Assembly (NCBI GenBank): GCA_947491315.1
Contig: CANLII010000013.1
Coordinates: 1-59,606 of the forward strand
Direction: 5' to 3'
Source: Ignavibacteria bacterium
GTDB taxonomy: Bacteria > Bacteroidota > Ignavibacteria > Kapaibacteriales > UBA961
DNA length: 59,606 nucleotides
This document shows positions 1-59,606 of the stretch, in pieces. A model generated the notes under the pieces. The model was not told where the DNA came from. It saw only the letters and a list, made by a program, of their open reading frames with translations, and did not search any database. The stretch's first letter is position 1. Every line of letters begins with the position of its first letter. The position numbers and the translations under genes were made by a program.

Positions 1-2
1 AA

Positions 3-725
3 GGAGAAGATCCAAAAGAACCGGATATATTCCTTTATACAGATTATGCTATGACTAATGATAGATTTAACCACATACTGTTTCACGGTGGCGAAACAGT
101 CATACATGATGATGGTAGATCTACAGTTACTTTATCCGATATTGAGAATCTTGGTAGAATCGAGTTTGATTCCTATTCGGACTATCAATTGACTGAACAG
201 AATAGGCACTTTTATAATCGTGTATTCTTTTTCAATGCTACAATAGAAAGTGCTGATTTTGGATCAATAACAAAACCTGTTCTGTATATTTTTTGTTGTA
301 ATGAACAACTTTGTTCAGAACTACTTTTACCTATGAAAGCTAAGGTAAGTCATGTGATTCACATTCGTTATGGACATGGCTTTGGTGGTGCAAATTCGAG
401 CGGACATTGGCTTCAGCATGTATTATCTCTACTACAATGTGAGATGTATATCCATGATGGTTTGTCGCATTATTATGATAATGAACAGAGAATCATCTCA
501 TATTATAGCGAGGTAATTCCTCAAGAATCAATTTCAACACTGACCACCATTCGTGAAATAGATGGAAGAGGTTGGTCCTACAGTACCCGAATCATCTGGC
601 AAGCTGTCATAACGAATGAGGATATATCACCACGCTATATACCCGAAAGACATAGTAGATTTCGAAGAATAGATCATCTATTGCGAAGAAATTATGAAAC
701 AGATATTTCCAATTTTTTGGTGTAA
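3..725 (+). CDS. Hypothetical protein, 5' end cut by window edge
   Basis: I do not recognise this protein. The reading frame is open to the left edge (residues GEDPKEPDIFLYTDYA precede the first ATG at 51), so the true start probably lies outside the window; the ATG at 51 would give 224 residues. It has no signal peptide or membrane segment, is rich in aromatic residues, His and Arg, and ends in a basic stretch (RFRRIDHLLRRNYE). The next gene starts 5 nt after its stop, so they are probably co-transcribed. A glycan- or nucleotide-modifying enzyme is possible but I see no diagnostic motif. Confidence 0.7.
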   Translation, partial: GEDPKEPDIFLYTDYAMTNDRFNHILFHGGETVIHDDGRSTVTLSDIENLGRIEFDSYSDYQLTEQNRHFYNRVFFFNATIESADFGSITKPVLYIFCCNEQLCSELLLPMKAKVSHVIHIRYGHGFGGANSSGHWLQHVLSLLQCEMYIHDGLSHYYDNEQRIISYYSEVIPQESISTLTTIREIDGRGWSYSTRIIWQAVITNEDISPRYIPERHSRFRRIDHLLRRNYETDISNFLV

Positions 726-730
726 TAATA

Positions 731-1411
731 ATGGCACAGAAAACCTATAATTCAAAAGAAGTCTGCGAGATGTTTTCTCTTTCAGCTCCTAGATTATTGC
801 AATTTCGTAAAGGACAAACTGTAAAAGTTGCAGGTAAAGGCAAAAATGACGAGCCAAGATTTTATGATTTCGAACCAATCTTAAAAGAAGGTAAAGATTG
901 GGAATGGAATGGTTCAGAAGTGGTCTTTAAAGAGTCTGCTATCACAAAACTAAAGCAAAGAAAAGCTTATCGTAAAATTCAGAGTAATACTGTTACATCC
1001 CGTGGCACAAAATCCAGCTCGAAACGTCAACAGGGCAAATTGGAAACAAAGAGAGAGATAAATAGTCTGGAGTTTTCAGTTCAAGAACTAGCAGAAGAAA
1101 TGAAATTGACTGTTCAGAAAATCTATGCGCTACGCGATATCAGCACAAATAAACCCGTCTCATTCCAGAATTATTTAAAGCAGAACAAAGACTGGAAATA
1201 TGACGATGGAAAAGTGATACTTTTTAAGAGCGCCAAAGAGAAGGTCAAACAGTATGCGGATATGCTCAAAGAAAAAGAGGAGATACCTAAGTCTAAGAAA
1301 TTGTCAGTTTTGATTGGTAACAAAGTATTCCATTTACTTGGCGATGCTGCAAATGCGGTCATTAAAATCATCGAAAAGGATCAATTGTCCAAAAAGAAAG
1401 AGAAAGCTTAA
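731..1411 (+). CDS. Hypothetical basic protein with two tandem helix-turn-helix-like repeats
   Basis: A 226-residue, strongly basic protein that I cannot assign to a named family. It contains an internal duplication. Residues about 5-77 (YNSKEVCEMFSLSAPRLLQF, then KDWEWNGSEVVFKESAITKL) resemble residues about 114-176 (FSVQELAEEMKLTVQKIYAL, then KDWKYDDGKVILFKSAKEKV). Each unit starts like a MerR/excisionase-type helix-turn-helix (S-x-x-E/L-x-x-x-F/M-x-L-S/T) and ends in a DW-x(4-5)-V-x-F-K-S strand-helix element. The units are joined by a Ser/Lys/Arg-rich linker, and the C-terminus is Lys-rich. A DNA-binding role is inferred. It lies 5 nt downstream of the preceding gene. Confidence 0.72.
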   Translation: MAQKTYNSKEVCEMFSLSAPRLLQFRKGQTVKVAGKGKNDEPRFYDFEPILKEGKDWEWNGSEVVFKESAITKLKQRKAYRKIQSNTVTSRGTKSSSKRQQGKLETKREINSLEFSVQELAEEMKLTVQKIYALRDISTNKPVSFQNYLKQNKDWKYDDGKVILFKSAKEKVKQYADMLKEKEEIPKSKKLSVLIGNKVFHLLGDAANAVIKIIEKDQLSKKKEKA

Positions 1412-1465
1412 ATACATGTCTAGCATTATTACACATATTATTCATTAATCAGGGAAATATATCTC

Positions 1466-1831
1466 ATGAACAATCTTGAAAAAAACGTCCTATTTGCACT
1501 TATATCTGAGAGTAAAGGTCTTGGCGCAGGAGTTGCTGTGTATCCTTTTGAAACCACACTACGAAGAATTATATCGAATCCAGTGGATGCAAAACTCATT
1601 ATCTATAGCTTGCAAAAGCTGGATTACTTGACTATATCAGAAAAAGAAGGGTATGATCATTTGAGAGACAAGGCAGCTATGTATCCAGTGTACATTGTAA
1701 CAGACAAGGGTTTTGAGGCTGCTTTGGAAATTCGTAAAACTGAGCAATACATAAATGACAAAATTGATTCAGGCTCATTGGATGATATTGATCTTCCTGA
1801 TTTTTTGCTTGATGATGATTCCGATGAGTAG
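1466..1831 (+). CDS. Hypothetical protein, winged-helix-like with acidic tail
   Basis: A 121-residue protein without a recognised family. Predicted helices followed by a segment ending in YIVTDKGFEAAL look like the end of a small winged-helix domain (compare the V-T-x-K-G endings of PadR/MarR-type wings), but this is weak. The C-terminus is very acidic (DDIDLPDFLLDDDSDE). A 54-nt gap separates it from the basic protein upstream; the opposite charge of the two products would suit an interaction, which is speculation. ATG start; no strong Shine-Dalgarno sequence. Confidence 0.65.
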   Translation: MNNLEKNVLFALISESKGLGAGVAVYPFETTLRRIISNPVDAKLIIYSLQKLDYLTISEKEGYDHLRDKAAMYPVYIVTDKGFEAALEIRKTEQYINDKIDSGSLDDIDLPDFLLDDDSDE

Positions 1832-1869
1832 GGGGGACAATAATTTTTACAATATTCAATGAGGGCAAA

Positions 1870-2292
1870 ATGAATTTAGATGAGATCATTGCAGTAACGG
1901 CAAAATGGATCGAAGCAACAAATGATATCCAAGGATATGAATGCGATCTGTATGATTCTCTCTTTCCATTAGGGGAGATTATGAACATAAGCAAAAGAGG
2001 CGAAGCCAAAGATTTTGAAGTGTATACAAGAAGTATGATTAATAATCAGATCACATTGAATGATACATTCAGCAGCTTCCAAGATGTAAACAGAAAGGCA
2101 GTCTCCATGATTCAAGAATGTTATTATTCAACTTTTGGAGCACATTTTGTTTCTAAAAGTGAGAAGGCTCTTACTATACGCTTTGTAACTGTTTCTACTT
2201 GGTGCTATCTAACCGGCACAATAGAAATAATTGGTCCTCATTATGAAAAACTGTATCAAGAATACTTAGAATTCATAGCAAGAAATAGCTAA
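1870..2292 (+). CDS. Hypothetical protein
   Basis: A 140-residue cytoplasmic-looking protein that I do not recognise; no signal peptide, membrane segment or catalytic motif is evident. It begins 38 nt after the preceding unknown gene and is followed at once by a strong rho-independent terminator, so it is probably the last gene of the unknown quartet at the left edge. A GAGGG sequence 6 nt before the ATG supports the start. Confidence 0.65.
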   Translation: MNLDEIIAVTAKWIEATNDIQGYECDLYDSLFPLGEIMNISKRGEAKDFEVYTRSMINNQITLNDTFSSFQDVNRKAVSMIQECYYSTFGAHFVSKSEKALTIRFVTVSTWCYLTGTIEIIGPHYEKLYQEYLEFIARNS

Positions 2293-2327
2293 AAAAAGAG
2301 GCATCCATTGGATGCCTCTTTTTTTTG
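2291..2327. terminator. Bidirectional rho-independent terminator
   Basis: A perfect stem GAGGCATCC/GGATGCCTC (2298-2318) with a short loop, flanked by A7 on the left and T8 on the right. It lies between two convergent genes, the unknown gene ending at 2292 and the acyl-CoA dehydrogenase ending at 2328, so it can serve both strands. Confidence 0.9.
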
Positions 2328-3494
2328 TTAATCGGTAAGTAATTGTCTTGCTATCACCAATTTCTGAACCTCACTGGTTCCTTCACCAATGGTGAGAAGT
2401 TTCACATCACGATAATATTTTTCAACCGGATACTCTTTGATATATCCATATCCGCCATGGATCTGCACTGATTCTTCGGCAACACGAACAGCAATTTCAC
2501 TGGCATGTAATTTTGCCTGAGAAGCAGCCAATGTAATATTCTGACCATTATCACGCATCCAAGCGGTTTTATAAGTCAAGAGTCTTGCCGCCTCAATATC
2601 CATCGCCATTTTGGCCAACTTGAATTGAATTGCCTGCATGTCTGCCAATCTCTGATTGAATTGTTTTCGCTCCACAGAATACTTCAGAGAAGCATTCAAT
2701 GCACCTTGCGCAAGACCGACGGATAATGCCGCAATGGAAATTCTACCACCATCAAGAATTTGCAATGCCTGCACGAAACCTTCACCTTCATTTCCAATCA
2801 AGTGACTTGCAGGAACGCGCACATTGTCAAAAGTCAATGAAGCAGTATCACTGCATCGCATGCCCAATTTATTCTCTTTCTTGGATGCATAGAAACCAGG
2901 CATTGATTTGTCGATGGCAAATGCGGAAATTCCCCGCTTGCCTTTTGATGCATCAGTTACAGCCATGATTACGGCAATATCACCAACATTACCATGCGTG
3001 ATGAAATTCTTAGATCCATTAATGATATAATGATCACCATCTTTAATGGCTGTTGTGCGTGTACCACCGGCATCACTTCCGGCACTTGGTTCTGTCAAAC
3101 CCCATGCACCCAATGTTTCACCTGCAGCCAATCTTGGAATATACTTTTGCTTCACTTCTTCATTGGCGAATTTCAAAATATGATTGGTGCACAGTCCATT
3201 ATGAGCTGCAACACCGAGTGCCATTGAAGGACAAATACGGGCAATTTCTTCCACAATCACTGAGTATTCTTGATAGCCAAGACCACTTCCACCATATTCT
3301 GTTGGCACAAGAATTCCAAGAAATCCCAATTCACCCATTTTTTTGAATATTTCATGGGGGAATTCTTGGGTTTCATCAAAATGAAGTACATGCGGAGCAA
3401 TTTCATTATCGGCAAATGCAGCCGCAACATCTTTTATTGCCTGTACTTCTTCGGAAAGGTGAAAGTTCAAAGAAGAATTTTCTGTATGTGACAT
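2328..3494 (-). CDS. Acyl-CoA dehydrogenase
   Basis: Flavin-dependent acyl-CoA dehydrogenase of 388 residues, catalysing the first, alpha-beta dehydrogenating step of beta-oxidation or branched-chain acyl-CoA breakdown and passing electrons to ETF. The order of domains is typical: N-terminal helical domain, middle beta domain with GAWGLTEPSAGSDAGGTRT, and a C-terminal helical domain with the Arg-containing RKQFNQRLADMQAIQFKLA region, QIHGGYGYIKEYPVEKYYRD and IGEGTSEVQKLVIARQLL. The last segments match the short-chain/butyryl-isovaleryl type with the catalytic Glu in the Y-P-V-E/E-G region. An upstream TTG would add four residues; the ATG at 3494 with GGAAAA before it is preferred. No beta-oxidation partners are adjacent. 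Confidence 0.92.
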   Translation of the reverse strand: MSHTENSSLNFHLSEEVQAIKDVAAAFADNEIAPHVLHFDETQEFPHEIFKKMGELGFLGILVPTEYGGSGLGYQEYSVIVEEIARICPSMALGVAAHNGLCTNHILKFANEEVKQKYIPRLAAGETLGAWGLTEPSAGSDAGGTRTTAIKDGDHYIINGSKNFITHGNVGDIAVIMAVTDASKGKRGISAFAIDKSMPGFYASKKENKLGMRCSDTASLTFDNVRVPASHLIGNEGEGFVQALQILDGGRISIAALSVGLAQGALNASLKYSVERKQFNQRLADMQAIQFKLAKMAMDIEAARLLTYKTAWMRDNGQNITLAASQAKLHASEIAVRVAEESVQIHGGYGYIKEYPVEKYYRDVKLLTIGEGTSEVQKLVIARQLLTD

Positions 3495-3528
3495 AATGTT
3501 TTCCAAATGTTGGATGGTGATTAGACGG

Positions 3529-3536
3529 CAAAATTA
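3529..3536 (-). promoter_or_regulatory. Possible -7 promoter element (TAATTTTG)
   Basis: On the - strand TAATTTTG matches the Bacteroidota -7 consensus TAnnTTTG, 35 nt ahead of the acyl-CoA dehydrogenase ATG. I find no TTTG or TTG at the expected 19-20 nt further upstream, so this is only a half-supported promoter. Confidence 0.35.
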
Positions 3537-3583
3537 CAAAAATTTGATGATGATGTGAGCATTATGAATACTCAAATTATAGT

Positions 3584-4639
3584 CTAAGTTTTCAATGTGA
3601 AAGAAATCGTGGTGCCTTCACCCGGGATGCTTTCAACATTGGGAGATGTTTGATGTGCTTCAAGAATATGCTTAACAATAGCAAGACCCAATCCTGTTCC
3701 ACCCACAGCTCTTGATCTATCTTTGTCAACGCGATAGAAACGCTCAAATATTCTGTTCTTGTGCTCTTTTGCTATGCCAATTCCGGTATCCTTCACGGAA
3801 ATGGTCACCTGAGATGTATTCATGCTTAATTCAACAATGACCTTACCACCTGACTTATTATACTTCATGGCATTCTCAACGAGATTCGTGAGTGCCTGAG
3901 ACAGTCTTTCTTTGTCTCCATAAACTGACACTTCCTCTTCAGGCATTATTGTTTCTAAAAGCACTTGATATTGTTGAGCCTGAAATTCAAGTGAATGCAA
4001 CACATCGTTAATCATTTCAATCGCATTGAAATATCTGTAGCTCATTCGCATTTCGCCGGATTCAATCTTTGATATATCAATCAAGTCCGAGAGCAGTAAA
4101 TTCAATCGAATTGCATTTGCATGAGATCTTTCCACAAATTTTCTACTAACAGCTGGATCATCAAGTGCGCCATCAAGGAGAGTTTCCAAATATCCTTGAA
4201 TCGAAAAGATTGGTGTTCGCAGTTCATGTGAAACATTTCCCAAAAATTGACTGCGAACCTGCTCTAATCTCTTTAATTCGGATATATCCTTGGAAGACTT
4301 ATCTGCAAGTGAATTAAATGCTTCAGCCAATTCCCTTAACTCAAATGCACTACTGAACTGTTTGTCTACTCTTGAGGAAGATATACCACCAACAAAACTA
4401 TTCATAGAATCAATGATTGCATTGATGGGACGAATGACTTGTCTTCGGACATAGATTCTCACAAGAATAATACATGCACTTGATATTGTGAACCAAGCAA
4501 TAAACAATGTAAAGAAATCAACTCCATTCACTCCTGAAATTATATACATGATTAGTCCTGTTACAATCACAGAAATAAAAATCATGAAGAGAGATAATCT
4601 TCTGAATGTTCTTTCTAATGGACCTTTATTCAATAACAT
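3584..4639 (-). CDS. Membrane sensor histidine kinase (PhoR-like)
   Basis: A 351-residue two-component sensor kinase. Two membrane helices (about 14-35 and 40-61) are separated by only a few residues, so there is essentially no periplasmic sensor domain. They are followed by a HAMP segment (about 62-115), a HisKA dimerisation domain with phospho-acceptor His138 in SHELRTP, and a HATPase domain with N box LTNLVENAMKYN, DTGIGI and GGTGLGLAIVKHI. It would autophosphorylate and pass phosphate to an OmpR-class regulator. No regulator is adjacent; two orphan OmpR-class regulators lie at 13094 and 19321. It starts 12 nt after mutY and is probably co-transcribed with it. What it senses is unknown. 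Confidence 0.9.
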   Translation of the reverse strand: MLLNKGPLERTFRRLSLFMIFISVIVTGLIMYIISGVNGVDFFTLFIAWFTISSACIILVRIYVRRQVIRPINAIIDSMNSFVGGISSSRVDKQFSSAFELRELAEAFNSLADKSSKDISELKRLEQVRSQFLGNVSHELRTPIFSIQGYLETLLDGALDDPAVSRKFVERSHANAIRLNLLLSDLIDISKIESGEMRMSYRYFNAIEMINDVLHSLEFQAQQYQVLLETIMPEEEVSVYGDKERLSQALTNLVENAMKYNKSGGKVIVELSMNTSQVTISVKDTGIGIAKEHKNRIFERFYRVDKDRSRAVGGTGLGLAIVKHILEAHQTSPNVESIPGEGTTISFTLKT

Positions 4640-4651
4640 TTTTTGCCTTAA

Positions 4652-5554
4652 TCATTGAGATATGGAAATGACATTTGTAGATGAATCATAGTGAATCAAA
4701 CGATCTTTTTTAAGTGCTGGTACGATTGTCTCTTCAAACCAAGTCTGATCTTTGTCATCAATTGACACTCCCAATACTCCACGCAATAAATCAGAAGAAT
4801 CACTGAGATATTCATTGGTATTTCTTAAGAATTCAATAATTCTTCCGCGCCAAATCCGATTTGGTATATTTCTATGTGATGGCTCATTTCTTTTCACTTT
4901 TTTCTTTTCTATCCATACATTGAAAGCTGATGCACAGTGTTCTTGCAATGGACACAATGCACATAATGCTTGATGCGCTTTGCAGAATTGTGCACCGATA
5001 TCCATCAATGCCTGATGCCATTCCGATGATTTACCTTTTGGATATATCTGCTCGGCAAAGCTCTCAATGGATTTGATTGACATTTTATCGAGATGTGAAT
5101 ATCCATTCAATCTCGCATAAATTCTTCGAATATTGACATCTATCACCGAGATATCACAACCATAGGCAAAAGACATGATTGCCGATGCCGTATATGGTCC
5201 AATACCCGGCAAGCTCAGTAGTGCATGATAGTCCACAGGAATTTTGCCCTCATGCATATTTACTATTGCATTGGCGCAATCGCGAAGCCGAAGCGCACGA
5301 TTGTTATAACCCAAACCTTGCCAAGCAAGGATTATCTCCTGATTGCTTGCCTTTGACAATGACAATATATTCGGAAACTTTGCAAGAAATATCGGGTATC
5401 GCTCTGCAATTCTGGTTGTTTGAGTTTGTTGCAACATATACTCCGAAATCAGCACATGATATGGATCGGGTGAATCATATCTCCAAGGAAAAACTCTCCC
5501 TTTTCGAGAAAACCAATCCAATATCAAATGGTGCATTTCAAAGTGTGTTTGCAT
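4652..5554 (-). CDS. mutY: A/G-specific adenine glycosylase (MutY), short form
   Basis: DNA glycosylase that removes adenine mispaired with 8-oxoguanine, 300 residues. The HhH-GPD fold is complete: catalytic Glu38 in SEYMLQQTQTTR, helix-hairpin-helix LPGIGPYTASAI (about 114-125), catalytic Asp in VIDVNIRRI, and an iron-sulfur motif C-x6-C-x2-C-x5-C ending in CALCPLQEHC. LPGIGPYTA rather than the Lys-containing LPGVGRKTA argues against endonuclease III. The usual C-terminal NUDIX-like 8-oxoG-reading domain (total about 350 residues) is missing. Instead a short tail, IPNRIWRGRIIEFLR through VPALKKDRLIHYD, looks like a winged helix. It precedes the histidine kinase and follows a terminator. Confidence 0.9.
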   Translation of the reverse strand: MQTHFEMHHLILDWFSRKGRVFPWRYDSPDPYHVLISEYMLQQTQTTRIAERYPIFLAKFPNILSLSKASNQEIILAWQGLGYNNRALRLRDCANAIVNMHEGKIPVDYHALLSLPGIGPYTASAIMSFAYGCDISVIDVNIRRIYARLNGYSHLDKMSIKSIESFAEQIYPKGKSSEWHQALMDIGAQFCKAHQALCALCPLQEHCASAFNVWIEKKKVKRNEPSHRNIPNRIWRGRIIEFLRNTNEYLSDSSDLLRGVLGVSIDDKDQTWFEETIVPALKKDRLIHYDSSTNVISISQ

Positions 5555-5563
5555 ACTAAATCA

Positions 5564-5604
5564 AAAAACAAAGGCACTCCGCTTTTGAAAACGAAGTGCC
5601 TTAT
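5564..5604 (-). terminator. Rho-independent terminator after the lipoprotein gene
   Basis: Stem AAGGCACT (5571-5578) pairs with AGTGCCTT (5595-5602), with extra CG/TTTT-AAAA pairing inside. On the - strand it is followed by TGTTTTTTG. It separates the lipoprotein gene (ending 5622) from mutY (starting 5554). Confidence 0.8.
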
Positions 5605-5621
5605 GTTCACAAAAACTTGAA

Positions 5622-6677
5622 TCATAATATTCGGAATGTGCTGATGCTCTTTTCAAACACCTGCTTATATACATCCTGTTTCGGAACGAAATAGTTCATT
5701 GTCACGCGGAACATTTTTTCGCCTTTGATGGCAAAGTACACCCGACTCTGAACATTTCCACCGAATGAATAATTCATATAGTATGCTTCCACACCACCAA
5801 GTGTGGTTTTCGATGCGGTTGCTGCACCATATGCTTTCTTATTGTCTTCAACAATCTTGGAAAGATTTTTTTGCTTGGATGCATCAATCACATCCACTTG
5901 AATTGTACAATCGAGACGATCACCTTGGAAGCTGACGGAATACATTGTACCTGCATTCTGTGTTTTTACACCATTGAAATTGTCCGGAACGGAAATAGAG
6001 AATCCTGTTCCATTAATGACGCGGCTTGTAGCTGATGGAGGTGCAGCCTCAGCATTTTGAACAACTGTGTCTGGTTTCTTCTCAATCGGATTCGAAGCCG
6101 GAACAAAGTTCTTTGCGATATTGTCAAATGTTGGCTTATAAAATGAATACGAGTCTGAAAATGCACTGAATTCAAGCACTGTAGCATAGGCAGTGTCTTT
6201 CACCACAATATATTTTTCCCCTTCATATAAACCATCGGCAAGATTATATCTGTAACGCAATCTATAAGCAGGTAAACCAGCGATTGTGGTTCTTCTTTTT
6301 TCTGTATAGAGTGAGTCACTGATCATGTCTGTCATGTTGTCCAACACGATCGAATCAAGGATTCTTCCGCGAGTAGGCTGGAGAAACACGGCAATTTGTG
6401 CAGCAGAATTATTGATTTCACCGGGCAATGCATATACCTTACGAAATGCATCACTTGCATCTTTCCCCGGAAAAGCCATGAATCTGCGACCTGACTCTTT
6501 CTGCAATTCTTTCCAATTGCCTGGATATTGCACTTTAAATGAGGTTGCGGGATCAGTATATGACTTTAATGACCCTAGTGGTTGAGGACCCTTCGATTTT
6601 TCACCACATCCCAAGAGGAACATGGCGAGTAGGAATACAGTAAGTCTTTTAACTGAACAGTATTTAGAAATATCCAT
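5622..6677 (-). CDS. Predicted lipoprotein of unknown function
   Basis: A 351-residue envelope lipoprotein. Starting at the ATG at 6677, the N-terminus is a basic segment followed by TVFLLAMFLLGC, an unambiguous lipobox, and GEKSKGPQPLGS after the Cys. The mature part has two similar halves. Each contains a PsbP/DcrB-type segment: TDPATSFKVQYPGNWKELQ and, near 210, TGFSISVPDNFNGVKTQ. Each half also carries a central Tyr-rich strand pair (AYRLRYRYNL and AYYMNYSFGG) and ends in a segment describing a fit to the whole fold (NIAKNFV, SISTFRIL). A role in the inner or outer membrane is inferred; no enzyme motif is seen. A longer upstream ORF start exists but would place 28 unlikely residues before the signal. 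Confidence 0.75.
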   Translation of the reverse strand: MDISKYCSVKRLTVFLLAMFLLGCGEKSKGPQPLGSLKSYTDPATSFKVQYPGNWKELQKESGRRFMAFPGKDASDAFRKVYALPGEINNSAAQIAVFLQPTRGRILDSIVLDNMTDMISDSLYTEKRRTTIAGLPAYRLRYRYNLADGLYEGEKYIVVKDTAYATVLEFSAFSDSYSFYKPTFDNIAKNFVPASNPIEKKPDTVVQNAEAAPPSATSRVINGTGFSISVPDNFNGVKTQNAGTMYSVSFQGDRLDCTIQVDVIDASKQKNLSKIVEDNKKAYGAATASKTTLGGVEAYYMNYSFGGNVQSRVYFAIKGEKMFRVTMNYFVPKQDVYKQVFEKSISTFRIL

Positions 6678-6794
6678 ATGGGAAGATTCTCCAGAGCAAT
6701 CAAATGTAGTATGAAAAAAGTTGTGCACAAACAAAGATAAAAAACTCCGATGAGAATTCAATTTCAGGAAATCATTACATGGGCTTCCGGAAAT

Positions 6795-8180
6795 TTATTC
6801 TCCTTGAGCCTTGGAAAACAATGGTTGATCGCCTTCTTTGTGAAGAATTTCAATATGATTCCACACATATTCTTTTGGAAAAACACTGAGAAAAGCGATT
6901 ACATCATCATGTTCAACCGGCTTTTCCGAATAAAAGCGGCAACGGAAATGGTCCACCAAGAGAATATCCGGTGTCACCCCTGGATAAATCTTTGTGCCAC
7001 GATTTGAAATCATGGCCAGCTTGAATGCACCGATTATTTCGGGCAATACGGGTATTCCTGTTTTTGAACGAACGAACACATCCACACCATGAATGCTCCA
7101 AGGTTGTTGTTCAACAGTAAGTGGTTCATGATTGATGATGATCTTGGTAGGGGTTTCATTACCGGCTGATTCATCCTCAGGAGCGATTCTTTCACAAATT
7201 GCATTCGTGAATTCATGAGTATTTGCGCTTCCACCCAAATCTCCAGTCTTGATGCCCGCTTGTAATGTTTCTTGCAAAGCATTTTCAATGCGATTTGCAT
7301 ATCCATTCAAGCCGAGATAGCGAAGCATTAGCACACTAGAAAGTAGAATGGCTGTTGGATTTGCAAGGCCTTTGCCTGCAATATCGGGCGCAGAACCATG
7401 TACCGCTTCAAAAACTGCGGAGTCTTTACCGATATTACCTCCGGGAGCAACACCCAATCCACCTACAAGACCTGCGCACAAATCACTGGCAATATCACCA
7501 AACAAATTCGGCAATACCAACACATCGAATTGCTCAGGCTTTGTCACCAATTGCATGCACAAATTGTCGATCAATATGTCATCATGTTCAATATGCGGAT
7601 AATCAACGGCAACTTCCTGGAAGGAACGAAGGAATAATCCATCGGTGATCTTTTGAATATTGGCTTTATGAACGCAAGTCACACGATTACGACCACTGAG
7701 ATTTGCCATTTCAAAAGCATATCTGGCGGCATTGCGTGAACCTGAACGGGTGATCAATCGAAGACATTGCGCAACTTCAGGTGATTGCTGATGCTCTATT
7801 CCACCATAGGTGTCCTCGAGATTCTCACGAACGATGATCAAATCCACATTATCAAATCGAGTCTTGATGCCTGGTAGTGACTTTGATGGTCTGACATTGG
7901 CAAACAAATCCAAAGTCTTGCGAATTGTGACATTTATGCTCTTATGTCCACCACCGATCGGGGTTGTGGTCGGTGCTTTCAATGCAACTTTATTTGTATT
8001 GATTGAGTCCAAAGTTTCTTGAGGAATGCCATTTCCATATTTCTCAATGCAATACAAGCCTGCATCCGCCTCTTCCCAAGTGATCGGCACATTTGCCGCA
8101 GCAAAGATAGTTTGCACCGAATGTGCAATTTCAGGACCGATTCCATCACCTTTTATCAATGTGACCGTTTGTTTACTCAT
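6795..8180 (-). CDS. icd: Isocitrate dehydrogenase with C-terminal extension
   Basis: Decarboxylating isocitrate dehydrogenase of 461 residues (isocitrate to 2-oxoglutarate, TCA cycle). The N-terminal part is the beta-decarboxylating dehydrogenase fold: LIKGDGIGPEIA, the phosphate/isocitrate binding region GGGHKSINVTIRKTLDLFAN, RENLEDTYGGIEH, the catalytic Lys in VHKANIQKITDG, the metal-binding Asp region LPNLFGDIASDL, and FEAVHGSAPDIAGKGLANPT. After about residue 335 comes a second domain of about 125 residues (from KIIINHEPLTVEQ), as in the Thermus/Rickettsia-type enzymes of about 480-500 residues. Cofactor preference (NADP is usual for that type) cannot be decided from the sequence alone. 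It lies 28 nt after the FtsL-like gene in a - strand run. Confidence 0.92.
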   Translation of the reverse strand: MSKQTVTLIKGDGIGPEIAHSVQTIFAAANVPITWEEADAGLYCIEKYGNGIPQETLDSINTNKVALKAPTTTPIGGGHKSINVTIRKTLDLFANVRPSKSLPGIKTRFDNVDLIIVRENLEDTYGGIEHQQSPEVAQCLRLITRSGSRNAARYAFEMANLSGRNRVTCVHKANIQKITDGLFLRSFQEVAVDYPHIEHDDILIDNLCMQLVTKPEQFDVLVLPNLFGDIASDLCAGLVGGLGVAPGGNIGKDSAVFEAVHGSAPDIAGKGLANPTAILLSSVLMLRYLGLNGYANRIENALQETLQAGIKTGDLGGSANTHEFTNAICERIAPEDESAGNETPTKIIINHEPLTVEQQPWSIHGVDVFVRSKTGIPVLPEIIGAFKLAMISNRGTKIYPGVTPDILLVDHFRCRFYSEKPVEHDDVIAFLSVFPKEYVWNHIEILHKEGDQPLFSKAQGE

Positions 8181-8208
8181 GGTTTTAGATATTCGTTAAT
8201 TGGTTGAA

Positions 8209-8544
8209 TCAAGGTGTTACGCTTGTTGGTGCTTTTGGATTGGGAATCATGCCCAATTTATTCTTTGCCAATGCTGTGATTCTTGAAGCCGATTGCATGT
8301 CCAATACCTTGGACTTCAAATGTTGATTCAATGAAACAAGCGAATCACGCTGTTTTTCCAATGATCGAATCTCATTTAACATTTTATTGATGCGCATTAC
8401 ATTGTTGATGTATATCGCCGTACCACCAGCCGCCACTATCAATACAAACATGAGAGTCATTCTATTGAAAACCTTCTTTGCCTTGCTAAGCTTCGGTGAA
8501 TCAGGCTTTGATTGATTCTCAGTATGTGTGCTTTTTTTCACCAT
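8209..8544 (-). CDS. FtsL/FtsB (DivIC)-like cell division protein
   Basis: A 111-residue bitopic membrane protein. It has a basic cytoplasmic N-terminus, one membrane helix (about 31-50, LMFVLIVAAGGTAIYI), a periplasmic coiled coil (about 54-90, with heptad Leu/Ile) and the ending ITALAKNKLGMI typical of FtsL and FtsB/DivIC. Such proteins recruit septal peptidoglycan synthase and connect to FtsQ. FtsL and FtsB cannot be told apart from this length and layout, so no symbol is given. The start codon overlaps the ddl stop (TGATG), indicating translational coupling with a peptidoglycan precursor gene. Confidence 0.8.
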   Translation of the reverse strand: MVKKSTHTENQSKPDSPKLSKAKKVFNRMTLMFVLIVAAGGTAIYINNVMRINKMLNEIRSLEKQRDSLVSLNQHLKSKVLDMQSASRITALAKNKLGMIPNPKAPTSVTP

Positions 8545-9557
8545 CAGGACAATTCTATGATGCGTTCACAAAGTCCCGGGAATTCAATTCCATGCTCTTT
8601 TGCGGCCATCGGCACCAAACTTGTTGCACTGAACCCTGGAATTGTATTCACTTCCAAACAATATGGTACATTCTCTTCATCGAGGCGGAAATCCACTCGG
8701 CTATAAGCAGTACAACCAAGCACTTTATGTGCAGAAATAGCAAGATTCTGAACAAATTCACTGATATCCCCACTTAAGTCAGCAGGACAATGATATTGAG
8801 TTTTACCCTTGGTGTATTTATGCTTATAATCATAAAACCCACCATCAGGTACGATTTCAATGATTGGTAATGCCTCATCACCCAGTACGGCTACCGTCAA
8901 TTCCCTACCCTCAATAAATGATTCTATCAGAACCATATCGGCATATTGACCGGCCTCTTCCAAAGCTTTTAGCAATGATTCAATATTGGGCTTGTGAAGA
9001 ATCGACATGCCTACAGTTGATCCTTGATTATTTGGCTTAATGACCAAAGAACCGGGTAAATCTTCAATGATTTCATGCAGCATGTCCACATCACTGAAAT
9101 GTCCTTTACTCTTAACTGCAATTGCCCATGGTGGCGTCATGATATTGGTTGCCGACATCATCATTTTTGAAGCAACTTTATCCATGCACAATGCGCTAGA
9201 CAATACTTTGCTTCCTGTATATCGTATGCCTCTTGCTTCAAGCAGAGCTTGAAAAATTCCATCCTCGCCATTTGTTCCATGTATGAGCATGAATGCGATA
9301 TCTACGCCATCAAATGCTGATGACATCACACATTCCAATAATCGTTTTTTTGGGAGTTCAAGAATTTCCTCACTTGGCAATATGGAGGGGTCAATATCAA
9401 TGTGATCTTTCATGCGGATGCAATCAGCTCCAAAAGCAGGATCAATGATCCGCACTGTATGCCCAAGTGATTCCAAGGCATTCGTTGCCGCAAGACCGCC
9501 GACAAGCGAAACATTTCTTTCGGGCGAAATACCTCCGCAAATAACTGCTATGTTCAT
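8544..9557 (-). CDS. ddl: D-alanine--D-alanine ligase
   Basis: ATP-grasp enzyme of 337 residues that joins two D-alanines for the peptidoglycan stem peptide. Visible landmarks are the N-terminal GGISPERNVSLVGG loop (Glu15-equivalent), FMLIHGTNGEDGIFQALLE, the ATP-grasp lysines in LVIKPNNQGSTVGMS, the lid region FIEGRELTVAVLGD, the H-Y-x-C lid sequence KTQYHCPADL, the metal-binding segment RVDFRLDEENVPYCLEVNT and the ending IPGFSATSLVPMAAKEHGI. Length and motifs are complete. It overlaps the FtsL/FtsB-like gene by one base and follows a small membrane protein gene by 27 nt. Confidence 0.95.
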   Translation of the reverse strand: MNIAVICGGISPERNVSLVGGLAATNALESLGHTVRIIDPAFGADCIRMKDHIDIDPSILPSEEILELPKKRLLECVMSSAFDGVDIAFMLIHGTNGEDGIFQALLEARGIRYTGSKVLSSALCMDKVASKMMMSATNIMTPPWAIAVKSKGHFSDVDMLHEIIEDLPGSLVIKPNNQGSTVGMSILHKPNIESLLKALEEAGQYADMVLIESFIEGRELTVAVLGDEALPIIEIVPDGGFYDYKHKYTKGKTQYHCPADLSGDISEFVQNLAISAHKVLGCTAYSRVDFRLDEENVPYCLEVNTIPGFSATSLVPMAAKEHGIEFPGLCERIIELS

Positions 9558-9584
9558 GAAAGATTCCGATCTAATGATTGTGAA

Positions 9585-9788
9585 TTAGAGTTTCAATTTT
9601 GCAAATATTCGCTTTCTCAATGCATGAAGCCCCACAACTCCTATCATGAGACATATTCCTGCTATGATGAACAAAATATCACCTTGAATAAAATAACCCG
9701 CAAAAAAGGCCAAACCAGCAAGAAAATTGCTGAGCTGCAGGACAAGGATCGCTTTTTTGATCTTGCCAATAAGAGCATCATTACTCAT
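9585..9788 (-). CDS. Small membrane protein of unknown function
   Basis: A 67-residue protein with two predicted membrane helices (about 13-32 and 37-55) and positively charged ends (KIKK near the start, RKRIFAKLKL at the end). I do not recognise the family. It is first in the - strand run leading into ddl, and a TATTTTTG promoter-like element lies 33 nt upstream, which supports it being a real gene. Confidence 0.55.
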   Translation of the reverse strand: MSNDALIGKIKKAILVLQLSNFLAGLAFFAGYFIQGDILFIIAGICLMIGVVGLHALRKRIFAKLKL

Positions 9789-9820
9789 AATTTTTTTTGG
9801 CTTTAATGGTGAATAGACTG

Positions 9821-9828
9821 CAAAAATA
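9821..9828 (-). promoter_or_regulatory. Possible -7 promoter element (TATTTTTG)
   Basis: On the - strand TATTTTTGCAGTC matches the Bacteroidota -7 consensus TAnnTTTG. It lies 33-40 nt before the start of the small membrane protein/ddl run. No clear -33 TTTG is found at 19-20 nt spacing. The following CAGTC recurs after two stronger elements at 30796 and 31978. Confidence 0.4.
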
Positions 9829-9940
9829 TCAAAAAGTCCTCATTTTTCAGGAGTTTTCCTGATCTCATTTTACCTTTTTGATTCATATTCCATAGATGCA
9901 CTCATTGAAGAGACACTATTATCATAAGCCAAATGAGCAG

Positions 9941-9948
9941 TATATTTG
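9941..9948 (+). promoter_or_regulatory. Possible -7 promoter element (TATATTTG) ahead of pheT
   Basis: TATATTTG matches TAnnTTTG, 61 nt upstream of the pheT ATG. There is no convincing -33 element, so support is partial. The 220-nt gap between the divergent small membrane gene and pheT holds this and the - strand element at 9821; I see nothing else there except a weak 6-bp hairpin near 9848. Confidence 0.35.
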
Positions 9949-10008
9949 CATGGTAAGTCCATGTTTTTCGCATATAATCACTGTTTACACCACATAAATC
10001 TGATTGCA

Positions 10009-12459
10009 ATGATTGCTTCTCTTCAATGGTTAAAAGAATGTTATCCTTTTGAAATGCCAATACAAGTGTTGGCAGATGGCCTAACAATGCTTGGAATTGA
10101 AGTCGAGTCAATTCGTGATGATGCTGCTGAATATGCAGGTTTTGTCACTGGAAAAGTCTTACTCAGAGAACCCCACCCGAATGCTGATTCTTTGTCATTG
10201 TGTACAGTATCGAATGGATCAACAGAAAGCGTCATCATCTGTGGCGCACCAAATGTGGATGCAGGACAAACGGTGATCATCGCTCAGTCCGGGGCAATTG
10301 TACCAAATGGTGGATTTTCCATCGGAAAAAGAAAGATTCGCGGAATCGAATCCAATGGAATGATTTGCAGTAGATTCGAACTTAATCTCGGTGAAGACGA
10401 TGGCGGCATTTGGGTGTTGCCTGATAATACTCCTATCGGCATGCCCCTTTCTGATATGCTTGGATTGAATGACGTTTTGCTTGAAATCGGTATCACTCCT
10501 AATCGAGCAGATTGTTTGAGTCATATCGGACTAGCCAGAGAAATTGCAATTCTCTCGGGTTCATCTCAAAAAGTAACCATACCCGGCAAGGAACAAGCAT
10601 TACAAGCATATGAAAATAGAGGACATACAAGCAATCCAGGGATTTCCATTGAAGATTCAGAATTATGCCATCGATATACCGGCTTGAAAATTAGTGGCAT
10701 TACAAATGGGGAATCTCCCGAATGGCTCAAAAGAAGAATTGAATCGATTGGACTTCGCCCAAAAAACATTGTCGTTGATATCAGCAATTATGTGATGTTT
10801 GAAACAGGTCAGCCACTCCATACATTCGACGCAGACTTGATTGCAGGAAATTCTATCATCATCAAAACTGCAAGTGCCAATCAACAATTCGAAACACTCG
10901 ATGGCAAAAAACGTATCCTTGATGATCGCATGCTTTTGATTTGCGATGCTGAGCAACCCATTGCCATTGCGGGTGTGATGGGTGGGAAGAATAGCGAAAT
11001 TTCGGATTCAACCACTTCCGTTTTTATCGAGTCGGCATATTTTCAGCCTTCATCGATTCGCAGAACCGCAAAAAAACTTGGCATTTCAAGTGATGCCGCC
11101 TATCGTTTTGAGCGGGGTGTTGACATCAACATGCTACCACATGCCGCATTGCGAGCCGCACAAATGATCACCGAATTGGCCGGTGGAACGATTGCCGATG
11201 ACATGCAAGACATCTATCCAAATGTCCATGATGAAAAGCATATATCAATACGCATTGACAGAGTTGTCGCAATACTCGGAAAAGAGCTCGACTTCAAGAC
11301 AATCCAATCATGCATGGAATCAATTGATTGCAACATTATTGCAACCGATGATCATTCAATCACGGTCTCTGCTCCAAGTCATCGGATTGACATTAATGAA
11401 GAAATCGACCTCATTGAAGAAATTGCACGCATCATTGGATATGACAATCTTCCGCAGAACACAAATGTGCATTTCCCCGGTGAAAAGAATATCAATGTCA
11501 AACTGCAAGAGCCACATTTGCGTAATCGCATTAGACAGCAATTGATATCGATGGGTATGCAAGAAATCGTTACCTATTCTTTCTTGGATGCAAAAAAAGC
11601 AGAGGTATTCGCAAAAGAAGTCATATCTCTGAAAAATCCACTCGGCGAAGAGTTTTCGGCAATGCGTCCATCTCTCATTCCTGCATCCTTGGATATTATA
11701 TCAAGAAATTGGAATGCAGGACAAAAGAACCTTTCATTCTTCGATATAGGAAAAGTCTTTCATAAAGATCAAACGATCAAAGATTCTATTTCTACACTCG
11801 CTGGATTTCGTGAGCGTGAACATTTGCTCATTACCTTAACTGGAAATACAGCAGAAGATTATTGGAAAAACAAAAACAGGACAATTGATTTTTATGATGC
11901 AAAAGGAATTGCTGAGGCAATAGTACAATCATGCGATGTGCATCAATACTCCACTACGACAAAAATCCCGGATGACATTGCTCCAATGTCGGTCATGAGT
12001 CCGAATGCAATTGCATTCACAGTTTCCAAGCAAATCATTGCATGTGCGGGACAATTGCTCCCGGCTTATTGCAAGACCTTTGATTGCGCAATGCCTGTTT
12101 TTGCAATCATCGTGGATTTAACGGCTCTCTATCAACTCAAGAAGTCAAAACAAACCTTCTCACCAATCAGCGTATTTCCCGCAATGGAGCGTGATTTGGC
12201 ATTTATTCTTGATAAAGAACATACAGCCAAAAGCATTATAGAAACTGCAAAAAAAGCAGCGGGTTCATTGCTCACGGATATCGATGTTTTTGATGTTTTT
12301 GAAGGCAATTCCATTGGTGATGGAAAAAAATCTATCGGACTCAGATTCACATTTCAATCTCTAGAAAGAACATTGATTGAAGAAGAAATCAACACTGCAA
12401 TATCATCCATCATCGATGCAGTTCAACATACATATCAAGCTCATATGAGGTCAATGTAA
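10009..12459 (+). CDS. pheT: Phenylalanyl-tRNA synthetase beta subunit
   Basis: Beta subunit of the alpha2-beta2 enzyme that charges tRNA-Phe; 816 residues from the ATG at 10009, the normal length. Domains in order: short N-terminal B1 segment (MIASLQWLKECYPFEM), EMAP-like tRNA-binding domain (GFVTGKVLLREPHPNADSLS), B3/B4 editing domain (about 205-380, including RYTGLKISGI and SNYVMFETGQPLHTFD), B5 domain, the catalytic-like core with SFLDAKKAEVF and LFDIGKVF-type segment FFDIGKVFHK, and the C-terminal ferredoxin-fold anticodon-binding domain (FSPISVFPAMERDLAFI to the end). The longer ORF start at 9946 would overlap the promoter-like element and lacks family support. pheS is not in the window. 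Confidence 0.95.
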   Translation: MIASLQWLKECYPFEMPIQVLADGLTMLGIEVESIRDDAAEYAGFVTGKVLLREPHPNADSLSLCTVSNGSTESVIICGAPNVDAGQTVIIAQSGAIVPNGGFSIGKRKIRGIESNGMICSRFELNLGEDDGGIWVLPDNTPIGMPLSDMLGLNDVLLEIGITPNRADCLSHIGLAREIAILSGSSQKVTIPGKEQALQAYENRGHTSNPGISIEDSELCHRYTGLKISGITNGESPEWLKRRIESIGLRPKNIVVDISNYVMFETGQPLHTFDADLIAGNSIIIKTASANQQFETLDGKKRILDDRMLLICDAEQPIAIAGVMGGKNSEISDSTTSVFIESAYFQPSSIRRTAKKLGISSDAAYRFERGVDINMLPHAALRAAQMITELAGGTIADDMQDIYPNVHDEKHISIRIDRVVAILGKELDFKTIQSCMESIDCNIIATDDHSITVSAPSHRIDINEEIDLIEEIARIIGYDNLPQNTNVHFPGEKNINVKLQEPHLRNRIRQQLISMGMQEIVTYSFLDAKKAEVFAKEVISLKNPLGEEFSAMRPSLIPASLDIISRNWNAGQKNLSFFDIGKVFHKDQTIKDSISTLAGFREREHLLITLTGNTAEDYWKNKNRTIDFYDAKGIAEAIVQSCDVHQYSTTTKIPDDIAPMSVMSPNAIAFTVSKQIIACAGQLLPAYCKTFDCAMPVFAIIVDLTALYQLKKSKQTFSPISVFPAMERDLAFILDKEHTAKSIIETAKKAAGSLLTDIDVFDVFEGNSIGDGKKSIGLRFTFQSLERTLIEEEINTAISSIIDAVQHTYQAHMRSM

Positions 12460-13070
12460 TGGATCTTTCAGCACTCATCCAATCACTAAAAGAACAAGTT
12501 GCAGACTCAGATCTTCGTAGTATCATTTCATTCGATGCAGAGATTTTATCATCACTTTCAAAAGATGATACAAAACAGATCATTGCTCATGTTGGTTCTA
12601 CGCAACTCATGCGATTGCCTGAAAAAGAAATTGTCTTTTTTGAATGGCTCAAAGAATTTCACCCGATTGTGTGGAATGATTTATGGGGCAATGATGATGA
12701 TGAATATCGATATACTGTTGGACTTGAATTTCTTCCGCTCTTGCTTGATCCCGTGAGAGGTTTTCCCATTTGCGATTTATTAACTCATGAGAATTATTTT
12801 TTCGTTGCTGACCATTTAATTGGCGATGAGATATCATTTTATCTGGATGCTGTCAAAGAACGATTCGTCAAGCAAGAAAGCGTCACCGTGGCACAATTGT
12901 TGGTACTTGAAATCAGCACGGCTCCAATTGATGCATGGCGTTTTTCCTTTCATCATCGCATTGAGTTCGACCGAGTCATAAAAGCCATAAATGAATTGAA
13001 AGAAGAATGCATGTTATTGCATTTGGATAAGGCAGAAGATTTGGCAGAATTTGTGACATTCGATTATTAA
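12459..13070 (+). CDS. Hypothetical protein
   Basis: A 203-residue acidic, probably cytoplasmic protein that I do not recognise. It begins within the pheT stop codon (TAATG), so translation is coupled to pheT. It is rich in Leu, Asp, Glu and Phe, and is followed 23 nt later by a response regulator gene. No signal peptide, membrane helix or catalytic motif is visible. Confidence 0.7.
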   Translation: MDLSALIQSLKEQVADSDLRSIISFDAEILSSLSKDDTKQIIAHVGSTQLMRLPEKEIVFFEWLKEFHPIVWNDLWGNDDDEYRYTVGLEFLPLLLDPVRGFPICDLLTHENYFFVADHLIGDEISFYLDAVKERFVKQESVTVAQLLVLEISTAPIDAWRFSFHHRIEFDRVIKAINELKEECMLLHLDKAEDLAEFVTFDY

Positions 13071-13093
13071 TCTGACCATTCAGGATTGAATTA

Positions 13094-13810
13094 ATGAAAA
13101 TTCTTGTCATTGAAGATGAAAAGAAAATGGCCCTCTTCATCAAAAGGGGTTTGGAGGAAGAACGCTATATCGTTGAAACTGCATTTGATGGTCAAACAGG
13201 ACTGGAAATGGCTTTGCATAATCAATATGATGCCATTGTACTTGATGTGATGCTCCCCAAAAGAAATGGCCTTGCTGTTCTCAGCGCAATGCGCGCGGCA
13301 GGAAATGTGACACCCGTCCTAATGCTCACGGCTCGTGGAAACACAGAAGATAGAGTTGCAGGATTGGATCTTGGCGCGGATGATTATATGCCAAAACCTT
13401 TTCACTTCGAGGAGTTGGCAGCAAGATTGCGTTCCATCATGAGAAGATCAAGTCCTGAAAAATCTACGAAAATGCAATGCATGGATTTAATACTTGACAC
13501 CGTTGCTCATGTTGCTTTCAGATGGGGTAAAGAAATTGAATTAACAACCAAAGAATATGCATTGCTTGAATATCTCATGCGAAACAAAAATCGCATCATT
13601 TCTCGAAGCATGATCACACAACATGTATGGAAACATAATTTTGATCCAGAATCAAATATCATTGATGTGTATATCAAAAGAATAAGATCTAAAATCGAAA
13701 GACCAGGCTCAGCAAGGATATTGCAAAGCATTAGAGGAGTGGGATATAGAATGAGGGAGACGGAACCAACTGATGCGGATACAGAAGATGATAATGAATC
13801 ATTTGATTGA
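13094..13810 (+). CDS. OmpR-family response regulator (CusR/QseB-like)
   Basis: A 238-residue DNA-binding response regulator. The receiver domain (about 1-120) has the acidic pair in VIEDEKKM, phosphorylation site Asp51 in AIVLDVMLPKRNG, the Thr in MLTARG and the Lys in DYMPKPF. The C-terminal winged helix (about 130-225) has the OmpR signature: ELTTKEYALLEYLM, RNKNRIISRSMI, DVYIKRIRSKI and IRGVGYRM. An acidic tail follows (TDADTEDDNE). No sensor kinase is adjacent, although CusR-type regulators usually have one directly downstream. Its 3' end overlaps the convergent Lon-domain gene by 12 nt. Confidence 0.92.
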   Translation: MKILVIEDEKKMALFIKRGLEEERYIVETAFDGQTGLEMALHNQYDAIVLDVMLPKRNGLAVLSAMRAAGNVTPVLMLTARGNTEDRVAGLDLGADDYMPKPFHFEELAARLRSIMRRSSPEKSTKMQCMDLILDTVAHVAFRWGKEIELTTKEYALLEYLMRNKNRIISRSMITQHVWKHNFDPESNIIDVYIKRIRSKIERPGSARILQSIRGVGYRMRETEPTDADTEDDNESFD

Positions 13811-14434
13811 TTGAAAATAACCATCGCTCATCACGATTTTCTCTCTTTCTGCTAGTTCTTCTAGTTTTGGTACAACCATACTCAGAATTTCAGTCAACAT
13901 TTCAATTCTGCGTGTTTCCGATTTCATTTCTAGGAGCTCTTGCTTCTGTTGTACATTCAATCCGCTTTTTGTCGCGAAAATAAATGATGGCATTAAAGTC
14001 ATTTCCAAAATTTGTTCCAGCGTATACCTCTTTGCTTTCAAATCCGGAATTGCTTTCACGACGCGATTATACAAATCCAAGCACTGCATCAATGCCGAAA
14101 CATTCACTTCTTCATCGTCTCTGTCAGCATACATTATTGAATCAGCTACAAAATAGGGAGTGGTGCGTGTATTCATTCCGCTGATTGTATGTCTATACGA
14201 ACCCTTGACCAAAATATCCATTCTCCCATCTTCATATCTGCGAAGTAAAGTCACATCCACAACAGTCCCAATTGGATGCAATATTCCGGTTGATTTGAGA
14301 TGAATCCCTATCTGCGCTTCCTCGGCCAAACATAATCCCATCATTGCCTTATATCTCTCTTCAAAAATATGAAGAGGATATGTGGTATCGGGAAATACAA
14401 CAAGATCTAATGGAAATATTGGTATCTGTGGCAT
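13799..14434 (-). CDS. Stand-alone Lon N-terminal (substrate-binding) domain protein
   Basis: A 211-residue protein made only of the LON substrate-binding domain and a helical extension: it starts MPQIPIFPLDLVVFPDTTYP and continues with LHIFEERYKAMMGLC, GIHLKSTG, GTVVDV and DGRMDILVKGSYR. It lacks the AAA+ and protease domains of Lon. Such proteins are widespread in bacteria and their job is not well settled; a role in binding proteins is inferred. The ATG at 14434 is preferred to the TTG four codons upstream. Gene ends converge with the response regulator with a 12-nt overlap. Confidence 0.88.
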   Translation of the reverse strand: MPQIPIFPLDLVVFPDTTYPLHIFEERYKAMMGLCLAEEAQIGIHLKSTGILHPIGTVVDVTLLRRYEDGRMDILVKGSYRHTISGMNTRTTPYFVADSIMYADRDDEEVNVSALMQCLDLYNRVVKAIPDLKAKRYTLEQILEMTLMPSFIFATKSGLNVQQKQELLEMKSETRRIEMLTEILSMVVPKLEELAEREKIVMSDGYFQSIK

Positions 14435-14446
14435 ACTTTGTCTCAA

Positions 14447-14493
14447 TAAAAATGGGCATTCAACTTTTCGCTGATGCGAAGTGCCAAATGCCC
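14447..14493 (-). terminator. Probable terminator of the superoxide dismutase gene
   Basis: On the - strand GGGCATT (14487-14493) pairs with AATGCCC (14454-14460). Inside, CTTCGC/GCGAA gives a second stem, and the structure is followed by ATTTTTATTG. It lies about 70 nt past the superoxide dismutase stop and before the Lon-domain gene. Confidence 0.55.
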
Positions 14494-14564
14494 ACCCTTT
14501 TAACTTTACGAGGAGTTCGTAGAACTAATCTACATAGGCACTCAATAAGTTCCTATCGACATGT

Positions 14565-15191
14565 TCAACGAACGAATTTTTTGAATCGTTCATTAATTCT
14601 GCCCCAATGCAGATTTGACAAGAAATTGTCAACATACTTAGCTCTGCCTGGACCGTCCTTGTGATAATAGGCATGTTCAAATACATCACAAGAAATCAAT
14701 GGGATTCCGCCCCAAATCGCTCCATAATGATGTTCATCCACGAGGACATTGAGCAAACGACCACTATAAAGTTGGTCATAAGTCAAAACTCCCCAACCAG
14801 ATAATTTTGCTGCTATGCAAGCGGCCTTAAAATCAGTTTTCCAATTCTCAAATGAACCGAATTCCTTTTCAATTGCCGCTAGAACTTCCGGTCCTTTTGA
14901 TGGATCACCATCTCCACCGAGTACTTCCCAATAGACATCATGAAGAACGGTTCCGCCATGATTCCATGTGAGACGGCGCTTCAATTCACCGACATGGCTA
15001 TAATTGCCATTCGCACTGGAACGATCTGCCGATTCTAGTTCTCCCTCAATCTTATTCAGGAATGTTACATAACCTTTGTGATGGGTATTGTAATGCCAAT
15101 CAGATGTTTCAGGAGAAACTACCGATCCCAATAGTTCTTTTGCTTCCTCATCGCTATACGGACGGGGATTGAATTTCCATTCATATGCCAT
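14565..15191 (-). CDS. Fe/Mn-type superoxide dismutase
   Basis: Superoxide dismutase of 208 residues, converting superoxide to oxygen and hydrogen peroxide; cytoplasmic, no signal peptide. The four metal ligands can be seen: His in WHYNTHHKGYV, His in GGTVLHDVYW, and Asp and His in CDVFEHAYYHKDG. The usual DxWEHAYY signature reads DVFEHAYY here, so Phe replaces the conserved Trp near the metal. The LTWNHGGTVLHDVYW segment is also unlike the common FNAAQHWNH forms. Metal preference (Fe, Mn or either) cannot be called. The gene stands between a terminator and the IscA-like gene (29 nt away). Confidence 0.88.
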   Translation of the reverse strand: MAYEWKFNPRPYSDEEAKELLGSVVSPETSDWHYNTHHKGYVTFLNKIEGELESADRSSANGNYSHVGELKRRLTWNHGGTVLHDVYWEVLGGDGDPSKGPEVLAAIEKEFGSFENWKTDFKAACIAAKLSGWGVLTYDQLYSGRLLNVLVDEHHYGAIWGGIPLISCDVFEHAYYHKDGPGRAKYVDNFLSNLHWGRINERFKKFVR

Positions 15192-15220
15192 AATGCGTAT
15201 CTCTATTTAATTTGGGAAAA

Positions 15221-15637
15221 TCACACACCAAAAGAACTTCCACAACCGCAAGTCTTGGATGCATTCGGATTATTGAATGTGAAGCCACGGCCATTCAAAC
15301 CATCGCTATAATCAAGCGTCACACCCATCAGATAAAACAAACTTTTAGGATCAACAAATATTTTCACGTCTTGCGATTCATATATACGGTCCAAATCTTT
15401 GCTCGTGGCATCAAAACCCAATGTATAAGACATTCCGGAGCAACCTCCGCCTTTGACACCAAGTCTCAGACCATACTCTTCAGGAATGGCATTTTGTGCT
15501 TTGATTTTCTTGACTTCACTCAAAGCTTTGAATGTGATGCGAACATTATCATTCTCATCAGCTCCTGTCACTCCAATTGGAATGGTCTCAAAACCAATCT
15601 CTTCCTCTGTGGAATTGAGATTCAATAAATCTATCAT
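15221..15637 (-). CDS. Iron-sulfur cluster carrier/assembly protein (IscA/ErpA/HesB family)
   Basis: A-type iron-sulfur carrier of 138 residues. The core (about 30-138) has the three conserved cysteines: one in GGGCSGMSYTLGF and two in KTCGCGSSF near the C-terminus, plus NARGFTF-like LNGRGFTFNNPNA. An N-terminal extension of about 30 acidic residues precedes the core. It delivers Fe-S clusters to target proteins. It sits directly ahead of the superoxide dismutase gene, which suits an oxidative-stress pairing. IscA, ErpA and SufA cannot be separated without a tree. Confidence 0.92.
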   Translation of the reverse strand: MIDLLNLNSTEEEIGFETIPIGVTGADENDNVRITFKALSEVKKIKAQNAIPEEYGLRLGVKGGGCSGMSYTLGFDATSKDLDRIYESQDVKIFVDPKSLFYLMGVTLDYSDGLNGRGFTFNNPNASKTCGCGSSFGV

Positions 15638-15691
15638 AGTTCACCTCTGGGATGATATAAAACTAAATGGTAAAAACTATCGTAAACAGTA

Positions 15692-15699
15692 CAAATTTA
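15692..15699 (-). promoter_or_regulatory. Possible -7 promoter element (TAAATTTG) for the IscA-like gene
   Basis: On the - strand TAAATTTG fits TAnnTTTG, 54 nt before the IscA-like start. No -33 TTTG is seen at the usual spacing. Partial support only. Confidence 0.35.
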
Positions 15700-15779
15700 C
15701 GAACTTTGCTCAATTGTTCGGGCATATTGGATGCTCTTTTCGGGATTGTCATCTCATGTTCACAAAGAAAAGGCACTCA

Positions 15780-16628
15780 ATGCGAGTCCGTTCACTACCC
15801 TTCAAACGATGGTATCTGGTCATAGAATCTTTTTTTGAAGAATTAGGTTCCAGACATCTCTTTCTGATTTCAGCAGGAATCGCATTCAATGCTCTCTTGT
15901 GCGTATTCCCACTTCTGATGGTTGCATTATTCATTGTTGGCAATATTCTCGATATTCAGTCATTTATTCCATCTTTAGAAGTCTTTTTATCAACACTTTT
16001 GCCAATGGGTGAATCAGGTTCAGGTGCCGTGTCATTGATATTGAAGGAAGTTCAGACTTTATTTGCATATAGTTCCGGCGCTGGCTGGATTGGTATTCCT
16101 GCTTTCCTCTGGACTGCATCTGCATTACTTTCTTCATTCAGAAGTGGTATGGAAGCTGTTTTTGGATCAATTACCGAACAATCATTTGTACATGTTAAGG
16201 CAAGAGATATTGGTGGAACCGTAGTTTTCATATTTCTCTTGATTGCAAGCACACTTCTTCATCCTTTGGCTTCGGCATTCGAAGGATTGCTTTTTCCAGT
16301 TCTCCCTGATGGTTTATTCATCACAGGAATATTGGTGAGAATCGTTGCTTTTATCTCCCCACCATTGCTGTTTATGTTCATATATCGAACATTACCACCC
16401 AAGAAGCTCCCTTGGTCCACAATTCGAAATGCAACTCTGCTTGCATGGATTTTATGGGAAAGCGCTCGATTGCTCTTCAGTTGGTATGTGGGAAAATCCA
16501 CCGGATTTGGTTTCTTTTACGGAACATATACGGTTCTTGTTATACCAGCAATTTGGACATATTATACGGCTGTGATAACATTATTATCAGCAGAGCTTGC
16601 AAAAAGACATGCCGAAAAAAAGTCTTAG
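15780..16628 (+). CDS. YihY/BrkB-family inner membrane protein
   Basis: A polytopic membrane protein of 282 residues in the YihY/BrkB (formerly annotated RNase BN) family. It shows about six membrane helices and the family segments SRHLFLISAGIAFNALLCVF, YSSGAGWIGIPAFLWTAS, FRSGMEAVFG, LPPKKLPW, ATLLAWILWESARLLFSWYV and YGTYTVLVIPAIWTYYTA. The molecular role of the family is not established; the ribonuclease label is known to be wrong for the E. coli protein. The ATG at 15780 has AAAAGG 6 nt upstream; an ATG at 15756 would add eight residues and is also possible. The gene is divergent from the IscA-like gene. Confidence 0.88.
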   Translation: MRVRSLPFKRWYLVIESFFEELGSRHLFLISAGIAFNALLCVFPLLMVALFIVGNILDIQSFIPSLEVFLSTLLPMGESGSGAVSLILKEVQTLFAYSSGAGWIGIPAFLWTASALLSSFRSGMEAVFGSITEQSFVHVKARDIGGTVVFIFLLIASTLLHPLASAFEGLLFPVLPDGLFITGILVRIVAFISPPLLFMFIYRTLPPKKLPWSTIRNATLLAWILWESARLLFSWYVGKSTGFGFFYGTYTVLVIPAIWTYYTAVITLLSAELAKRHAEKKS

Positions 16629-16642
16629 GCGCTCAATTTTGC

Positions 16643-16650
16643 TAAGTTTG
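16643..16650 (+). promoter_or_regulatory. Possible -7 promoter element (TAAGTTTG) ahead of murF
   Basis: TAAGTTTGC matches the Bacteroidota -7 consensus and lies 45 nt before the murF ATG. No -33 element is recognisable, so murF may also be read from the upstream gene. Confidence 0.35.
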
Positions 16651-16694
16651 CAAACAGAAACTTCCTCCAAAGCCGAGTTACTTGCATTGTTTTC

Positions 16695-18095
16695 ATGAAT
16701 AATTCTGCCTCATTTACTCAAAAAGAGCTTCTTTCAATTCTCGGCGACAACACAAAAAATCCCCCGAGTAATTGCATAGGTATTTCAACGGATTCACGGA
16801 ATATTGTTGAAGGCAATCTGTATATTCCTCTCAAAGGCGAACATTTCGATGGACATGCATTCATATCAGATGCAGTAAGCAAAGGTGCAACTGGTGTTTT
16901 GATACAAGAAGATGCAAGTTCCGAAATACAGGGAATAGAGCAAATTCCACATATTATTGTATCAAATACCCTTCATGCACTTGGCCAATTAGCCCATGCC
17001 CATCGAAGAAAATTTGATATTCCCATCATTGCCATTGCAGGTGCCGCCGGTAAAACCTCCACAAAAGATTGTGCAGCACACATTGTGGGTACACTAAAGC
17101 GAACACTAAAAACCACGGCTAATTATAATAATCAAGTCGGCGTTCCACTCATGATATTACAATTGGATGAAACTCATGAGGCGGCTGTAATAGAAATTGG
17201 TACGAATGAACCCGGAGAAATTATCATTTTATCATCCATGCTGGCTCCCACACATGGTTTGATCACGAATATCGGTAAAGAACATCTCGAAAAACTCATA
17301 GATCTTGATGGTGTTGAACAAGAAGAAACTGCACTATTTACATGGCTGGAACAATGTGGTGGTACCAGACTCATTAACTTGAATGATGAGCGTTTAAAGA
17401 CTTATGCGAAAGGTCCGAGAATTGCAACCTATGCGCTTGAGATGGATGCCGACATTTATGCAAGTTGGGAACTCAATGAACAAGGTTTGGCTATAATCAC
17501 TCTTGAATCACAGCAATCTATTGAAACCATTCAACTTACTTTGCCCGGAAAAGTTGGTGCTATGACTGCCATTGCGGGCGCTTGCATCGGTCTGACCATT
17601 GGCTTAGACATTTCTCGAATTGCAGATTCTTTGCGCACCTATGAAGCGCCTGTGTATAAAGGGTATGGAAGAATGTCGAAAATCATGCTTGGTGACATCA
17701 TTGTTTTGAATGATTCCTATAATGCGAATCCTGCATCAATGATGACTGCACTCGAAACATTGTCAACGATGCCCACCAAAGGAAAACGAATTGCAATTCT
17801 CGGAGACATGCGAGAACTTGGAGATTCTTCCGGCGAAGAACATCGAAATCTATTGAGCAAAGTTGTAGATTATTGCGATGATTGCATCGTGACCGGTCCT
17901 GAATTTTTCAAGGCCACTCAAGATTCCATGTATGATGGCATCACTTATGCAGATACAGTAGAAGAATGCGCTCAATTGATTCATGCAAAGGCCATGTCTG
18001 GCGATATAGTTCTCATCAAAGGATCGAGAGGAATTCAACTTGAAAAAGTGCTGGAACATTGGCAACATTATCGTATAACAAAAGAACATTCTTGA
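16695..18095 (+). CDS. murF: UDP-MurNAc-tripeptide D-Ala-D-Ala ligase
   Basis: Mur ligase of 466 residues that adds the D-Ala-D-Ala dipeptide (the product of Ddl, encoded at 8544) to UDP-MurNAc-tripeptide. It shows the N-terminal substrate domain with STDSRNIVEGNLYIPLKGE and DGHAFISDAV, the ATP loop GAAGKTSTKD (normally GTNGKTTTK), NYNNQVGVPL and EIGTNEPGEI, and the C-terminal domain with NDSYNANPASM and LGDMRELGDSSGEEH. The NYNN and SYNANP motifs identify MurF. mraY follows after only 9 nt, the normal dcw order, but the rest of the dcw cluster is absent. Confidence 0.95.
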   Translation: MNNSASFTQKELLSILGDNTKNPPSNCIGISTDSRNIVEGNLYIPLKGEHFDGHAFISDAVSKGATGVLIQEDASSEIQGIEQIPHIIVSNTLHALGQLAHAHRRKFDIPIIAIAGAAGKTSTKDCAAHIVGTLKRTLKTTANYNNQVGVPLMILQLDETHEAAVIEIGTNEPGEIIILSSMLAPTHGLITNIGKEHLEKLIDLDGVEQEETALFTWLEQCGGTRLINLNDERLKTYAKGPRIATYALEMDADIYASWELNEQGLAIITLESQQSIETIQLTLPGKVGAMTAIAGACIGLTIGLDISRIADSLRTYEAPVYKGYGRMSKIMLGDIIVLNDSYNANPASMMTALETLSTMPTKGKRIAILGDMRELGDSSGEEHRNLLSKVVDYCDDCIVTGPEFFKATQDSMYDGITYADTVEECAQLIHAKAMSGDIVLIKGSRGIQLEKVLEHWQHYRITKEHS

Positions 18096-18104
18096 GGGAA
18101 TTGC

Positions 18105-19235
18105 ATGCTTTATTTCTTTACCTCTTGGCTTCGAACAACATTTAATCTCCCCGGATTTGGGGTCTTTCAATATGTGACATTTAGATCTGCCGCCGCGACA
18201 ATCACCGCATTATTGATATCCTTCATTGTCGGTCCTTGGATCATACGCATGCTCAAACGAATGCAAATTGGTGAGCAGGCAAAATCAGAATTGCAAGAAA
18301 CAGGCAATCATTCACTCAAAGCCGGTACACCAACCATGGGAGGATTAATCGTACTCTCAGCGGTTATCATACCAACGCTTTTATGGTCAAATATCCAGAA
18401 TACATTTGTTATTCTCATAGTATTCATAACATTGGGACTTGGCGCGGTGGGTTTTCTGGATGATTATTTGAAAGTCATCAAGAAAATGAAAAAGGGATTG
18501 ATAGGTAGATATAAAATCATTGGTCAACTATTGGTCGGACTTATCGTTGGTTCCACCATTTATTTCTATCCGGAATGGTTCTCATATAATTTTGATCAAT
18601 ATAATACGCTAACCACTGTTCCATTCGCCAAAGACATTCATTTTGATTTTGGATGGATGTATATTCCCGCAATCATGTTCATACTCACGGCTACTTCAAA
18701 TGCTGTGAATCTCACAGATGGTTTGGATGGTCTTGCAATTGGTACTGTTGGCATCGCAGCTCTCGCATTGGCCGTAATCTCTTATGTGAGTGGCAATGCA
18801 GTCTTTTCTCAATATCTCAATATATTTCATCTTCGTGGAGCTGATGAATTAACCATTTTTAGTGCGGCATTGGTGGGTGCATCGCTTGGTTTTTTATGGT
18901 TTAACTCATACCCTGCTCAAGTATTCATGGGTGATACCGGCTCTCTCGCATTGGGTGGTGCACTTGGTGGATTATGCATTCTCCTCAAAAAAGAATTTCT
19001 TTTGCCCATTCTTGGCGGAATTTTCTTTGCCGAAACCTTATCTGTGATCATACAAGTGCTGTATTTCAAATATACCAAGAAGAAAAATGGAGAGGGAAAA
19101 AGACTATTGAAGATGTCACCACTCCATCATCATTTCGAGAAATCAGGATTGCATGAGTCAAAAATCGTCGCAAGATTCTATATCATTGGTATTCTCCTGG
19201 CAATCATCACAATGGCCACATTCAAAGTTCGATAA
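18105..19235 (+). CDS. mraY: Phospho-N-acetylmuramoyl-pentapeptide transferase
   Basis: Integral membrane enzyme of 376 residues that moves phospho-MurNAc-pentapeptide onto undecaprenyl phosphate to make lipid I. About ten membrane helices are predicted. Family motifs are GTPTMGG, the Asp-rich LGFLDDYLK equivalent VGFLDDYLKVIKK, the NLTDGLDGLAIG segment (active-site Asp), FLWFNSYPAQVFMGDTGSLA and the HHHFE-containing SPLHHHFEKSG. An RBS-like GAGGGA lies 5 nt before the ATG. It is co-transcribed with murF. Confidence 0.96.
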   Translation: MLYFFTSWLRTTFNLPGFGVFQYVTFRSAAATITALLISFIVGPWIIRMLKRMQIGEQAKSELQETGNHSLKAGTPTMGGLIVLSAVIIPTLLWSNIQNTFVILIVFITLGLGAVGFLDDYLKVIKKMKKGLIGRYKIIGQLLVGLIVGSTIYFYPEWFSYNFDQYNTLTTVPFAKDIHFDFGWMYIPAIMFILTATSNAVNLTDGLDGLAIGTVGIAALALAVISYVSGNAVFSQYLNIFHLRGADELTIFSAALVGASLGFLWFNSYPAQVFMGDTGSLALGGALGGLCILLKKEFLLPILGGIFFAETLSVIIQVLYFKYTKKKNGEGKRLLKMSPLHHHFEKSGLHESKIVARFYIIGILLAIITMATFKVR

Positions 19236-19320
19236 CAGTATTATCGAATCGTAACCTTGCTTGGCATCACAATTCCATAGTTTGACATATTATCATGTAC
19301 ATTCATGATGCGGATTATAT

Positions 19321-20016
19321 ATGCTTAAGAAAATCCTTGTAGTAGATGATGAAGAAGACATCAAAGACCTCATTCGATATAATCTCGAAAAAGAGGGATA
19401 TTCTGTCGAAACCGCATCAGATGGAGACTCAGCGCTTCAAGTTGCAGGTGAATTCAAGCCAGATTTGATCATTCTTGATATCATGATGCCAGGTCCTGAT
19501 GGCTTCGAGGTATGCCGCCAAGTACGCCTCATTCCAGGATTGGCACAAGTTTCGATCATCTTCTTGACTGCAAAAACAGGGGAAATTGATCAAATTTTGG
19601 GTCTTGAGCTCGGCGCAGATGATTTTATTCAAAAGCCAGTTAGCCCACGCATATTGGTGGCCAGAGTGAAAACTATCCTTCGCCGTTCCGCAGAAAAAGT
19701 TCGTACGGAAACCATCGCCGCACCTGAAATTCTCATTATAGACACCTTGGAGATCAATCGCCAAAATTATATTGTTCGCATTGATGAAAAAGAATCATTC
19801 TTTCCCAAGAAAGAATTCGAATTACTCGCATTTTTAGCCGCGAACCGCGGAAAAGTCTTTCCCCGTGAGTCATTGCTCAAGCGTATTTGGGGGGAAAGTG
19901 TCTATGTAGTTGATAGAACCGTGGATGTTCATATCTCCAAAATCCGTGAAAAACTCGGCCGATACGGCCATCTGATCGAAACCGTCAAGGGCGTCGGCTA
20001 TCGATTCAGAGATTGA
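19321..20016 (+). CDS. OmpR-family response regulator (PhoB-like)
   Basis: A 231-residue response regulator. Receiver domain (about 1-122): VVDDEEDIKDLI acidic pair, phosphorylation site Asp53 in LIILDIMMPGPDG, Thr in FLTAKTG and Lys in DFIQKPVSP. Winged-helix domain (about 135-231): FFPKKEFELLAFLAANRGKV, FPRESLLKRIWG, RTVDVHISKIREKLG and TVKGVGYRFRD. The sequence is close to the PhoB/RprY type, but the gene has no adjacent kinase; the PhoR-like kinase at 3584 is a candidate partner. It starts 85 nt after mraY. Confidence 0.92.
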   Translation: MLKKILVVDDEEDIKDLIRYNLEKEGYSVETASDGDSALQVAGEFKPDLIILDIMMPGPDGFEVCRQVRLIPGLAQVSIIFLTAKTGEIDQILGLELGADDFIQKPVSPRILVARVKTILRRSAEKVRTETIAAPEILIIDTLEINRQNYIVRIDEKESFFPKKEFELLAFLAANRGKVFPRESLLKRIWGESVYVVDRTVDVHISKIREKLGRYGHLIETVKGVGYRFRD

Positions 20017-20166
20017 TTTTTTAAGTCAATCACACTATCCTCATGCACGAATCGTCAAGCGCACGAATTACAAAGGGAATTTGAGGGTTGGTAAAGCCTT
20101 ATCGAAGGTAAATGCCCATAAACTCGTAAATTGCGCAAGTACACTTATCCCAAACTGCATAACTTT

Positions 20167-21780
20167 ATGAAAATTACAAAAGCTCTGATCTTCGGCGCCT
20201 GCATAGGCATCGGAATTTCTCTCGGTATAATGTCACGCCCTGCGATGTCAAATGACTCGATTTATGATCAAGTCAAAAAATTCAATGATGTCCTCAATCG
20301 TGCCAATCAGATGTATGTCGACAATGTGGATTCCAAAAAACTTACCGAAGCCGCAATACGAGGAATGCTCAATGAATTGGATCCGCATTCAGTTTATATA
20401 CCTGCAGACCAAATGAAAAAAGTGACCGAGGATTTCCAGGGTAGTTTTGAGGGAATCGGTGTTGAATTTGATGTGATAAAAGATACCATCACAATCGTGA
20501 CTCCTATTAGCGGTGGACCAAGCGAGGCATTGGGGATTCAATCCGGCGACAAAATCGTAAAGATAAATGATAGTACTGCAATTGGCTTAACAAGAGAAGA
20601 TGTTCCCAAAAAATTACGCGGTCCAAAAGGCTCACGCGTGAAGCTTGGAATCAAAAGATCGGGCGAAGCGAAATTGATTGATTATGACATCACTCGTGAT
20701 AAGATTCCACTCTATACGGTTGATGCCTCATTCATGATTGAAAAAACCGATATCGGCTTAATCTCTATCAATCGTTTTGCTGCGACAACTCATTCGGAAT
20801 TCATGGAAGCCGCAACGAAGCTTCGTGCCGAAGGAATGAAAAGACTCATTCTTGATCTTCGAAATAATCCTGGTGGATATTTAGATCAATCATTCAGATT
20901 GGCAGATGAATTTTTAAAAGGTGGACAAAAGATAGTCTATACGAAAGGTCGCAGACCTGAAGTTGATGAAGATTATTTCTCTGGCGATGGCGGAAATCTT
21001 GAAAATCTTCCGCTTATCGTGATGATAAACGGTGGCTCCGCTTCTGCAAGTGAAATCGTTTCCGGAGCAGTGCAAGATCTCGATCGCGGATTGATTGTCG
21101 GCGATGTATCATTCGGCAAAGGACTCGTCCAACAGCAATATCCGCTTCCCGATGGCTCTGCATATCGACTTACTATTTCAAGATATTATACACCTTCCGG
21201 TAGACTTATTCAAAGACCTTATGGCGACAAAGACAAATATTATCGTGGAGAAGGTCGCGAAGATGTTGAAGAAGGAGAAAATATAGAGCATTCACAAGAT
21301 TCGAAAAAATCCTCTGATTCAACTCGTCCTGTGTTTAAAACCGCCAGCGGAAGAACAGTCTATGGCGGCGGCGGAATCACACCTGATTATGTTGTAAAAC
21401 CAGATACTATTACCCCACTGAGTGTATCCATTCGGAGAAAAAATCTTTTCTGGGAATTTACCGATACCTATTTGCGTGGTCAAGGTTCATCATTGCGTAC
21501 GACATATAAAGACAATTTTAATACCTTCAGAAAAGGTTTCGAAGTAAGCGAGGAGCTACTCAAAGAATTCCGCACCCTTGCCGAATCAAAGGAAATTCAA
21601 TGGAATGATGCGAATTACACTACCGATAAATCATATCTGAAAAATATGCTAAAGGCAACAATTGCGCGATCAATTTTTGGTAATTCTGGTTTCTATCCCA
21701 TTGCTTATGAGGATGATAAGCAAATTAAAAAAGCAGTAACTCTTTTTCCGGAAGCCGCACGGATAGCAAAACTTAAATAA
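20167..21780 (+). CDS. C-terminal processing protease (CtpA-type, family S41)
   Basis: Periplasmic serine protease of 537 residues. An N-terminal signal or anchor helix (ALIFGACIGIGISLGIM) is followed by a helical segment, a PDZ domain (about 85-165; GIGVEFDVIKDTITIVTPIS, GDKIVKIND) and the S41 core with LRNNPGGYLDQSFRLAD, the catalytic Ser in NGGSASASEIVSGA and the catalytic Lys in VSFGKGLVQ. A C-terminal domain of about 130 residues follows. S41 proteases trim C-termini of envelope proteins and peptidoglycan enzymes. The ATG at 20167 is preferred to a TTG at 20131. The 150-nt gap before it holds no feature I can identify. Two envelope genes follow closely. Confidence 0.93.
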   Translation: MKITKALIFGACIGIGISLGIMSRPAMSNDSIYDQVKKFNDVLNRANQMYVDNVDSKKLTEAAIRGMLNELDPHSVYIPADQMKKVTEDFQGSFEGIGVEFDVIKDTITIVTPISGGPSEALGIQSGDKIVKINDSTAIGLTREDVPKKLRGPKGSRVKLGIKRSGEAKLIDYDITRDKIPLYTVDASFMIEKTDIGLISINRFAATTHSEFMEAATKLRAEGMKRLILDLRNNPGGYLDQSFRLADEFLKGGQKIVYTKGRRPEVDEDYFSGDGGNLENLPLIVMINGGSASASEIVSGAVQDLDRGLIVGDVSFGKGLVQQQYPLPDGSAYRLTISRYYTPSGRLIQRPYGDKDKYYRGEGREDVEEGENIEHSQDSKKSSDSTRPVFKTASGRTVYGGGGITPDYVVKPDTITPLSVSIRRKNLFWEFTDTYLRGQGSSLRTTYKDNFNTFRKGFEVSEELLKEFRTLAESKEIQWNDANYTTDKSYLKNMLKATIARSIFGNSGFYPIAYEDDKQIKKAVTLFPEAARIAKLK

Positions 21781-21798
21781 TTCAGGAATATACAATCA

Positions 21799-22581
21799 AT
21801 GACAATAATCAAAAGATTTTTCTTTACTGTTATTGCCGGACTTTTTTCAGTTCTTTCACTTCAAGCACAAGTAGTCGTTCCCGGTGAAGAATTATCATAT
21901 GATGTTTCCTATATGGGAATCTCACTCGGAAATATCCGAGTAACAACTTTGAAGAATGTTGATTTCAATGGAAAAAATGTATATCACACAAAAGTATACA
22001 TTGATTCACGCAAAGGAATTCCATTCATCGACTTGCATTCGATTTATGAAAGTTGGATTGATCCTTCCATACAGTATTCACATAACTTTTCAGCAAACAC
22101 AAAAGAATCTGATGGATCATGGATGTATGACAAATACATCTTTGATTATCCCAATCAGAATGTGACAATGGAAAAATACAAGGCAAATAAACTTAGTAAT
22201 AAGCGTGTATTAAAAACAGCAAAAAAATGGAATGATGGCAGCAGTTTATACTTTCTTGCAAGACAAATGTTGAAATCAAAAAAAACCATCAAGGTTCCAA
22301 CCATCATCATGGATGACACTGTTTCGACATCAATCAATTTCATTGCAAAACCCGAAGTGATAGAAATAGATGCGGTAAATTATCCGATTAAAACATTGTA
22401 TTTCAATGGTACTGCGGATTGGACCGGTATTTATGGCCTTACGGGAAAATTTGAGGGTTGGTTTTCAGATGATGAAGCACGCGTGCCAATTCGGGCAAAA
22501 ATGAAACTCTATGTTGGTAATGCAAATATCGAACTCATCAAATGGACCCGTCCTTCTTGGCAACCACCAAAAGCAGAATAA
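21799..22581 (+). CDS. DUF3108-family periplasmic protein
   Basis: A 260-residue secreted protein with a cleavable signal peptide (FFFTVIAGLFSVLSLQAQ). The mature part begins VVVPGEELSYDVSYMGISLG and runs through TKVYIDSRKGIPFIDLHSIY and ESWIDPS, the pattern of DUF3108 proteins, which probably form a large beta structure in the periplasm or outer membrane. The function of the family is unknown. It starts 18 nt after the S41 protease gene and its stop abuts the next start, so the three genes form an operon. Confidence 0.82.
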   Translation: MTIIKRFFFTVIAGLFSVLSLQAQVVVPGEELSYDVSYMGISLGNIRVTTLKNVDFNGKNVYHTKVYIDSRKGIPFIDLHSIYESWIDPSIQYSHNFSANTKESDGSWMYDKYIFDYPNQNVTMEKYKANKLSNKRVLKTAKKWNDGSSLYFLARQMLKSKKTIKVPTIIMDDTVSTSINFIAKPEVIEIDAVNYPIKTLYFNGTADWTGIYGLTGKFEGWFSDDEARVPIRAKMKLYVGNANIELIKWTRPSWQPPKAE

Positions 22582-24042
22582 ATGATGATAGAACATACAT
22601 CACATGACAAGCAGAAAAAGGCAGTATCAAAACGATATTCTGCCTTTTCGTTTTTCTTGGTCATGGTATTGGGGACATTACTCTTCTCATCCTGTGGTAC
22701 TTCACGCAGAGCGGGATCTCTTTCATCACTTGAATTGCAAAGTGATGTCACGGATTCAGTGAAAAGACAATTTCTTCTCACTTCAACAAAGCATGTAGAT
22801 AGCGCAAAGCCATCAGACATTCAAATGGAAATAAGTAGAATTGAAACAAAATCCTACCCGCAGGAAATTCGACTGTTTGCAAAGATTTTTGACACAACTG
22901 GTCACTATATCACACATATCGCACCACCATATAGTACAGATCAAAGGTATTGGTATCTCCTGAAAGAAAAACTTGGTAGATCTAATGTCACGATTGACAG
23001 TTTTCGTGTTCGCGAATACGGCGATGCAGATTCCATTCCTTATGCCATTATGTTGAGTGTTGATTTCAGTGGCTCCATGACCGGTGTGATGGATGCAATT
23101 GCGATGGGTACCGAATTATTTGTGAACATGAAACAACCACAAGATAGAATTGGTATTTCAACATTTGCGAAAGACTATACGCTCAAAGTTCCGATGTGGA
23201 AAGACAAGGAAATTATCGTCAATAAATTTAAATCAACCTTCCTTGAAGGTCAAGGGTATTATTCAGGATTATATGATGCAATCATGAAATCCATGGAAGC
23301 GTTCACAACCGAAATTCCCGATACCGTCCCCAAGGTGATTGTGATATTTTCTGATGGAGAAGATAATTATTCCAAGACAAGATTAAAGATGATTTTGGAT
23401 ACTGCAAAAACAAAAGGCGTCAATATTTTCACTGTTGGATTTGGTTATCCCAATGATGAAATCATGCGACAAATCGCACAATATACAGGTGGTAAATATT
23501 ATCGCGCAAAAACCAAAGAAGAATTGGTCGCTATTTTTCTTGATATCTATAGAAGTTTGAGAAATTTCTATAAAATATCATATAAAGCCCCTGAGTATTA
23601 TGGTATTCATAAAGTAAAGGTTGGACTCGACTTTTCGTCTGATACCGTCCTCTGTGATGGTGAATATGACACTGCTCCACTTGGACCTGGATTTGATGTA
23701 TCAGATGGTTTCAAATATCCCATCCAGTTCGATTTTAATTCTTCAGTCGTTCGCGAGGAATCAATGATTCGGATTGATGAATTAGCTGAACTCATGGAGC
23801 GATATCCAAAATTACGATTGGAAATTCAAGGACATACCGATAATATCGGAGGTGAAGAATTCAATCAAAAATTATCCGATGCTCGTGCGAAATCCGTGAT
23901 GCAGGAAATGATCAAAAGAGGAATTGAAGAGAAAAGACTGCGCGCAAGAGGTTTTGGGATGTCCCAACCCGTTGCACCAAATGATTCAGAACGCAATCGA
24001 GCGATCAATCGTAGAACACAATTTGTCGTACTTGCAAAGTGA
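22582..24042 (+). CDS. Lipoprotein with VWA domain and C-terminal OmpA domain
   Basis: A 486-residue envelope protein. The N-terminus is a membrane-spanning signal ending in LGTLLFSSC, a lipobox with Cys38. Residues about 155-330 form a von Willebrand A domain whose metal-ion site reads DFSGS in MLSVDFSGSMTGVM, with VIVIFSDGEDNYSKT and a later KGVNIFTVGFG. Residues about 375-486 are an OmpA domain: FDFNSSVVREES, GHTDNIGGEEFNQKLSDARA and NRRTQFVV, which should bind peptidoglycan. The protein could tether the envelope while presenting a ligand-binding VWA module. It begins immediately after the DUF3108 gene. Confidence 0.9.
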   Translation: MMIEHTSHDKQKKAVSKRYSAFSFFLVMVLGTLLFSSCGTSRRAGSLSSLELQSDVTDSVKRQFLLTSTKHVDSAKPSDIQMEISRIETKSYPQEIRLFAKIFDTTGHYITHIAPPYSTDQRYWYLLKEKLGRSNVTIDSFRVREYGDADSIPYAIMLSVDFSGSMTGVMDAIAMGTELFVNMKQPQDRIGISTFAKDYTLKVPMWKDKEIIVNKFKSTFLEGQGYYSGLYDAIMKSMEAFTTEIPDTVPKVIVIFSDGEDNYSKTRLKMILDTAKTKGVNIFTVGFGYPNDEIMRQIAQYTGGKYYRAKTKEELVAIFLDIYRSLRNFYKISYKAPEYYGIHKVKVGLDFSSDTVLCDGEYDTAPLGPGFDVSDGFKYPIQFDFNSSVVREESMIRIDELAELMERYPKLRLEIQGHTDNIGGEEFNQKLSDARAKSVMQEMIKRGIEEKRLRARGFGMSQPVAPNDSERNRAINRRTQFVVLAK

Positions 24043-24055
24043 TAGGATTATATAG

Positions 24056-24838
24056 ATGAATATTCGTTTCGACAAAAAAGTAGCTCTTGTATGTGGGTGC
24101 ACGCAAGGCATTGGGCTCTCAATTGCCACAATGCTCGCTGAAGCTGGTTGTACAATCATTGGATTTGCCAGAAATCAAGATGCTTTGCAAGAAGTAGTTT
24201 CACGATTGCCTGCAGAGAATGGTCAGCAACATCAATCACTCATTGCTGATTTTTCAGATTTACAGGCCGTACAATCAGCGATGGAATCTTTAGGTGACAC
24301 TCCAATCGACATCATCATTAATAATTCAGGTGGTCCGCCACCGGGTACTATTGAACAATCTTCAGTGTCAGCTTTTCATGAAGCATTCAATAGACTTCTC
24401 ATGGCTTCTCATCTGATTACGCAATATTGTTTACCAGGAATGAAAGAAAGAAATTTCGGAAGAATTATCAATATCATTTCTACTTCGGTAAGGCAACCTC
24501 TAGATGGATTGGGTGTATCAAATACAGTGCGTTCGGCAACGGCGTCTTGGTCAAAAACACTTTCAAATGAAGTAGCACAATACGGCATCACTGTGAATAG
24601 TGTTTTACCGGGAGCAACAAAAACTGGCAGACTCACAGCATTGATTGAAAGAAAATCCAAAGAGCAGCAGAAATCCACTGATGACATTGCAAAAGCTATG
24701 GCAGATGAAGTGCCAATGAAAAGACTTGGCGAGCCACATGAAATTGCATCTGCAGCAGTATTTTTTGCATCTGAACATGCCTCATATATCACGGGCATAA
24801 CAATGCTTGTAGATGGTGGGCGTACAAAAGCACTTTGA
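24056..24838 (+). CDS. Atypical short-chain dehydrogenase/reductase
   Basis: A 260-residue Rossmann-fold SDR protein. The nucleotide site is GCTQGIG (14-20), NNSGGPPPG is the usual N-A-G segment, and the C-terminal glycine motif region ends PMKRLGEPHEIASAAVFFAS and TGITMLVDGG. At the catalytic site the Ser is present (IISTSV), but the classical Y-x-x-x-K is replaced: the aligned segment reads GLGVSNTVRSA, so Tyr becomes Ser and Lys becomes Arg. Relatives with this GVSNxVR segment exist, so activity may be altered rather than lost. The substrate is unknown. The permease gene starts within its stop codon. Confidence 0.88.
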   Translation: MNIRFDKKVALVCGCTQGIGLSIATMLAEAGCTIIGFARNQDALQEVVSRLPAENGQQHQSLIADFSDLQAVQSAMESLGDTPIDIIINNSGGPPPGTIEQSSVSAFHEAFNRLLMASHLITQYCLPGMKERNFGRIINIISTSVRQPLDGLGVSNTVRSATASWSKTLSNEVAQYGITVNSVLPGATKTGRLTALIERKSKEQQKSTDDIAKAMADEVPMKRLGEPHEIASAAVFFASEHASYITGITMLVDGGRTKAL

Positions 24839-25632
24839 TGAATATCTATCTTGCAGCATTTCGTAGCGGTCTATCCTCATTGCTTGAATATCGAATGGAT
24901 TATTTCAGCAATAGTTTTTTGTCGCTTTTGGTATTGATAGGTGTTCAGTACTTCTTGTGGGATTCAGTTTTTGCAGGAAGAGATACTCTCTTTATCGGGC
25001 AATACACTTCCGATTCCATGTTTCTCTATGTGATTTTTGCAGCGCTGTATGGTGTCATCATTAAATCAGGGAGAATCGAGAAAAATGTATCTGATGAAAT
25101 TCGAAAAGGTGATTTGAATAAATATCTCATCAAGCCAATATCACATTTGGGGTTTTCGGGAGCACTTGCAATAGCAGACCGAGTCGGCGTGATCATTTCA
25201 ACTTCAATCATCATTCCATTCATACCATTTTTTACTCAATCACACATTTCTTGGGAAGGAATTGCTTGGTCATCTTTGCTTGTGTGCATGGCTATGATCA
25301 TCAAGTTTTTTATTTCGATGACGATTTCGTATTTGGCTTTTTGGCTTGAAGAGACATGGACATTTCATGTGATATTTGATATCAGCATGTGGTTTCTTTC
25401 GGGTTCACTTGTACCATTGGATTTACTCCCCGATTGGCTTGCTCGCATTTCTTCCTTTCTTCCCTTTCAATATTTGAGCTATGTTCCCGCTGCCTTGTCT
25501 TCCGGACTCATGCCACTTAATCAAGCAGGATTGCACATTGCGATTTGCTTTTCTTGGTGCATATTCACTTGGCTGATCACTCGCATTATTTGGAATGCCG
25601 GCATACGCTCTTTCGGCGCATATGGTGGTTAG
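24838..25632 (+). CDS. ABC-2 type transporter permease (DUF990-like)
   Basis: A 264-residue inner membrane protein with about six membrane helices. Layout and sequence fit the ABC-2/DUF990 permeases of drug or polysaccharide exporters (LLEYRMDYFSNSFLSLLVLI near the start, GRIEKNVSDEIRKGDLNKYL, IKPISHLGF and WFLSGSLVPLDLLPDWL). These permeases usually come with a second permease and an ATPase, neither of which is in the window. The start is the ATG at 24838 that overlaps the SDR stop (TGATG), not the TTG one codon earlier. The 3' end overlaps convergent hpnE by 4 nt. Confidence 0.85.
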   Translation: MNIYLAAFRSGLSSLLEYRMDYFSNSFLSLLVLIGVQYFLWDSVFAGRDTLFIGQYTSDSMFLYVIFAALYGVIIKSGRIEKNVSDEIRKGDLNKYLIKPISHLGFSGALAIADRVGVIISTSIIIPFIPFFTQSHISWEGIAWSSLLVCMAMIIKFFISMTISYLAFWLEETWTFHVIFDISMWFLSGSLVPLDLLPDWLARISSFLPFQYLSYVPAALSSGLMPLNQAGLHIAICFSWCIFTWLITRIIWNAGIRSFGAYGG

Positions 25633-26954
25633 ATGAGTGAAGCAGCAAACTTACCACTTAGAGCTGCGCCCTCTAGTGTTGCAGGCAAACCTGTATTAGT
25701 CCAATCACCCGCAATCACAAGTCCATCCACAGGACTTTTTTGATTTGGTCTTCTTTCTTCTGTATTCGGATCTAACAAAACAGTAGCCGACTTTTCCTTG
25801 ATAACTTTCCAGTGTACTACATTGGCATCCCGCATTTCAGGAAAGCATTGTCTCACTTCTTCTGCACAAAGATTTGCAATTTCTTCCGTTGAAATTCCTA
25901 CGATCTCATCTCCGGCACTGATTGTCAATGCAAGTAATGATTTTGCGGATGGCATTTTGGTTGTTTTCCTAAATATCCATTGTGTCTTTGCATCCATGAT
26001 TGCAGACAATTGAATTTCAGGAAATTCTTTGTCGAACCAAAGGTATAGTGAAACTATCGGAGAATAACTGATATGTTCGAGTCCTGAAAAGTATAAATGA
26101 TTCAATGCATCAGGAATAACTTTTTGCAATGCATGTGGAGGAATGGCCGTAATCACACTTGAAGAAAAAAGCTTGGTTCCGTTTTGCAAAGTCACACCTT
26201 TCACTTGATTATGCTCAATATCGATTGCAATCACACCCATGCTTCGCAATATCTGTCCACCATGTTCATTCATCCATGCTTCGAATGGCTCAAACAGTTC
26301 TGATAAACCACATTCAGGAATATAGAGCGATGATGCATCTCCTGAACCAAAAAAAGCAAGTCGTAACACAGTGACAAACACTTTTGCCGATACCTCCTCC
26401 GGTTTGCCATTCATTGTTGCAAGTATAACAGGTGTCCATATCAAATCAATAAGTCTGTCTGACTGTGCTTCCGACAAAAGAAATTCCCTTGCGGTCATAA
26501 ATCCTGGTTTGCATAAAGCCAGTTTCAATCGAATAGCGAATAAGAGCATGGATCTTTTGTCTTGTGCATTCAAAAAGTTCAAACGCAACATTCCGAATGC
26601 CATTCCGATGGGACCATGAAGGCCACCATATCCTTTGGCAAAAAGAAGGTCTTTTTCGCCATTTGTAAAATGGAAGGGGACAGTAAGATATTGCTGTTTT
26701 TGAATCTTGTGCATCATTCCGATTTCTTTGATCAATTCAAAGAATGACTCATAACAACCCATCATGACATGTTGACCATTATCAATCATATCTCCTGAAA
26801 TGCGATCTTCAAATGAGCGGGCCCTTCCTCCAATATTTGCAGTAGACTCTATCAATAGAGGACTTTTTCCCCTTTTTATGCAATGCATGGCAGCAGACAT
26901 ACCGGAAATACCGGCACCCAAAATAATTACATCATAGGTATTATTAGGGATCAT
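25629..26954 (-). CDS. hpnE: Hydroxysqualene dehydroxylase (HpnE-like FAD amine-oxidoreductase)
   Basis: A 441-residue flavoprotein of the squalene/phytoene desaturase superfamily. The dinucleotide fold is VIILGAGISGMSAA with the Glu-containing LIESTANIGGRARS, followed by the HpnE-characteristic segment DNGQHVMMGCYESF. The C-terminal FAD motif reads VIAGDWTNTGLPATLEGAAL. HpnE reduces hydroxysqualene to squalene in the HpnC-HpnD-HpnE route. hpnC and hpnD normally lie beside hpnE but are not in the window. A carotenoid-desaturase role is the main alternative. The gene is the last of a convergent pair with the ABC permease. Confidence 0.85.
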   Translation of the reverse strand: MIPNNTYDVIILGAGISGMSAAMHCIKRGKSPLLIESTANIGGRARSFEDRISGDMIDNGQHVMMGCYESFFELIKEIGMMHKIQKQQYLTVPFHFTNGEKDLLFAKGYGGLHGPIGMAFGMLRLNFLNAQDKRSMLLFAIRLKLALCKPGFMTAREFLLSEAQSDRLIDLIWTPVILATMNGKPEEVSAKVFVTVLRLAFFGSGDASSLYIPECGLSELFEPFEAWMNEHGGQILRSMGVIAIDIEHNQVKGVTLQNGTKLFSSSVITAIPPHALQKVIPDALNHLYFSGLEHISYSPIVSLYLWFDKEFPEIQLSAIMDAKTQWIFRKTTKMPSAKSLLALTISAGDEIVGISTEEIANLCAEEVRQCFPEMRDANVVHWKVIKEKSATVLLDPNTEERRPNQKSPVDGLVIAGDWTNTGLPATLEGAALSGKFAASLI

Positions 26955-27057
26955 AATGGCTCAAGAACGTAAAATATGTCATAAATGACGGATTATACCA
27001 ATTCAGTGTCTCGAATGGCCAAGTTAACAATTATTTCATAAACCGATGGAAACATTG

Positions 27058-27065
27058 TATTTTTG
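27058..27065 (+). promoter_or_regulatory. Possible -7 promoter element (TATTTTTG) for tRNA-Leu
   Basis: TATTTTTGCC matches TAnnTTTG and lies 28 nt before the tRNA 5' end. The -33 region (TTTC at 20 nt) is only a partial match. Confidence 0.45.
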
Positions 27066-27092
27066 CCTTCTTATCTTCAAGCACTCGACTAT

Positions 27093-27173
27093 GCGGATGT
27101 GGCGAAATGGCATACGCGCCAGACTTAGGATCTGGTGGGGCAACCCGTGGGAGTTCGACCCTCCCCATCCGCA
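27093..27173 (+). tRNA. tRNA-Leu (anticodon UAG)
   Basis: An 81-nt class II tRNA. Acceptor stem GCGGATG pairs with CATCCGC (27166-27172), with discriminator A. Anticodon stem CCAGA/TCTGG encloses the loop CTTAGGA, giving anticodon TAG. The long variable arm GGG-CAA-CCC is typical of Leu, and the T arm GGGAG/CTCCC holds TTCGACC. CCA is not encoded (next bases CAA), so it must be added after transcription. It sits 50 nt ahead of trigger factor and may share its transcript. Confidence 0.95.
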
Positions 27174-27222
27174 CAATATTTTCCGGTGAATCCGGCATTT
27201 TGAAATAATTAAGGTTACTTCT

Positions 27223-28704
27223 TTGGAAATCTCCGTCATATCAATTGATGCTTGCACGCAAGAGGTAAGTTTTTCATTGACACAAGAGGATTTCATTCCT
27301 CACTTTGAGCGTGCTTATCAGAAGGCACAGCCAACAATAGAAATTAAAGGATTTCGCAAGGGTAAGGTTCCACTATCAATCATTAAGCAAAGATTTGGCC
27401 GACAAATTGAGCAGGAATGCATGATGGATGTGGCGGATTCCGAGTTCAAGAATTATACTCGCAACAATAATATAAAAGTTGTTGGCCAGCCTGAATTGCT
27501 TGACCTCAAGCCGGGTGAAGGCGGCTCGATGAATTATGTGATTCGTTTCAGCATTATTCCTGATTTTGAATTGGCCTCTTATGATGGATTTGAAATCAAG
27601 AAGCCGATTTCAAAAGTCACTGATGAAGATGTTCAAAAAATCATTGATGAAATGCTACTTAAGAATGCATCCAGCATTCCTGCTGATCATATTAATGATG
27701 CCAAACACAATGTTACCATTCGTTTCACGAAAGTGGATGATGAAACAGGTGAACCTCTTGAAGGTTTGGAACCCCAAGAGAATACAATTTTCCTTGATCA
27801 TCCCGATTTGGATGGATTCCTTCGTGATGCATTGATTGACAAAAAGGTTGGTGATACAGCAACATACATGGATGCAACTCAGGGTGAAGAAAATCCTGAT
27901 AGATTTGAAGTGACCATTTTGTCTGCAGAGAAAATCGTACCCGCCGCATTGGATGAAGAATTCGTCAAAAAGTATTCTAATGGTAGCCTTTCAACCATTG
28001 AAGAATTGGAAAACAGCGTTCGCGATTATAATAATCGCATGTTGGAAGAGGAAGCACGCAAAGAGATGGAAATTCAGATTGTTGATATCATCACTTCGAA
28101 GCATGATTTCCAAGTTCCGCATTCAATCGTGCATGAAGTCATGCATGGAATGTTTGACAATTTCAAAAAACAACAAGGTCCATCTGCAGCTGATCTAAAG
28201 ATGTCCGACTTCGAAGAAATGTTCCGTCCTTATGCCGAGCAGACAGCACGCTGGGAATTGATTCGCGATAGAATCATTGAGAAGGAAGGAATTACTCTTG
28301 AAGAGCAAGACATCCTTCCATATTTGCAATATTATCGTTCACAAACTCAAATGAATGATAATCAAATTCTTTCATATCTTATGAAAGACAATGCATTTCT
28401 CGGTTCAATTCTTGCAAAAAAAGTTATGGAAAAAGTCCTTTCCATGGCAACAATTATCGATGTAGATCCTCAGTCCTATTTTGCTGAAAAAGACATGGAT
28501 GCCATGGTTAAGCAAATGCAAGACACTGCTGAGGCGACTTCTTCGTCAAAGGCTGAGCCGGTAAAAAAAGCAAGTAAAACTGCGAAGCCTAAAGCTGAAG
28601 GAAAAGCAAAGGAAGCGAAAACTTCAACCAAAGCAAAAAAGACAGAAGACGCGGAAGAAAAGCCGAAAAAGAAATCATCCAACTCAAAATCTGCCGGTGA
28701 ATAA
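27223..28704 (+). CDS. tig: Trigger factor (ribosome-associated chaperone)
   Basis: Ribosome-bound peptidyl-prolyl isomerase/chaperone of 493 residues. The N-terminal ribosome-binding domain has the signature [17 protein letters not shown] (compare GFRxGKxP); a FKBP-like middle domain follows (about 155-245), then the helical C-terminal arms. The last 55 residues are a Lys/Ala/Glu/Ser-rich tail ([20 protein letters not shown]) beyond the usual end of about 430-450. The start is TTG at 27223 with AAGG 8 nt upstream; no in-frame ATG/GTG precedes the conserved region. clpP and clpX follow, the classical order. Confidence 0.93.
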
Positions 28705-28724
28705 TCACCATCAGGAGCATTATT

Positions 28725-29333
28725 ATGATGAATCAACTCGTTCCCATGGTAGTGGAACAAACAAGCAGAGGCGAAAGAGCCTATGATATTTATTCTCGGC
28801 TTTTGAAAGAGAGAATCATTTTCATTGGTTCACCCATAGATGATAATGTTGCAAGTTTGACTGTAGCACAACTCCTCTTTCTCGAAAGCGAAGATCCCAC
28901 AAAGGATATCAATATATATATCAATTCTCCGGGTGGAAGCGTTACTTCAGGCATGGCAATTTATGATACCATGCAATTTGTAAGACCCGATATCAGCACA
29001 ATTTGTGTTGGTATGGCGGCATCAATGGCACAGGTACTTCTTTGTGCTGGAGCAGCCGGAAAGCGATTTGCACTCCCAAATTCACGCATCATGATGCATC
29101 AACCATTGGGTGGTACTCAAGGTCAGGCGACCGACATTGAAATCTATACCAAAGAAATGCTTCGCATTCGTGAAATGCTCTATGCAATCATCAGTAAGCA
29201 TACAGGGAAAGACACAAAAACTATCCTCAAAGATGCAGATCGAGATAATTATATGAGCGCCAAACAAGCAGTTGATTATGGTATTGTCGATAAGATTTTA
29301 GAGCGTCGCTCATTAGAGCCAAGCAAATCATAA
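28725..29333 (+). CDS. clpP: ATP-dependent Clp protease proteolytic subunit
   Basis: Serine protease subunit of ClpXP, 202 residues, normal length. The triad is visible: Ser in [13 protein letters not shown], His in [11 protein letters not shown], Asp in [13 protein letters not shown]. Other family segments are [30 protein letters not shown] and YGIVDKI. A good AGGAG lies 8 nt before the ATG. It follows tig by 20 nt and is separated from clpX by a terminator-like hairpin. Confidence 0.97.
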
Positions 29334-29350
29334 TGCTGCATGAATACATG

Positions 29351-29389
29351 AAAGGCGGGGCGATACCTTCGTCCCGCCTTTTTTTTTCT
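29351..29389 (+). terminator. Rho-independent terminator between clpP and clpX
   Basis: Stem AAAGGCGGG (29351-29359) pairs with CCCGCCTTT and is followed by a run of T (to 29387). It lies 17 nt past the clpP stop, so some tig-clpP transcripts should end here and clpX output may be set separately. Confidence 0.85.
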
Positions 29390-29411
29390 TGATATACCGT
29401 AATAGAACATA

Positions 29412-30701
29412 ATGAGTTCAAGAACGCAAGACAAAGATTCCATTCACTGTTCATTTTGTGGTCGTCCTGCCGCTGATGTCCAGAATCTCATTGCAGGCAA
29501 TGAGGTGTATATCTGTGATCGTTGTATTCATACATCCATGGATGTATTGAATCAGCATATTGCACCCTCCACAAAGACCCACAAACATCAGAATCAAAAA
29601 ACCGCATTATTGAAGCCATCACAAATTAAAGCAAAGCTTGATGAATATGTGATTGATCAAGACAAGGCAAAACGGATTTTGAGTGTTGCGGTGTATAATC
29701 ATTATAAGCGTATTGCATCCAATGCTCTCCCATCTCAGGATGATGTGGAAATTGAAAAAAGTAATATTCTGCTTGTTGGTCCTACCGGAACGGGAAAAAC
29801 ACTACTTGCAAAAACATTAGCACGCATTCTTGATGTGCCTTTTGCAGTTGCGGATGCAACCACAATCACTGAATCAGGTTATGTTGGTGATGATGTTGAA
29901 ACTATTCTCGTACATCTTCTGCAAAATGCAGATTATGATGCCGAGCGTGCAGAGCGTGGCATAGTGTATATCGATGAAATCGATAAAATTGCCCGTCGTT
30001 CAGATTCACAAAGCATTACGCGAGATGTATCCGGCGAAGGTGTTCAGCAAGCACTCCTCAAATTGCTTGAAGGTACTGTTGCGGGTGTTCCTCCTCGTGG
30101 TGGTAGAAAACATCCCGAGCAATCTCTGGTATATGTAAATACAAAAAATATTCTCTTCATCTGTGGTGGCGCATTTGACGGAGTAGAGAAAACCATTGGC
30201 CGCAGAATCAATGCAAAAACCATTGGATTCAGTGCGAGCATGAAAGAGAATGTAGAAGAGAACAGCGCTTTGCTATCGCGAGTGGAGCCAGAGGATCTCA
30301 TCAAATTTGGATTCATTCCTGAATTGGTAGGAAGACTTCCTGTGATTGCACCGTTAGAACCATTGACCGATGAGGCGATGCTTCAAGTGCTCACGAAACC
30401 CAAAAATGCACTCATCAAGCAATATCAAAAGTTATTCTCGATGGAACAATGCGGATTGGAATTCACAAATGATGCACTATTGGGTATCGTTGAAAAAGCC
30501 AAGATTCGCAAAACAGGTGCTCGGGGTCTGAGAGCAATAGTAGAAGAAATCATGTTGCCCATCATGTTTGATATACCTGATCGTAATGACATCAATCATT
30601 GCATAGTGGACAGAGATGTCGTGGATTCCGGAAAAGAACCTCATTTTGAGCAAAAAAGCCCATCTACCTCCGAAAAAGAGCAATTGCGAAAAGCAGAGTG
30701 A
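29412..30701 (+). CDS. clpX: ATP-dependent Clp protease ATP-binding subunit ClpX
   Basis: AAA+ unfoldase of 429 residues that feeds substrates to ClpP. The N-terminal zinc domain has C-x2-C (CSFCGRP) and C-x2-C (YICDRCI). The AAA domain has Walker [16 protein letters not shown], the pore-loop segment [11 protein letters not shown], Walker [14 protein letters not shown], the RKH-type loop [11 protein letters not shown]-type segment TIGFSAS (the ClpP-docking loop), and sensor 2 in [12 protein letters not shown]. All standard elements are present, with a short charged tail. Confidence 0.97.
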
Positions 30702-30772
30702 TCAAAGATTGCAAAGTATTTTGAATCATAAACTTAGATCACTATAAAGATTTCGGAAACTTGATTCCAAGG

Positions 30773-30803
30773 TTGGTTTTGTATCCTTAGATTCGTATTT
30801 TTG
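30773..30803 (+). promoter_or_regulatory. Bacteroidota-type promoter upstream of mreB
   Basis: TTGG (30773-30776), a 19-nt spacer, then TATTTTTG (30796-30803), fitting TTTG-N19-TAnnTTTG with one mismatch in the -33 element. Transcription would start about 30810, giving a leader of about 60 nt to mreB. The bases after the -7 box (CAGTCCC) are identical to those at the rpsU-operon promoter. The rest of the 169-nt clpX-mreB gap shows only a loose AGTGATC/GATCACT inverted repeat. Confidence 0.65.
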
Positions 30804-30870
30804 CAGTCCCCCATAGTATTGACTCCGGGCTTGTAATGTGAGAAGACTTCATCATCAGTATAGTGAGAAT

Positions 30871-31896
30871 ATGATGCGCTTTGGATTTTTATCAACAGAT
30901 GTGGCCATTGATCTTGGCACTGCCAATACTCTCATTTGGATGAGAGATAAGGGTTTGGTGCTCAATGAGCCGTCAATCGTTGCATTCGATCGCACTAATA
31001 AGCATATACTCGCGATTGGACATGAAGCACAAGCAATGGTAGGCAAGACTCATCGTGACATTCGCACCATTCGTCCATTGAAGGACGGTGTGATTGCAGA
31101 TTTCGAAATCGCTGAGGGAATGCTCAGAGCTTTCATCAAGAAAATTTCATTGTCATGGCAACCTGCCAGACGTGTTGTCATATGCGTACCATCAGGCATT
31201 ACCGAAGTAGAAAAGCGTGCAGTTCGAGATAGTGCCGAACATGCAGGTGCAAAAGAAGTGCATCTTATAGCCGAACCAATGGCTGCTGCAATTGGCATCG
31301 GACTCGATGTTCATGAGCCAAAAGGAAATTTAATAGTCGATATCGGTGGTGGAACTACTGAAATAGCAGTGATTGCACTTTCGGGTATCGTTACCGATGA
31401 GTCCATTCGCATGGCAGGCGATGAAATGACCAATAGCATTGTACAGTACTTTAAGCGTAATCATAATATTCTTATTGGTGAAAGAACCGCCGAAATCATC
31501 AAATGTGAAGTAGGATCTGCTTACCCATTGGAACAAGAAGTGGAAATCGAAGTGAAAGGTCGTGATTTGATTACAGGTATTCCTCAATCAATTACGGTCA
31601 GTTCGATCGATATCAGAGAAGCACTCAGTGAATGTGTTGCTACAATCGTTGAAAGTGTCCGCATGTTGCTTGAAAGAACTCCCCCGGAATTGGCTGCTGA
31701 TATTTATGATCGCGGAATCATGCTCTCCGGTGGTGGTGCTTTACTCAAAGGTTTGGATAAGCGCCTTTCCATGGAAACAACACTCACCGTGCATGTTGTG
31801 GAAGACCCCCTAACCGCTGTGGTAAGAGGAACTGGCAAAGTACTCGAGAATCTCCATCATTATATGCCTTGCCTGATTAAAAGCAAGAGATATTGA
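30871..31896 (+). CDS. mreB: Rod shape-determining protein MreB
   Basis: Bacterial actin of 341 residues from the ATG at 30871; an upstream GTG at 30838 would add 11 unlikely residues. Landmarks: phosphate-1 loop DVAIDLGTANTLIW, the MreB segment GVIADFEIAEGMLRAFI, VVICVPSGITEVEKRAV, EPMAAAIGIGLDVHEPKGNL, phosphate-2 loop VDIGGGTTEIAVIAL, and the adenosine motif IMLSGGGALLKGLDKRL. It forms membrane-associated filaments that steer lateral wall synthesis. mreC and mreD, usually next, are not adjacent. Confidence 0.96.
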   Translation: MMRFGFLSTDVAIDLGTANTLIWMRDKGLVLNEPSIVAFDRTNKHILAIGHEAQAMVGKTHRDIRTIRPLKDGVIADFEIAEGMLRAFIKKISLSWQPARRVVICVPSGITEVEKRAVRDSAEHAGAKEVHLIAEPMAAAIGIGLDVHEPKGNLIVDIGGGTTEIAVIALSGIVTDESIRMAGDEMTNSIVQYFKRNHNILIGERTAEIIKCEVGSAYPLEQEVEIEVKGRDLITGIPQSITVSSIDIREALSECVATIVESVRMLLERTPPELAADIYDRGIMLSGGGALLKGLDKRLSMETTLTVHVVEDPLTAVVRGTGKVLENLHHYMPCLIKSKRY

Positions 31897-31953
31897 TAAT
31901 TGCGAATATTGTAGATTTTACTATCACAACACATTGATACAGAATCAGTTGTT

Positions 31954-31985
31954 TTTGGTGGACAACCTATTTCTTTGTATATTTG
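31954..31985 (+). promoter_or_regulatory. Bacteroidota-type promoter upstream of the Tudor-like/rpsU operon
   Basis: TTTG (31954-31957), 20 nt, then TATATTTG (31978-31985), a full match to the -33/-7 consensus of this phylum. It is followed by CAGTCCC as at the mreB promoter. The leader to the ATG at 32030 is about 38 nt. Confidence 0.7.
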
Positions 31986-32029
31986 CAGTCCCGGTATTGT
32001 GTAATTTCAGTCTGTGAACGGAGTTCCAA

Positions 32030-32437
32030 ATGGCTACAAAAGTCAGACGCGCCAGAAAAGCCAAATATGTCAAGCTCTTTTCTCCTTTCTTGATGAAAGA
32101 AACCAAGCATGAGCTTATTGGCGAACCAATGGAGTCTGCTGAAGGTCGCCGCCAATGGGCCCGTTGTACGCTCAGTCGTCACTCTCAACTTGTTGATTTG
32201 GATGTACTTGATGCAAAATCAGACAAGACTGCGGCAATTATACAGGTTTCAAAAGAAGATTCTAAAATTTACAACACATCTGACGTATATGCTGTTGGCG
32301 ATGTGATCTATCATCAGAAATGGGATGATCTCGGTGTTGTTCTTTCTAAAGAAATCATTTCCAATGGTGGTTTTGCGATCATTGTTCAATTTGAAAAGTT
32401 GAAAGAAAAAAAATTGATTGAAAATTTAGTTAAATAA
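32030..32437 (+). CDS. Small basic protein with C-terminal Tudor-like domain, upstream of rpsU
   Basis: A 135-residue protein without an established name. The N-terminus is basic (TKVRRARKAKYVK). The C-terminal part, about residues 88-133 (VGDVIYHQKWDDLGVVLSKE, then IIVQFEKLKEKKLIENLV), resembles the Tudor-like module at the end of UvrD/PcrA helicases and CarD-type proteins (V-G-D-x-V-x-H-x-K-[FW]-G-x-G-x-V ... V-x-F-[ED]-x-x-G-x-K-x-L), which in those proteins touches RNA polymerase. It shares a promoter and likely an operon with ribosomal protein S21 (28-nt gap). GGAG 7 nt before the ATG supports the start. A link to transcription or translation is inference. Confidence 0.75.
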   Translation: MATKVRRARKAKYVKLFSPFLMKETKHELIGEPMESAEGRRQWARCTLSRHSQLVDLDVLDAKSDKTAAIIQVSKEDSKIYNTSDVYAVGDVIYHQKWDDLGVVLSKEIISNGGFAIIVQFEKLKEKKLIENLVK

Positions 32438-32465
32438 AATTATCCATCTTATCCAGAAAAGAGAT

Positions 32466-32660
32466 ATGGTAGGCGTTACAATCCAATCCAATGAGTCGAT
32501 CGACAGAGCACTTCGTCGCTTTAAGAAAAAATATGAGCGAAGTGGTGTATTGCGCGAATTCAAAAAGCGTGCTTTTTTCATAAAGCCTTCAGTTGAGAAG
32601 CGTCTTTCTCGCATGAAAGCAGCTCGACGTCAGTATCGCGCAACGATCGAACAAGAATAA
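32466..32660 (+). CDS. rpsU: 30S ribosomal protein S21
   Basis: Small-subunit ribosomal protein of 64 residues, contacting the 3' end of 16S rRNA and the anti-Shine-Dalgarno region. The sequence is typical: VTIQSNESIDRALRRFKKKY, then RSGVLREFKKRAFF and a basic C-terminal part (KRLSRMKAARRQYRA). It follows the Tudor-like gene by 28 nt and ends at a clear terminator. Confidence 0.95.
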   Translation: MVGVTIQSNESIDRALRRFKKKYERSGVLREFKKRAFFIKPSVEKRLSRMKAARRQYRATIEQE

Positions 32661-32681
32661 ATCATTCTTGTCACAAGTTTT

Positions 32682-32712
32682 AAGTCATATGGTTTTCCAT
32701 ATGACTTTTTTT
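32682..32712. terminator. Bidirectional rho-independent terminator after rpsU
   Basis: Stem AAGTCATATGG (32682-32692), loop TTTT, stem CCATATGACTT, then a T run. It lies between rpsU and the convergent NHL-repeat gene, whose stop codon begins at the end of the T run. Confidence 0.9.
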
Positions 32713-33784
32713 ATTGGTCTGTGGAAAGGCGGAACCGACATATCCGATTGTTTTTCGTATCTGCCACATAGAGCGTTTTATTGAACCAAGCAATACCTAA
32801 GGGTGAGGAAAATTGGGATTTACCTGCACCAGAGCCACCAAAAGAATGCATCTCTTTGCCAGTGGATGTGAACTTTAGAACAGAATCTTTGCCAGCATCA
32901 ATCACATATACATTGCCAAAGGCATCATATGTGATATCCTCAGGTTTACCAAAACGACCTACACTAATCAAATCACCTCCCGAAGTTGAAGGATCAGCAG
33001 GATTAAACTTTTGAAACCACCCTGTTATGTCACCTGAGACATAACTCAACCACTGCACTTTATACTGCATATTGGGTGAAATCTGCGTAAACAGAAAATC
33101 TTGAGATCTATCTGCAGCAACAGAGAGAGAGGATATCGAACCGATTGAATACAATGCATTGCCTTCAGGAACAAGGGAAGACAATCTACTCATGACAGAA
33201 TCTTGAGGATTCATCAACAGCACAGCATCATCCGGATCAAAGCGTGAGGAATTACTCGGACCTGTTCTAGAAATCAGATATGCATTGCCCTGGAGTACGG
33301 TTATTCCAGTAAATCTTCTCTCGGGTCTGCCGGCTTGAGTATATACACATTGAATAGGTGCATTAGCAATAGAATGTCTTACATCGCTCATATGAATGCG
33401 ATATATTGCCCCAATCGTCACTGTCTTTGCTTGCAATACAGTATCAAGTTCACCACATATCAGTAAATCAAACAATCCATCTTGAGCAATTGCAATAGGG
33501 TTTTTGATGAATCCCGAGACACCAACACGACGACCTGCAATGTCGAGCATCACAATACGATTATTCTTAGTGTCGGCTACATAAACAAATGGTTCACGAC
33601 CTATAAAAATATCAGATGGCTCATTAAAATCAGACCAATCCGGTTGAAGCGGAATATACAGTGTATCATTGATCTTTCCTGTATCCGGAACAGCTTCCGG
33701 GGATTGGGGAGTATCATTGCAGGAGATAAAACCCAATGAAAGAACAATGAAGATCGATAAAATATGTGATGCATTTGTAATCAT
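32711..33784 (-). CDS. NHL-repeat lipoprotein (beta-propeller)
   Basis: A 357-residue envelope lipoprotein: HILSIFIVLSLGFISC is a lipobox signal, followed by NDTPQSPEAVP. The mature part is a six-bladed NHL-type propeller, best seen in FNEPSDIFIGREPFVYVADT, KNNRIVMLDIAGRRVGVSGF, GRFGKPEDITYDAFGNVYVI, DAGKDSVLKFTSTGKEMHSF and FSSPLGIAWFNKTLYVADTK. Such propellers bind proteins or sugars; the ligand is unknown. The ATG at 33784 is preferred to an upstream TTG. It is divergent from the leucine-rich repeat gene. Confidence 0.88.
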   Translation of the reverse strand: MITNASHILSIFIVLSLGFISCNDTPQSPEAVPDTGKINDTLYIPLQPDWSDFNEPSDIFIGREPFVYVADTKNNRIVMLDIAGRRVGVSGFIKNPIAIAQDGLFDLLICGELDTVLQAKTVTIGAIYRIHMSDVRHSIANAPIQCVYTQAGRPERRFTGITVLQGNAYLISRTGPSNSSRFDPDDAVLLMNPQDSVMSRLSSLVPEGNALYSIGSISSLSVAADRSQDFLFTQISPNMQYKVQWLSYVSGDITGWFQKFNPADPSTSGGDLISVGRFGKPEDITYDAFGNVYVIDAGKDSVLKFTSTGKEMHSFGGSGAGKSQFSSPLGIAWFNKTLYVADTKNNRICRFRLSTDQ

Positions 33785-33787
33785 GCA

Positions 33788-33795
33788 CAAAATTA
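33788..33795 (-). promoter_or_regulatory. Possible -7 promoter element (TAATTTTG), very close to the NHL start
   Basis: On the - strand TAATTTTG lies 4-11 nt before the ATG at 33784, which would leave almost no leader. Either the transcript is leaderless or the match is chance. No -33 element at the right spacing. Confidence 0.25.
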
Positions 33796-33831
33796 GGAAT
33801 GTTTACGATAGCAAGTGATATACATATCAGG

Positions 33832-33839
33832 TAATTTTG
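33832..33839 (+). promoter_or_regulatory. Possible -7 promoter element (TAATTTTG) for the LRR gene
   Basis: TAATTTTGC matches TAnnTTTG, 38 nt before the ATG of the leucine-rich repeat gene. The -33 region is not recognisable. Confidence 0.35.
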
Positions 33840-33876
33840 CCAGTGATTGTAATTACTACAAAAAAGAGTTGACTAT

Positions 33877-35103
33877 ATGAAAATCTCTATCCTGACATAC
33901 ATCTTCTTTCTCTCACTATGTATTTCTGTGCAAGCACAACAGGAACATACTCAAGTGGAGAAACCTCAGAAATTAAAAAGAAGAGACGCAAAAGGCGTGG
34001 AAGATTTACAGTTAAAACCTGAGGAAATCACTCATATCAATTTCAGTCGAAGAAGATTAACGGAATTTCCAATCGATCTTTTGAAATGTACGAACATAGA
34101 AGAATTGACTCTTTCTTTCAATGAAATCCCGACAATACCAAATGGTATTTCTTCATTGAAAAAGTTGAAAAGACTACTAATATCAAATAATAAAATTTCT
34201 GATATTCCGGCGGGCATCAACAGTTTGCCTGAATTGGAATTATTGGATATATCTACTAATCCTATAAGTTCCTTACCGGATTTTTCAGGAATGCAGAATC
34301 TGAAGGTTTTGAATATTTCAGCTTTGCAGCTTACAAGCATTCCAAAGACAATCCTAGGATTGGAATCGTTGAATGAATTAAATATCTCAAATCTACAATT
34401 GACTTCATTTCCAGACTTGTCCCAATTGAAAAATTTGCATTCGCTTGGTATAGATGGTAGTCGATTAAATGAACTACCCGCAGGAATTGAAAAACTTATA
34501 TTACTGCGAACATTTTCTGCTTCAAATAATGAATTGACAACAATTCCCAAGGCATTATTGGAATTACCCTCATTGCGAAATTTGACATTGTCAAAAAACA
34601 AGATCAATACTTTGCCGGCTGAGATTACAAATTCAAAGACCCTCTTTTCAATTGATTTATCCGCCAATAAATTGACTACCGTACCAAAAGAATTATTCTC
34701 ACTCATCAGACTTCAGAATTTAAATCTCTCCGAAAATCTAATCAAGTCTTTACCGATTGATATACCTGAGAATACGATTATGAGAGAACTTGATTTATCA
34801 TATAATGCCTTGACTCAACTACCATCTTCATTATGGAAATGTCAAAAGCTCACAGTGTTATCGGTCGACAATAATTTACTCACTACATTACCAAATGGAA
34901 TATCTGCATTGAAGGATCTCAGTACATTACATATTGGGAAGAATCCTTTTGAATCCATTCCAATCAAGGAAATCATGCTGATTCCTACATTGAGAGATAT
35001 CGGTATAATGAGTAGAAAAGATTTGGAAAAGAGAAGAGAGGAAGGGAAATCTCAAAAATCTAAAGAGGCCAATCAAAAGCCGGAGTTGAAGAATGACAAA
35101 TAA
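33877..35103 (+). CDS. Secreted leucine-rich repeat protein
   Basis: A 408-residue protein with a signal peptide (SILTYIFFLSLCISVQAQ) and about 14 leucine-rich repeats of about 23 residues from residue 45 to 375 (for example LKRLLISNNKISDIPAGI, LRNLTLSKNKINTLPAEI, LQNLNLSENLIKSLPIDI, LTVLSVDNNLLTTLPNGI). The repeats are of the bacterial plant-like type with LxxLPxxI ends. The tail is Lys/Glu-rich with no T9SS sorting domain or lipobox, so it should be periplasmic. A protein-binding role is inferred. It overlaps the LolA-like gene by 11 nt, which suggests coupled expression. Confidence 0.9.
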   Translation: MKISILTYIFFLSLCISVQAQQEHTQVEKPQKLKRRDAKGVEDLQLKPEEITHINFSRRRLTEFPIDLLKCTNIEELTLSFNEIPTIPNGISSLKKLKRLLISNNKISDIPAGINSLPELELLDISTNPISSLPDFSGMQNLKVLNISALQLTSIPKTILGLESLNELNISNLQLTSFPDLSQLKNLHSLGIDGSRLNELPAGIEKLILLRTFSASNNELTTIPKALLELPSLRNLTLSKNKINTLPAEITNSKTLFSIDLSANKLTTVPKELFSLIRLQNLNLSENLIKSLPIDIPENTIMRELDLSYNALTQLPSSLWKCQKLTVLSVDNNLLTTLPNGISALKDLSTLHIGKNPFESIPIKEIMLIPTLRDIGIMSRKDLEKRREEGKSQKSKEANQKPELKNDK

Positions 35104-35716
35104 ATTGATTTTTCTTTTATTCGGCATGGTTCTTCTTTTTACTTCTGAACTTTATAGTCAGGACAAAAAAAACGAACTTTTTGCTCAGCTACGAAAGCGT
35201 TATGGCAATATGAATTCGCTTGAAGCAAGATTCGTAGGTATTGAGCCAATATCAGGAATCACAGGTACGCTAAAGGCTATGCGTTCAGGAAAATACATAT
35301 TGGATTTGAATGATAGAAAAATCATATGTGATGGCCACACGGTTTGGAATTATCATTCCGCCAGAAAAAATGTGACCATCAATGAAATTAAGAGCAGGCC
35401 ATCAAGTTCTCTTGATATCGTGCTCTTTAATTTTCTCTATAATTATCAACCAAAAGAATTGCATGATTTCTCGATTGGAAATGTCTCGCATCATGGATTG
35501 GAGTTGATTCCCAAGAATGGAAAGTCTGCATTGGGTATAAAATCACTCACAATTTATGTTAAGAAAGGCAGCTCGGAAATCAGGCGTATATCAGCCGTGG
35601 ATGGAAATCAAAAACAAGTGTGGGATTTGGAGGCATTGAAGATAAACGGTGGAATCACCGATGCTCATTTTACTTTCATTCCCCCGAAAGATGCTGAGAT
35701 TATAGACTTGCGATAG
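35093..35716 (+). CDS. LolA-like outer membrane lipoprotein carrier
   Basis: A 207-residue periplasmic protein: signal peptide (LIFLLFGMVLLFTSELYSQ), then RKRYGNMNSLEARFVGIEP, SGTLK-type ITGTLKAMRSGKYILDL, ICDGHTVWNYHSARKNVTI, LSVDP-like region and DAHFTFIPPKDAEIIDLR at the end. This order (self-explanatory SxxGxLxxxxPGKxRxxY / DGxxxWxYxPxxxxV / FxFxPPxGxxVI) is that of LolA and its relatives, which carry lipoproteins from LolCDE to the outer membrane. Overlap with the secreted LRR gene by 11 nt; terminator directly after. Confidence 0.85.
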   Translation: MTNKLIFLLFGMVLLFTSELYSQDKKNELFAQLRKRYGNMNSLEARFVGIEPISGITGTLKAMRSGKYILDLNDRKIICDGHTVWNYHSARKNVTINEIKSRPSSSLDIVLFNFLYNYQPKELHDFSIGNVSHHGLELIPKNGKSALGIKSLTIYVKKGSSEIRRISAVDGNQKQVWDLEALKINGGITDAHFTFIPPKDAEIIDLR

Positions 35717-35718
35717 AG

Positions 35719-35742
35719 AAAGGGACCTACAGTCCCTTTTCG
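35719..35742. terminator. Terminator between the LolA-like gene and mazG
   Basis: Stem AAAGGGAC (35719-35726) and GTCCCTTT (35732-35739) around CTACA, followed by TT. The right half overlaps the last codons of the convergent mazG gene, so it can act mainly on the + strand. Confidence 0.7.
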
Positions 35743-36542
35743 TTTGCCTTCACTTCATTCCAGAGATCATCCATCTCTTGCAAGGTCATGTCCTTTAAAT
35801 GCCTACCTTGCTTCTGTGCCATTTGCTCGATGATCATGAATCGTTTTTTGAATTTATTTGATGTCTTTTGTAATGCATCTTCAGCGATTATTGAACGGAA
35901 TCTTGCGGCATTAACAATAGAAAATAGGACATCGCCCAATTCATCGGTAATGCGTTCTGGATTTCCTTGTTCCAGTTCAACACGCAACTCTTGCAATTCC
36001 TCATCGACTTTATTCCAGACATCTGATTCATTATCCCAATCAAATCCAACATTGGCTGCTTTTTCTTGTATTCTTTGCGCGCGAATCAGAGCAGGCAATG
36101 CATTCGGCACTCCTTCCAATGCTGAGGATCTTCCCTCTTGCATTTTGAGTTCTTCCCAATTCTTCCGTACTGTTTCTTCATCTTCAGCATTTGTATCTCC
36201 AAATACATGAGGATGACGATGAATCAATTTGGATTGAACTTTCTTCATCACATCGATGATGGAAAATGATCCTCTTTGTTCGGCAATCACCGAATGCATG
36301 AGAATATGCAGAAACAGATCCCCGAGTTCCTTCGCAAATTCCTCATCATCACCTGTTGCAATCGCATCAATCATTTCATATGCTTCTTCGATGAACAAGT
36401 GCGAAATGGATTCATGAGTTTGCTTGCGATCCCATGGACATTCAAGTCGTAAAACTTGTACAAGCTTTACAAATGATTCGAATTGATCCTTAATAGATTC
36501 AGGATTGTCAGGAATTGGAATTGGAATCGGTTGTGTTGACAT
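35727..36542 (-). CDS. mazG: Nucleoside triphosphate pyrophosphohydrolase MazG
   Basis: Tandem-domain MazG of 271 residues, hydrolysing (d)NTPs to NMPs and pyrophosphate. Domain 1 (about 25-110) has FIEEAYEMIDAI and the ELGDLFLHILMH helix supplying the E-x2-E...E-x2-D magnesium site. Domain 2 (about 160-260) has KVDEELQELRVEL and DELGDVLFSIVNAARF. WDRKQTHESISHLF is the usual linker before domain 1. It is the last gene of the pyrH-frr-mazG run. Confidence 0.94.
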   Translation of the reverse strand: MSTQPIPIPIPDNPESIKDQFESFVKLVQVLRLECPWDRKQTHESISHLFIEEAYEMIDAIATGDDEEFAKELGDLFLHILMHSVIAEQRGSFSIIDVMKKVQSKLIHRHPHVFGDTNAEDEETVRKNWEELKMQEGRSSALEGVPNALPALIRAQRIQEKAANVGFDWDNESDVWNKVDEELQELRVELEQGNPERITDELGDVLFSIVNAARFRSIIAEDALQKTSNKFKKRFMIIEQMAQKQGRHLKDMTLQEMDDLWNEVKANEKGL

Positions 36543-36548
36543 GGATGA

Positions 36549-37109
36549 TCAATCTTCAAGAATTTCTTTTTCTTTCTTGACCATGATTGCATCTATGTCT
36601 TTCACATATTTATCGGTCAATTTTTGAATTTCATCCTCACCGCGTTTTCTGTCATCTTCTGAAAAGTGTTCTTTCTTCTCAGCCACTTTCAATTCTTCCA
36701 TATGATCACGGCGGATATTGCGAACACCAACTTTACCTTCTTCTGCGAATTTCTTACAGAGTTTCACAAATTCCTTTCTTCGTTCTTCGGTGAGTGGTGG
36801 AATCGGAACTCTGATGACTGATCCATCATTTGAAGGATTCAAACCAAGACCTGAAGTAAGAATAGCCTTTTCAATAGCAGATAGCGTACCTTTATCCCAT
36901 GGTTGAATCAAGATTGTTCTTGCATCAGGAACTGACAAATTTCCAACTTGAGCAAGAGGAGTTGCAGTACCATAATAATCAACTTTCACATTGTCAAGCA
37001 AAGTAACTGAAGCTCTGCCCGTGCGAACTTTTGAGATATATTGACCTGCATGTTCAACGGCTATAGCCATTGCATTACCCGCTTCTTTGACGACATCATT
37101 AACCGGCAT
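36549..37109 (-). CDS. frr: Ribosome recycling factor
   Basis: A 186-residue RRF that, with EF-G, splits post-termination ribosomes. The three-helix-bundle sequence is typical: KVRTGRASVTLLDNVKVDYYG, TPLAQVGNLSVPDARTILIQ, PWDKGTLSAIEKAI, IRVPIPPLTEERRKEFVK, VRNIRRDHMEELK. The start at 37109 follows GAGGA at 9 nt; the longer ORF would overlap pyrH and is rejected. It is directly downstream of pyrH. Confidence 0.96.
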   Translation of the reverse strand: MPVNDVVKEAGNAMAIAVEHAGQYISKVRTGRASVTLLDNVKVDYYGTATPLAQVGNLSVPDARTILIQPWDKGTLSAIEKAILTSGLGLNPSNDGSVIRVPIPPLTEERRKEFVKLCKKFAEEGKVGVRNIRRDHMEELKVAEKKEHFSEDDRKRGEDEIQKLTDKYVKDIDAIMVKKEKEILED

Positions 37110-37128
37110 AATAAAATCCTCGATAGAT

Positions 37129-37845
37129 TTAATGTTGTACGATTGTGGCGATGCTTTCACCCATAATTAACTTTTCCAAATTACCTGCTTCATTCATGTT
37201 GAACACGAGAATTGGCAATCCATTATCTTGACACAGTGCAATCGCTGTTGCATCCATTACCTTTAGACCTTTCAGCAATACCTCTTGATAAGACACTGAA
37301 TCATAACGTTTAGCAAGAGGATTTTTCTCAGGATCATCATCATATACACCATCGACTCTTGTGCCTTTGATAATGACATCTGCTTCCATTTCAATGGCGC
37401 GCAATGCGGCGGCGGAATCTGTGGTGAAATATGGATTTCCTGTTCCTGCTCCAAAAAGTACGACTCGTTTTTTCTCAAGATGTCTGATTGCTCTTCTTTT
37501 GATGTAAGGCTCTGCAATTTGTTGCATGTGAATTGCCGTTTGTAGTCTCGTTGGCAATCCTTCTTCTTCCAATGCGTTTTGAAATGCTATGCAATTGATA
37601 ACTGTGGCTAGCATACCCATATAATCACCTGAGACTTTATCAATCCCTTGCTGGGCGGCTTGTTCACCACGAATAAAATTTCCACCACCAATCACAATTC
37701 CAATTTCAACACCAAGATGATATACTGTAGCAACATCTTTGGCATATTGTTTCAAAATGGAGGATGAAAGTCCAAATTGTTGATTGCCCATTAAGGATTC
37801 TCCGCTCAATTTGAGCAGTATGCGTTTAAAGCACGGACTTTGCAT
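37129..37845 (-). CDS. pyrH: UMP kinase
   Basis: Bacterial-type (amino acid kinase fold) uridylate kinase of 238 residues, making UDP from UMP. Motifs: [93 protein letters not shown] and [18 protein letters not shown]. It has the best Shine-Dalgarno sequence of the window, AAGGAGG 6 nt before the ATG. A terminator separates it from tsf; frr follows after 19 nt. Confidence 0.97.
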
Positions 37846-37866
37846 GGATTCCTCCTTGAACGGATA

Positions 37867-37905
37867 TAAAAAAGCGGCAAAAATTTACAAAAAATTCATG
37901 CCGCT
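37867..37905 (-). terminator. Rho-independent terminator after tsf
   Basis: On the - strand AGCGGCA (37899-37905) pairs with TGCCGCT (37873-37879), with an A/T inner stem, followed by TTTTTTAT. It lies 27 nt past the tsf stop and just before pyrH, dividing the ribosomal operon from pyrH-frr-mazG. Confidence 0.85.
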
Positions 37906-37931
37906 ACTGGTTTCGTGGACAATGAATTACA

Positions 37932-38783
37932 TTATTCGCCAAGAAAATATCTGCGGAAGCTTATAATATTTACAGACTCTCCTGTCAATTTGCCAATTTC
38001 AGTCAGAATGTCTTTGACAGTTTTTTTGCTATCCTTCACAAAGCTTTGTTCAAGCAAACATTGTTCTTGATAGAACTTTTCGATTTGTCCTTTTGCGATT
38101 CGATCGGCAATCTCAGGTGTTTTTCCTTCTTGGATTGCTTTGTCGCGGTAGATTACAAGCTCTTTTTCCAGTGCATCTGTTTGTACATCTTCCCGCTTCA
38201 CATAAGAAGGGTTCATAGCTGCAATCTGCATTGCCACATCACGAAGAAGAGCTTTTACTTCATCTGCAGCAGTCATTATATTGGTTTCAAGAAGAACGCC
38301 AAGTCTATTGCCAGCATGAATATACTCTGCAACAAACCCATTTGCTTGAATGATTTCAAAGCGCTTCAAACCAATTTTCTCGCTGAATTTTGCAAGAATT
38401 TCATTGTGAAGATCACCGAAAGTTTTATCACCGATATTGATAGCCATCAAAGATTCTTGATCTTTTGCACCGCTGTTCAGTAATACATTTGCCAATTCAT
38501 CGGCATATTTTACAAATTCTTCATTGCGCGCAACAAAGTCAGTTTCACAATTGACTTCAAGAATAATACTCTTAGATCCATCAGCGGATGTTCTCGCAAT
38601 GACAATACCTTCATTTGCAGAGCGATCCGCACGCTTTGCTGCAGAGGCAGCGCCACGCTTGCGAAGAATTTCAATCGCTTCTTGCATGTCGCCCTGTGCT
38701 TCATCGAGTGCTTTTTTACAATCAGCCATACCTGCACCGGTTTTATCGCGCAGGTCTTTAACCATTAGTGGTGTTATTGACAT
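37932..38783 (-). CDS. tsf: Elongation factor Ts
   Basis: Guanine nucleotide exchange factor for EF-Tu, 283 residues. The N-terminal UBA-like domain reads VKDLRDKTGAGMADCKKALD and GDMQEAIEILRKRGAASAAK; the core contains EGIVIART, LEVNCETDFVARNEEF and DVAMQIAAMNPSYVKRED, and the C-terminal part has LLEQSFVKDSKKTVKDIL. It follows rpsB by 38 nt as usual. Confidence 0.97.
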   Translation of the reverse strand: MSITPLMVKDLRDKTGAGMADCKKALDEAQGDMQEAIEILRKRGAASAAKRADRSANEGIVIARTSADGSKSIILEVNCETDFVARNEEFVKYADELANVLLNSGAKDQESLMAINIGDKTFGDLHNEILAKFSEKIGLKRFEIIQANGFVAEYIHAGNRLGVLLETNIMTAADEVKALLRDVAMQIAAMNPSYVKREDVQTDALEKELVIYRDKAIQEGKTPEIADRIAKGQIEKFYQEQCLLEQSFVKDSKKTVKDILTEIGKLTGESVNIISFRRYFLGE

Positions 38784-38821
38784 TGTATCTATTTCCTTAA
38801 TTCATGATTGATGTTGTATGA

Positions 38822-39664
38822 TTAAGCTTTAGCAGGTGCATCACCTGTGAATCTTGGCGCTTCATCATCTTTCCTGCGACGGGGACGCAATTTGCGTGAA
38901 CCTTTGCCATCATCTTCTGATTCATTCTCTTTTGCACCACGATCTCCTGAAACACCTGCTTCAGAAGCTTTTTGCTTTGCGATTTCACGACCAGATAGTA
39001 TTGATTCTGCAAGAGTTTCTGCAACGAGTTCAATCGTGCGGATTGAATCATCATTTGCAGGAATCGGGTAGTTTACTGTATCTGGGTCGCAATTGGTATC
39101 AACCATTCCAATCACAGGAATGCCGAGTTTTTTTGCTTCTTGAATTGCGATATGTTCTTTTTTTACATCCACTACAAAGATTGCACCTGGGATGCGTGTC
39201 ATCTCTTCGATACCACCGAAAACGCGACGCAAACGCTCACGCTCACGATTGAGCATTAAGCGCTCTTTCTTTGTGAATTTTCCAAATGTACCATCAGCTT
39301 CCATCTTATCAATCAATGCAAGACGCTTGATTGACTTACGAATAGTTGAGAAATTGGTGAGCATTCCACCCAACCAACGCTCTGATACATAATATGCTCC
39401 GCAACGCTTTGCGGCATTTTGAATAGCTTCTTTTGCTTGATTTTTCGTACCAACGAAAAGCACAACCTTACCTTGACTTGCAGCATCATGAGCTGCTTCT
39501 GAGGCAATGTCTAATAGTATTTTTGTCTTACGAAGATCAATGATGTGAATTCCATTGCGCTCTGTATAAATAAACTTGCGCATTTTTGGATTCCAACGGC
39601 GGGTAAGGTGACCAAAATGGGCACCTGATTCGAGAAGAGCCTCGACTGTTGTTTCCTTTGCCAT
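38822..39664 (-). CDS. rpsB: 30S ribosomal protein S2
   Basis: Ribosomal protein of 280 residues. Typical segments are LLESGAHFGHLTRRWNPKM, YTERNGIHIIDLRKT, VLFVGTKNQAKEAI, RWLGGMLTNFSTIRKSI, FVVDVKKEHIAIQEAKKLGI, and GMVDTNCDPDTVNYPIPAND. The C-terminal about 45 residues are a charged extension (GAKENESEDDGKGSRKL and following Arg/Lys-rich part). AGGAG lies 7 nt before the ATG. A 195-nt structured leader precedes it. Confidence 0.97.
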   Translation of the reverse strand: MAKETTVEALLESGAHFGHLTRRWNPKMRKFIYTERNGIHIIDLRKTKILLDIASEAAHDAASQGKVVLFVGTKNQAKEAIQNAAKRCGAYYVSERWLGGMLTNFSTIRKSIKRLALIDKMEADGTFGKFTKKERLMLNRERERLRRVFGGIEEMTRIPGAIFVVDVKKEHIAIQEAKKLGIPVIGMVDTNCDPDTVNYPIPANDDSIRTIELVAETLAESILSGREIAKQKASEAGVSGDRGAKENESEDDGKGSRKLRPRRRKDDEAPRFTGDAPAKA

Positions 39665-39859
39665 GTGGCAACTCCTAATGTATTAGTTGATACTACTGCT
39701 TTGATCACCTTGAATTTCCAACCTAGAAAGGCCACGAGGAAATACAATCACAAAGCATGTTTAATTGTGAAAATGGTTGAAAGAACCATTTTCCTGAAGA
39801 ATGCAAAGACCTCAGCCACGATTTGAGGTGAGGTCCAATGCAAACAATGTCTTGTCAGA
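39665..39859 (-). promoter_or_regulatory. Structured leader between rpsI and rpsB
   Basis: This 195-nt gap inside the ribosomal protein operon contains three inverted repeats (plus-strand coordinates): GACCTCA/TGAGGTC (39809-39815 with 39830-39836); GAAAATGGTT/AACCATTTTC (39770-39779 with 39785-39794, 5-nt loop); and TCACAA/TTGTGA (39749-39754 with 39766-39771). The last two share bases 39770-39771, so they can compete. No T run follows them, so they are not a standard terminator. An autoregulatory S2-binding or attenuation site is plausible but unproven; an rpsB leader is known in gammaproteobacteria. Confidence 0.45.
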
Positions 39860-40246
39860 TTAGCGTTTTGAGAACTGGAAGCGCTTACGAGCTTTCTTTT
39901 GTCCATACTTCTTACGCTCAACCATTCTTGGATCTCTTGTAAGATATCCTGCTGAATGCATTTGAGGACGAAGCTCGCCATCAAAATCCACCAAAGCGCG
40001 GGCTACACCGAGACGAATTGCTCCGGCTTGACCGCTCTTCCCACCGCCAGTCGCTTTGATGAAAATATCAAACTTGCCTTCAAGATTCGATGTCTCCAAA
40101 GGACGCAATGCCTCGCGACGATACACTTCAACGGGGAAATATACCTCGATCGGACTCTTATTTACAATAACTTTACCGGAACCTGGCAATAAACGCACTT
40201 GCGCAACTGCTGTCTTACGACGACCGGTAGCTGTGATATTCTTCAT
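39860..40246 (-). CDS. rpsI: 30S ribosomal protein S9
   Basis: Ribosomal protein of 128 residues, normal length. Motifs: ATGRRKTAVAQVRLLPGSGK, FIKATGGGKSGQAGAIRLG, VARALVDFD and the C-terminal YGQKKARKRFQFSKR, whose last residues reach the P-site tRNA. It follows rplM by 12 nt. Confidence 0.97.
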   Translation of the reverse strand: MKNITATGRRKTAVAQVRLLPGSGKVIVNKSPIEVYFPVEVYRREALRPLETSNLEGKFDIFIKATGGGKSGQAGAIRLGVARALVDFDGELRPQMHSAGYLTRDPRMVERKKYGQKKARKRFQFSKR

Positions 40247-40258
40247 GGATTTTTCCGT

Positions 40259-40717
40259 TTATTCTGCGCTGTATGAAAGTTTAAGTTCAGTGGGCTCCTG
40301 TGCTGCATGCGGATGCTCAGGACCTGCATACACTTTCAATTTTTTGCCCATTTTACGACCAAGTGAATTTTTCGGAAGCATACCCTTGACTGCAAGTTCA
40401 ATGACTTCTTCAGGCTTGCTCTTCACAAGATCTTTGAAAGAGCGATAACGATCACCACCCGGATAACCGGTATAATGGAAATACTCTTTATTTTCTTCAC
40501 GCTTGCCTTTTACGCGAATTTTGGAAGCATTGACCACAATCACAAAATCACCACAATCGACATGGGGAGTGAAATCCGGCTTATGCTTGCCTCTGATCAA
40601 ATATGCAACTTGTGATGCCAAACGACCCAATGTTAAACCGTCGGCATCTACTACATGCCATTTAGCTTGAACATCCTGTTCGCGTATAGACTTTGTGATT
40701 TTGGCGAATGATAACAC
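40259..40717 (-). CDS. rplM: 50S ribosomal protein L13
   Basis: Ribosomal protein of 152 residues with WHVVDADGLTLGRLASQVAY, LIRGKHKPDFTPHVDCGDFV, VVNASKIRVKGKREENKEY, HYTGYPGG and AVKGMLPKNSLGRKMGKKLK. The start is taken as GTG at 40717, which has GAGG at 8 nt; a TTG two codons upstream (40723) is possible but would sit too close to the Shine-Dalgarno sequence. It is the first gene of rplM-rpsI-rpsB-tsf. Confidence 0.95.
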   Translation of the reverse strand: MLSFAKITKSIREQDVQAKWHVVDADGLTLGRLASQVAYLIRGKHKPDFTPHVDCGDFVIVVNASKIRVKGKREENKEYFHYTGYPGGDRYRSFKDLVKSKPEEVIELAVKGMLPKNSLGRKMGKKLKVYAGPEHPHAAQEPTELKLSYSAE

Positions 40718-40758
40718 AATCAAATCCTCGATGAAAAAAGAGATTCAAATAGAACTTG

Positions 40759-40789
40759 CAAAGATAGCTTATCGCTAGTTTTCCACAAA
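40759..40789 (-). promoter_or_regulatory. Bacteroidota-type promoter of the rplM operon
   Basis: On the - strand TTTG (40786-40789), exactly 19 nt, then TATCTTTG (40759-40766), a full match to TTTG-N19-TAnnTTTG. The leader to rplM is about 35 nt. This is the clearest promoter in the window and a lineage marker. Confidence 0.75.
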
Positions 40790-40816
40790 GAAAAATTTTG
40801 CACATGCTTATCCACA

Positions 40817-41602
40817 TCATTGATTTCTTTGTCTAGCAGCATGTAAAATGATGGCCGAACTCGATGAAACATTCAAAGATTTTACACGGGAATTCATAGG
40901 AATATGGATTATTTTGTCAGAAATCGCCAATATATTGTCGTCAATTCCATTTCCTTCGCTTCCCAATACTATAATGAAGTCTTGTGGAAACACATAGTCA
41001 TACAATGACACAGAATGTGAATTTATCTCTGCCGATATGATTGTTAGCCCTTTTTCGGACTTCATTTGCTCGAGATCTTGCTTCAGATTTTGTGAAAACC
41101 CACATTTGGCGAATGCAATTGAACCCATGGAAACACGAATGGATCTTCTCAAATACGGTGAACTCGTGGTAGAATCAGTTATGATGGATTCAAATCCCAA
41201 ACCAATTGCATTTCGAATAATTCCACCCACATTATCGGAATTAACAATGCCATTGAGAGCAATGATAGGACTTTTCAATGAGTGCATATCATATGGTGGC
41301 GGAGTATGCGCAATGCTCATCATCGGGCTATGGAGATTAATACCAACGAGTGCATCCATTTCTTTTTTGGGCATGATGAGAATATGCTCATCGGATAATC
41401 TGCTTTTTATCAATGCTTCATGTTTTAAGAACAGATCTTCGGTCAGAAGAATGGATGCAATGCTCATTCCACTTTCTAAAACAGTCAATGTGATTTTCTC
41501 GCCATCTGTCAAAAACGCATTTGAGGAGGTATGGAGAGTTTGTGCATGGCGCAAATCTCTATACATATCAAGAAGCGGATTATGTAAATCATAAGACATC
41601 AT
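40817..41602 (-). CDS. SpoU/TrmH-family RNA 2'-O-methyltransferase
   Basis: A SPOUT-class methyltransferase of 261 residues. The three SpoU motifs are present: NSDNVGGIIRNAIGLGFESI, IIVLGSEGNGIDDNIL and IPMNSRVKSLNVSSSSAI. The N-terminal about 100 residues form a small substrate-binding domain. It transfers a methyl group from SAM to ribose in tRNA or rRNA; the exact target cannot be assigned. The start overlaps the serS stop by one base, so the two are coupled. It is separated from the ribosomal operon by the rplM promoter. Confidence 0.92.
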   Translation of the reverse strand: MMSYDLHNPLLDMYRDLRHAQTLHTSSNAFLTDGEKITLTVLESGMSIASILLTEDLFLKHEALIKSRLSDEHILIMPKKEMDALVGINLHSPMMSIAHTPPPYDMHSLKSPIIALNGIVNSDNVGGIIRNAIGLGFESIITDSTTSSPYLRRSIRVSMGSIAFAKCGFSQNLKQDLEQMKSEKGLTIISAEINSHSVSLYDYVFPQDFIIVLGSEGNGIDDNILAISDKIIHIPMNSRVKSLNVSSSSAIILHAARQRNQ

Positions 41603-42861
41603 TATATTCTGTCGAAACGACAGTATGGCTGCAAAACCTTGGGCACATTGATATGTCCGTCTTCCGTTTGATAATGCTCGAGAATGGCGACCATCAAGCG
41701 TGATGTGGCGAGACCACTGCCATTCAATGTATGCAAGAATTCAAGTTTGCCCTGATCATTTCTGAATCTGATATTCGCTCTTCTTGCTTGATAGGATTCA
41801 AAGTTTGAACAACTCGACACTTCAAGCCACTTCTGTTCAGCCGGTGACCAAGCTTCTAAATCATAGGTTTTTGCGCTTGAAAAACTTGTATCTCCACTGC
41901 ACAATTGCAAAACGCGATATGGAATCTCAAGTGCATTTAATACATCTTCCACATCTGTCACGAGTACTTCCAATTCATCATAGGATGTTTCAGGTTTCAC
42001 AAATTTCACGAGTTCTACTTTATTGAATTGATGCACGCGTAGAAATCCCTTTGTATCCTTTCCATAGCTTCCCGCTTCCCTTCTGAAACAAGCGGAGTAA
42101 CCACAATACTTCACGGGTAATTGATCATTTGCGAGTACTTCATCGCGGTGGAAATTGGTAAGCGGAACTTCAGCCGTTGGAATTGCATAGAGACCATCCA
42201 AAGGCATCGCATACATATCCTCTTCCATTTTCGGTAATTGTCCAGTACCACGCATTGAAGCATAATTTGCGAGAAAAGGAGGCAACATTTCTGTATATCC
42301 ATGCTTTTCCAAATGCAAATCGATCATGAAATTGATAAGTGCTCTTTCAAAACTTGCTCCTTTGCCCACATAAAACCCGAAACCGCTACCACTTACTTTA
42401 GCGCCTCTTTCAAAATCAAGAATATTCAGTTGCTTTGAGATTTCAAGATGATTCTTTCTGAATCCTTGTTCAATCGTATCACCTTTGCGGCGCACTTCCA
42501 CATTGTCAGCAGCGCTTTTCCCAATGGGAACAGAAGCATGTATCATATTCGGAATGCGAAGAACTCTATCTTCTATTTGCTCTTCAATCGGGCGAAGAGA
42601 ATCATCAAGAGATTTGATGGTGTCTGAGACAGCGCGCATTTCTTCGATATGCGAAGTTGCATCTTCCTTATTCTTCTTCAAGGAAGCAATTAATTCTGAC
42701 ACGGTATTTCTTTTGCCTTTCAATACTTCCACTTCTTGGATCAATGAGCGTCTTTTCTCATCGAGTACGAGAAGTGCATCTATGTCTGCTGATTCATTCT
42801 TATTGATCACATTTTGTTTGACCACATCGGGATATTCGCGTATGAATTTTACATCAAGCAT
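41602..42861 (-). CDS. serS: Seryl-tRNA synthetase
   Basis: Class II synthetase of 419 residues from the ATG at 42861 (MLDVKFIREYPDVVKQNVIN, the canonical N-terminus). It has the long N-terminal antiparallel coiled coil (about 30-100), then motif 1 (VSGSGFGFYVGKGASFERAL, EMLPPFLANYASMRGTGQLP), motif 2 (CFRREAGSYGKDTKGFLRVH, QFNKVELVKF), and motif 3 (LHTLNGSGLATSRLMVAILE). ADVEAWSP-like YDLEAWSPAEQKWLEVSSCS is also present. The longer upstream ORF start (TTG) is not needed. Confidence 0.97.
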   Translation of the reverse strand: MLDVKFIREYPDVVKQNVINKNESADIDALLVLDEKRRSLIQEVEVLKGKRNTVSELIASLKKNKEDATSHIEEMRAVSDTIKSLDDSLRPIEEQIEDRVLRIPNMIHASVPIGKSAADNVEVRRKGDTIEQGFRKNHLEISKQLNILDFERGAKVSGSGFGFYVGKGASFERALINFMIDLHLEKHGYTEMLPPFLANYASMRGTGQLPKMEEDMYAMPLDGLYAIPTAEVPLTNFHRDEVLANDQLPVKYCGYSACFRREAGSYGKDTKGFLRVHQFNKVELVKFVKPETSYDELEVLVTDVEDVLNALEIPYRVLQLCSGDTSFSSAKTYDLEAWSPAEQKWLEVSSCSNFESYQARRANIRFRNDQGKLEFLHTLNGSGLATSRLMVAILEHYQTEDGHINVPKVLQPYCRFDRI

Positions 42862-42976
42862 TGTATTTGAACCGAAAACTGTGTGAGAATTATATTTCAA
42901 ATTACGGATTTCCCATTGAAACTCTCGAATGGCATATCATATCAAGAGCGTATTTTGCATGCAATTGGAGATAATC

Positions 42977-43915
42977 ATGAGTTTGAATACCAAGCAAAGA
43001 GCTGATTTGTTCATGCTCCTCATCACTTTGATTTGGAGCGGGACATTTGTCATCATCAAGAATGCACTCGACGAAGTGCCACCATTTCTCTACACAGGAT
43101 TGCGTTTTGCATTGGCTTCACTCATTGGTTATGCACTTTGGTTTCGTTCCATGCGTGGAATTACAAAGAAAGAAGTGTTTCAAGGGAGTGTTTTGGGGAT
43201 TTTTTTCGGACTCGGCTTTCTGTCGCAAACATGGGGCTTACAGCATACCACTGTTGCCAACTCTTCTTTCATCACCGGTTCAATGGCAATTTTCACGCCC
43301 ATCGCGGCATATTTGATCGATAAAAGAACCGTCAGTATGTATCAAGTATTGGGCATATTCATTGTGCTCACAGGATTGGCTTTTTTCTCTCAACATGGAT
43401 TTGATGAATGGCAATTTAATGTGGGTGATGCAGCCACTTTATTCTGCGCAGTAATGTGGGGTATGTATATCACATATACAGATAAATTCATGAGAGATGC
43501 CAAGAATATTGCAATATCTTCAGCTCGTTTGACATTGATGCAATTCCTTATCTCATGTCTATTTGCATGTATCGGCTTTATACTCATGGAGGGTCCAATA
43601 TCAAAAATGCCGAGCTTAATCCAAGTAGCATTCAGTTCCACTGATTTTTGGATTGCATTTTTATACACTGCGATTCTAGCTTCAATCGTGGCAACCTATA
43701 TCCAGACGCGATATCAACATGAGACAACACCCGTGAAAGCCGCTCTGATGTTTTCTACCGAACCCGTTACTGCAACATTGCTTGCTGTTATTGTCGGTAT
43801 GGAATATCTTTCCATCGAGAAGCTCCTCATTGGAGCAGTCGTCATCATCGGAGTGTTGATTGCGCAAGCAGAGGATTTCATTCCTTCACTAAAAAAAACA
43901 CATCAAGCTTCTTGA
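42977..43915 (+). CDS. DMT-family transporter (EamA domains)
   Basis: A polytopic inner membrane transporter of 312 residues with ten predicted helices in two EamA repeats (about 10-145 and 160-295). Family marks include LLITLIWSGTFVIIKNAL, PPFLYTGLRFALASLIGYAL, FLSQTWGLQHTTVANSSFIT and, in the second half, STEPVTATLLAVIVGMEYLS. The substrate is unknown; relatives export amino acids or metabolites. GGAG lies 7 nt before the ATG at 42977. It is divergent from serS, and its 3' end overlaps the convergent M16-like gene by 13 nt. Confidence 0.9.
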   Translation: MSLNTKQRADLFMLLITLIWSGTFVIIKNALDEVPPFLYTGLRFALASLIGYALWFRSMRGITKKEVFQGSVLGIFFGLGFLSQTWGLQHTTVANSSFITGSMAIFTPIAAYLIDKRTVSMYQVLGIFIVLTGLAFFSQHGFDEWQFNVGDAATLFCAVMWGMYITYTDKFMRDAKNIAISSARLTLMQFLISCLFACIGFILMEGPISKMPSLIQVAFSSTDFWIAFLYTAILASIVATYIQTRYQHETTPVKAALMFSTEPVTATLLAVIVGMEYLSIEKLLIGAVVIIGVLIAQAEDFIPSLKKTHQAS

Positions 43916-45237
43916 AAGATGATTGTCTCGCCATATTGTTCGAGTATTGGAGACAATATGTCTTGTGCACCGGATGCTGATATAACGCAATGCAATGGCT
44001 TGAAATATGTTTGTTGAATTTCAAACACATCATGTATCTCAGCTTTTGCAATTGTATCGAATTGATCAGCATGATATGTCTTTGGCAGATGATTGAATTC
44101 CAACATTTTCATTCTAGCTGAAATCTGTTGATATGTTTCCATCCCTTGAATCATCGTACCAAGTACATAATTTCTTACTGTTTCAAACTCTTCTTCTTTG
44201 AGTGGAAATTCTCTCATCTTTTGAATTTCCTCGAAAATAAGTTCAATGCCATGGGCAGTGACATCATTACCGATTTGCGTTTGAATATTATAAGTATTCG
44301 CACCTTTTCTTCCATAGTTTTGAGCGAATGCCCCATAGGTATATCCATACACTTCGCGCAATGTATGATTGATTCGTGAGGCAAAATAACCGCCGAAGGC
44401 AGTGCTTGCGATTCGATACAATGCATAATCCGGATGATGTATTCCTATGGATGGAAATGCAATATGCAATGCTGTTTGAACTGCATCAGTTTTTGGAGCG
44501 ATGATGCATTTCATATCATCATTATAGGTGGCTTGCATGATTTCTGGCATGATACCTGTCGTTTTCCAATCCCCAAATGCTTGTTCAAGTAGAGGCATGA
44601 TTTCATCAGGATGACAATTACCGGCGATGGAGAAGAAAGCATCTGGAATTTCAAGAATATGTTGATGCCACTCTTTGCAAGCATTTCTATCTATATGTTT
44701 AATGCTTGACGGTATGCCGAGTCTGGAAGATCCATATGGATGATTCACGAATGATCTCGCGCTCAAAGCACGAGAAGCCAGATACTCAGGATCCATTGCA
44801 TATTGCTCATGTTCAGCAAGCATGAGATCTTTTTTCAATGATATCTCAGATTCTTGAAATTGAGAATCGAAAAGTGTTTCAGACATCAACTCTATGATTG
44901 CATTTCGATGATATGCAAGGCCAATGGACGAGCATTCGAATGAATCCCATGATGCGGAATAAGAGAATGAAACGCCAAGTCGATCTATGAGCAAATTGAT
45001 GTCTCGAGCAGTCTTTGTGGAAGTACCTGTCATCATCAGTCCTGCACAGGCTCTTGACAATCCACTGATTTGTTCGTGGACCGCTCCCGTTCTCATTGTG
45101 AGAGAAATAGAAATAAGCGGACTACTTGCATCATGCAGAAACAATACATTCATACCATTGGATAATTTCCTGCATTCATTTGCCGGAAAAGTAAATATCG
45201 GTTTCTCTGCAGATAATGGTGCGATTGATCTATCCAT
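43903..45237 (-). CDS. M16-family peptidase-like protein lacking the zinc motif
   Basis: A 444-residue protein with both M16 (insulinase/processing peptidase) half-domains: NGMNVLFLHDASSPLISISL, MRTGAVHE, and in the second half YALYRIASTAFGGYFASRIN, HTLREVYGYTYGAFAQNYGR and QIGNDVT. The site where active M16 enzymes have HxxEH (as in GLAHFLEHMLFKGT) here reads GLSRACAGLMMTGT, so both His and Glu are gone. It should be the non-catalytic partner of an M16 pair or a chaperone-like subunit. No active M16 gene is adjacent. There is no signal peptide. AAAGGAG lies 6 nt before the ATG. Confidence 0.88.
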   Translation of the reverse strand: MDRSIAPLSAEKPIFTFPANECRKLSNGMNVLFLHDASSPLISISLTMRTGAVHEQISGLSRACAGLMMTGTSTKTARDINLLIDRLGVSFSYSASWDSFECSSIGLAYHRNAIIELMSETLFDSQFQESEISLKKDLMLAEHEQYAMDPEYLASRALSARSFVNHPYGSSRLGIPSSIKHIDRNACKEWHQHILEIPDAFFSIAGNCHPDEIMPLLEQAFGDWKTTGIMPEIMQATYNDDMKCIIAPKTDAVQTALHIAFPSIGIHHPDYALYRIASTAFGGYFASRINHTLREVYGYTYGAFAQNYGRKGANTYNIQTQIGNDVTAHGIELIFEEIQKMREFPLKEEEFETVRNYVLGTMIQGMETYQQISARMKMLEFNHLPKTYHADQFDTIAKAEIHDVFEIQQTYFKPLHCVISASGAQDILSPILEQYGETIIFQEA

Positions 45238-45358
45238 ATATACTCCTTTGGCTGCAATCTACGAGTTTTGAAAGGAAGTACTTTTCGGAAACTGATCTCT
45301 TGGATTGTAACTATCTTCACCACTTTCCGTAAACGCTGAATAATATTGGAGTTATCAC

Positions 45359-45949
45359 ATGGAAAAAAGAGCATATAGGAATACTCATGACAAGGTTATA
45401 GCCGGTGTTTGCACCGGTCTTGGTGAGTATTTCTCAATTGATCCATTATTCATCAGAATCGTCTTTCTATTATGTTTCTTTGAACCCCCGATTGCCGTCT
45501 TAGGGTATATTGGATTGTGGATAGCCCTTCCCAAGAAGCCTCTGGAGATGCCCATGATTGGCAATCAAGAATCAAGCGATACTTCTTCAAAGACATTTGA
45601 GCAGAGAGCTGAGGAGTTCGGAAGAGAAGCTGAAATCATCGGTGAAAAGTTTGGAAAGGAAGCCGAACAATTCGGTGAAGAATTAGGTAGAAAAGTTGAG
45701 GCAGCGGCTGAGAATCTTGAAGGAAAAATGAAAAATGCATTTGATGATAACAAAGTCACATTCAATCTTACCATAGATTCAAAGCCTAGAAAAGGAAAAG
45801 CACTTGGCTTCATACTCATTGCTCTGGGCGTGATATTCTTGGCTCATAATTATCTCCCTGAGTTTGATTTTGAACGATTCTGGCCGACAATTTTGATTGC
45901 AATTGGATTTTCAATATTGTTTTCAGGCAATAAGGAGAATAAGTCATGA
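45359..45949 (+). CDS. PspC-domain membrane protein with amphipathic linker
   Basis: A 196-residue membrane protein. The N-terminal PspC domain (about 1-60; RNTHDKVIAGVCTGLGEYFS, IDPLFIRIVFLLCF, YIGLWIALP) is followed by a charged helical stretch with repeated F-G-x-E-A-E units (EEFGREAEIIGEKFGKEAEQ), about 77-125. Two C-terminal helices of the LiaI/LiaF (DUF5668) type follow: LGFILIALGVIFLAHNYLPE and FWPTILIAIGFSILF. PspC proteins respond to envelope stress. The next gene starts inside its stop codon (ATGA). Confidence 0.88.
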   Translation: MEKRAYRNTHDKVIAGVCTGLGEYFSIDPLFIRIVFLLCFFEPPIAVLGYIGLWIALPKKPLEMPMIGNQESSDTSSKTFEQRAEEFGREAEIIGEKFGKEAEQFGEELGRKVEAAAENLEGKMKNAFDDNKVTFNLTIDSKPRKGKALGFILIALGVIFLAHNYLPEFDFERFWPTILIAIGFSILFSGNKENKS

Positions 45950-47004
45950 ATCAATTTAGATTTCTTTTTGGATTCTTTTTTATCTCTATCGGTTCATTAC
46001 TTCTTGCTCATAATTTTTATCCATTCTTTGAGTTTGAATCTGTTTGGCGTCTTTGGCCATTAATTCTGCTTTTGCTTGGAGTTTCAACGCTCATCAAACT
46101 AGAAACTGTCAAGAGATTTATCATGTCAGGAATAGGTGTAATTTCAGGCATCATACTATTTGCCGGGATTCATGAAGATAATGATATCGTTAGTATTGAT
46201 GTACATGAAAAATTCTCCGAAGTGAGGGATTCCGTCAGTGTTCCTTTTGATCCAAATCTCAGCGATACTTCATATATTTCCATTTCTGCGGGTGCGGCAT
46301 CAATTGATATCGGAATGAATGAAGATTCTTCTTTGATACTTATTCATAGACATTCTGAAGTATTTGAGAATGATTCCGAGGTAAATGGTGGAAATATTGA
46401 TGAAATTACTACCGAATCATCATTTTCAATAGATCATAAAATTCGTGATGGCATCAATAGAGTGGATCTTGAATTTGGTGGCAATCTCACATTATTTGGC
46501 AATCAGAAGTTAAAGAGAGCAAAAGTATTCCTTCATCCACAAGCATTGTGGAATATAGATATTGATGGTGGAGCAACTTCCATGAATGCTGATCTATCTG
46601 CATTGCGCATTGCTTCTTTGAATCTCGAGGTTGGTGCTTCATCAGTTTCGCTTCGACTAGGCACAATGCAAGATTCTTCATTCTATCATATTGAAGGTGG
46701 TGCTGCTAAATTCCTCATAGAGATTCCTGAAGATGCAGGTTGCAGAATCACTCAAGAATCAGGTTTGTCAAAACATGATTTTCCAAACTTCATCAAGAAA
46801 GCTGATAATGTCTTTGAATCACCCAATTATGCCACATCAAAAAAGAAAATCATATTGGACATTCTAACCGGAATGAGTTCAATCACCGTTCAAATGTATA
46901 AGCAAAAAGCTCCCGAAAAACAAGTAAACAGTATTGATACAAATCGAAAAAAATCACCTGACACGCCCGTAATACAGCCAAATGAGAAGTCAAAACAACT
47001 CTAA
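45946..47004 (+). CDS. LiaF/DUF5668-type membrane protein with beta-helical 'toast-rack' domain
   Basis: A 352-residue protein. Its N-terminal helices (RFLFGFFFISIGSLLLAHNF, WRLWPLILLLLGVSTLI, SGIGVISGIILFAGI) are like those at the end of the PspC protein. The rest is a repetitive beta domain (ISISAGAASIDIGMNEDSSL, NIDIDGGATSMNADLSALRI, LEVGASSVSLRLG), as in LiaF/DUF4097 proteins. A Lys/Pro-rich tail follows. The 4-nt overlap with the PspC gene indicates translational coupling, and the two probably form one envelope-stress unit. A terminator follows at 47011. Confidence 0.85.
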   Translation: MNQFRFLFGFFFISIGSLLLAHNFYPFFEFESVWRLWPLILLLLGVSTLIKLETVKRFIMSGIGVISGIILFAGIHEDNDIVSIDVHEKFSEVRDSVSVPFDPNLSDTSYISISAGAASIDIGMNEDSSLILIHRHSEVFENDSEVNGGNIDEITTESSFSIDHKIRDGINRVDLEFGGNLTLFGNQKLKRAKVFLHPQALWNIDIDGGATSMNADLSALRIASLNLEVGASSVSLRLGTMQDSSFYHIEGGAAKFLIEIPEDAGCRITQESGLSKHDFPNFIKKADNVFESPNYATSKKKIILDILTGMSSITVQMYKQKAPEKQVNSIDTNRKKSPDTPVIQPNEKSKQL

Positions 47005-47010
47005 ACTCAC

Positions 47011-47041
47011 AACTCCGATGCTTTTCATCGGAGTTTTTTTA
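47011..47041 (+). terminator. Rho-independent terminator after the PspC/LiaF-like pair
   Basis: Stem AACTCCGATG (47011-47020), loop CTTTT, stem CATCGGAGTT (47026-47035), then TTTTTA. It separates the pair from the YifB gene. Confidence 0.9.
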
Positions 47042-47088
47042 TCTCATTACATTATCTAAGTTGCATGAGAATTATTTCAGGGGACATC

Positions 47089-48630
47089 ATGTACGCATCG
47101 TTATATTCTGCATCCGTATTTGGCATTGGGGCTTTTCCTGTTCACATAGAAACACATCTTGAAAATGCAGTACCTATGTTTTTGATGGTTGGTCTTCCCG
47201 ATTCCGCCGTCAAGGAATCTCGAGAGAGGGTATCAGCGGCAATCAAACATTCTGAATTACCTTTTCCGCTTAAGAAAATCACCGTCAATCTCGCACCTGC
47301 CGATATACGAAAGGAAGGAAGTGGTTTTGATTTACCCATTGCGCTTGGCATTATCACAGCAATGGGTCATCTCGATCAAGAAGCTCTCGATGATACGGTA
47401 TTCATCGGTGAACTTGCTTTGGATGGTGAGCTTAGACCAATTCATGGAGCATTATCCATTGCATTGATGGCAAAAGAACAAGGCATTAAGAGAATAGTAA
47501 TGCCTAAAGAAAATGCTGAAGAGGCAGGACTCGTGGAATCTGTTGAGATCATACCAATCACATCGCTTCAAGAAGCCATTTCATACTTGAGAAATGAAGT
47601 CACTATCGCTCCGCATCAATCTTCCATTGAAGGATTATTTGAGCAAGTGCATTCAACTGGTATTGACTTTGCTGACATAAAAGGACAAGAACAAGTAAAA
47701 CGCGCTTTTGAAGTTTCTGCGAGTGGGGGTCACAATCTTATTCTCGTTGGTCCTCCCGGCAGTGGAAAGACCATGATTGCGAAAAGATTACCGAGCATAT
47801 TGCCTCCTATGAGCATGGAAGAAGCATTAGAAACAACTAAAATTCATTCTATTGCAGGACAATTACCGAAAGGTATTCCACTTGTGACAATGCGACCCTT
47901 CAGATCTCCGCATCATACCATTTCCGATGCTGCATTGGTTGGTGGTGGCATGGGCGTGGTGAAAGCCGGTGAGATAAGTTTGGCACATCATGGAGTTTTG
48001 TTCCTGGATGAACTACCTGAATTTGCTAGAAATGTATTGGAGGTATTACGCCAGCCTTTGGAGGACAGATCTATTTCCATTTCTCGCACGAAAATGAGCG
48101 TAGAATATCCGGCAAATTTTATGTTGATATGTTCGATGAATCCATGTCCATGCGGACATTTCGGAAATCCGCATCAGCAGTGTACTTGTTCAACGCAACA
48201 GATACAGCGATATATGGGAAGAATTTCAGGGCCATTACTGGACCGCATTGATATTCATGTTGATGTTCCCGCAGTGCGCTACCGTGATTTGTCTGATGCG
48301 CGCAGAGGTGAATCTTCACATGTAGTGCGAGAACGCGTTATAAAAGCCCGAGAGAAACAAAGAACTAGATTTTCTGAGAGAAAGGATTTATTCAAAAATT
48401 CTGATATGCTCGTTGCAGATATTCGAATGTGGTGTGCATTGGACAGTGCTTCTTCTGATTTATTGAATAAGGCAATGAATTCACTAGGATTATCAGCAAG
48501 AGCTTATGATCGCATTCTGAAAGTATCAAGAACCATCGCAGATTTGGCAGATTCCGAACAAATTGGGATTGAGCATGTGAGCGAGGCAATTCAATATAGA
48601 AGTCTAGACAGACAATTTTGGAATGGTTGA
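47089..48630 (+). CDS. YifB-family Mg-chelatase-like AAA+ ATPase (ComM-like)
   Basis: A 513-residue protein with an N-terminal Lon-protease-like fold (about 1-170; GLPDSAVKESRERVSAAIKH, INLAPADIRKEGSGFDLPIA), an AAA+ domain with Walker A LVGPPGSGKTMIAKRLPSIL and Walker B GVLFLDELPEF, FRSPHHTISDAALVGGG, and a cysteine-bearing segment MNPCPCGHFGNP. The C-terminal part is the Mg-chelatase helical domain (GLSARAYDRILKVSRTIADL). E. coli and Haemophilus relatives (ComM) act as branch-migration helicases in natural transformation. Start at 47089 after AGGGGA; the ORF upstream is not conserved. Confidence 0.93.
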   Translation: MYASLYSASVFGIGAFPVHIETHLENAVPMFLMVGLPDSAVKESRERVSAAIKHSELPFPLKKITVNLAPADIRKEGSGFDLPIALGIITAMGHLDQEALDDTVFIGELALDGELRPIHGALSIALMAKEQGIKRIVMPKENAEEAGLVESVEIIPITSLQEAISYLRNEVTIAPHQSSIEGLFEQVHSTGIDFADIKGQEQVKRAFEVSASGGHNLILVGPPGSGKTMIAKRLPSILPPMSMEEALETTKIHSIAGQLPKGIPLVTMRPFRSPHHTISDAALVGGGMGVVKAGEISLAHHGVLFLDELPEFARNVLEVLRQPLEDRSISISRTKMSVEYPANFMLICSMNPCPCGHFGNPHQQCTCSTQQIQRYMGRISGPLLDRIDIHVDVPAVRYRDLSDARRGESSHVVRERVIKAREKQRTRFSERKDLFKNSDMLVADIRMWCALDSASSDLLNKAMNSLGLSARAYDRILKVSRTIADLADSEQIGIEHVSEAIQYRSLDRQFWNG

Positions 48631-48631
48631 C

Positions 48632-50650
48632 TCAATTATCAATTCTTGTATCAACAATTACATCCACGGTTCTTGTGTATAGTCTTCCTTCGGGGAAACT
48701 ATCATCATACAATGCGCTATTACCTTTTGCCGATACAGAAGCTCTTTGTTTCACATTCAGTGATTTCGCAGTTGCATCCGCTCTGTCTTGCGCAAGTTTT
48801 TGATTTGCATTTGCATCACCAAGTCTATCGGTATAACCGGTGATATTGATTGTGGAATTCGGTTTCACATACCCTTTGATGAATTCTATGATATCTGCAT
48901 TCGCATTATTGATATTGCTTGATCGAACATCGAACAGTATCAAAGAAAATGTATTGACTTCGCGGTTTTGCACACGATTGATTTTCTTCTTGTGCAATGT
49001 GACTTGTTCAATGGGCAATTCTCCGTTGATTTCTGCAGAATCTTTCAATGAAGTAAAAGCTTTGAATTGAAATGTGATTGATGTGTCATTCATGAGTTTT
49101 TCACTCATTTCACTTCCGATATACCAATCGATGAATGGTGGAATGACTGTATTGCCGGTGAATCTGCGTAATTCTCTTTCGGATTTACCTGCTGTCAATT
49201 GCCATATATCTACCGTATCGACTTCGACTGTGGGTCTGAAGCGTACAATCGGTGGATTCATTGTTCTGATGGTGTCGAGCGTGATGATTGGCGATATGAT
49301 ATATGCATCATCTGCATTGATTTCCACACGACGATTTTCTTGCGCGCCCATCACGGTTTGCGTATTTGCATGTTTGTCGGGAAGATTTCTGTTCTTGAGA
49401 ATGATTCTTGAATCCGGGATAGTCCAGACTTGTTGCAAATATTGTTTTACTGATTCGGCGCGGCGCAGCGATAGTGTTTTATCACCTTTTTCTTTCTGAA
49501 TATCAGCATTGCAACCTGTCAATGTGAGAATCGCATTTGGTTTTTCCAACATCCGTTTTCCAACAATATTGAGGATATGCAAATATGTTTCTACATGATT
49601 TGGGGTATGAATGAAATCAATGTCAAAGAGCGGTGTATCCGAATGTTCAAGTGTGGCATAACGCTCCGGAATCGTATGCTCACCTTCCTCAAAAAACACG
49701 GCATTCAAAAGAGGCGTCATTAAGAGTGATGAATATTCTTCAATTGTGATATTCACAATATTCTCTTCCTTTGATTGCGCATTCACACTGAATGCAGAGA
49801 GAGATGCTTTGAATCTCTTTGGCTGATAGGGTTTTTCCTCCTCTATAACAGGAAGCGGAGTTATCGGAATTTCGAGAAGAGTTTCGGGAGTGATTGCAGT
49901 GTATGCAATCATGATTCCTGCACGGAGCACATGCAAGGATAGTGATTCTGATGAAGGATCAAAGAGTATTGGATCATTGAGGAAATGGGTATAGGACAAT
50001 TCGGGTCTTAGGAATATGGATTCACTCAGATGAAAATCATGAAATATACCAATCATAGGACCATAGATCATGGATTCAGGAGTGAATGTACCATTACGAC
50101 TATTGCGTATCGTACTTTTCGTGTCTGAGAATATCACTCCTTTTGGAGAGATCAATTCTTCTTCTCCAAAACTTTCCGATTCTTGTTGCATGCGTAATTC
50201 AAAGCCGGCTTTCATTCCAAAACCTGATTGGAATGGTCTCCATGACATTGCCGGTGTGATTCCAACTGAAGGTAAAGTAAATGATATGCGATGTTCGGAT
50301 TGTGCTTCAACGATTTCAAAACCGGTTCCATTGAAGGATAATGCATTTCCGATGGTATTGATTGCAGAGTATGCACCTCTTGCTTTCACATAATCCAAAG
50401 AAAGTCCGATTGTGAAATTCTTATTCAAGGCATGTTCGATGGAGATTCCGAAGAATGGATCCAATTGATGCGATGTACCACTAAATCCCGAACAACAATT
50501 ATCCATTCCGGGTAATTCTTTGAATTGTCCAGTGAATATGGACTGTTGCATACCACCATATATTCCATAGCTCCAAGGCGATCGAATATATTGTGCATTC
50601 ACTGAAAGTGAAAAGCATGTCAATAGCGCAAGATATATGGCTTTACTCAT
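48632..50650 (-). CDS. Outer membrane barrel protein with two OmpA-like domains
   Basis: A 672-residue envelope protein. After a signal peptide (AIYLALLTCFSLSVNAQ) comes an N-terminal beta-barrel-like domain (about 20-265; IYGGMQQSIFTGQFK, FFGISIEHALNKNFTIGLSL). Two OmpA-type peptidoglycan-binding domains follow. The first (about 345-470) has TLTGCNADIQKEKGDKTLSL, RRAESVKQYL and ENRRVEI; the usual GHTD Asp region is altered. The second (about 570-672) has NITGYTDRLGDANANQKLAQ and DRADATAKSL. The start at 50650 has AAGG 6 nt upstream. It begins 8 nt after the lectin/PKD gene, so the two should be co-expressed. Confidence 0.85.
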   Translation of the reverse strand: MSKAIYLALLTCFSLSVNAQYIRSPWSYGIYGGMQQSIFTGQFKELPGMDNCCSGFSGTSHQLDPFFGISIEHALNKNFTIGLSLDYVKARGAYSAINTIGNALSFNGTGFEIVEAQSEHRISFTLPSVGITPAMSWRPFQSGFGMKAGFELRMQQESESFGEEELISPKGVIFSDTKSTIRNSRNGTFTPESMIYGPMIGIFHDFHLSESIFLRPELSYTHFLNDPILFDPSSESLSLHVLRAGIMIAYTAITPETLLEIPITPLPVIEEEKPYQPKRFKASLSAFSVNAQSKEENIVNITIEEYSSLLMTPLLNAVFFEEGEHTIPERYATLEHSDTPLFDIDFIHTPNHVETYLHILNIVGKRMLEKPNAILTLTGCNADIQKEKGDKTLSLRRAESVKQYLQQVWTIPDSRIILKNRNLPDKHANTQTVMGAQENRRVEINADDAYIISPIITLDTIRTMNPPIVRFRPTVEVDTVDIWQLTAGKSERELRRFTGNTVIPPFIDWYIGSEMSEKLMNDTSITFQFKAFTSLKDSAEINGELPIEQVTLHKKKINRVQNREVNTFSLILFDVRSSNINNANADIIEFIKGYVKPNSTINITGYTDRLGDANANQKLAQDRADATAKSLNVKQRASVSAKGNSALYDDSFPEGRLYTRTVDVIVDTRIDN

Positions 50651-50658
50651 TTCATACC

Positions 50659-53600
50659 TTATCGAATGATAATGCATTGTTGAGAATCACGACCATATCT
50701 TGATTGCAGTACAATTCTATATATACCGGCAGGCCAATCCCCTGAATAGTCAAAGACTGCATGTTCAGGTATGGAGTCAGCATTATGTTCTTTCCAGATT
50801 TTGTTGTCAACTTCTGCTCCTCGAGCATCAAACATGGTGAGTTGCACTTCTTCGCCGTGAAAGCGAATTGCACTTACGGTGAAATGTCCATCCGCCGGAC
50901 TCGGTTTGATCATTTGCATGAATGGCATACCTGAAAAGTCAAACATACGAATGGAAGAATCGGATAATACGCATAATGAATCTAAAGCAAATGTACCTTT
51001 TGCAGATGCAGAAACGATTCTTGAACATGGCCATGAAATGGAATCAATTATTATTTCGGTTTTTCCCGGATCACCCATAATTGCAGATCCTGTAAGCATG
51101 GTGAGTGTATCACCGGATGTATAAGCATGCGCGGAATCAATTCTGATTCGCAGTGTGCGAATTCTGTCTGATACGCTATTCTCAAGAATTCTTCCATGTG
51201 ATACTTCCGGCGCAGGATCAAAAATCCATGGATCATATTTCACAATGAAATCAATCACTTTTGGCGGACATGCAAGAGAATCAGGATAGCGTTCAATGAT
51301 GACTGGAATCCTTGCTTTTTTCTCCAGAGGATGTGCTTTGATATTGGGTATAGAAAGCAATACAGGAATGGCACCGGCATCATAGACAACAGAAACACCT
51401 CTTGTCACTGAACATCCATTTGCATCAATCGCTTTGAGAATATATTCTCTGCTTCTTGAGGGAGAGCAGATAGTGGTTGACAATGTGCTATCACGCAATT
51501 CCAATGGTTTCAGACCATCCAGATCAGTCCATTCATAGACATAATTAGGTATTCCACCAATGGCTTCACCACCAATGATCACAGAATCACAAGGACACAC
51601 AAATACTTGATCAGGGAAGGATAAATCGGGTCCACTCACTTTTACTATTTGTTGTGTACTCACAGTACAATTTGCGGAATCAGTGATTGTGCATGCAATT
51701 ACAAAGTCTGAATCAAGACCCATAATTGAAAGAACTGACTCAGTTGAGGAAACGGACAAACCATTGATTGTCCAATTAGGAATATATGGCGGAGTTCCAC
51801 CCTCTGGATTAATCATTGCAAGAATTGATCCACCTTTGCACATCAATGAATCTATGGTCAAGTTCATTTCAAGTTTGGGTCGAACAGTAATGACCATATA
51901 TGCAGTGGTTGACATTCCACCGGCATCGGTTACAGTCAAGGAATAGATTGTTGATGTATCCGGAGAGAATCGAGGATCATAAATGGTTGGATCATCTATT
52001 CCGGTTGTTGGTGACCATGCATAAGTGAATGGCGCTTTACCACATGTTGCAATTTCACCGCGCTTGGGTGTTATATCACCAAAACAAAGAGTCGTATCAG
52101 AAGCGGGGCGAGGATTCGGAACTGGTTCTACGCAAACAGAGATCGTATCGGAAATTGAACATCCTTTTGCATCAATAACTCGTACGGTATACAAAGTATT
52201 GATGAGTGGGCTCACCGTACAAAGTGGACTTGCGGTCTGAAGACCAATTGGAATCCATTCATACCTATATGGCGCGGATCCACCATTCACTTCGGCATTG
52301 AGAGTTACGCTGTCGCCACGACAAATGCATGTCCTATTTGTATCGTTTCTTTTTAGAGATAGTGACATTGATTGTTCGGTTTGGAAATTCACGGTATCGG
52401 AACCAATGCAACCAAAAGGAGTTGATACAGTCAAAGTATATGTCATTGAAATGGTGCTATCCGGGAATATCACCATTGGTCTTGGATTATAGGGATCACT
52501 CAAAAATGTACTCGGTGTCCACTCATATCGTAATGAATCTGTGGGATCGGCGATGACAGTAGGAGTGAGATTGAAAGGCGCAATCGGACTACAGATGAAT
52601 TGAGATCTGCCGGCATTAACTTTCGGACAAGGATTGAGTGTATAAAACACGGTATCACTTCGAGACACATTTTGTCCATCGGTTACGGTAAGAATATATC
52701 CATAGCTTGTTTTCACGCTCGGATTTTCATTCACCTTGACCATAATGGGAATCGTATCGAGCGCGCTTAATGCGGATAGTGGAGCATTATTCAATGCTGA
52801 CCAACGATATATGAATGGGATCACACCGCATTTTGCAGAAATTCCAATCATTCCACCTTTTTGATCACACACACATTCCGTGATATCGGGTCCGGCATTT
52901 GCATCCGGAATGAGTCGTACATCGGCAAATACCGTATCTGCATCCACACAACCATTGGAATCGGTGACGCTCAATTCATAATTACCGGCCATCGTGGGAT
53001 AAATCAAGGTTGTTGCTTGATAGGGATTTACAATATTGGCATTTCCCGGAGTCAACCTTTTCCATTCAAAACGATATGGTGGAGTTCCGCCTGATACAAT
53101 TGCATTCTTTCCAAGTTCAATGGTATCTCCAATACAAAATACCTTCACATCATTTCCACCATTCAGAATGGGTTTTGAAGCAATCTGAATTTGATAGATA
53201 TATGACACACTGCAATTCAGTGCATCTTTCACGGTCACTGAGTATTCATGAATACCCGGTTCTGATTTTTTAACTGAAAGAGTTGAACCAAACACTGAGC
53301 CAATCACTCCATCAATTGGAAACCAACGATATGTCAAGGTACCTGCGGAGCTTGTGATGAGTGGATTGATCTTCACGATTTCACCGGCACATGCCTGTAT
53401 GATTGACTGCTTTTGTATGATTGGAAGTGCTCGAACGATACACATTGCGGTGTCGCGGTCTTCACAACCATAAATATCGCGGACATATACTTCAAAACGA
53501 TATGCCCCTGGTTTCATGATTTTCGTTTTGATTGATTCACCATTCATCAAGCCATCGATATGCTGACCATCGAGTGATTTCCATTCATAAGTAAATGCAC

Positions 53601-54642
53601 CTTGAGTGTTTTGTACCTTCGCGAAGAATTCGGCAAAATTTTCCTCACATATCGTGGTATCATTCACTTCTACGATTGCTCGATTTTCGACTGTGATCGT
53701 GGCGTTCAATGTATCGACCAAAATCCCAACTGATCTTTTGATAATGAGTTGTATGGGATAAGTACCGGGAATGGGACTTGAGAATGAGACTATCTTTCCA
53801 TTCTTTGTTTCACCGAGAAGATTCCATGTCCATGAAATCACATTGGCAGAATCTGATGTAAAGCCGATGAGTGAGGCAAGTTGATTCGGGCATAGCGTAC
53901 CTGCCGGCGTGAGACCTTCCACCGTGACTTTGGAATTACTTTTATGTCCGAAGGAGACTATATCATGATTCGCAAATGAACCACCAGTTGATGAGGTGAA
54001 GCCGAGCCATGCCATGCCATTGTCGAGGTCTAGTAGTGAATCAATATTCACATAAGCAGTGATTTTCGGGGTATTGAATTCATCCAGATATACCTTCATG
54101 ATATTATTGACATAGTCAATTCTCATGATATGGACTGTTCCATCTTCCAATTGAGGAATATTTCGTGATGTACCCAATGTGATTGCATGATCGGCACTAT
54201 TCGCATTTTTACCTCGCGTTTGAATGCCGATATGATTATCATTCGGATCGCGGTATTCGGAATTCGGATAGGTATCAAATTCTATCGCTATGCTATTCGG
54301 TATTCCCGCATAACCAATTCCTCCCCCAAAGATCCCAATTGCATCACTCTTCTGATTTTGAATAACAAATGCAATACCATCGGCACCAGAATTACCGGGC
54401 TGAGTTATTTGAAATCCAATTTGAATGGAAAAATCTTGGGCGACATTCCGTTTTTCTTTCAACCAAATGCCACCACCCTGATTGTATGTGGCATCCGTTA
54501 GTCGAATTCTTTTATTGAATAGTTTAGCTTTCCCAACAAAATGAAACATCGATGCATCAGTGAATTCACTGATATACAAATCACCTTGAGCAAATGCTAC
54601 TATGGGTAGTACACAAAAGAAAAGCAGTATTCGAATAATCAT
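50659..54642 (-). CDS. Large secreted L-type lectin/PKD-repeat protein with T9SS sorting domain
   Basis: A 1327-residue cell-surface or secreted protein. Signal peptide IIRILLFFCVLPIVAFA; then an L-type (legume) lectin domain, about 20-235 (GADGIAFVIQNQ, AIEFDTYPNSEYRDPNDNHI, LDNGMAWLGFTSSTGG). About ten PKD/Ig-like domains of about 85 residues follow (about 238-1095), each with a Cys near its start and a Y-x-W strand (SGGTPPYRFEWKRL, GGSAPYRYEWIPI, GKAPFTYAWSPT). Then a cohesin-like beta domain (about 1110-1235; IPVIIERYPDSL, FIVKYDPWIFDP), and finally a type A T9SS C-terminal domain, about 1250-1327 (PSPADGHFTVSAI, VQLTMFDARGAEV, AGIYRIVLQSRYG). It is likely an adhesin for glycans, exported by T9SS. 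Confidence 0.9.
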   Translation of the reverse strand: MIIRILLFFCVLPIVAFAQGDLYISEFTDASMFHFVGKAKLFNKRIRLTDATYNQGGGIWLKEKRNVAQDFSIQIGFQITQPGNSGADGIAFVIQNQKSDAIGIFGGGIGYAGIPNSIAIEFDTYPNSEYRDPNDNHIGIQTRGKNANSADHAITLGTSRNIPQLEDGTVHIMRIDYVNNIMKVYLDEFNTPKITAYVNIDSLLDLDNGMAWLGFTSSTGGSFANHDIVSFGHKSNSKVTVEGLTPAGTLCPNQLASLIGFTSDSANVISWTWNLLGETKNGKIVSFSSPIPGTYPIQLIIKRSVGILVDTLNATITVENRAIVEVNDTTICEENFAEFFAKVQNTQGAFTYEWKSLDGQHIDGLMNGESIKTKIMKPGAYRFEVYVRDIYGCEDRDTAMCIVRALPIIQKQSIIQACAGEIVKINPLITSSAGTLTYRWFPIDGVIGSVFGSTLSVKKSEPGIHEYSVTVKDALNCSVSYIYQIQIASKPILNGGNDVKVFCIGDTIELGKNAIVSGGTPPYRFEWKRLTPGNANIVNPYQATTLIYPTMAGNYELSVTDSNGCVDADTVFADVRLIPDANAGPDITECVCDQKGGMIGISAKCGVIPFIYRWSALNNAPLSALSALDTIPIMVKVNENPSVKTSYGYILTVTDGQNVSRSDTVFYTLNPCPKVNAGRSQFICSPIAPFNLTPTVIADPTDSLRYEWTPSTFLSDPYNPRPMVIFPDSTISMTYTLTVSTPFGCIGSDTVNFQTEQSMSLSLKRNDTNRTCICRGDSVTLNAEVNGGSAPYRYEWIPIGLQTASPLCTVSPLINTLYTVRVIDAKGCSISDTISVCVEPVPNPRPASDTTLCFGDITPKRGEIATCGKAPFTYAWSPTTGIDDPTIYDPRFSPDTSTIYSLTVTDAGGMSTTAYMVITVRPKLEMNLTIDSLMCKGGSILAMINPEGGTPPYIPNWTINGLSVSSTESVLSIMGLDSDFVIACTITDSANCTVSTQQIVKVSGPDLSFPDQVFVCPCDSVIIGGEAIGGIPNYVYEWTDLDGLKPLELRDSTLSTTICSPSRSREYILKAIDANGCSVTRGVSVVYDAGAIPVLLSIPNIKAHPLEKKARIPVIIERYPDSLACPPKVIDFIVKYDPWIFDPAPEVSHGRILENSVSDRIRTLRIRIDSAHAYTSGDTLTMLTGSAIMGDPGKTEIIIDSISWPCSRIVSASAKGTFALDSLCVLSDSSIRMFDFSGMPFMQMIKPSPADGHFTVSAIRFHGEEVQLTMFDARGAEVDNKIWKEHNADSIPEHAVFDYSGDWPAGIYRIVLQSRYGRDSQQCIIIR

Positions 54643-54706
54643 TCCAATCTCTACATATCATAACAATAATTCGGATTCAACATACGAATCAATACCGATT
54701 CCACCT

Positions 54707-55324
54707 CTATTTGAAATCCTTTTCAATAATGGTGATTCTTCCGGGATAGGACATCATCCCAAGGAATGTCTTGATCATTGGTTTTGCATCAAGTTTTACA
54801 GATACAGTGGATTCACCAGGATTTGCCAAAACAAATGCCAATTTTGCCATTCCGGCATACCCTCTTTCCTCGAAGAATGAGAATAGTTCCAATTCGGTGG
54901 AAATTGGAATAGTGATCGTTGATCCGCCAGCCGGTATAGAAATCGGCCCATTCACCACTCCCTCAATCGTTGGAACATCATCAATCAATAATCTCCATTC
55001 CAAAGATTGTAAAGTAGCAATAGAATTATTCGTGACAGCATTATCACTGCCTTCATTCGGATTACGAGCTTCAAGATGTACGGTCAGTGATAGCGGGAGT
55101 GATTTACTGGCCACTTTACTAGCAATCGAAATGGTTTCACCCACAGAGAAATCCGTCATCTTTTTCTTATTCAATACAGATACACCACCTATGTTCACAG
55201 ATGAGATAGACCCAATACGAAATTCCACATTTCGCATAGAACTCAAATCTTTAAGGAATGAACAACCCTGAAACATGCCAAAGGACATCACGAATATCAT
55301 CGTGATGAGATATTGTCTTTTCAT
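54707..55324 (-). CDS. LEA14/WHy-like envelope lipoprotein
   Basis: A 205-residue protein with a lipoprotein-type signal (MIFVMSFGMFQGC). The mature part is a beta-sandwich with the LEA type 2 (WHy) features: SVGETISIASKVASKSLPLS-like region FSVGETISIASKVASKSLPL, LTVHLEARNPN, then SLEWRLLIDDVPTIEGVVNG and PISIPAGGSTITIPIS. Bacterial LEA14-like proteins are poorly understood. It lies 64 nt upstream of the lectin/PKD gene on the same strand and may belong to the same surface operon. Confidence 0.78.
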   Translation of the reverse strand: MKRQYLITMIFVMSFGMFQGCSFLKDLSSMRNVEFRIGSISSVNIGGVSVLNKKKMTDFSVGETISIASKVASKSLPLSLTVHLEARNPNEGSDNAVTNNSIATLQSLEWRLLIDDVPTIEGVVNGPISIPAGGSTITIPISTELELFSFFEERGYAGMAKLAFVLANPGESTVSVKLDAKPMIKTFLGMMSYPGRITIIEKDFK

Positions 55325-55446
55325 GAATATTACCTCTTGTTTACAATGCCATGATTAATAACTCATAATATACCTGATTCCCATGAAATCATTTGATTGC
55401 ATCCATTATTGCGCACAGAGCACATCCACACTTCACTTTCGAATAT

Positions 55447-56616
55447 ATGAATCAATCAATACTCATATTGTCAATCATGACAAGTATCGCATTACTCATT
55501 CTCTTATTCAATACGGTTCGTAATGCAATCATCTTCAATCATGTGCACAGCATTGATACCGAAATTGATGAGATGTCATTTGTGAGTGTACTTGTTCCCG
55601 CTAGAAATGAGGAAGACATCATCGAGGAATGTATTAGATCTCTCTGCAATCAGACATATTCAAACTATGAAGTGATTGTATTGAATGATCATTCAACCGA
55701 TACTACAGGTGAAATACTTGCAAGATTGACTTCGGAATTTCCGCAATTAACAATCATGGAAGGCGGAATTCTACCTTCGCATTGGATTGGCAAACCACAT
55801 GCATGTCATCAATTGGCGATGAAAGCCAAAGGTGAGTATTTGTTATTCACTGATGCAGACACGATTCATGATTCACGAAGTATTTCTTCTTTGGTTCATG
55901 TTGCAAAGAAGAATCAGATAGACATGCTGAGTGCGGTGCCTAAGCAACAATTGCATTTATTCTGGGAGCATGTTGCTGTACCTTTCATCCACACTTTATA
56001 TCTCACCTATCTACCTCATGATTTGATCATGAAGAATCCCAATCCGCAATTTGCTGCGGCAAATGGACAGGCTTTATTGTTCAAAAAAGAATCTTATCAA
56101 GCTATTGGGGGTCACATGGCAGTTGCAAATAGCATAGCCGAAGACATTGATTTGGCGATTCGAATGAAGACTTTTGGTAAGAAACTTTGTCATGCATCTG
56201 CTGGGGAAATCATTTCATGCAGAATGTATAGGACTTCGCATGATGTATTCACGGGTTTTTCAAAAAATGTATTTGCCACGATGCATTTTGACATGCATAA
56301 ACTTCTCTTTTTTGTCATACACCTTTTCATCACCTATCTTCTTCCATTCATCACATTATTGTTTGGAATCATCATTCAAGATCCAATGATCTCCATCTTC
56401 AGTGGATTATCCATCATACTTACCATGTCACTTCGGTCTATTATTGCAATGTATTTTGGCTATCCACTATGGCATGCAGTTCTGCATGCTCTCACTGCAT
56501 CAACATTCATTGTATTTGCAATCAATTCAGCGATATGGTGCTTAAAAAAGGATGGTACTGTTTGGAAAGGAAGACGCTATACTCTATCCAAAAAATCCAG
56601 TGCACTTGTTTCATAA
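55447..56616 (+). CDS. Family 2 glycosyltransferase (CrtQ/HpnB-like), membrane-bound
   Basis: A 389-residue membrane glycosyltransferase. One N-terminal helix, a GT-A domain (about 45-245) and three or four C-terminal helices. The domain shows VLVPARNEEDIIEECIRSLC, NQTYSNYEVIVLNDHSTDTT, the metal-binding FTDADTIHDS, and PQFAAANGQALLFKKESYQA followed by EDIDLAIRMK. PSHWIGKPHACHQLAMKAKG before the DxD motif is typical of the CrtQ (glycosyl-diaponeurosporenoate) and hopanoid-associated HpnB enzymes. A lipid or carotenoid acceptor is likely but unproven. The ATG at 55447 is preferred to the longer ORF. Confidence 0.87.
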   Translation: MNQSILILSIMTSIALLILLFNTVRNAIIFNHVHSIDTEIDEMSFVSVLVPARNEEDIIEECIRSLCNQTYSNYEVIVLNDHSTDTTGEILARLTSEFPQLTIMEGGILPSHWIGKPHACHQLAMKAKGEYLLFTDADTIHDSRSISSLVHVAKKNQIDMLSAVPKQQLHLFWEHVAVPFIHTLYLTYLPHDLIMKNPNPQFAAANGQALLFKKESYQAIGGHMAVANSIAEDIDLAIRMKTFGKKLCHASAGEIISCRMYRTSHDVFTGFSKNVFATMHFDMHKLLFFVIHLFITYLLPFITLLFGIIIQDPMISIFSGLSIILTMSLRSIIAMYFGYPLWHAVLHALTASTFIVFAINSAIWCLKKDGTVWKGRRYTLSKKSSALVS

Positions 56617-56630
56617 TACTATCTAATTCA

Positions 56631-56873
56631 ATGAAAGCAATTCCCTTTTATGTACACTGCTTATTGTGGTTGTCATTTCTGATTTTGGGTTTTATCGAAC
56701 TTGCCCAATCACAAATCATCATGTCCGCCGGCGCATTTGCCATGGGCTTGGCATTTTATCGTTTTTGTCAATTGCATATCCCTGATTTCAAAACTTATCG
56801 TTTGCGATTCATTCTCCAGACCCAAATCTTTTTCTCTGGCATGCTTTGGATCATCGCATTATATATTCTTTGA
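56631..56873 (+). CDS. Small membrane protein downstream of the glycosyltransferase
   Basis: An 80-residue protein with three predicted membrane helices (FYVHCLLWLSFLILGFIEL, IIMSAGAFAMGLAFYRFC, FILQTQIFFSGMLWIIALYI). The family is not recognised. It starts 14 nt after the glycosyltransferase and ends 3 nt before the convergent Sua5 gene, so it is likely co-expressed with the former. Confidence 0.6.
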   Translation: MKAIPFYVHCLLWLSFLILGFIELAQSQIIMSAGAFAMGLAFYRFCQLHIPDFKTYRLRFILQTQIFFSGMLWIIALYIL

Positions 56874-56876
56874 GTA

Positions 56877-57836
56877 TTACTCTTTGCTCAATGCTTTTTC
56901 AATACGATTAAACAAAGCAGGTTTTTGTATTCTTTCTTCTTCCGTGAAAAGAATGATGATGTCTTTTACGCCCTTGATATCGGCGGAGCGAAGAATATCA
57001 TAATATGTTGATTCCTTCAGTGGGAAGATGTCGCCAAATTGCGTGGTGACATGGCCCGAGATTTTCATCGCTTGTGGAAGTCTTCTACTGAACAGTTCAA
57101 ATTCCTCATGTGTACCACATAGATGCAATAGTGCTTTCGGTGAATAGTGTCTATACTTCATTCCCGGTGATTGTATAGCATGCTCATGCTTTTGCACGAT
57201 TCCCACCGGCTTGCCCAATACCTTTTCAATCTGTTCCGCTGATATCATGCCGGGTCTCAATATCATCGGTGTCGGTATTAATCTCACCACCGTAGATTCA
57301 ATTCCCACTGTGCATTGACCGCCATCGAGAATAGCATCTATTTTTCCATCCAAATCTTCGAGTACATGATAGACATTCGTCGGACTTGGCCTGCCCGAAA
57401 CATTTGCGGATGGCGCGCAGAGCGGACCGCTCATCGAAAGCAATGACAGAGCAATCGGATGATTTGGCATACGCACCGCGATTGTGTCGAGTCCACCCGT
57501 GGCTTCTTTTGGAACCGTGGATTTTGCAGGCAATACAATTGTGAGTGGTCCGGGAAAAAATGCTTCCGCCAATTTCCGCGCATCATCGGATACATCATCT
57601 GACAATAATTCCAATTCATCGATCGAAGAAATATGAGCAATAAGTGGATTATCCGCCGGTCTACCCTTCGCTTCAAATACTTTTCGCAATGCCTCAGGAT
57701 TGAATGCAGAAGCTCCCAGACCATAGACGGTCTCAGTTGGAAATGCGACGAGTTTTCCCTGCTTCAAAAGCAAGGCTGCAAGTTCGATGTCCTGCATCGT
57801 ATTTCCGAATAAACGAAGGGTATGTTGATCGCTCAT
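56877..57836 (-). CDS. L-threonylcarbamoyladenylate synthase (Sua5 type)
   Basis: A 319-residue enzyme that makes threonylcarbamoyl-AMP for the t6A modification of tRNAs. The YrdC domain (about 15-200) has GKLVAFPTETVYGLGASAFN, KGRPADNPLIAHIS, AFFPGPLTIVLPA, GLDTIAVRMPNHPIA and CAPSANVSGRPSPTNVYHV. The C-terminal Sua5 domain starts with SPGMKYRHYSPKA. The two-domain layout identifies Sua5 rather than short TsaC. Confidence 0.94.
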   Translation of the reverse strand: MSDQHTLRLFGNTMQDIELAALLLKQGKLVAFPTETVYGLGASAFNPEALRKVFEAKGRPADNPLIAHISSIDELELLSDDVSDDARKLAEAFFPGPLTIVLPAKSTVPKEATGGLDTIAVRMPNHPIALSLLSMSGPLCAPSANVSGRPSPTNVYHVLEDLDGKIDAILDGGQCTVGIESTVVRLIPTPMILRPGMISAEQIEKVLGKPVGIVQKHEHAIQSPGMKYRHYSPKALLHLCGTHEEFELFSRRLPQAMKISGHVTTQFGDIFPLKESTYYDILRSADIKGVKDIIILFTEEERIQKPALFNRIEKALSKE

Positions 57837-57848
57837 AAATGTGCTTCC

Positions 57849-59369
57849 TTAATCAGCTAATGTGTTTCCATAAAATTGCTCGACATCTTTCGTGAATTGC
57901 TTGAGCGATTCTTTCTCGATATACATCATATGACCCGAGCGATAATATTTCATCGAGATATTATTGCGAAGTGATGATTCCAATGATAAATGATTCATCG
58001 TGTATTCAGCGGCGAAAAACGGAGTTGCCAAATCATACCAACCATTTGCGACATATACTTTCAGAAACTTATTTTTTGTCATCGCTTTTCTCAGCGCCTC
58101 ACCCACATAAGGAAAACCTCTTTCTGCGCTTCCCCAATTCCAAGGTTGGACTTTTCCGGTAAGAATCTCATATGGCAAATCACTTTCAAAACCAAGTGTA
58201 GAACGAAGATAATGATTCACGGTTGAAGTGAAAGGTGCATAGATCACTGCATTATAGCTTGGATCATACTCAAAGTTTTCGCCTGCATTATCGCGGTCAA
58301 TTCCTGTGAAGCGACTATCCAATCTACCCACTGTTTTTCCTTCATCACGAAGCAATTCTTTGGTGAATCGGAAAATGTCGGGTCTATTATTCGTGGATGC
58401 AATAAACTCTTTTGACAATCCGGTATATCTACTCAATTTCTCCGTGACAGCCGTATGTTCGGCATCACTTGCGACATGTCCTTTTGCGAGATACACCAAG
58501 TATTCATTCAATGCCCAAGAGCGAATTTCTTCCAATGATTTGTCTTGATTTGCTCTGAGTGATTCATCCAATTTTCCATGATACATCGCGGTGGCGGCAT
58601 AGGTAGGAAGAAAGAGAGCGCAGGGTAAATCATTTGCCGGGCTGAATCTCAATGTTTGGAAATCGAGTACCATTGAAATAAGCAGAATGCCATTCACATA
58701 CATGCCATGTTTATCTGCCAAATGATCGGATAGATATGCTGCTCTTGTTGTACCATAGCTTTCGCCCGCAAGAAATTTTGGTGAAAGCCAGCGCTTATTT
58801 TGCGTGGTATATAATCTGATGAATGTTCCAACGGAAGTCACATCTTCATCCAAACCATGAAATTGCTCCTTCTTTTCATCTTTGGCGGGTCTGCTATATC
58901 CTGTTCCAACGGGATCGATAAATACAAGATCGGTGAATTCCAACCATGAATATTCATTATCGACCATATTTCCCGGTGGCTTTGGCATATCGCCTTTATC
59001 TGTCAGCACAACGCGTTTTGGTCCGAGTGCACCCATGTGAAGCCATACAGAAGATGATCCGGGACCACCATTAAAGGCAAAAGTGATTGGTCTTTTTTCT
59101 GATGTCATGTCCGTACGCACATATGCGACATAAAACATAGTTGCTTTTACGGTTCCATTATCATCGGTGATATTCATGAAACCCGTCGTTGCGGTATAGG
59201 GAATTGCTTTTCCTTTGATGGTCACAGTGCCTTTCGTGATGCTTGGCGCTTGTGAAAACTCCTGAGCGGGAGCTTTTTCAGGTATTGTTTTTTTATCGTC
59301 TTTTGCTTCTGCGTCTGACATGCACATCATTCCCATAACAATGAATAATCCGAGTAAACGAAGGATCAT
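57849..59369 (-). CDS. Secreted serine carboxypeptidase-like peptidase (family S10)
   Basis: A 506-residue exported peptidase. An N-terminal signal (RLLGLFIVMGMMCMSDAEA) is followed by the alpha/beta-hydrolase S10 core with FNGGPGSSSVWLHMGALGP, FIDPVGTGYSRPA, the catalytic Ser in LAGESYGTTRAAYL, the catalytic Asp in VANGWYDLATPFFA and the catalytic His in YRSGHMMY. It releases C-terminal residues from peptides, probably in the periplasm. AGAGGA precedes the ATG. A gene relic lies immediately upstream. Confidence 0.92.
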   Translation of the reverse strand: MILRLLGLFIVMGMMCMSDAEAKDDKKTIPEKAPAQEFSQAPSITKGTVTIKGKAIPYTATTGFMNITDDNGTVKATMFYVAYVRTDMTSEKRPITFAFNGGPGSSSVWLHMGALGPKRVVLTDKGDMPKPPGNMVDNEYSWLEFTDLVFIDPVGTGYSRPAKDEKKEQFHGLDEDVTSVGTFIRLYTTQNKRWLSPKFLAGESYGTTRAAYLSDHLADKHGMYVNGILLISMVLDFQTLRFSPANDLPCALFLPTYAATAMYHGKLDESLRANQDKSLEEIRSWALNEYLVYLAKGHVASDAEHTAVTEKLSRYTGLSKEFIASTNNRPDIFRFTKELLRDEGKTVGRLDSRFTGIDRDNAGENFEYDPSYNAVIYAPFTSTVNHYLRSTLGFESDLPYEILTGKVQPWNWGSAERGFPYVGEALRKAMTKNKFLKVYVANGWYDLATPFFAAEYTMNHLSLESSLRNNISMKYYRSGHMMYIEKESLKQFTKDVEQFYGNTLAD

Positions 59370-59378
59370 GATATCCTC

Positions 59379-59560
59379 TTAATTGTAAAAGTCATAGAAA
59401 GCGAATAATACAGCTACTAGTTTGAGCATAAATGCAACCGCTGTATTCCATTTGATTGTTTCACCAAGATGAAACACTGTAAAGAAAGCAAAAATAACGA
59501 TATGATTGCTTCTGGCTTGATTTTCAGTTGGACTGCCGAATATACCGTTTATCCCTCATC
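59379..59560 (-). pseudogene. Relic of a DUF486/DMT-like small membrane protein (C-terminal part)
   Basis: No intact gene exists in the last 237 nt, but the - strand carries a 58-codon stop-to-stop stretch. Its last part reads FAFFTVFHLGETIKWN, then TAVAFMLKLVAVLFAFYDF, which looks like the C-terminus of DUF486-family (DMT superfamily) membrane proteins. The preceding family segment (A-x-Q-L-K-x-I-Q-E-x-I) appears in the next frame instead, as SAVQLKIKPEAIISLFLL from about 59545, and further upstream stop codons break every frame. This is the pattern of a frameshifted, decayed gene. The identification rests on pattern memory, with moderate certainty. Confidence 0.4.
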
Positions 59561-59606
59561 CGAATTTTCAGAAATTTGCTAAGTCATATAAAAATATATA
59601 TTTAGC

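Follow-up and report, generated by a model that had tools for sequence, protein, structure and literature searches.

A lectin-headed T9SS cargo and a wall-anchored outer-membrane barrel form a candidate adhesin-anchor gene pair in Kapaibacteriales

Two adjacent genes of an Ignavibacteria bacterium from the order Kapaibacteriales form a unit, the first encoding a T9SS cargo with an L-type lectin head and a PKD/SprB-repeat stalk, and the second a barrel fused to two OmpA-like domains. We propose that they encode an adhesin of the cell surface and the dedicated outer-membrane protein that anchors it, that is, a cognate secretion and anchoring pair, and we give this reading a probability of roughly 0.6. 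It is based on the domains observed in the two proteins, pairing across the class, co-occurrence of a cohesin-like cargo domain with the barrel and the matched presence of a cysteine on both partners. The locus is one member of a large multicopy family of gene pairs, not a one-off, and the family is apparently undescribed; the open-access literature that we searched contained no description of it and no work on T9SS, cohesin or OmpA anchors in Kapaibacteria.

The sorting and fixing of T9SS cargo is known in a few Bacteroidia, where PorV/PorU serve type A and PorP/SprF serve type B C-terminal domains (CTDs). We read the present locus as the known kind of arrangement, a T9SS cargo with a cognate outer-membrane barrel, in which the new element is that the barrel is of a different kind and brings a fused wall anchor with it. 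The family suggests that a separate code for pairing cargo with barrel, marked by a recognisable docking domain and a cysteine pair, has evolved in another class of the phylum. Such a code would allow partners to be predicted from sequence, would explain the anchoring of many swappable surface heads and would provide a directly testable mechanism of covalent anchoring.

The window, meaning the whole stretch of 59,606 nucleotides that was analysed, had been the subject of an earlier sequence-only reading, and the three ORFs which that reading joined into one surface system are all present on the minus strand where it had placed them (Table 1). Its 8-nt gap between the cargo and barrel genes is correct if the barrel protein starts at MSKAIYLALL; with an alternative start the longest barrel-OmpA2 ORF would overlap the cargo gene by 19 nt. 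Near relatives of the barrel gene are in Candidatus Kapaibacterium, Ignavibacteria bacterium and Bacteroidota bacterium records.

Table 1. Positions in the window of the two-gene unit, its parts and the neighbouring lipoprotein gene.
Feature	Position	Strand	Basis or remark
Cargo gene, 1327 aa	50659..54642	-	ORF, Pfam, orthologues
L-type lectin head, residues ~19-240	53923..54588	-	Pfam PF18483, PDB 7elv, metal motif
PKD / SprB-repeat / Ig-like stalk, residues ~241-1082	51397..53922	-	Pfam PKD, K319L-like PKD, SprB repeat
Cohesin-like domain ahead of CTD	50929..51363	-	Profile A2, E 1.8e-21; ends in 'ICxEGGxRL' variant
Cys1224 of 'LDSLCVLSDSSIRM', motif cysteine ~20 aa before CTD	50971..50973	-	Cys column 28/34 in A2
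T9SS type A-like CTD, residues 1244-1327	50659..50913	-	Leave-genus-out profile, AF2 beta-sandwich
Barrel-OmpA2 gene, 672 aa	48632..50650	-	Pfam, family alignments A1/A3, ORF 8 nt past cargo stop
Beta-barrel part, residues ~21-262	49865..50590	-	PF13568 in 18/43 family members
Vicinal Cys52-Cys53, loop 1 ('NCCSGF')	50492..50497	-	Family consensus 'PNCCPxF'
OmpA-like domain 1, degenerate	49316..49693	-	PDB 7rjj match, residues 369-445
OmpA-like domain 2	48650..48958	-	PF00691 E 1.6e-17; D608/N616/R623
LEA14-like lipoprotein gene, neighbour only	54707..55324	-	Outside two-gene unit

The cargo begins with a signal peptide, followed by a head that belongs to the L-type (legume) lectins both by its match to the fold family and by its metal-site residues. 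Specifically, Lectin_L-type_dom PF18483 is matched at residues 31-228 (E 1.2e-36; 127 bits against a cut-off of 78.3), Pfam also reports Lectin_legB, and the closest solved structure is PDB 7elv (E 2.1e-19). The legume-lectin metal motif is complete, as E121-x-D123-x-Y125-x-N127-x4-D132-x4-H137 plus D88 of ADGIAF, is retained in all five relatives examined, and consists of residues that we take to be equivalent to the metal residues of concanavalin A; the head is predicted to bind sugar. The stalk includes a SprB repeat above the Pfam cut-off (41.5 bits) and holds about ten repeats, an estimate made from its length, the repeats not being individually delimited. At the C-terminus Por_Secre_tail PF18962 scores 16.1 bits, below its cut-off of 27, and the CTD is absent from the over-cut-off TIGR04183 matches of the genome scan. 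A CTD profile from which the window's genus had been left out matched residues 1244-1327 with E 4e-8, PF18962 exceeds its cut-off in the paralogues L010 and L012, and the AF2 model of the cargo C-terminus (pLDDT 65) has a beta-sandwich at the CTD. The type B CTD model TIGR04131 was not found in the cargo, an NCBIfam scan to E 0.1 giving only NF038112. With known T9SS type A CTD proteins that carry L-type lectin or PKD domains the cargo shares its export signal and its domain vocabulary; for known type A cargo the route is PorV and attachment by PorU/A-LPS, and we know of no dedicated downstream barrel for them.

Immediately before the CTD, paired cargoes share a domain of ~140 aa that closes with GxFxLxxICxEGGxRL. 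The strict motif occurs in 30/49 and 9/16 paired cargoes, and in 3/32 (fetched loci) and 1/48 (this genome) unpaired CTD proteins; Cys1224, its cysteine in the window, is invariant among the cargo orthologues. Pfam Cohesin (PF00963) matches 10/34 members of the domain profile (best E 4.3e-6) and is above the cut-off in the paralogue L010 (25.5 against 24.1), with no match in the window's own cargo. The likeness to the cohesins of cellulosomal scaffoldins (PDB 2vn5/1g1k, E 7e-6) is one of sequence, since a PDB comparison of the AF2 model resolves only the CTD beta-sandwich, and unlike the cellulosomal cohesins this domain has no dockerin partner that we could see, stands ahead of a T9SS CTD and is found together with a barrel. 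We considered whether it is confined to neighbours of barrels and rejected this, as most of the strong unpaired matches that were checked have no barrel nearby; two thirds of cohesin-like/CTD genes do not adjoin one.

The partner protein consists of a signal peptide, a small outer-membrane beta-barrel, a first OmpA-like domain (OmpA1), a linker domain and a second OmpA-like domain (OmpA2). OMP_b-brl_2 (PF13568) matches the window's barrel weakly (18.7 bits against 27), and barrel-only relatives stop at model position ~260-320. From its sequence the barrel would have about 8 strands; an AF2 model of the protein, made from four sequences, has a pLDDT of 34 and is not usable, so that the size and topology of the barrel remain predictions. 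An identity of the barrel as PorP/SprF was considered and is not supported by the tests made, members of the family matching OMP_b-brl_2 or OMP_b-brl instead. Pfam matches OmpA twice (1.6e-17), and the claim that both domains bind peptidoglycan agrees with the sequence of one of them. OmpA2 has the Asp, Asn and Arg expected for meso-DAP, with the D608/N616/R623 spacing equal to that of D576/N584/R591, which bind meso-DAP in PorE, and its D and R are invariant in 43/43 family members. OmpA1, however, retains R397 and has A382 where the DAP-binding Asp is expected.

The LEA14-like gene, which the sequence-only reading had counted as a member of the module, does not belong to it. Its product has a lipobox and a LEA_2 match of E 0.0023, which is below the cut-off, and the gene is single-copy in 50/61 genomes. 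In one relative (G001) it is flanked by the glycosyltransferase and Sua5/S10 genes that flank it in the window, and in another (G004) it is beside Sua5/S10, with the lectin-barrel pair absent in both cases; its place is therefore kept without the pair, and we rejected it as a third component. In most other relatives examined (L181-L194) it adjoins a gene for a ~360-aa probable membrane protein, often with a receiver-domain response regulator nearby, a neighbourhood that is lost in the window's genus. The adhesin-plus-anchor reading is thus supported and strengthened for the lectin cargo and the barrel and does not include LEA14; likewise, the genes not being conserved together, which had been named as grounds against the module, is true of LEA14 only. 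The pairing of cargo and barrel is kept in the genus, and similar pairs recur many times across the order and in further families of the class.

Within the genus, cargo orthologues of 69-92% identity are found in G002, G005 and G006. The cargo and barrel orthologues adjoin each other in G002 and G006, those of G005 are found at the ends of contigs with their orientation unchanged, and the pair is retained in four species. Further away, homologues of the stalk and C-terminus occur in G044, G047, G052 and G014, with a barrel gene next in each, and the head of the two that were scanned (G052 and G044) is IgGFc_binding and not a lectin; this cargo type with a different head is kept beside a barrel in two further families. 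A lectin head of ~64% identity is also found in G001 and G004, where it forms part of a short CTD protein whose gene comes immediately after another barrel paralogue; in G001 the two genes overlap by 4 nt. Heads have therefore been exchanged while the link to the barrel stays. Other cargo heads elsewhere are vWA/WD40, and the genomes G179, G212 and G252 show comparable pairs in further families of the class.

The barrel-OmpA2 family was found in 61/61 genomes sampled from the order, with 4-22 matches per genome. Among 99 sampled barrel loci with an upstream neighbour in view, chosen as good matches to the window protein, 49 are immediately preceded by a co-oriented CTD gene, and a CTD gene lies within 150 bp upstream of 43/99 barrel genes as against 10/561 other genes at the same loci; the junction from cargo to barrel is commonly a -4 overlap. 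Because these loci had been selected by similarity to the window protein, pairing was assessed a second time with a profile of the cohesin-like domain, trained on other genomes only and run on ten left-out test genomes. This gave 132 matches. A barrel gene on the same strand lies 150-900 bp downstream of 44 of them, where 0.2 adjacencies would be expected under uniform placement, and a barrel follows 19/31 of the strongest matches. Viewed from the partner's side in the same ten genomes, a cohesin-like gene precedes 44/102 family members with a barrel, 13/21 that have a barrel without OmpA2 and 0/16 that have OmpA2 without a barrel, and we therefore regard the barrel as the constant partner and OmpA2 as accessory.

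These data bear on whether the barrel-OmpA2 protein could be a general outer-membrane-peptidoglycan tether or porin with genes that are simply often found next to those of surface proteins. Its OmpA-type architecture, its presence in every genome sampled and the many barrel genes that have no adjacent cargo would all agree with such a role. We nevertheless consider it improbable, since the observed adjacencies far exceed the expected number, the linkage is to one particular kind of cargo C-terminus, and copies with the barrel only are linked while those with OmpA2 only are not; the same systematic pairing argues against an unrelated general porin, which the sequence-only reading had named as fatal to its module. 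Moreover, the homologues in other classes of the phylum, where they are single-copy, lack the Cys loop or motif as well as a CTD neighbour. Four of those homologues (L301-L303 and L305, in G174, G333, G087 and G320) lie directly downstream of a gene for a 509-732-aa protein that resembles a Cys-bearing lipoprotein, possibly another dedicated pair.

As for secretion, this genome encodes the T9SS translocon protein SprA (TIGR04189, 885.9 bits summed against a threshold of 200) and has 66 CTDs above the cut-off; no PorP/SprF (TIGR03519) is over the cut-off, the best match being 19.7 bits against 90.55 at a different locus. The barrel could be mainly a cognate T9SS shuttle or exit factor, PorV- or PorP/SprF-like, which pulls the cargo from SprA by recognising its cohesin-like domain and CTD, with OmpA2 just stabilising the barrel and the cargo later released or linked to A-LPS. 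The order of cargo and barrel is indeed that of type B CTD cargo and the PorP/SprF shuttles required for their secretion (PMC12618676), and the place of PorP/SprF itself is not filled by any protein over the cut-off. However, the CTD here is type A-like and type A uses PorV elsewhere (PMC12618676), and a wall-anchoring module would be odd on a freely cycling shuttle. We judge the shuttle role unlikely as the principal one, although it is compatible with that of an anchor, both being combined in SprF.

One of the closest known systems is SprB-SprF of Flavobacterium johnsoniae, in which a large T9SS-secreted SprB-repeat adhesin is likewise followed directly by the gene of its cognate outer-membrane barrel (PMC12618676). 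Type B CTD cargo and PorP/SprF also form many paralogous pairs per genome (PMC12618676), and the SprF barrel bears twin cysteines (PMC12635249). In contrast to SprB-SprF, the CTD here is type A-like and not type B, the barrel matches OMP_b-brl_2 and not PorP/SprF and has OmpA domains fused to it, its cysteines are placed in loop 1 instead of a periplasmic C-tail, and the cargo has a cohesin-like domain. The comparison raises an SprB-like motility module, in which the T9SS/gliding track would drag the lectin adhesin along the cell by way of the barrel. The SprB repeats of the stalk fit this, as does the disulfide linkage of SprF and PorG to the moving GldK track (PMC12635249), but we think it very improbable: cell-wall-tied PorP-PorE complexes have been postulated to carry non-mobile cargoes (PMC9143113), the cysteines here would be in an extracellular loop, and the fusion of a wall anchor to the barrel makes a stationary adhesin likelier than a mobile one.

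A second parallel is PG1035-PorP-PorE of Porphyromonas gingivalis, where a barrel holds the surface cargo and an OmpA-type domain links that barrel to peptidoglycan (PMC9143113, PMC7192894). The differences are that the barrel and the wall-binding domain are one polypeptide in our family, that the cargo is not type B, and that this genome has a separate PorE-like PD40-OmpA2 protein as well. The latter (L016:7301-10057, G000:C6) combines a PD40 propeller with the same double OmpA module and is encoded beside a ~480-aa gene.

For a cognate adhesin and anchor we envisage the following mechanism. The cargo would pass the inner membrane through Sec and then, by means of its CTD, the outer membrane through the T9SS, after which its cohesin-like domain may dock on the small cognate barrel that the following gene encodes. 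The barrel would keep the cargo at the surface and OmpA2 would tie the assembly to peptidoglycan, leaving the lectin head on its PKD/SprB stalk to bind glycans outside. As a more tentative step, the motif Cys of the cargo might attack the disulfide of the loop-1 CC and so create a covalent link.

Several features of the cysteines prompt this last proposal. Across a diverse set of barrels (A3) the first Cys of loop 1 is present in 38/43 and the second in 32/43, and loop lengths point to an extracellular position of the loop. The motif Cys of the cargo sits 12-21 aa ahead of the CTD and hence would be left near the C-terminus after CTD removal; it is the sole Cys of the cohesin-like domain in 13/42 Cys pairs. 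In a first set of cargo-then-barrel pairs, 42 had both cysteines and 6 had neither, and with L136, L140, L167 and eight pairs from G179, G212, G252, G407, G060 and G038 added, the 59 pairs comprise 50 with both, 9 with neither and no discordant case (the L153 pair, with its motif masked, was left unscored). Five genomes of family f8 (G041, G020, G046, G028, G055) hold both Cys and Cys-less pairs, and the pattern therefore follows the pair and not the redox state of the organism. All nine Cys-less pairs fall in one barrel clade (f8), which therefore represents about one co-loss event, with L150, where the barrel precedes the cargo, as a second; for the same reason a Fisher p is invalid, and we rejected the covariation as statistical proof. 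Discordant neighbours in the barrel-then-cargo order, with a CC barrel and a Cys-less cargo, are found at L110, L151, L159 and L164.

There is a precedent for such chemistry in SprF and PorG, whose C-tail twin cysteines form an intramolecular disulfide that is attacked by a thiol of GldK to give covalent links (PMC12635249). That link is periplasmic, whereas the proposed one between cargo and barrel would lie outside. We regard it as possible, with the odds somewhat against it, that the class as a whole uses a form of T9SS anchoring in which a cohesin-like cargo is disulfide-joined outside the cell to the CC loop of its cognate barrel, itself fused to a peptidoglycan anchor. If true, this would be a covalent surface attachment with swappable heads, distinct from both the A-LPS sortase and type B/SprF retention.

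Some minor observations concern related loci. A 1351-aa protein of this genome (L009:2939-6994, G000:C33) has a cargo-like ectodomain, with a vWA-like N-terminus similar to L010, WD40 and Ig-like repeats, fused to OmpA1-OmpA2 with no barrel or CTD, which is consistent with an ectodomain and the OmpA module working together. The paralogous vWA-WD40 cargo (L010:7341-12252, C22) occupies two ORFs, of 397 and 1219 aa, which may reflect a frameshift, an assembly error or two genes. Within the window, positions 45359-47004 encode a PspC-domain protein and then a LiaF-like membrane protein, a small envelope-stress-like pair. Finally, at L139, L154, L165, L166 and L170 (family f8) the cargo is followed by two barrels in tandem, whose loops are Cys-free and whose cargo has the motif ISYAGGxRL.
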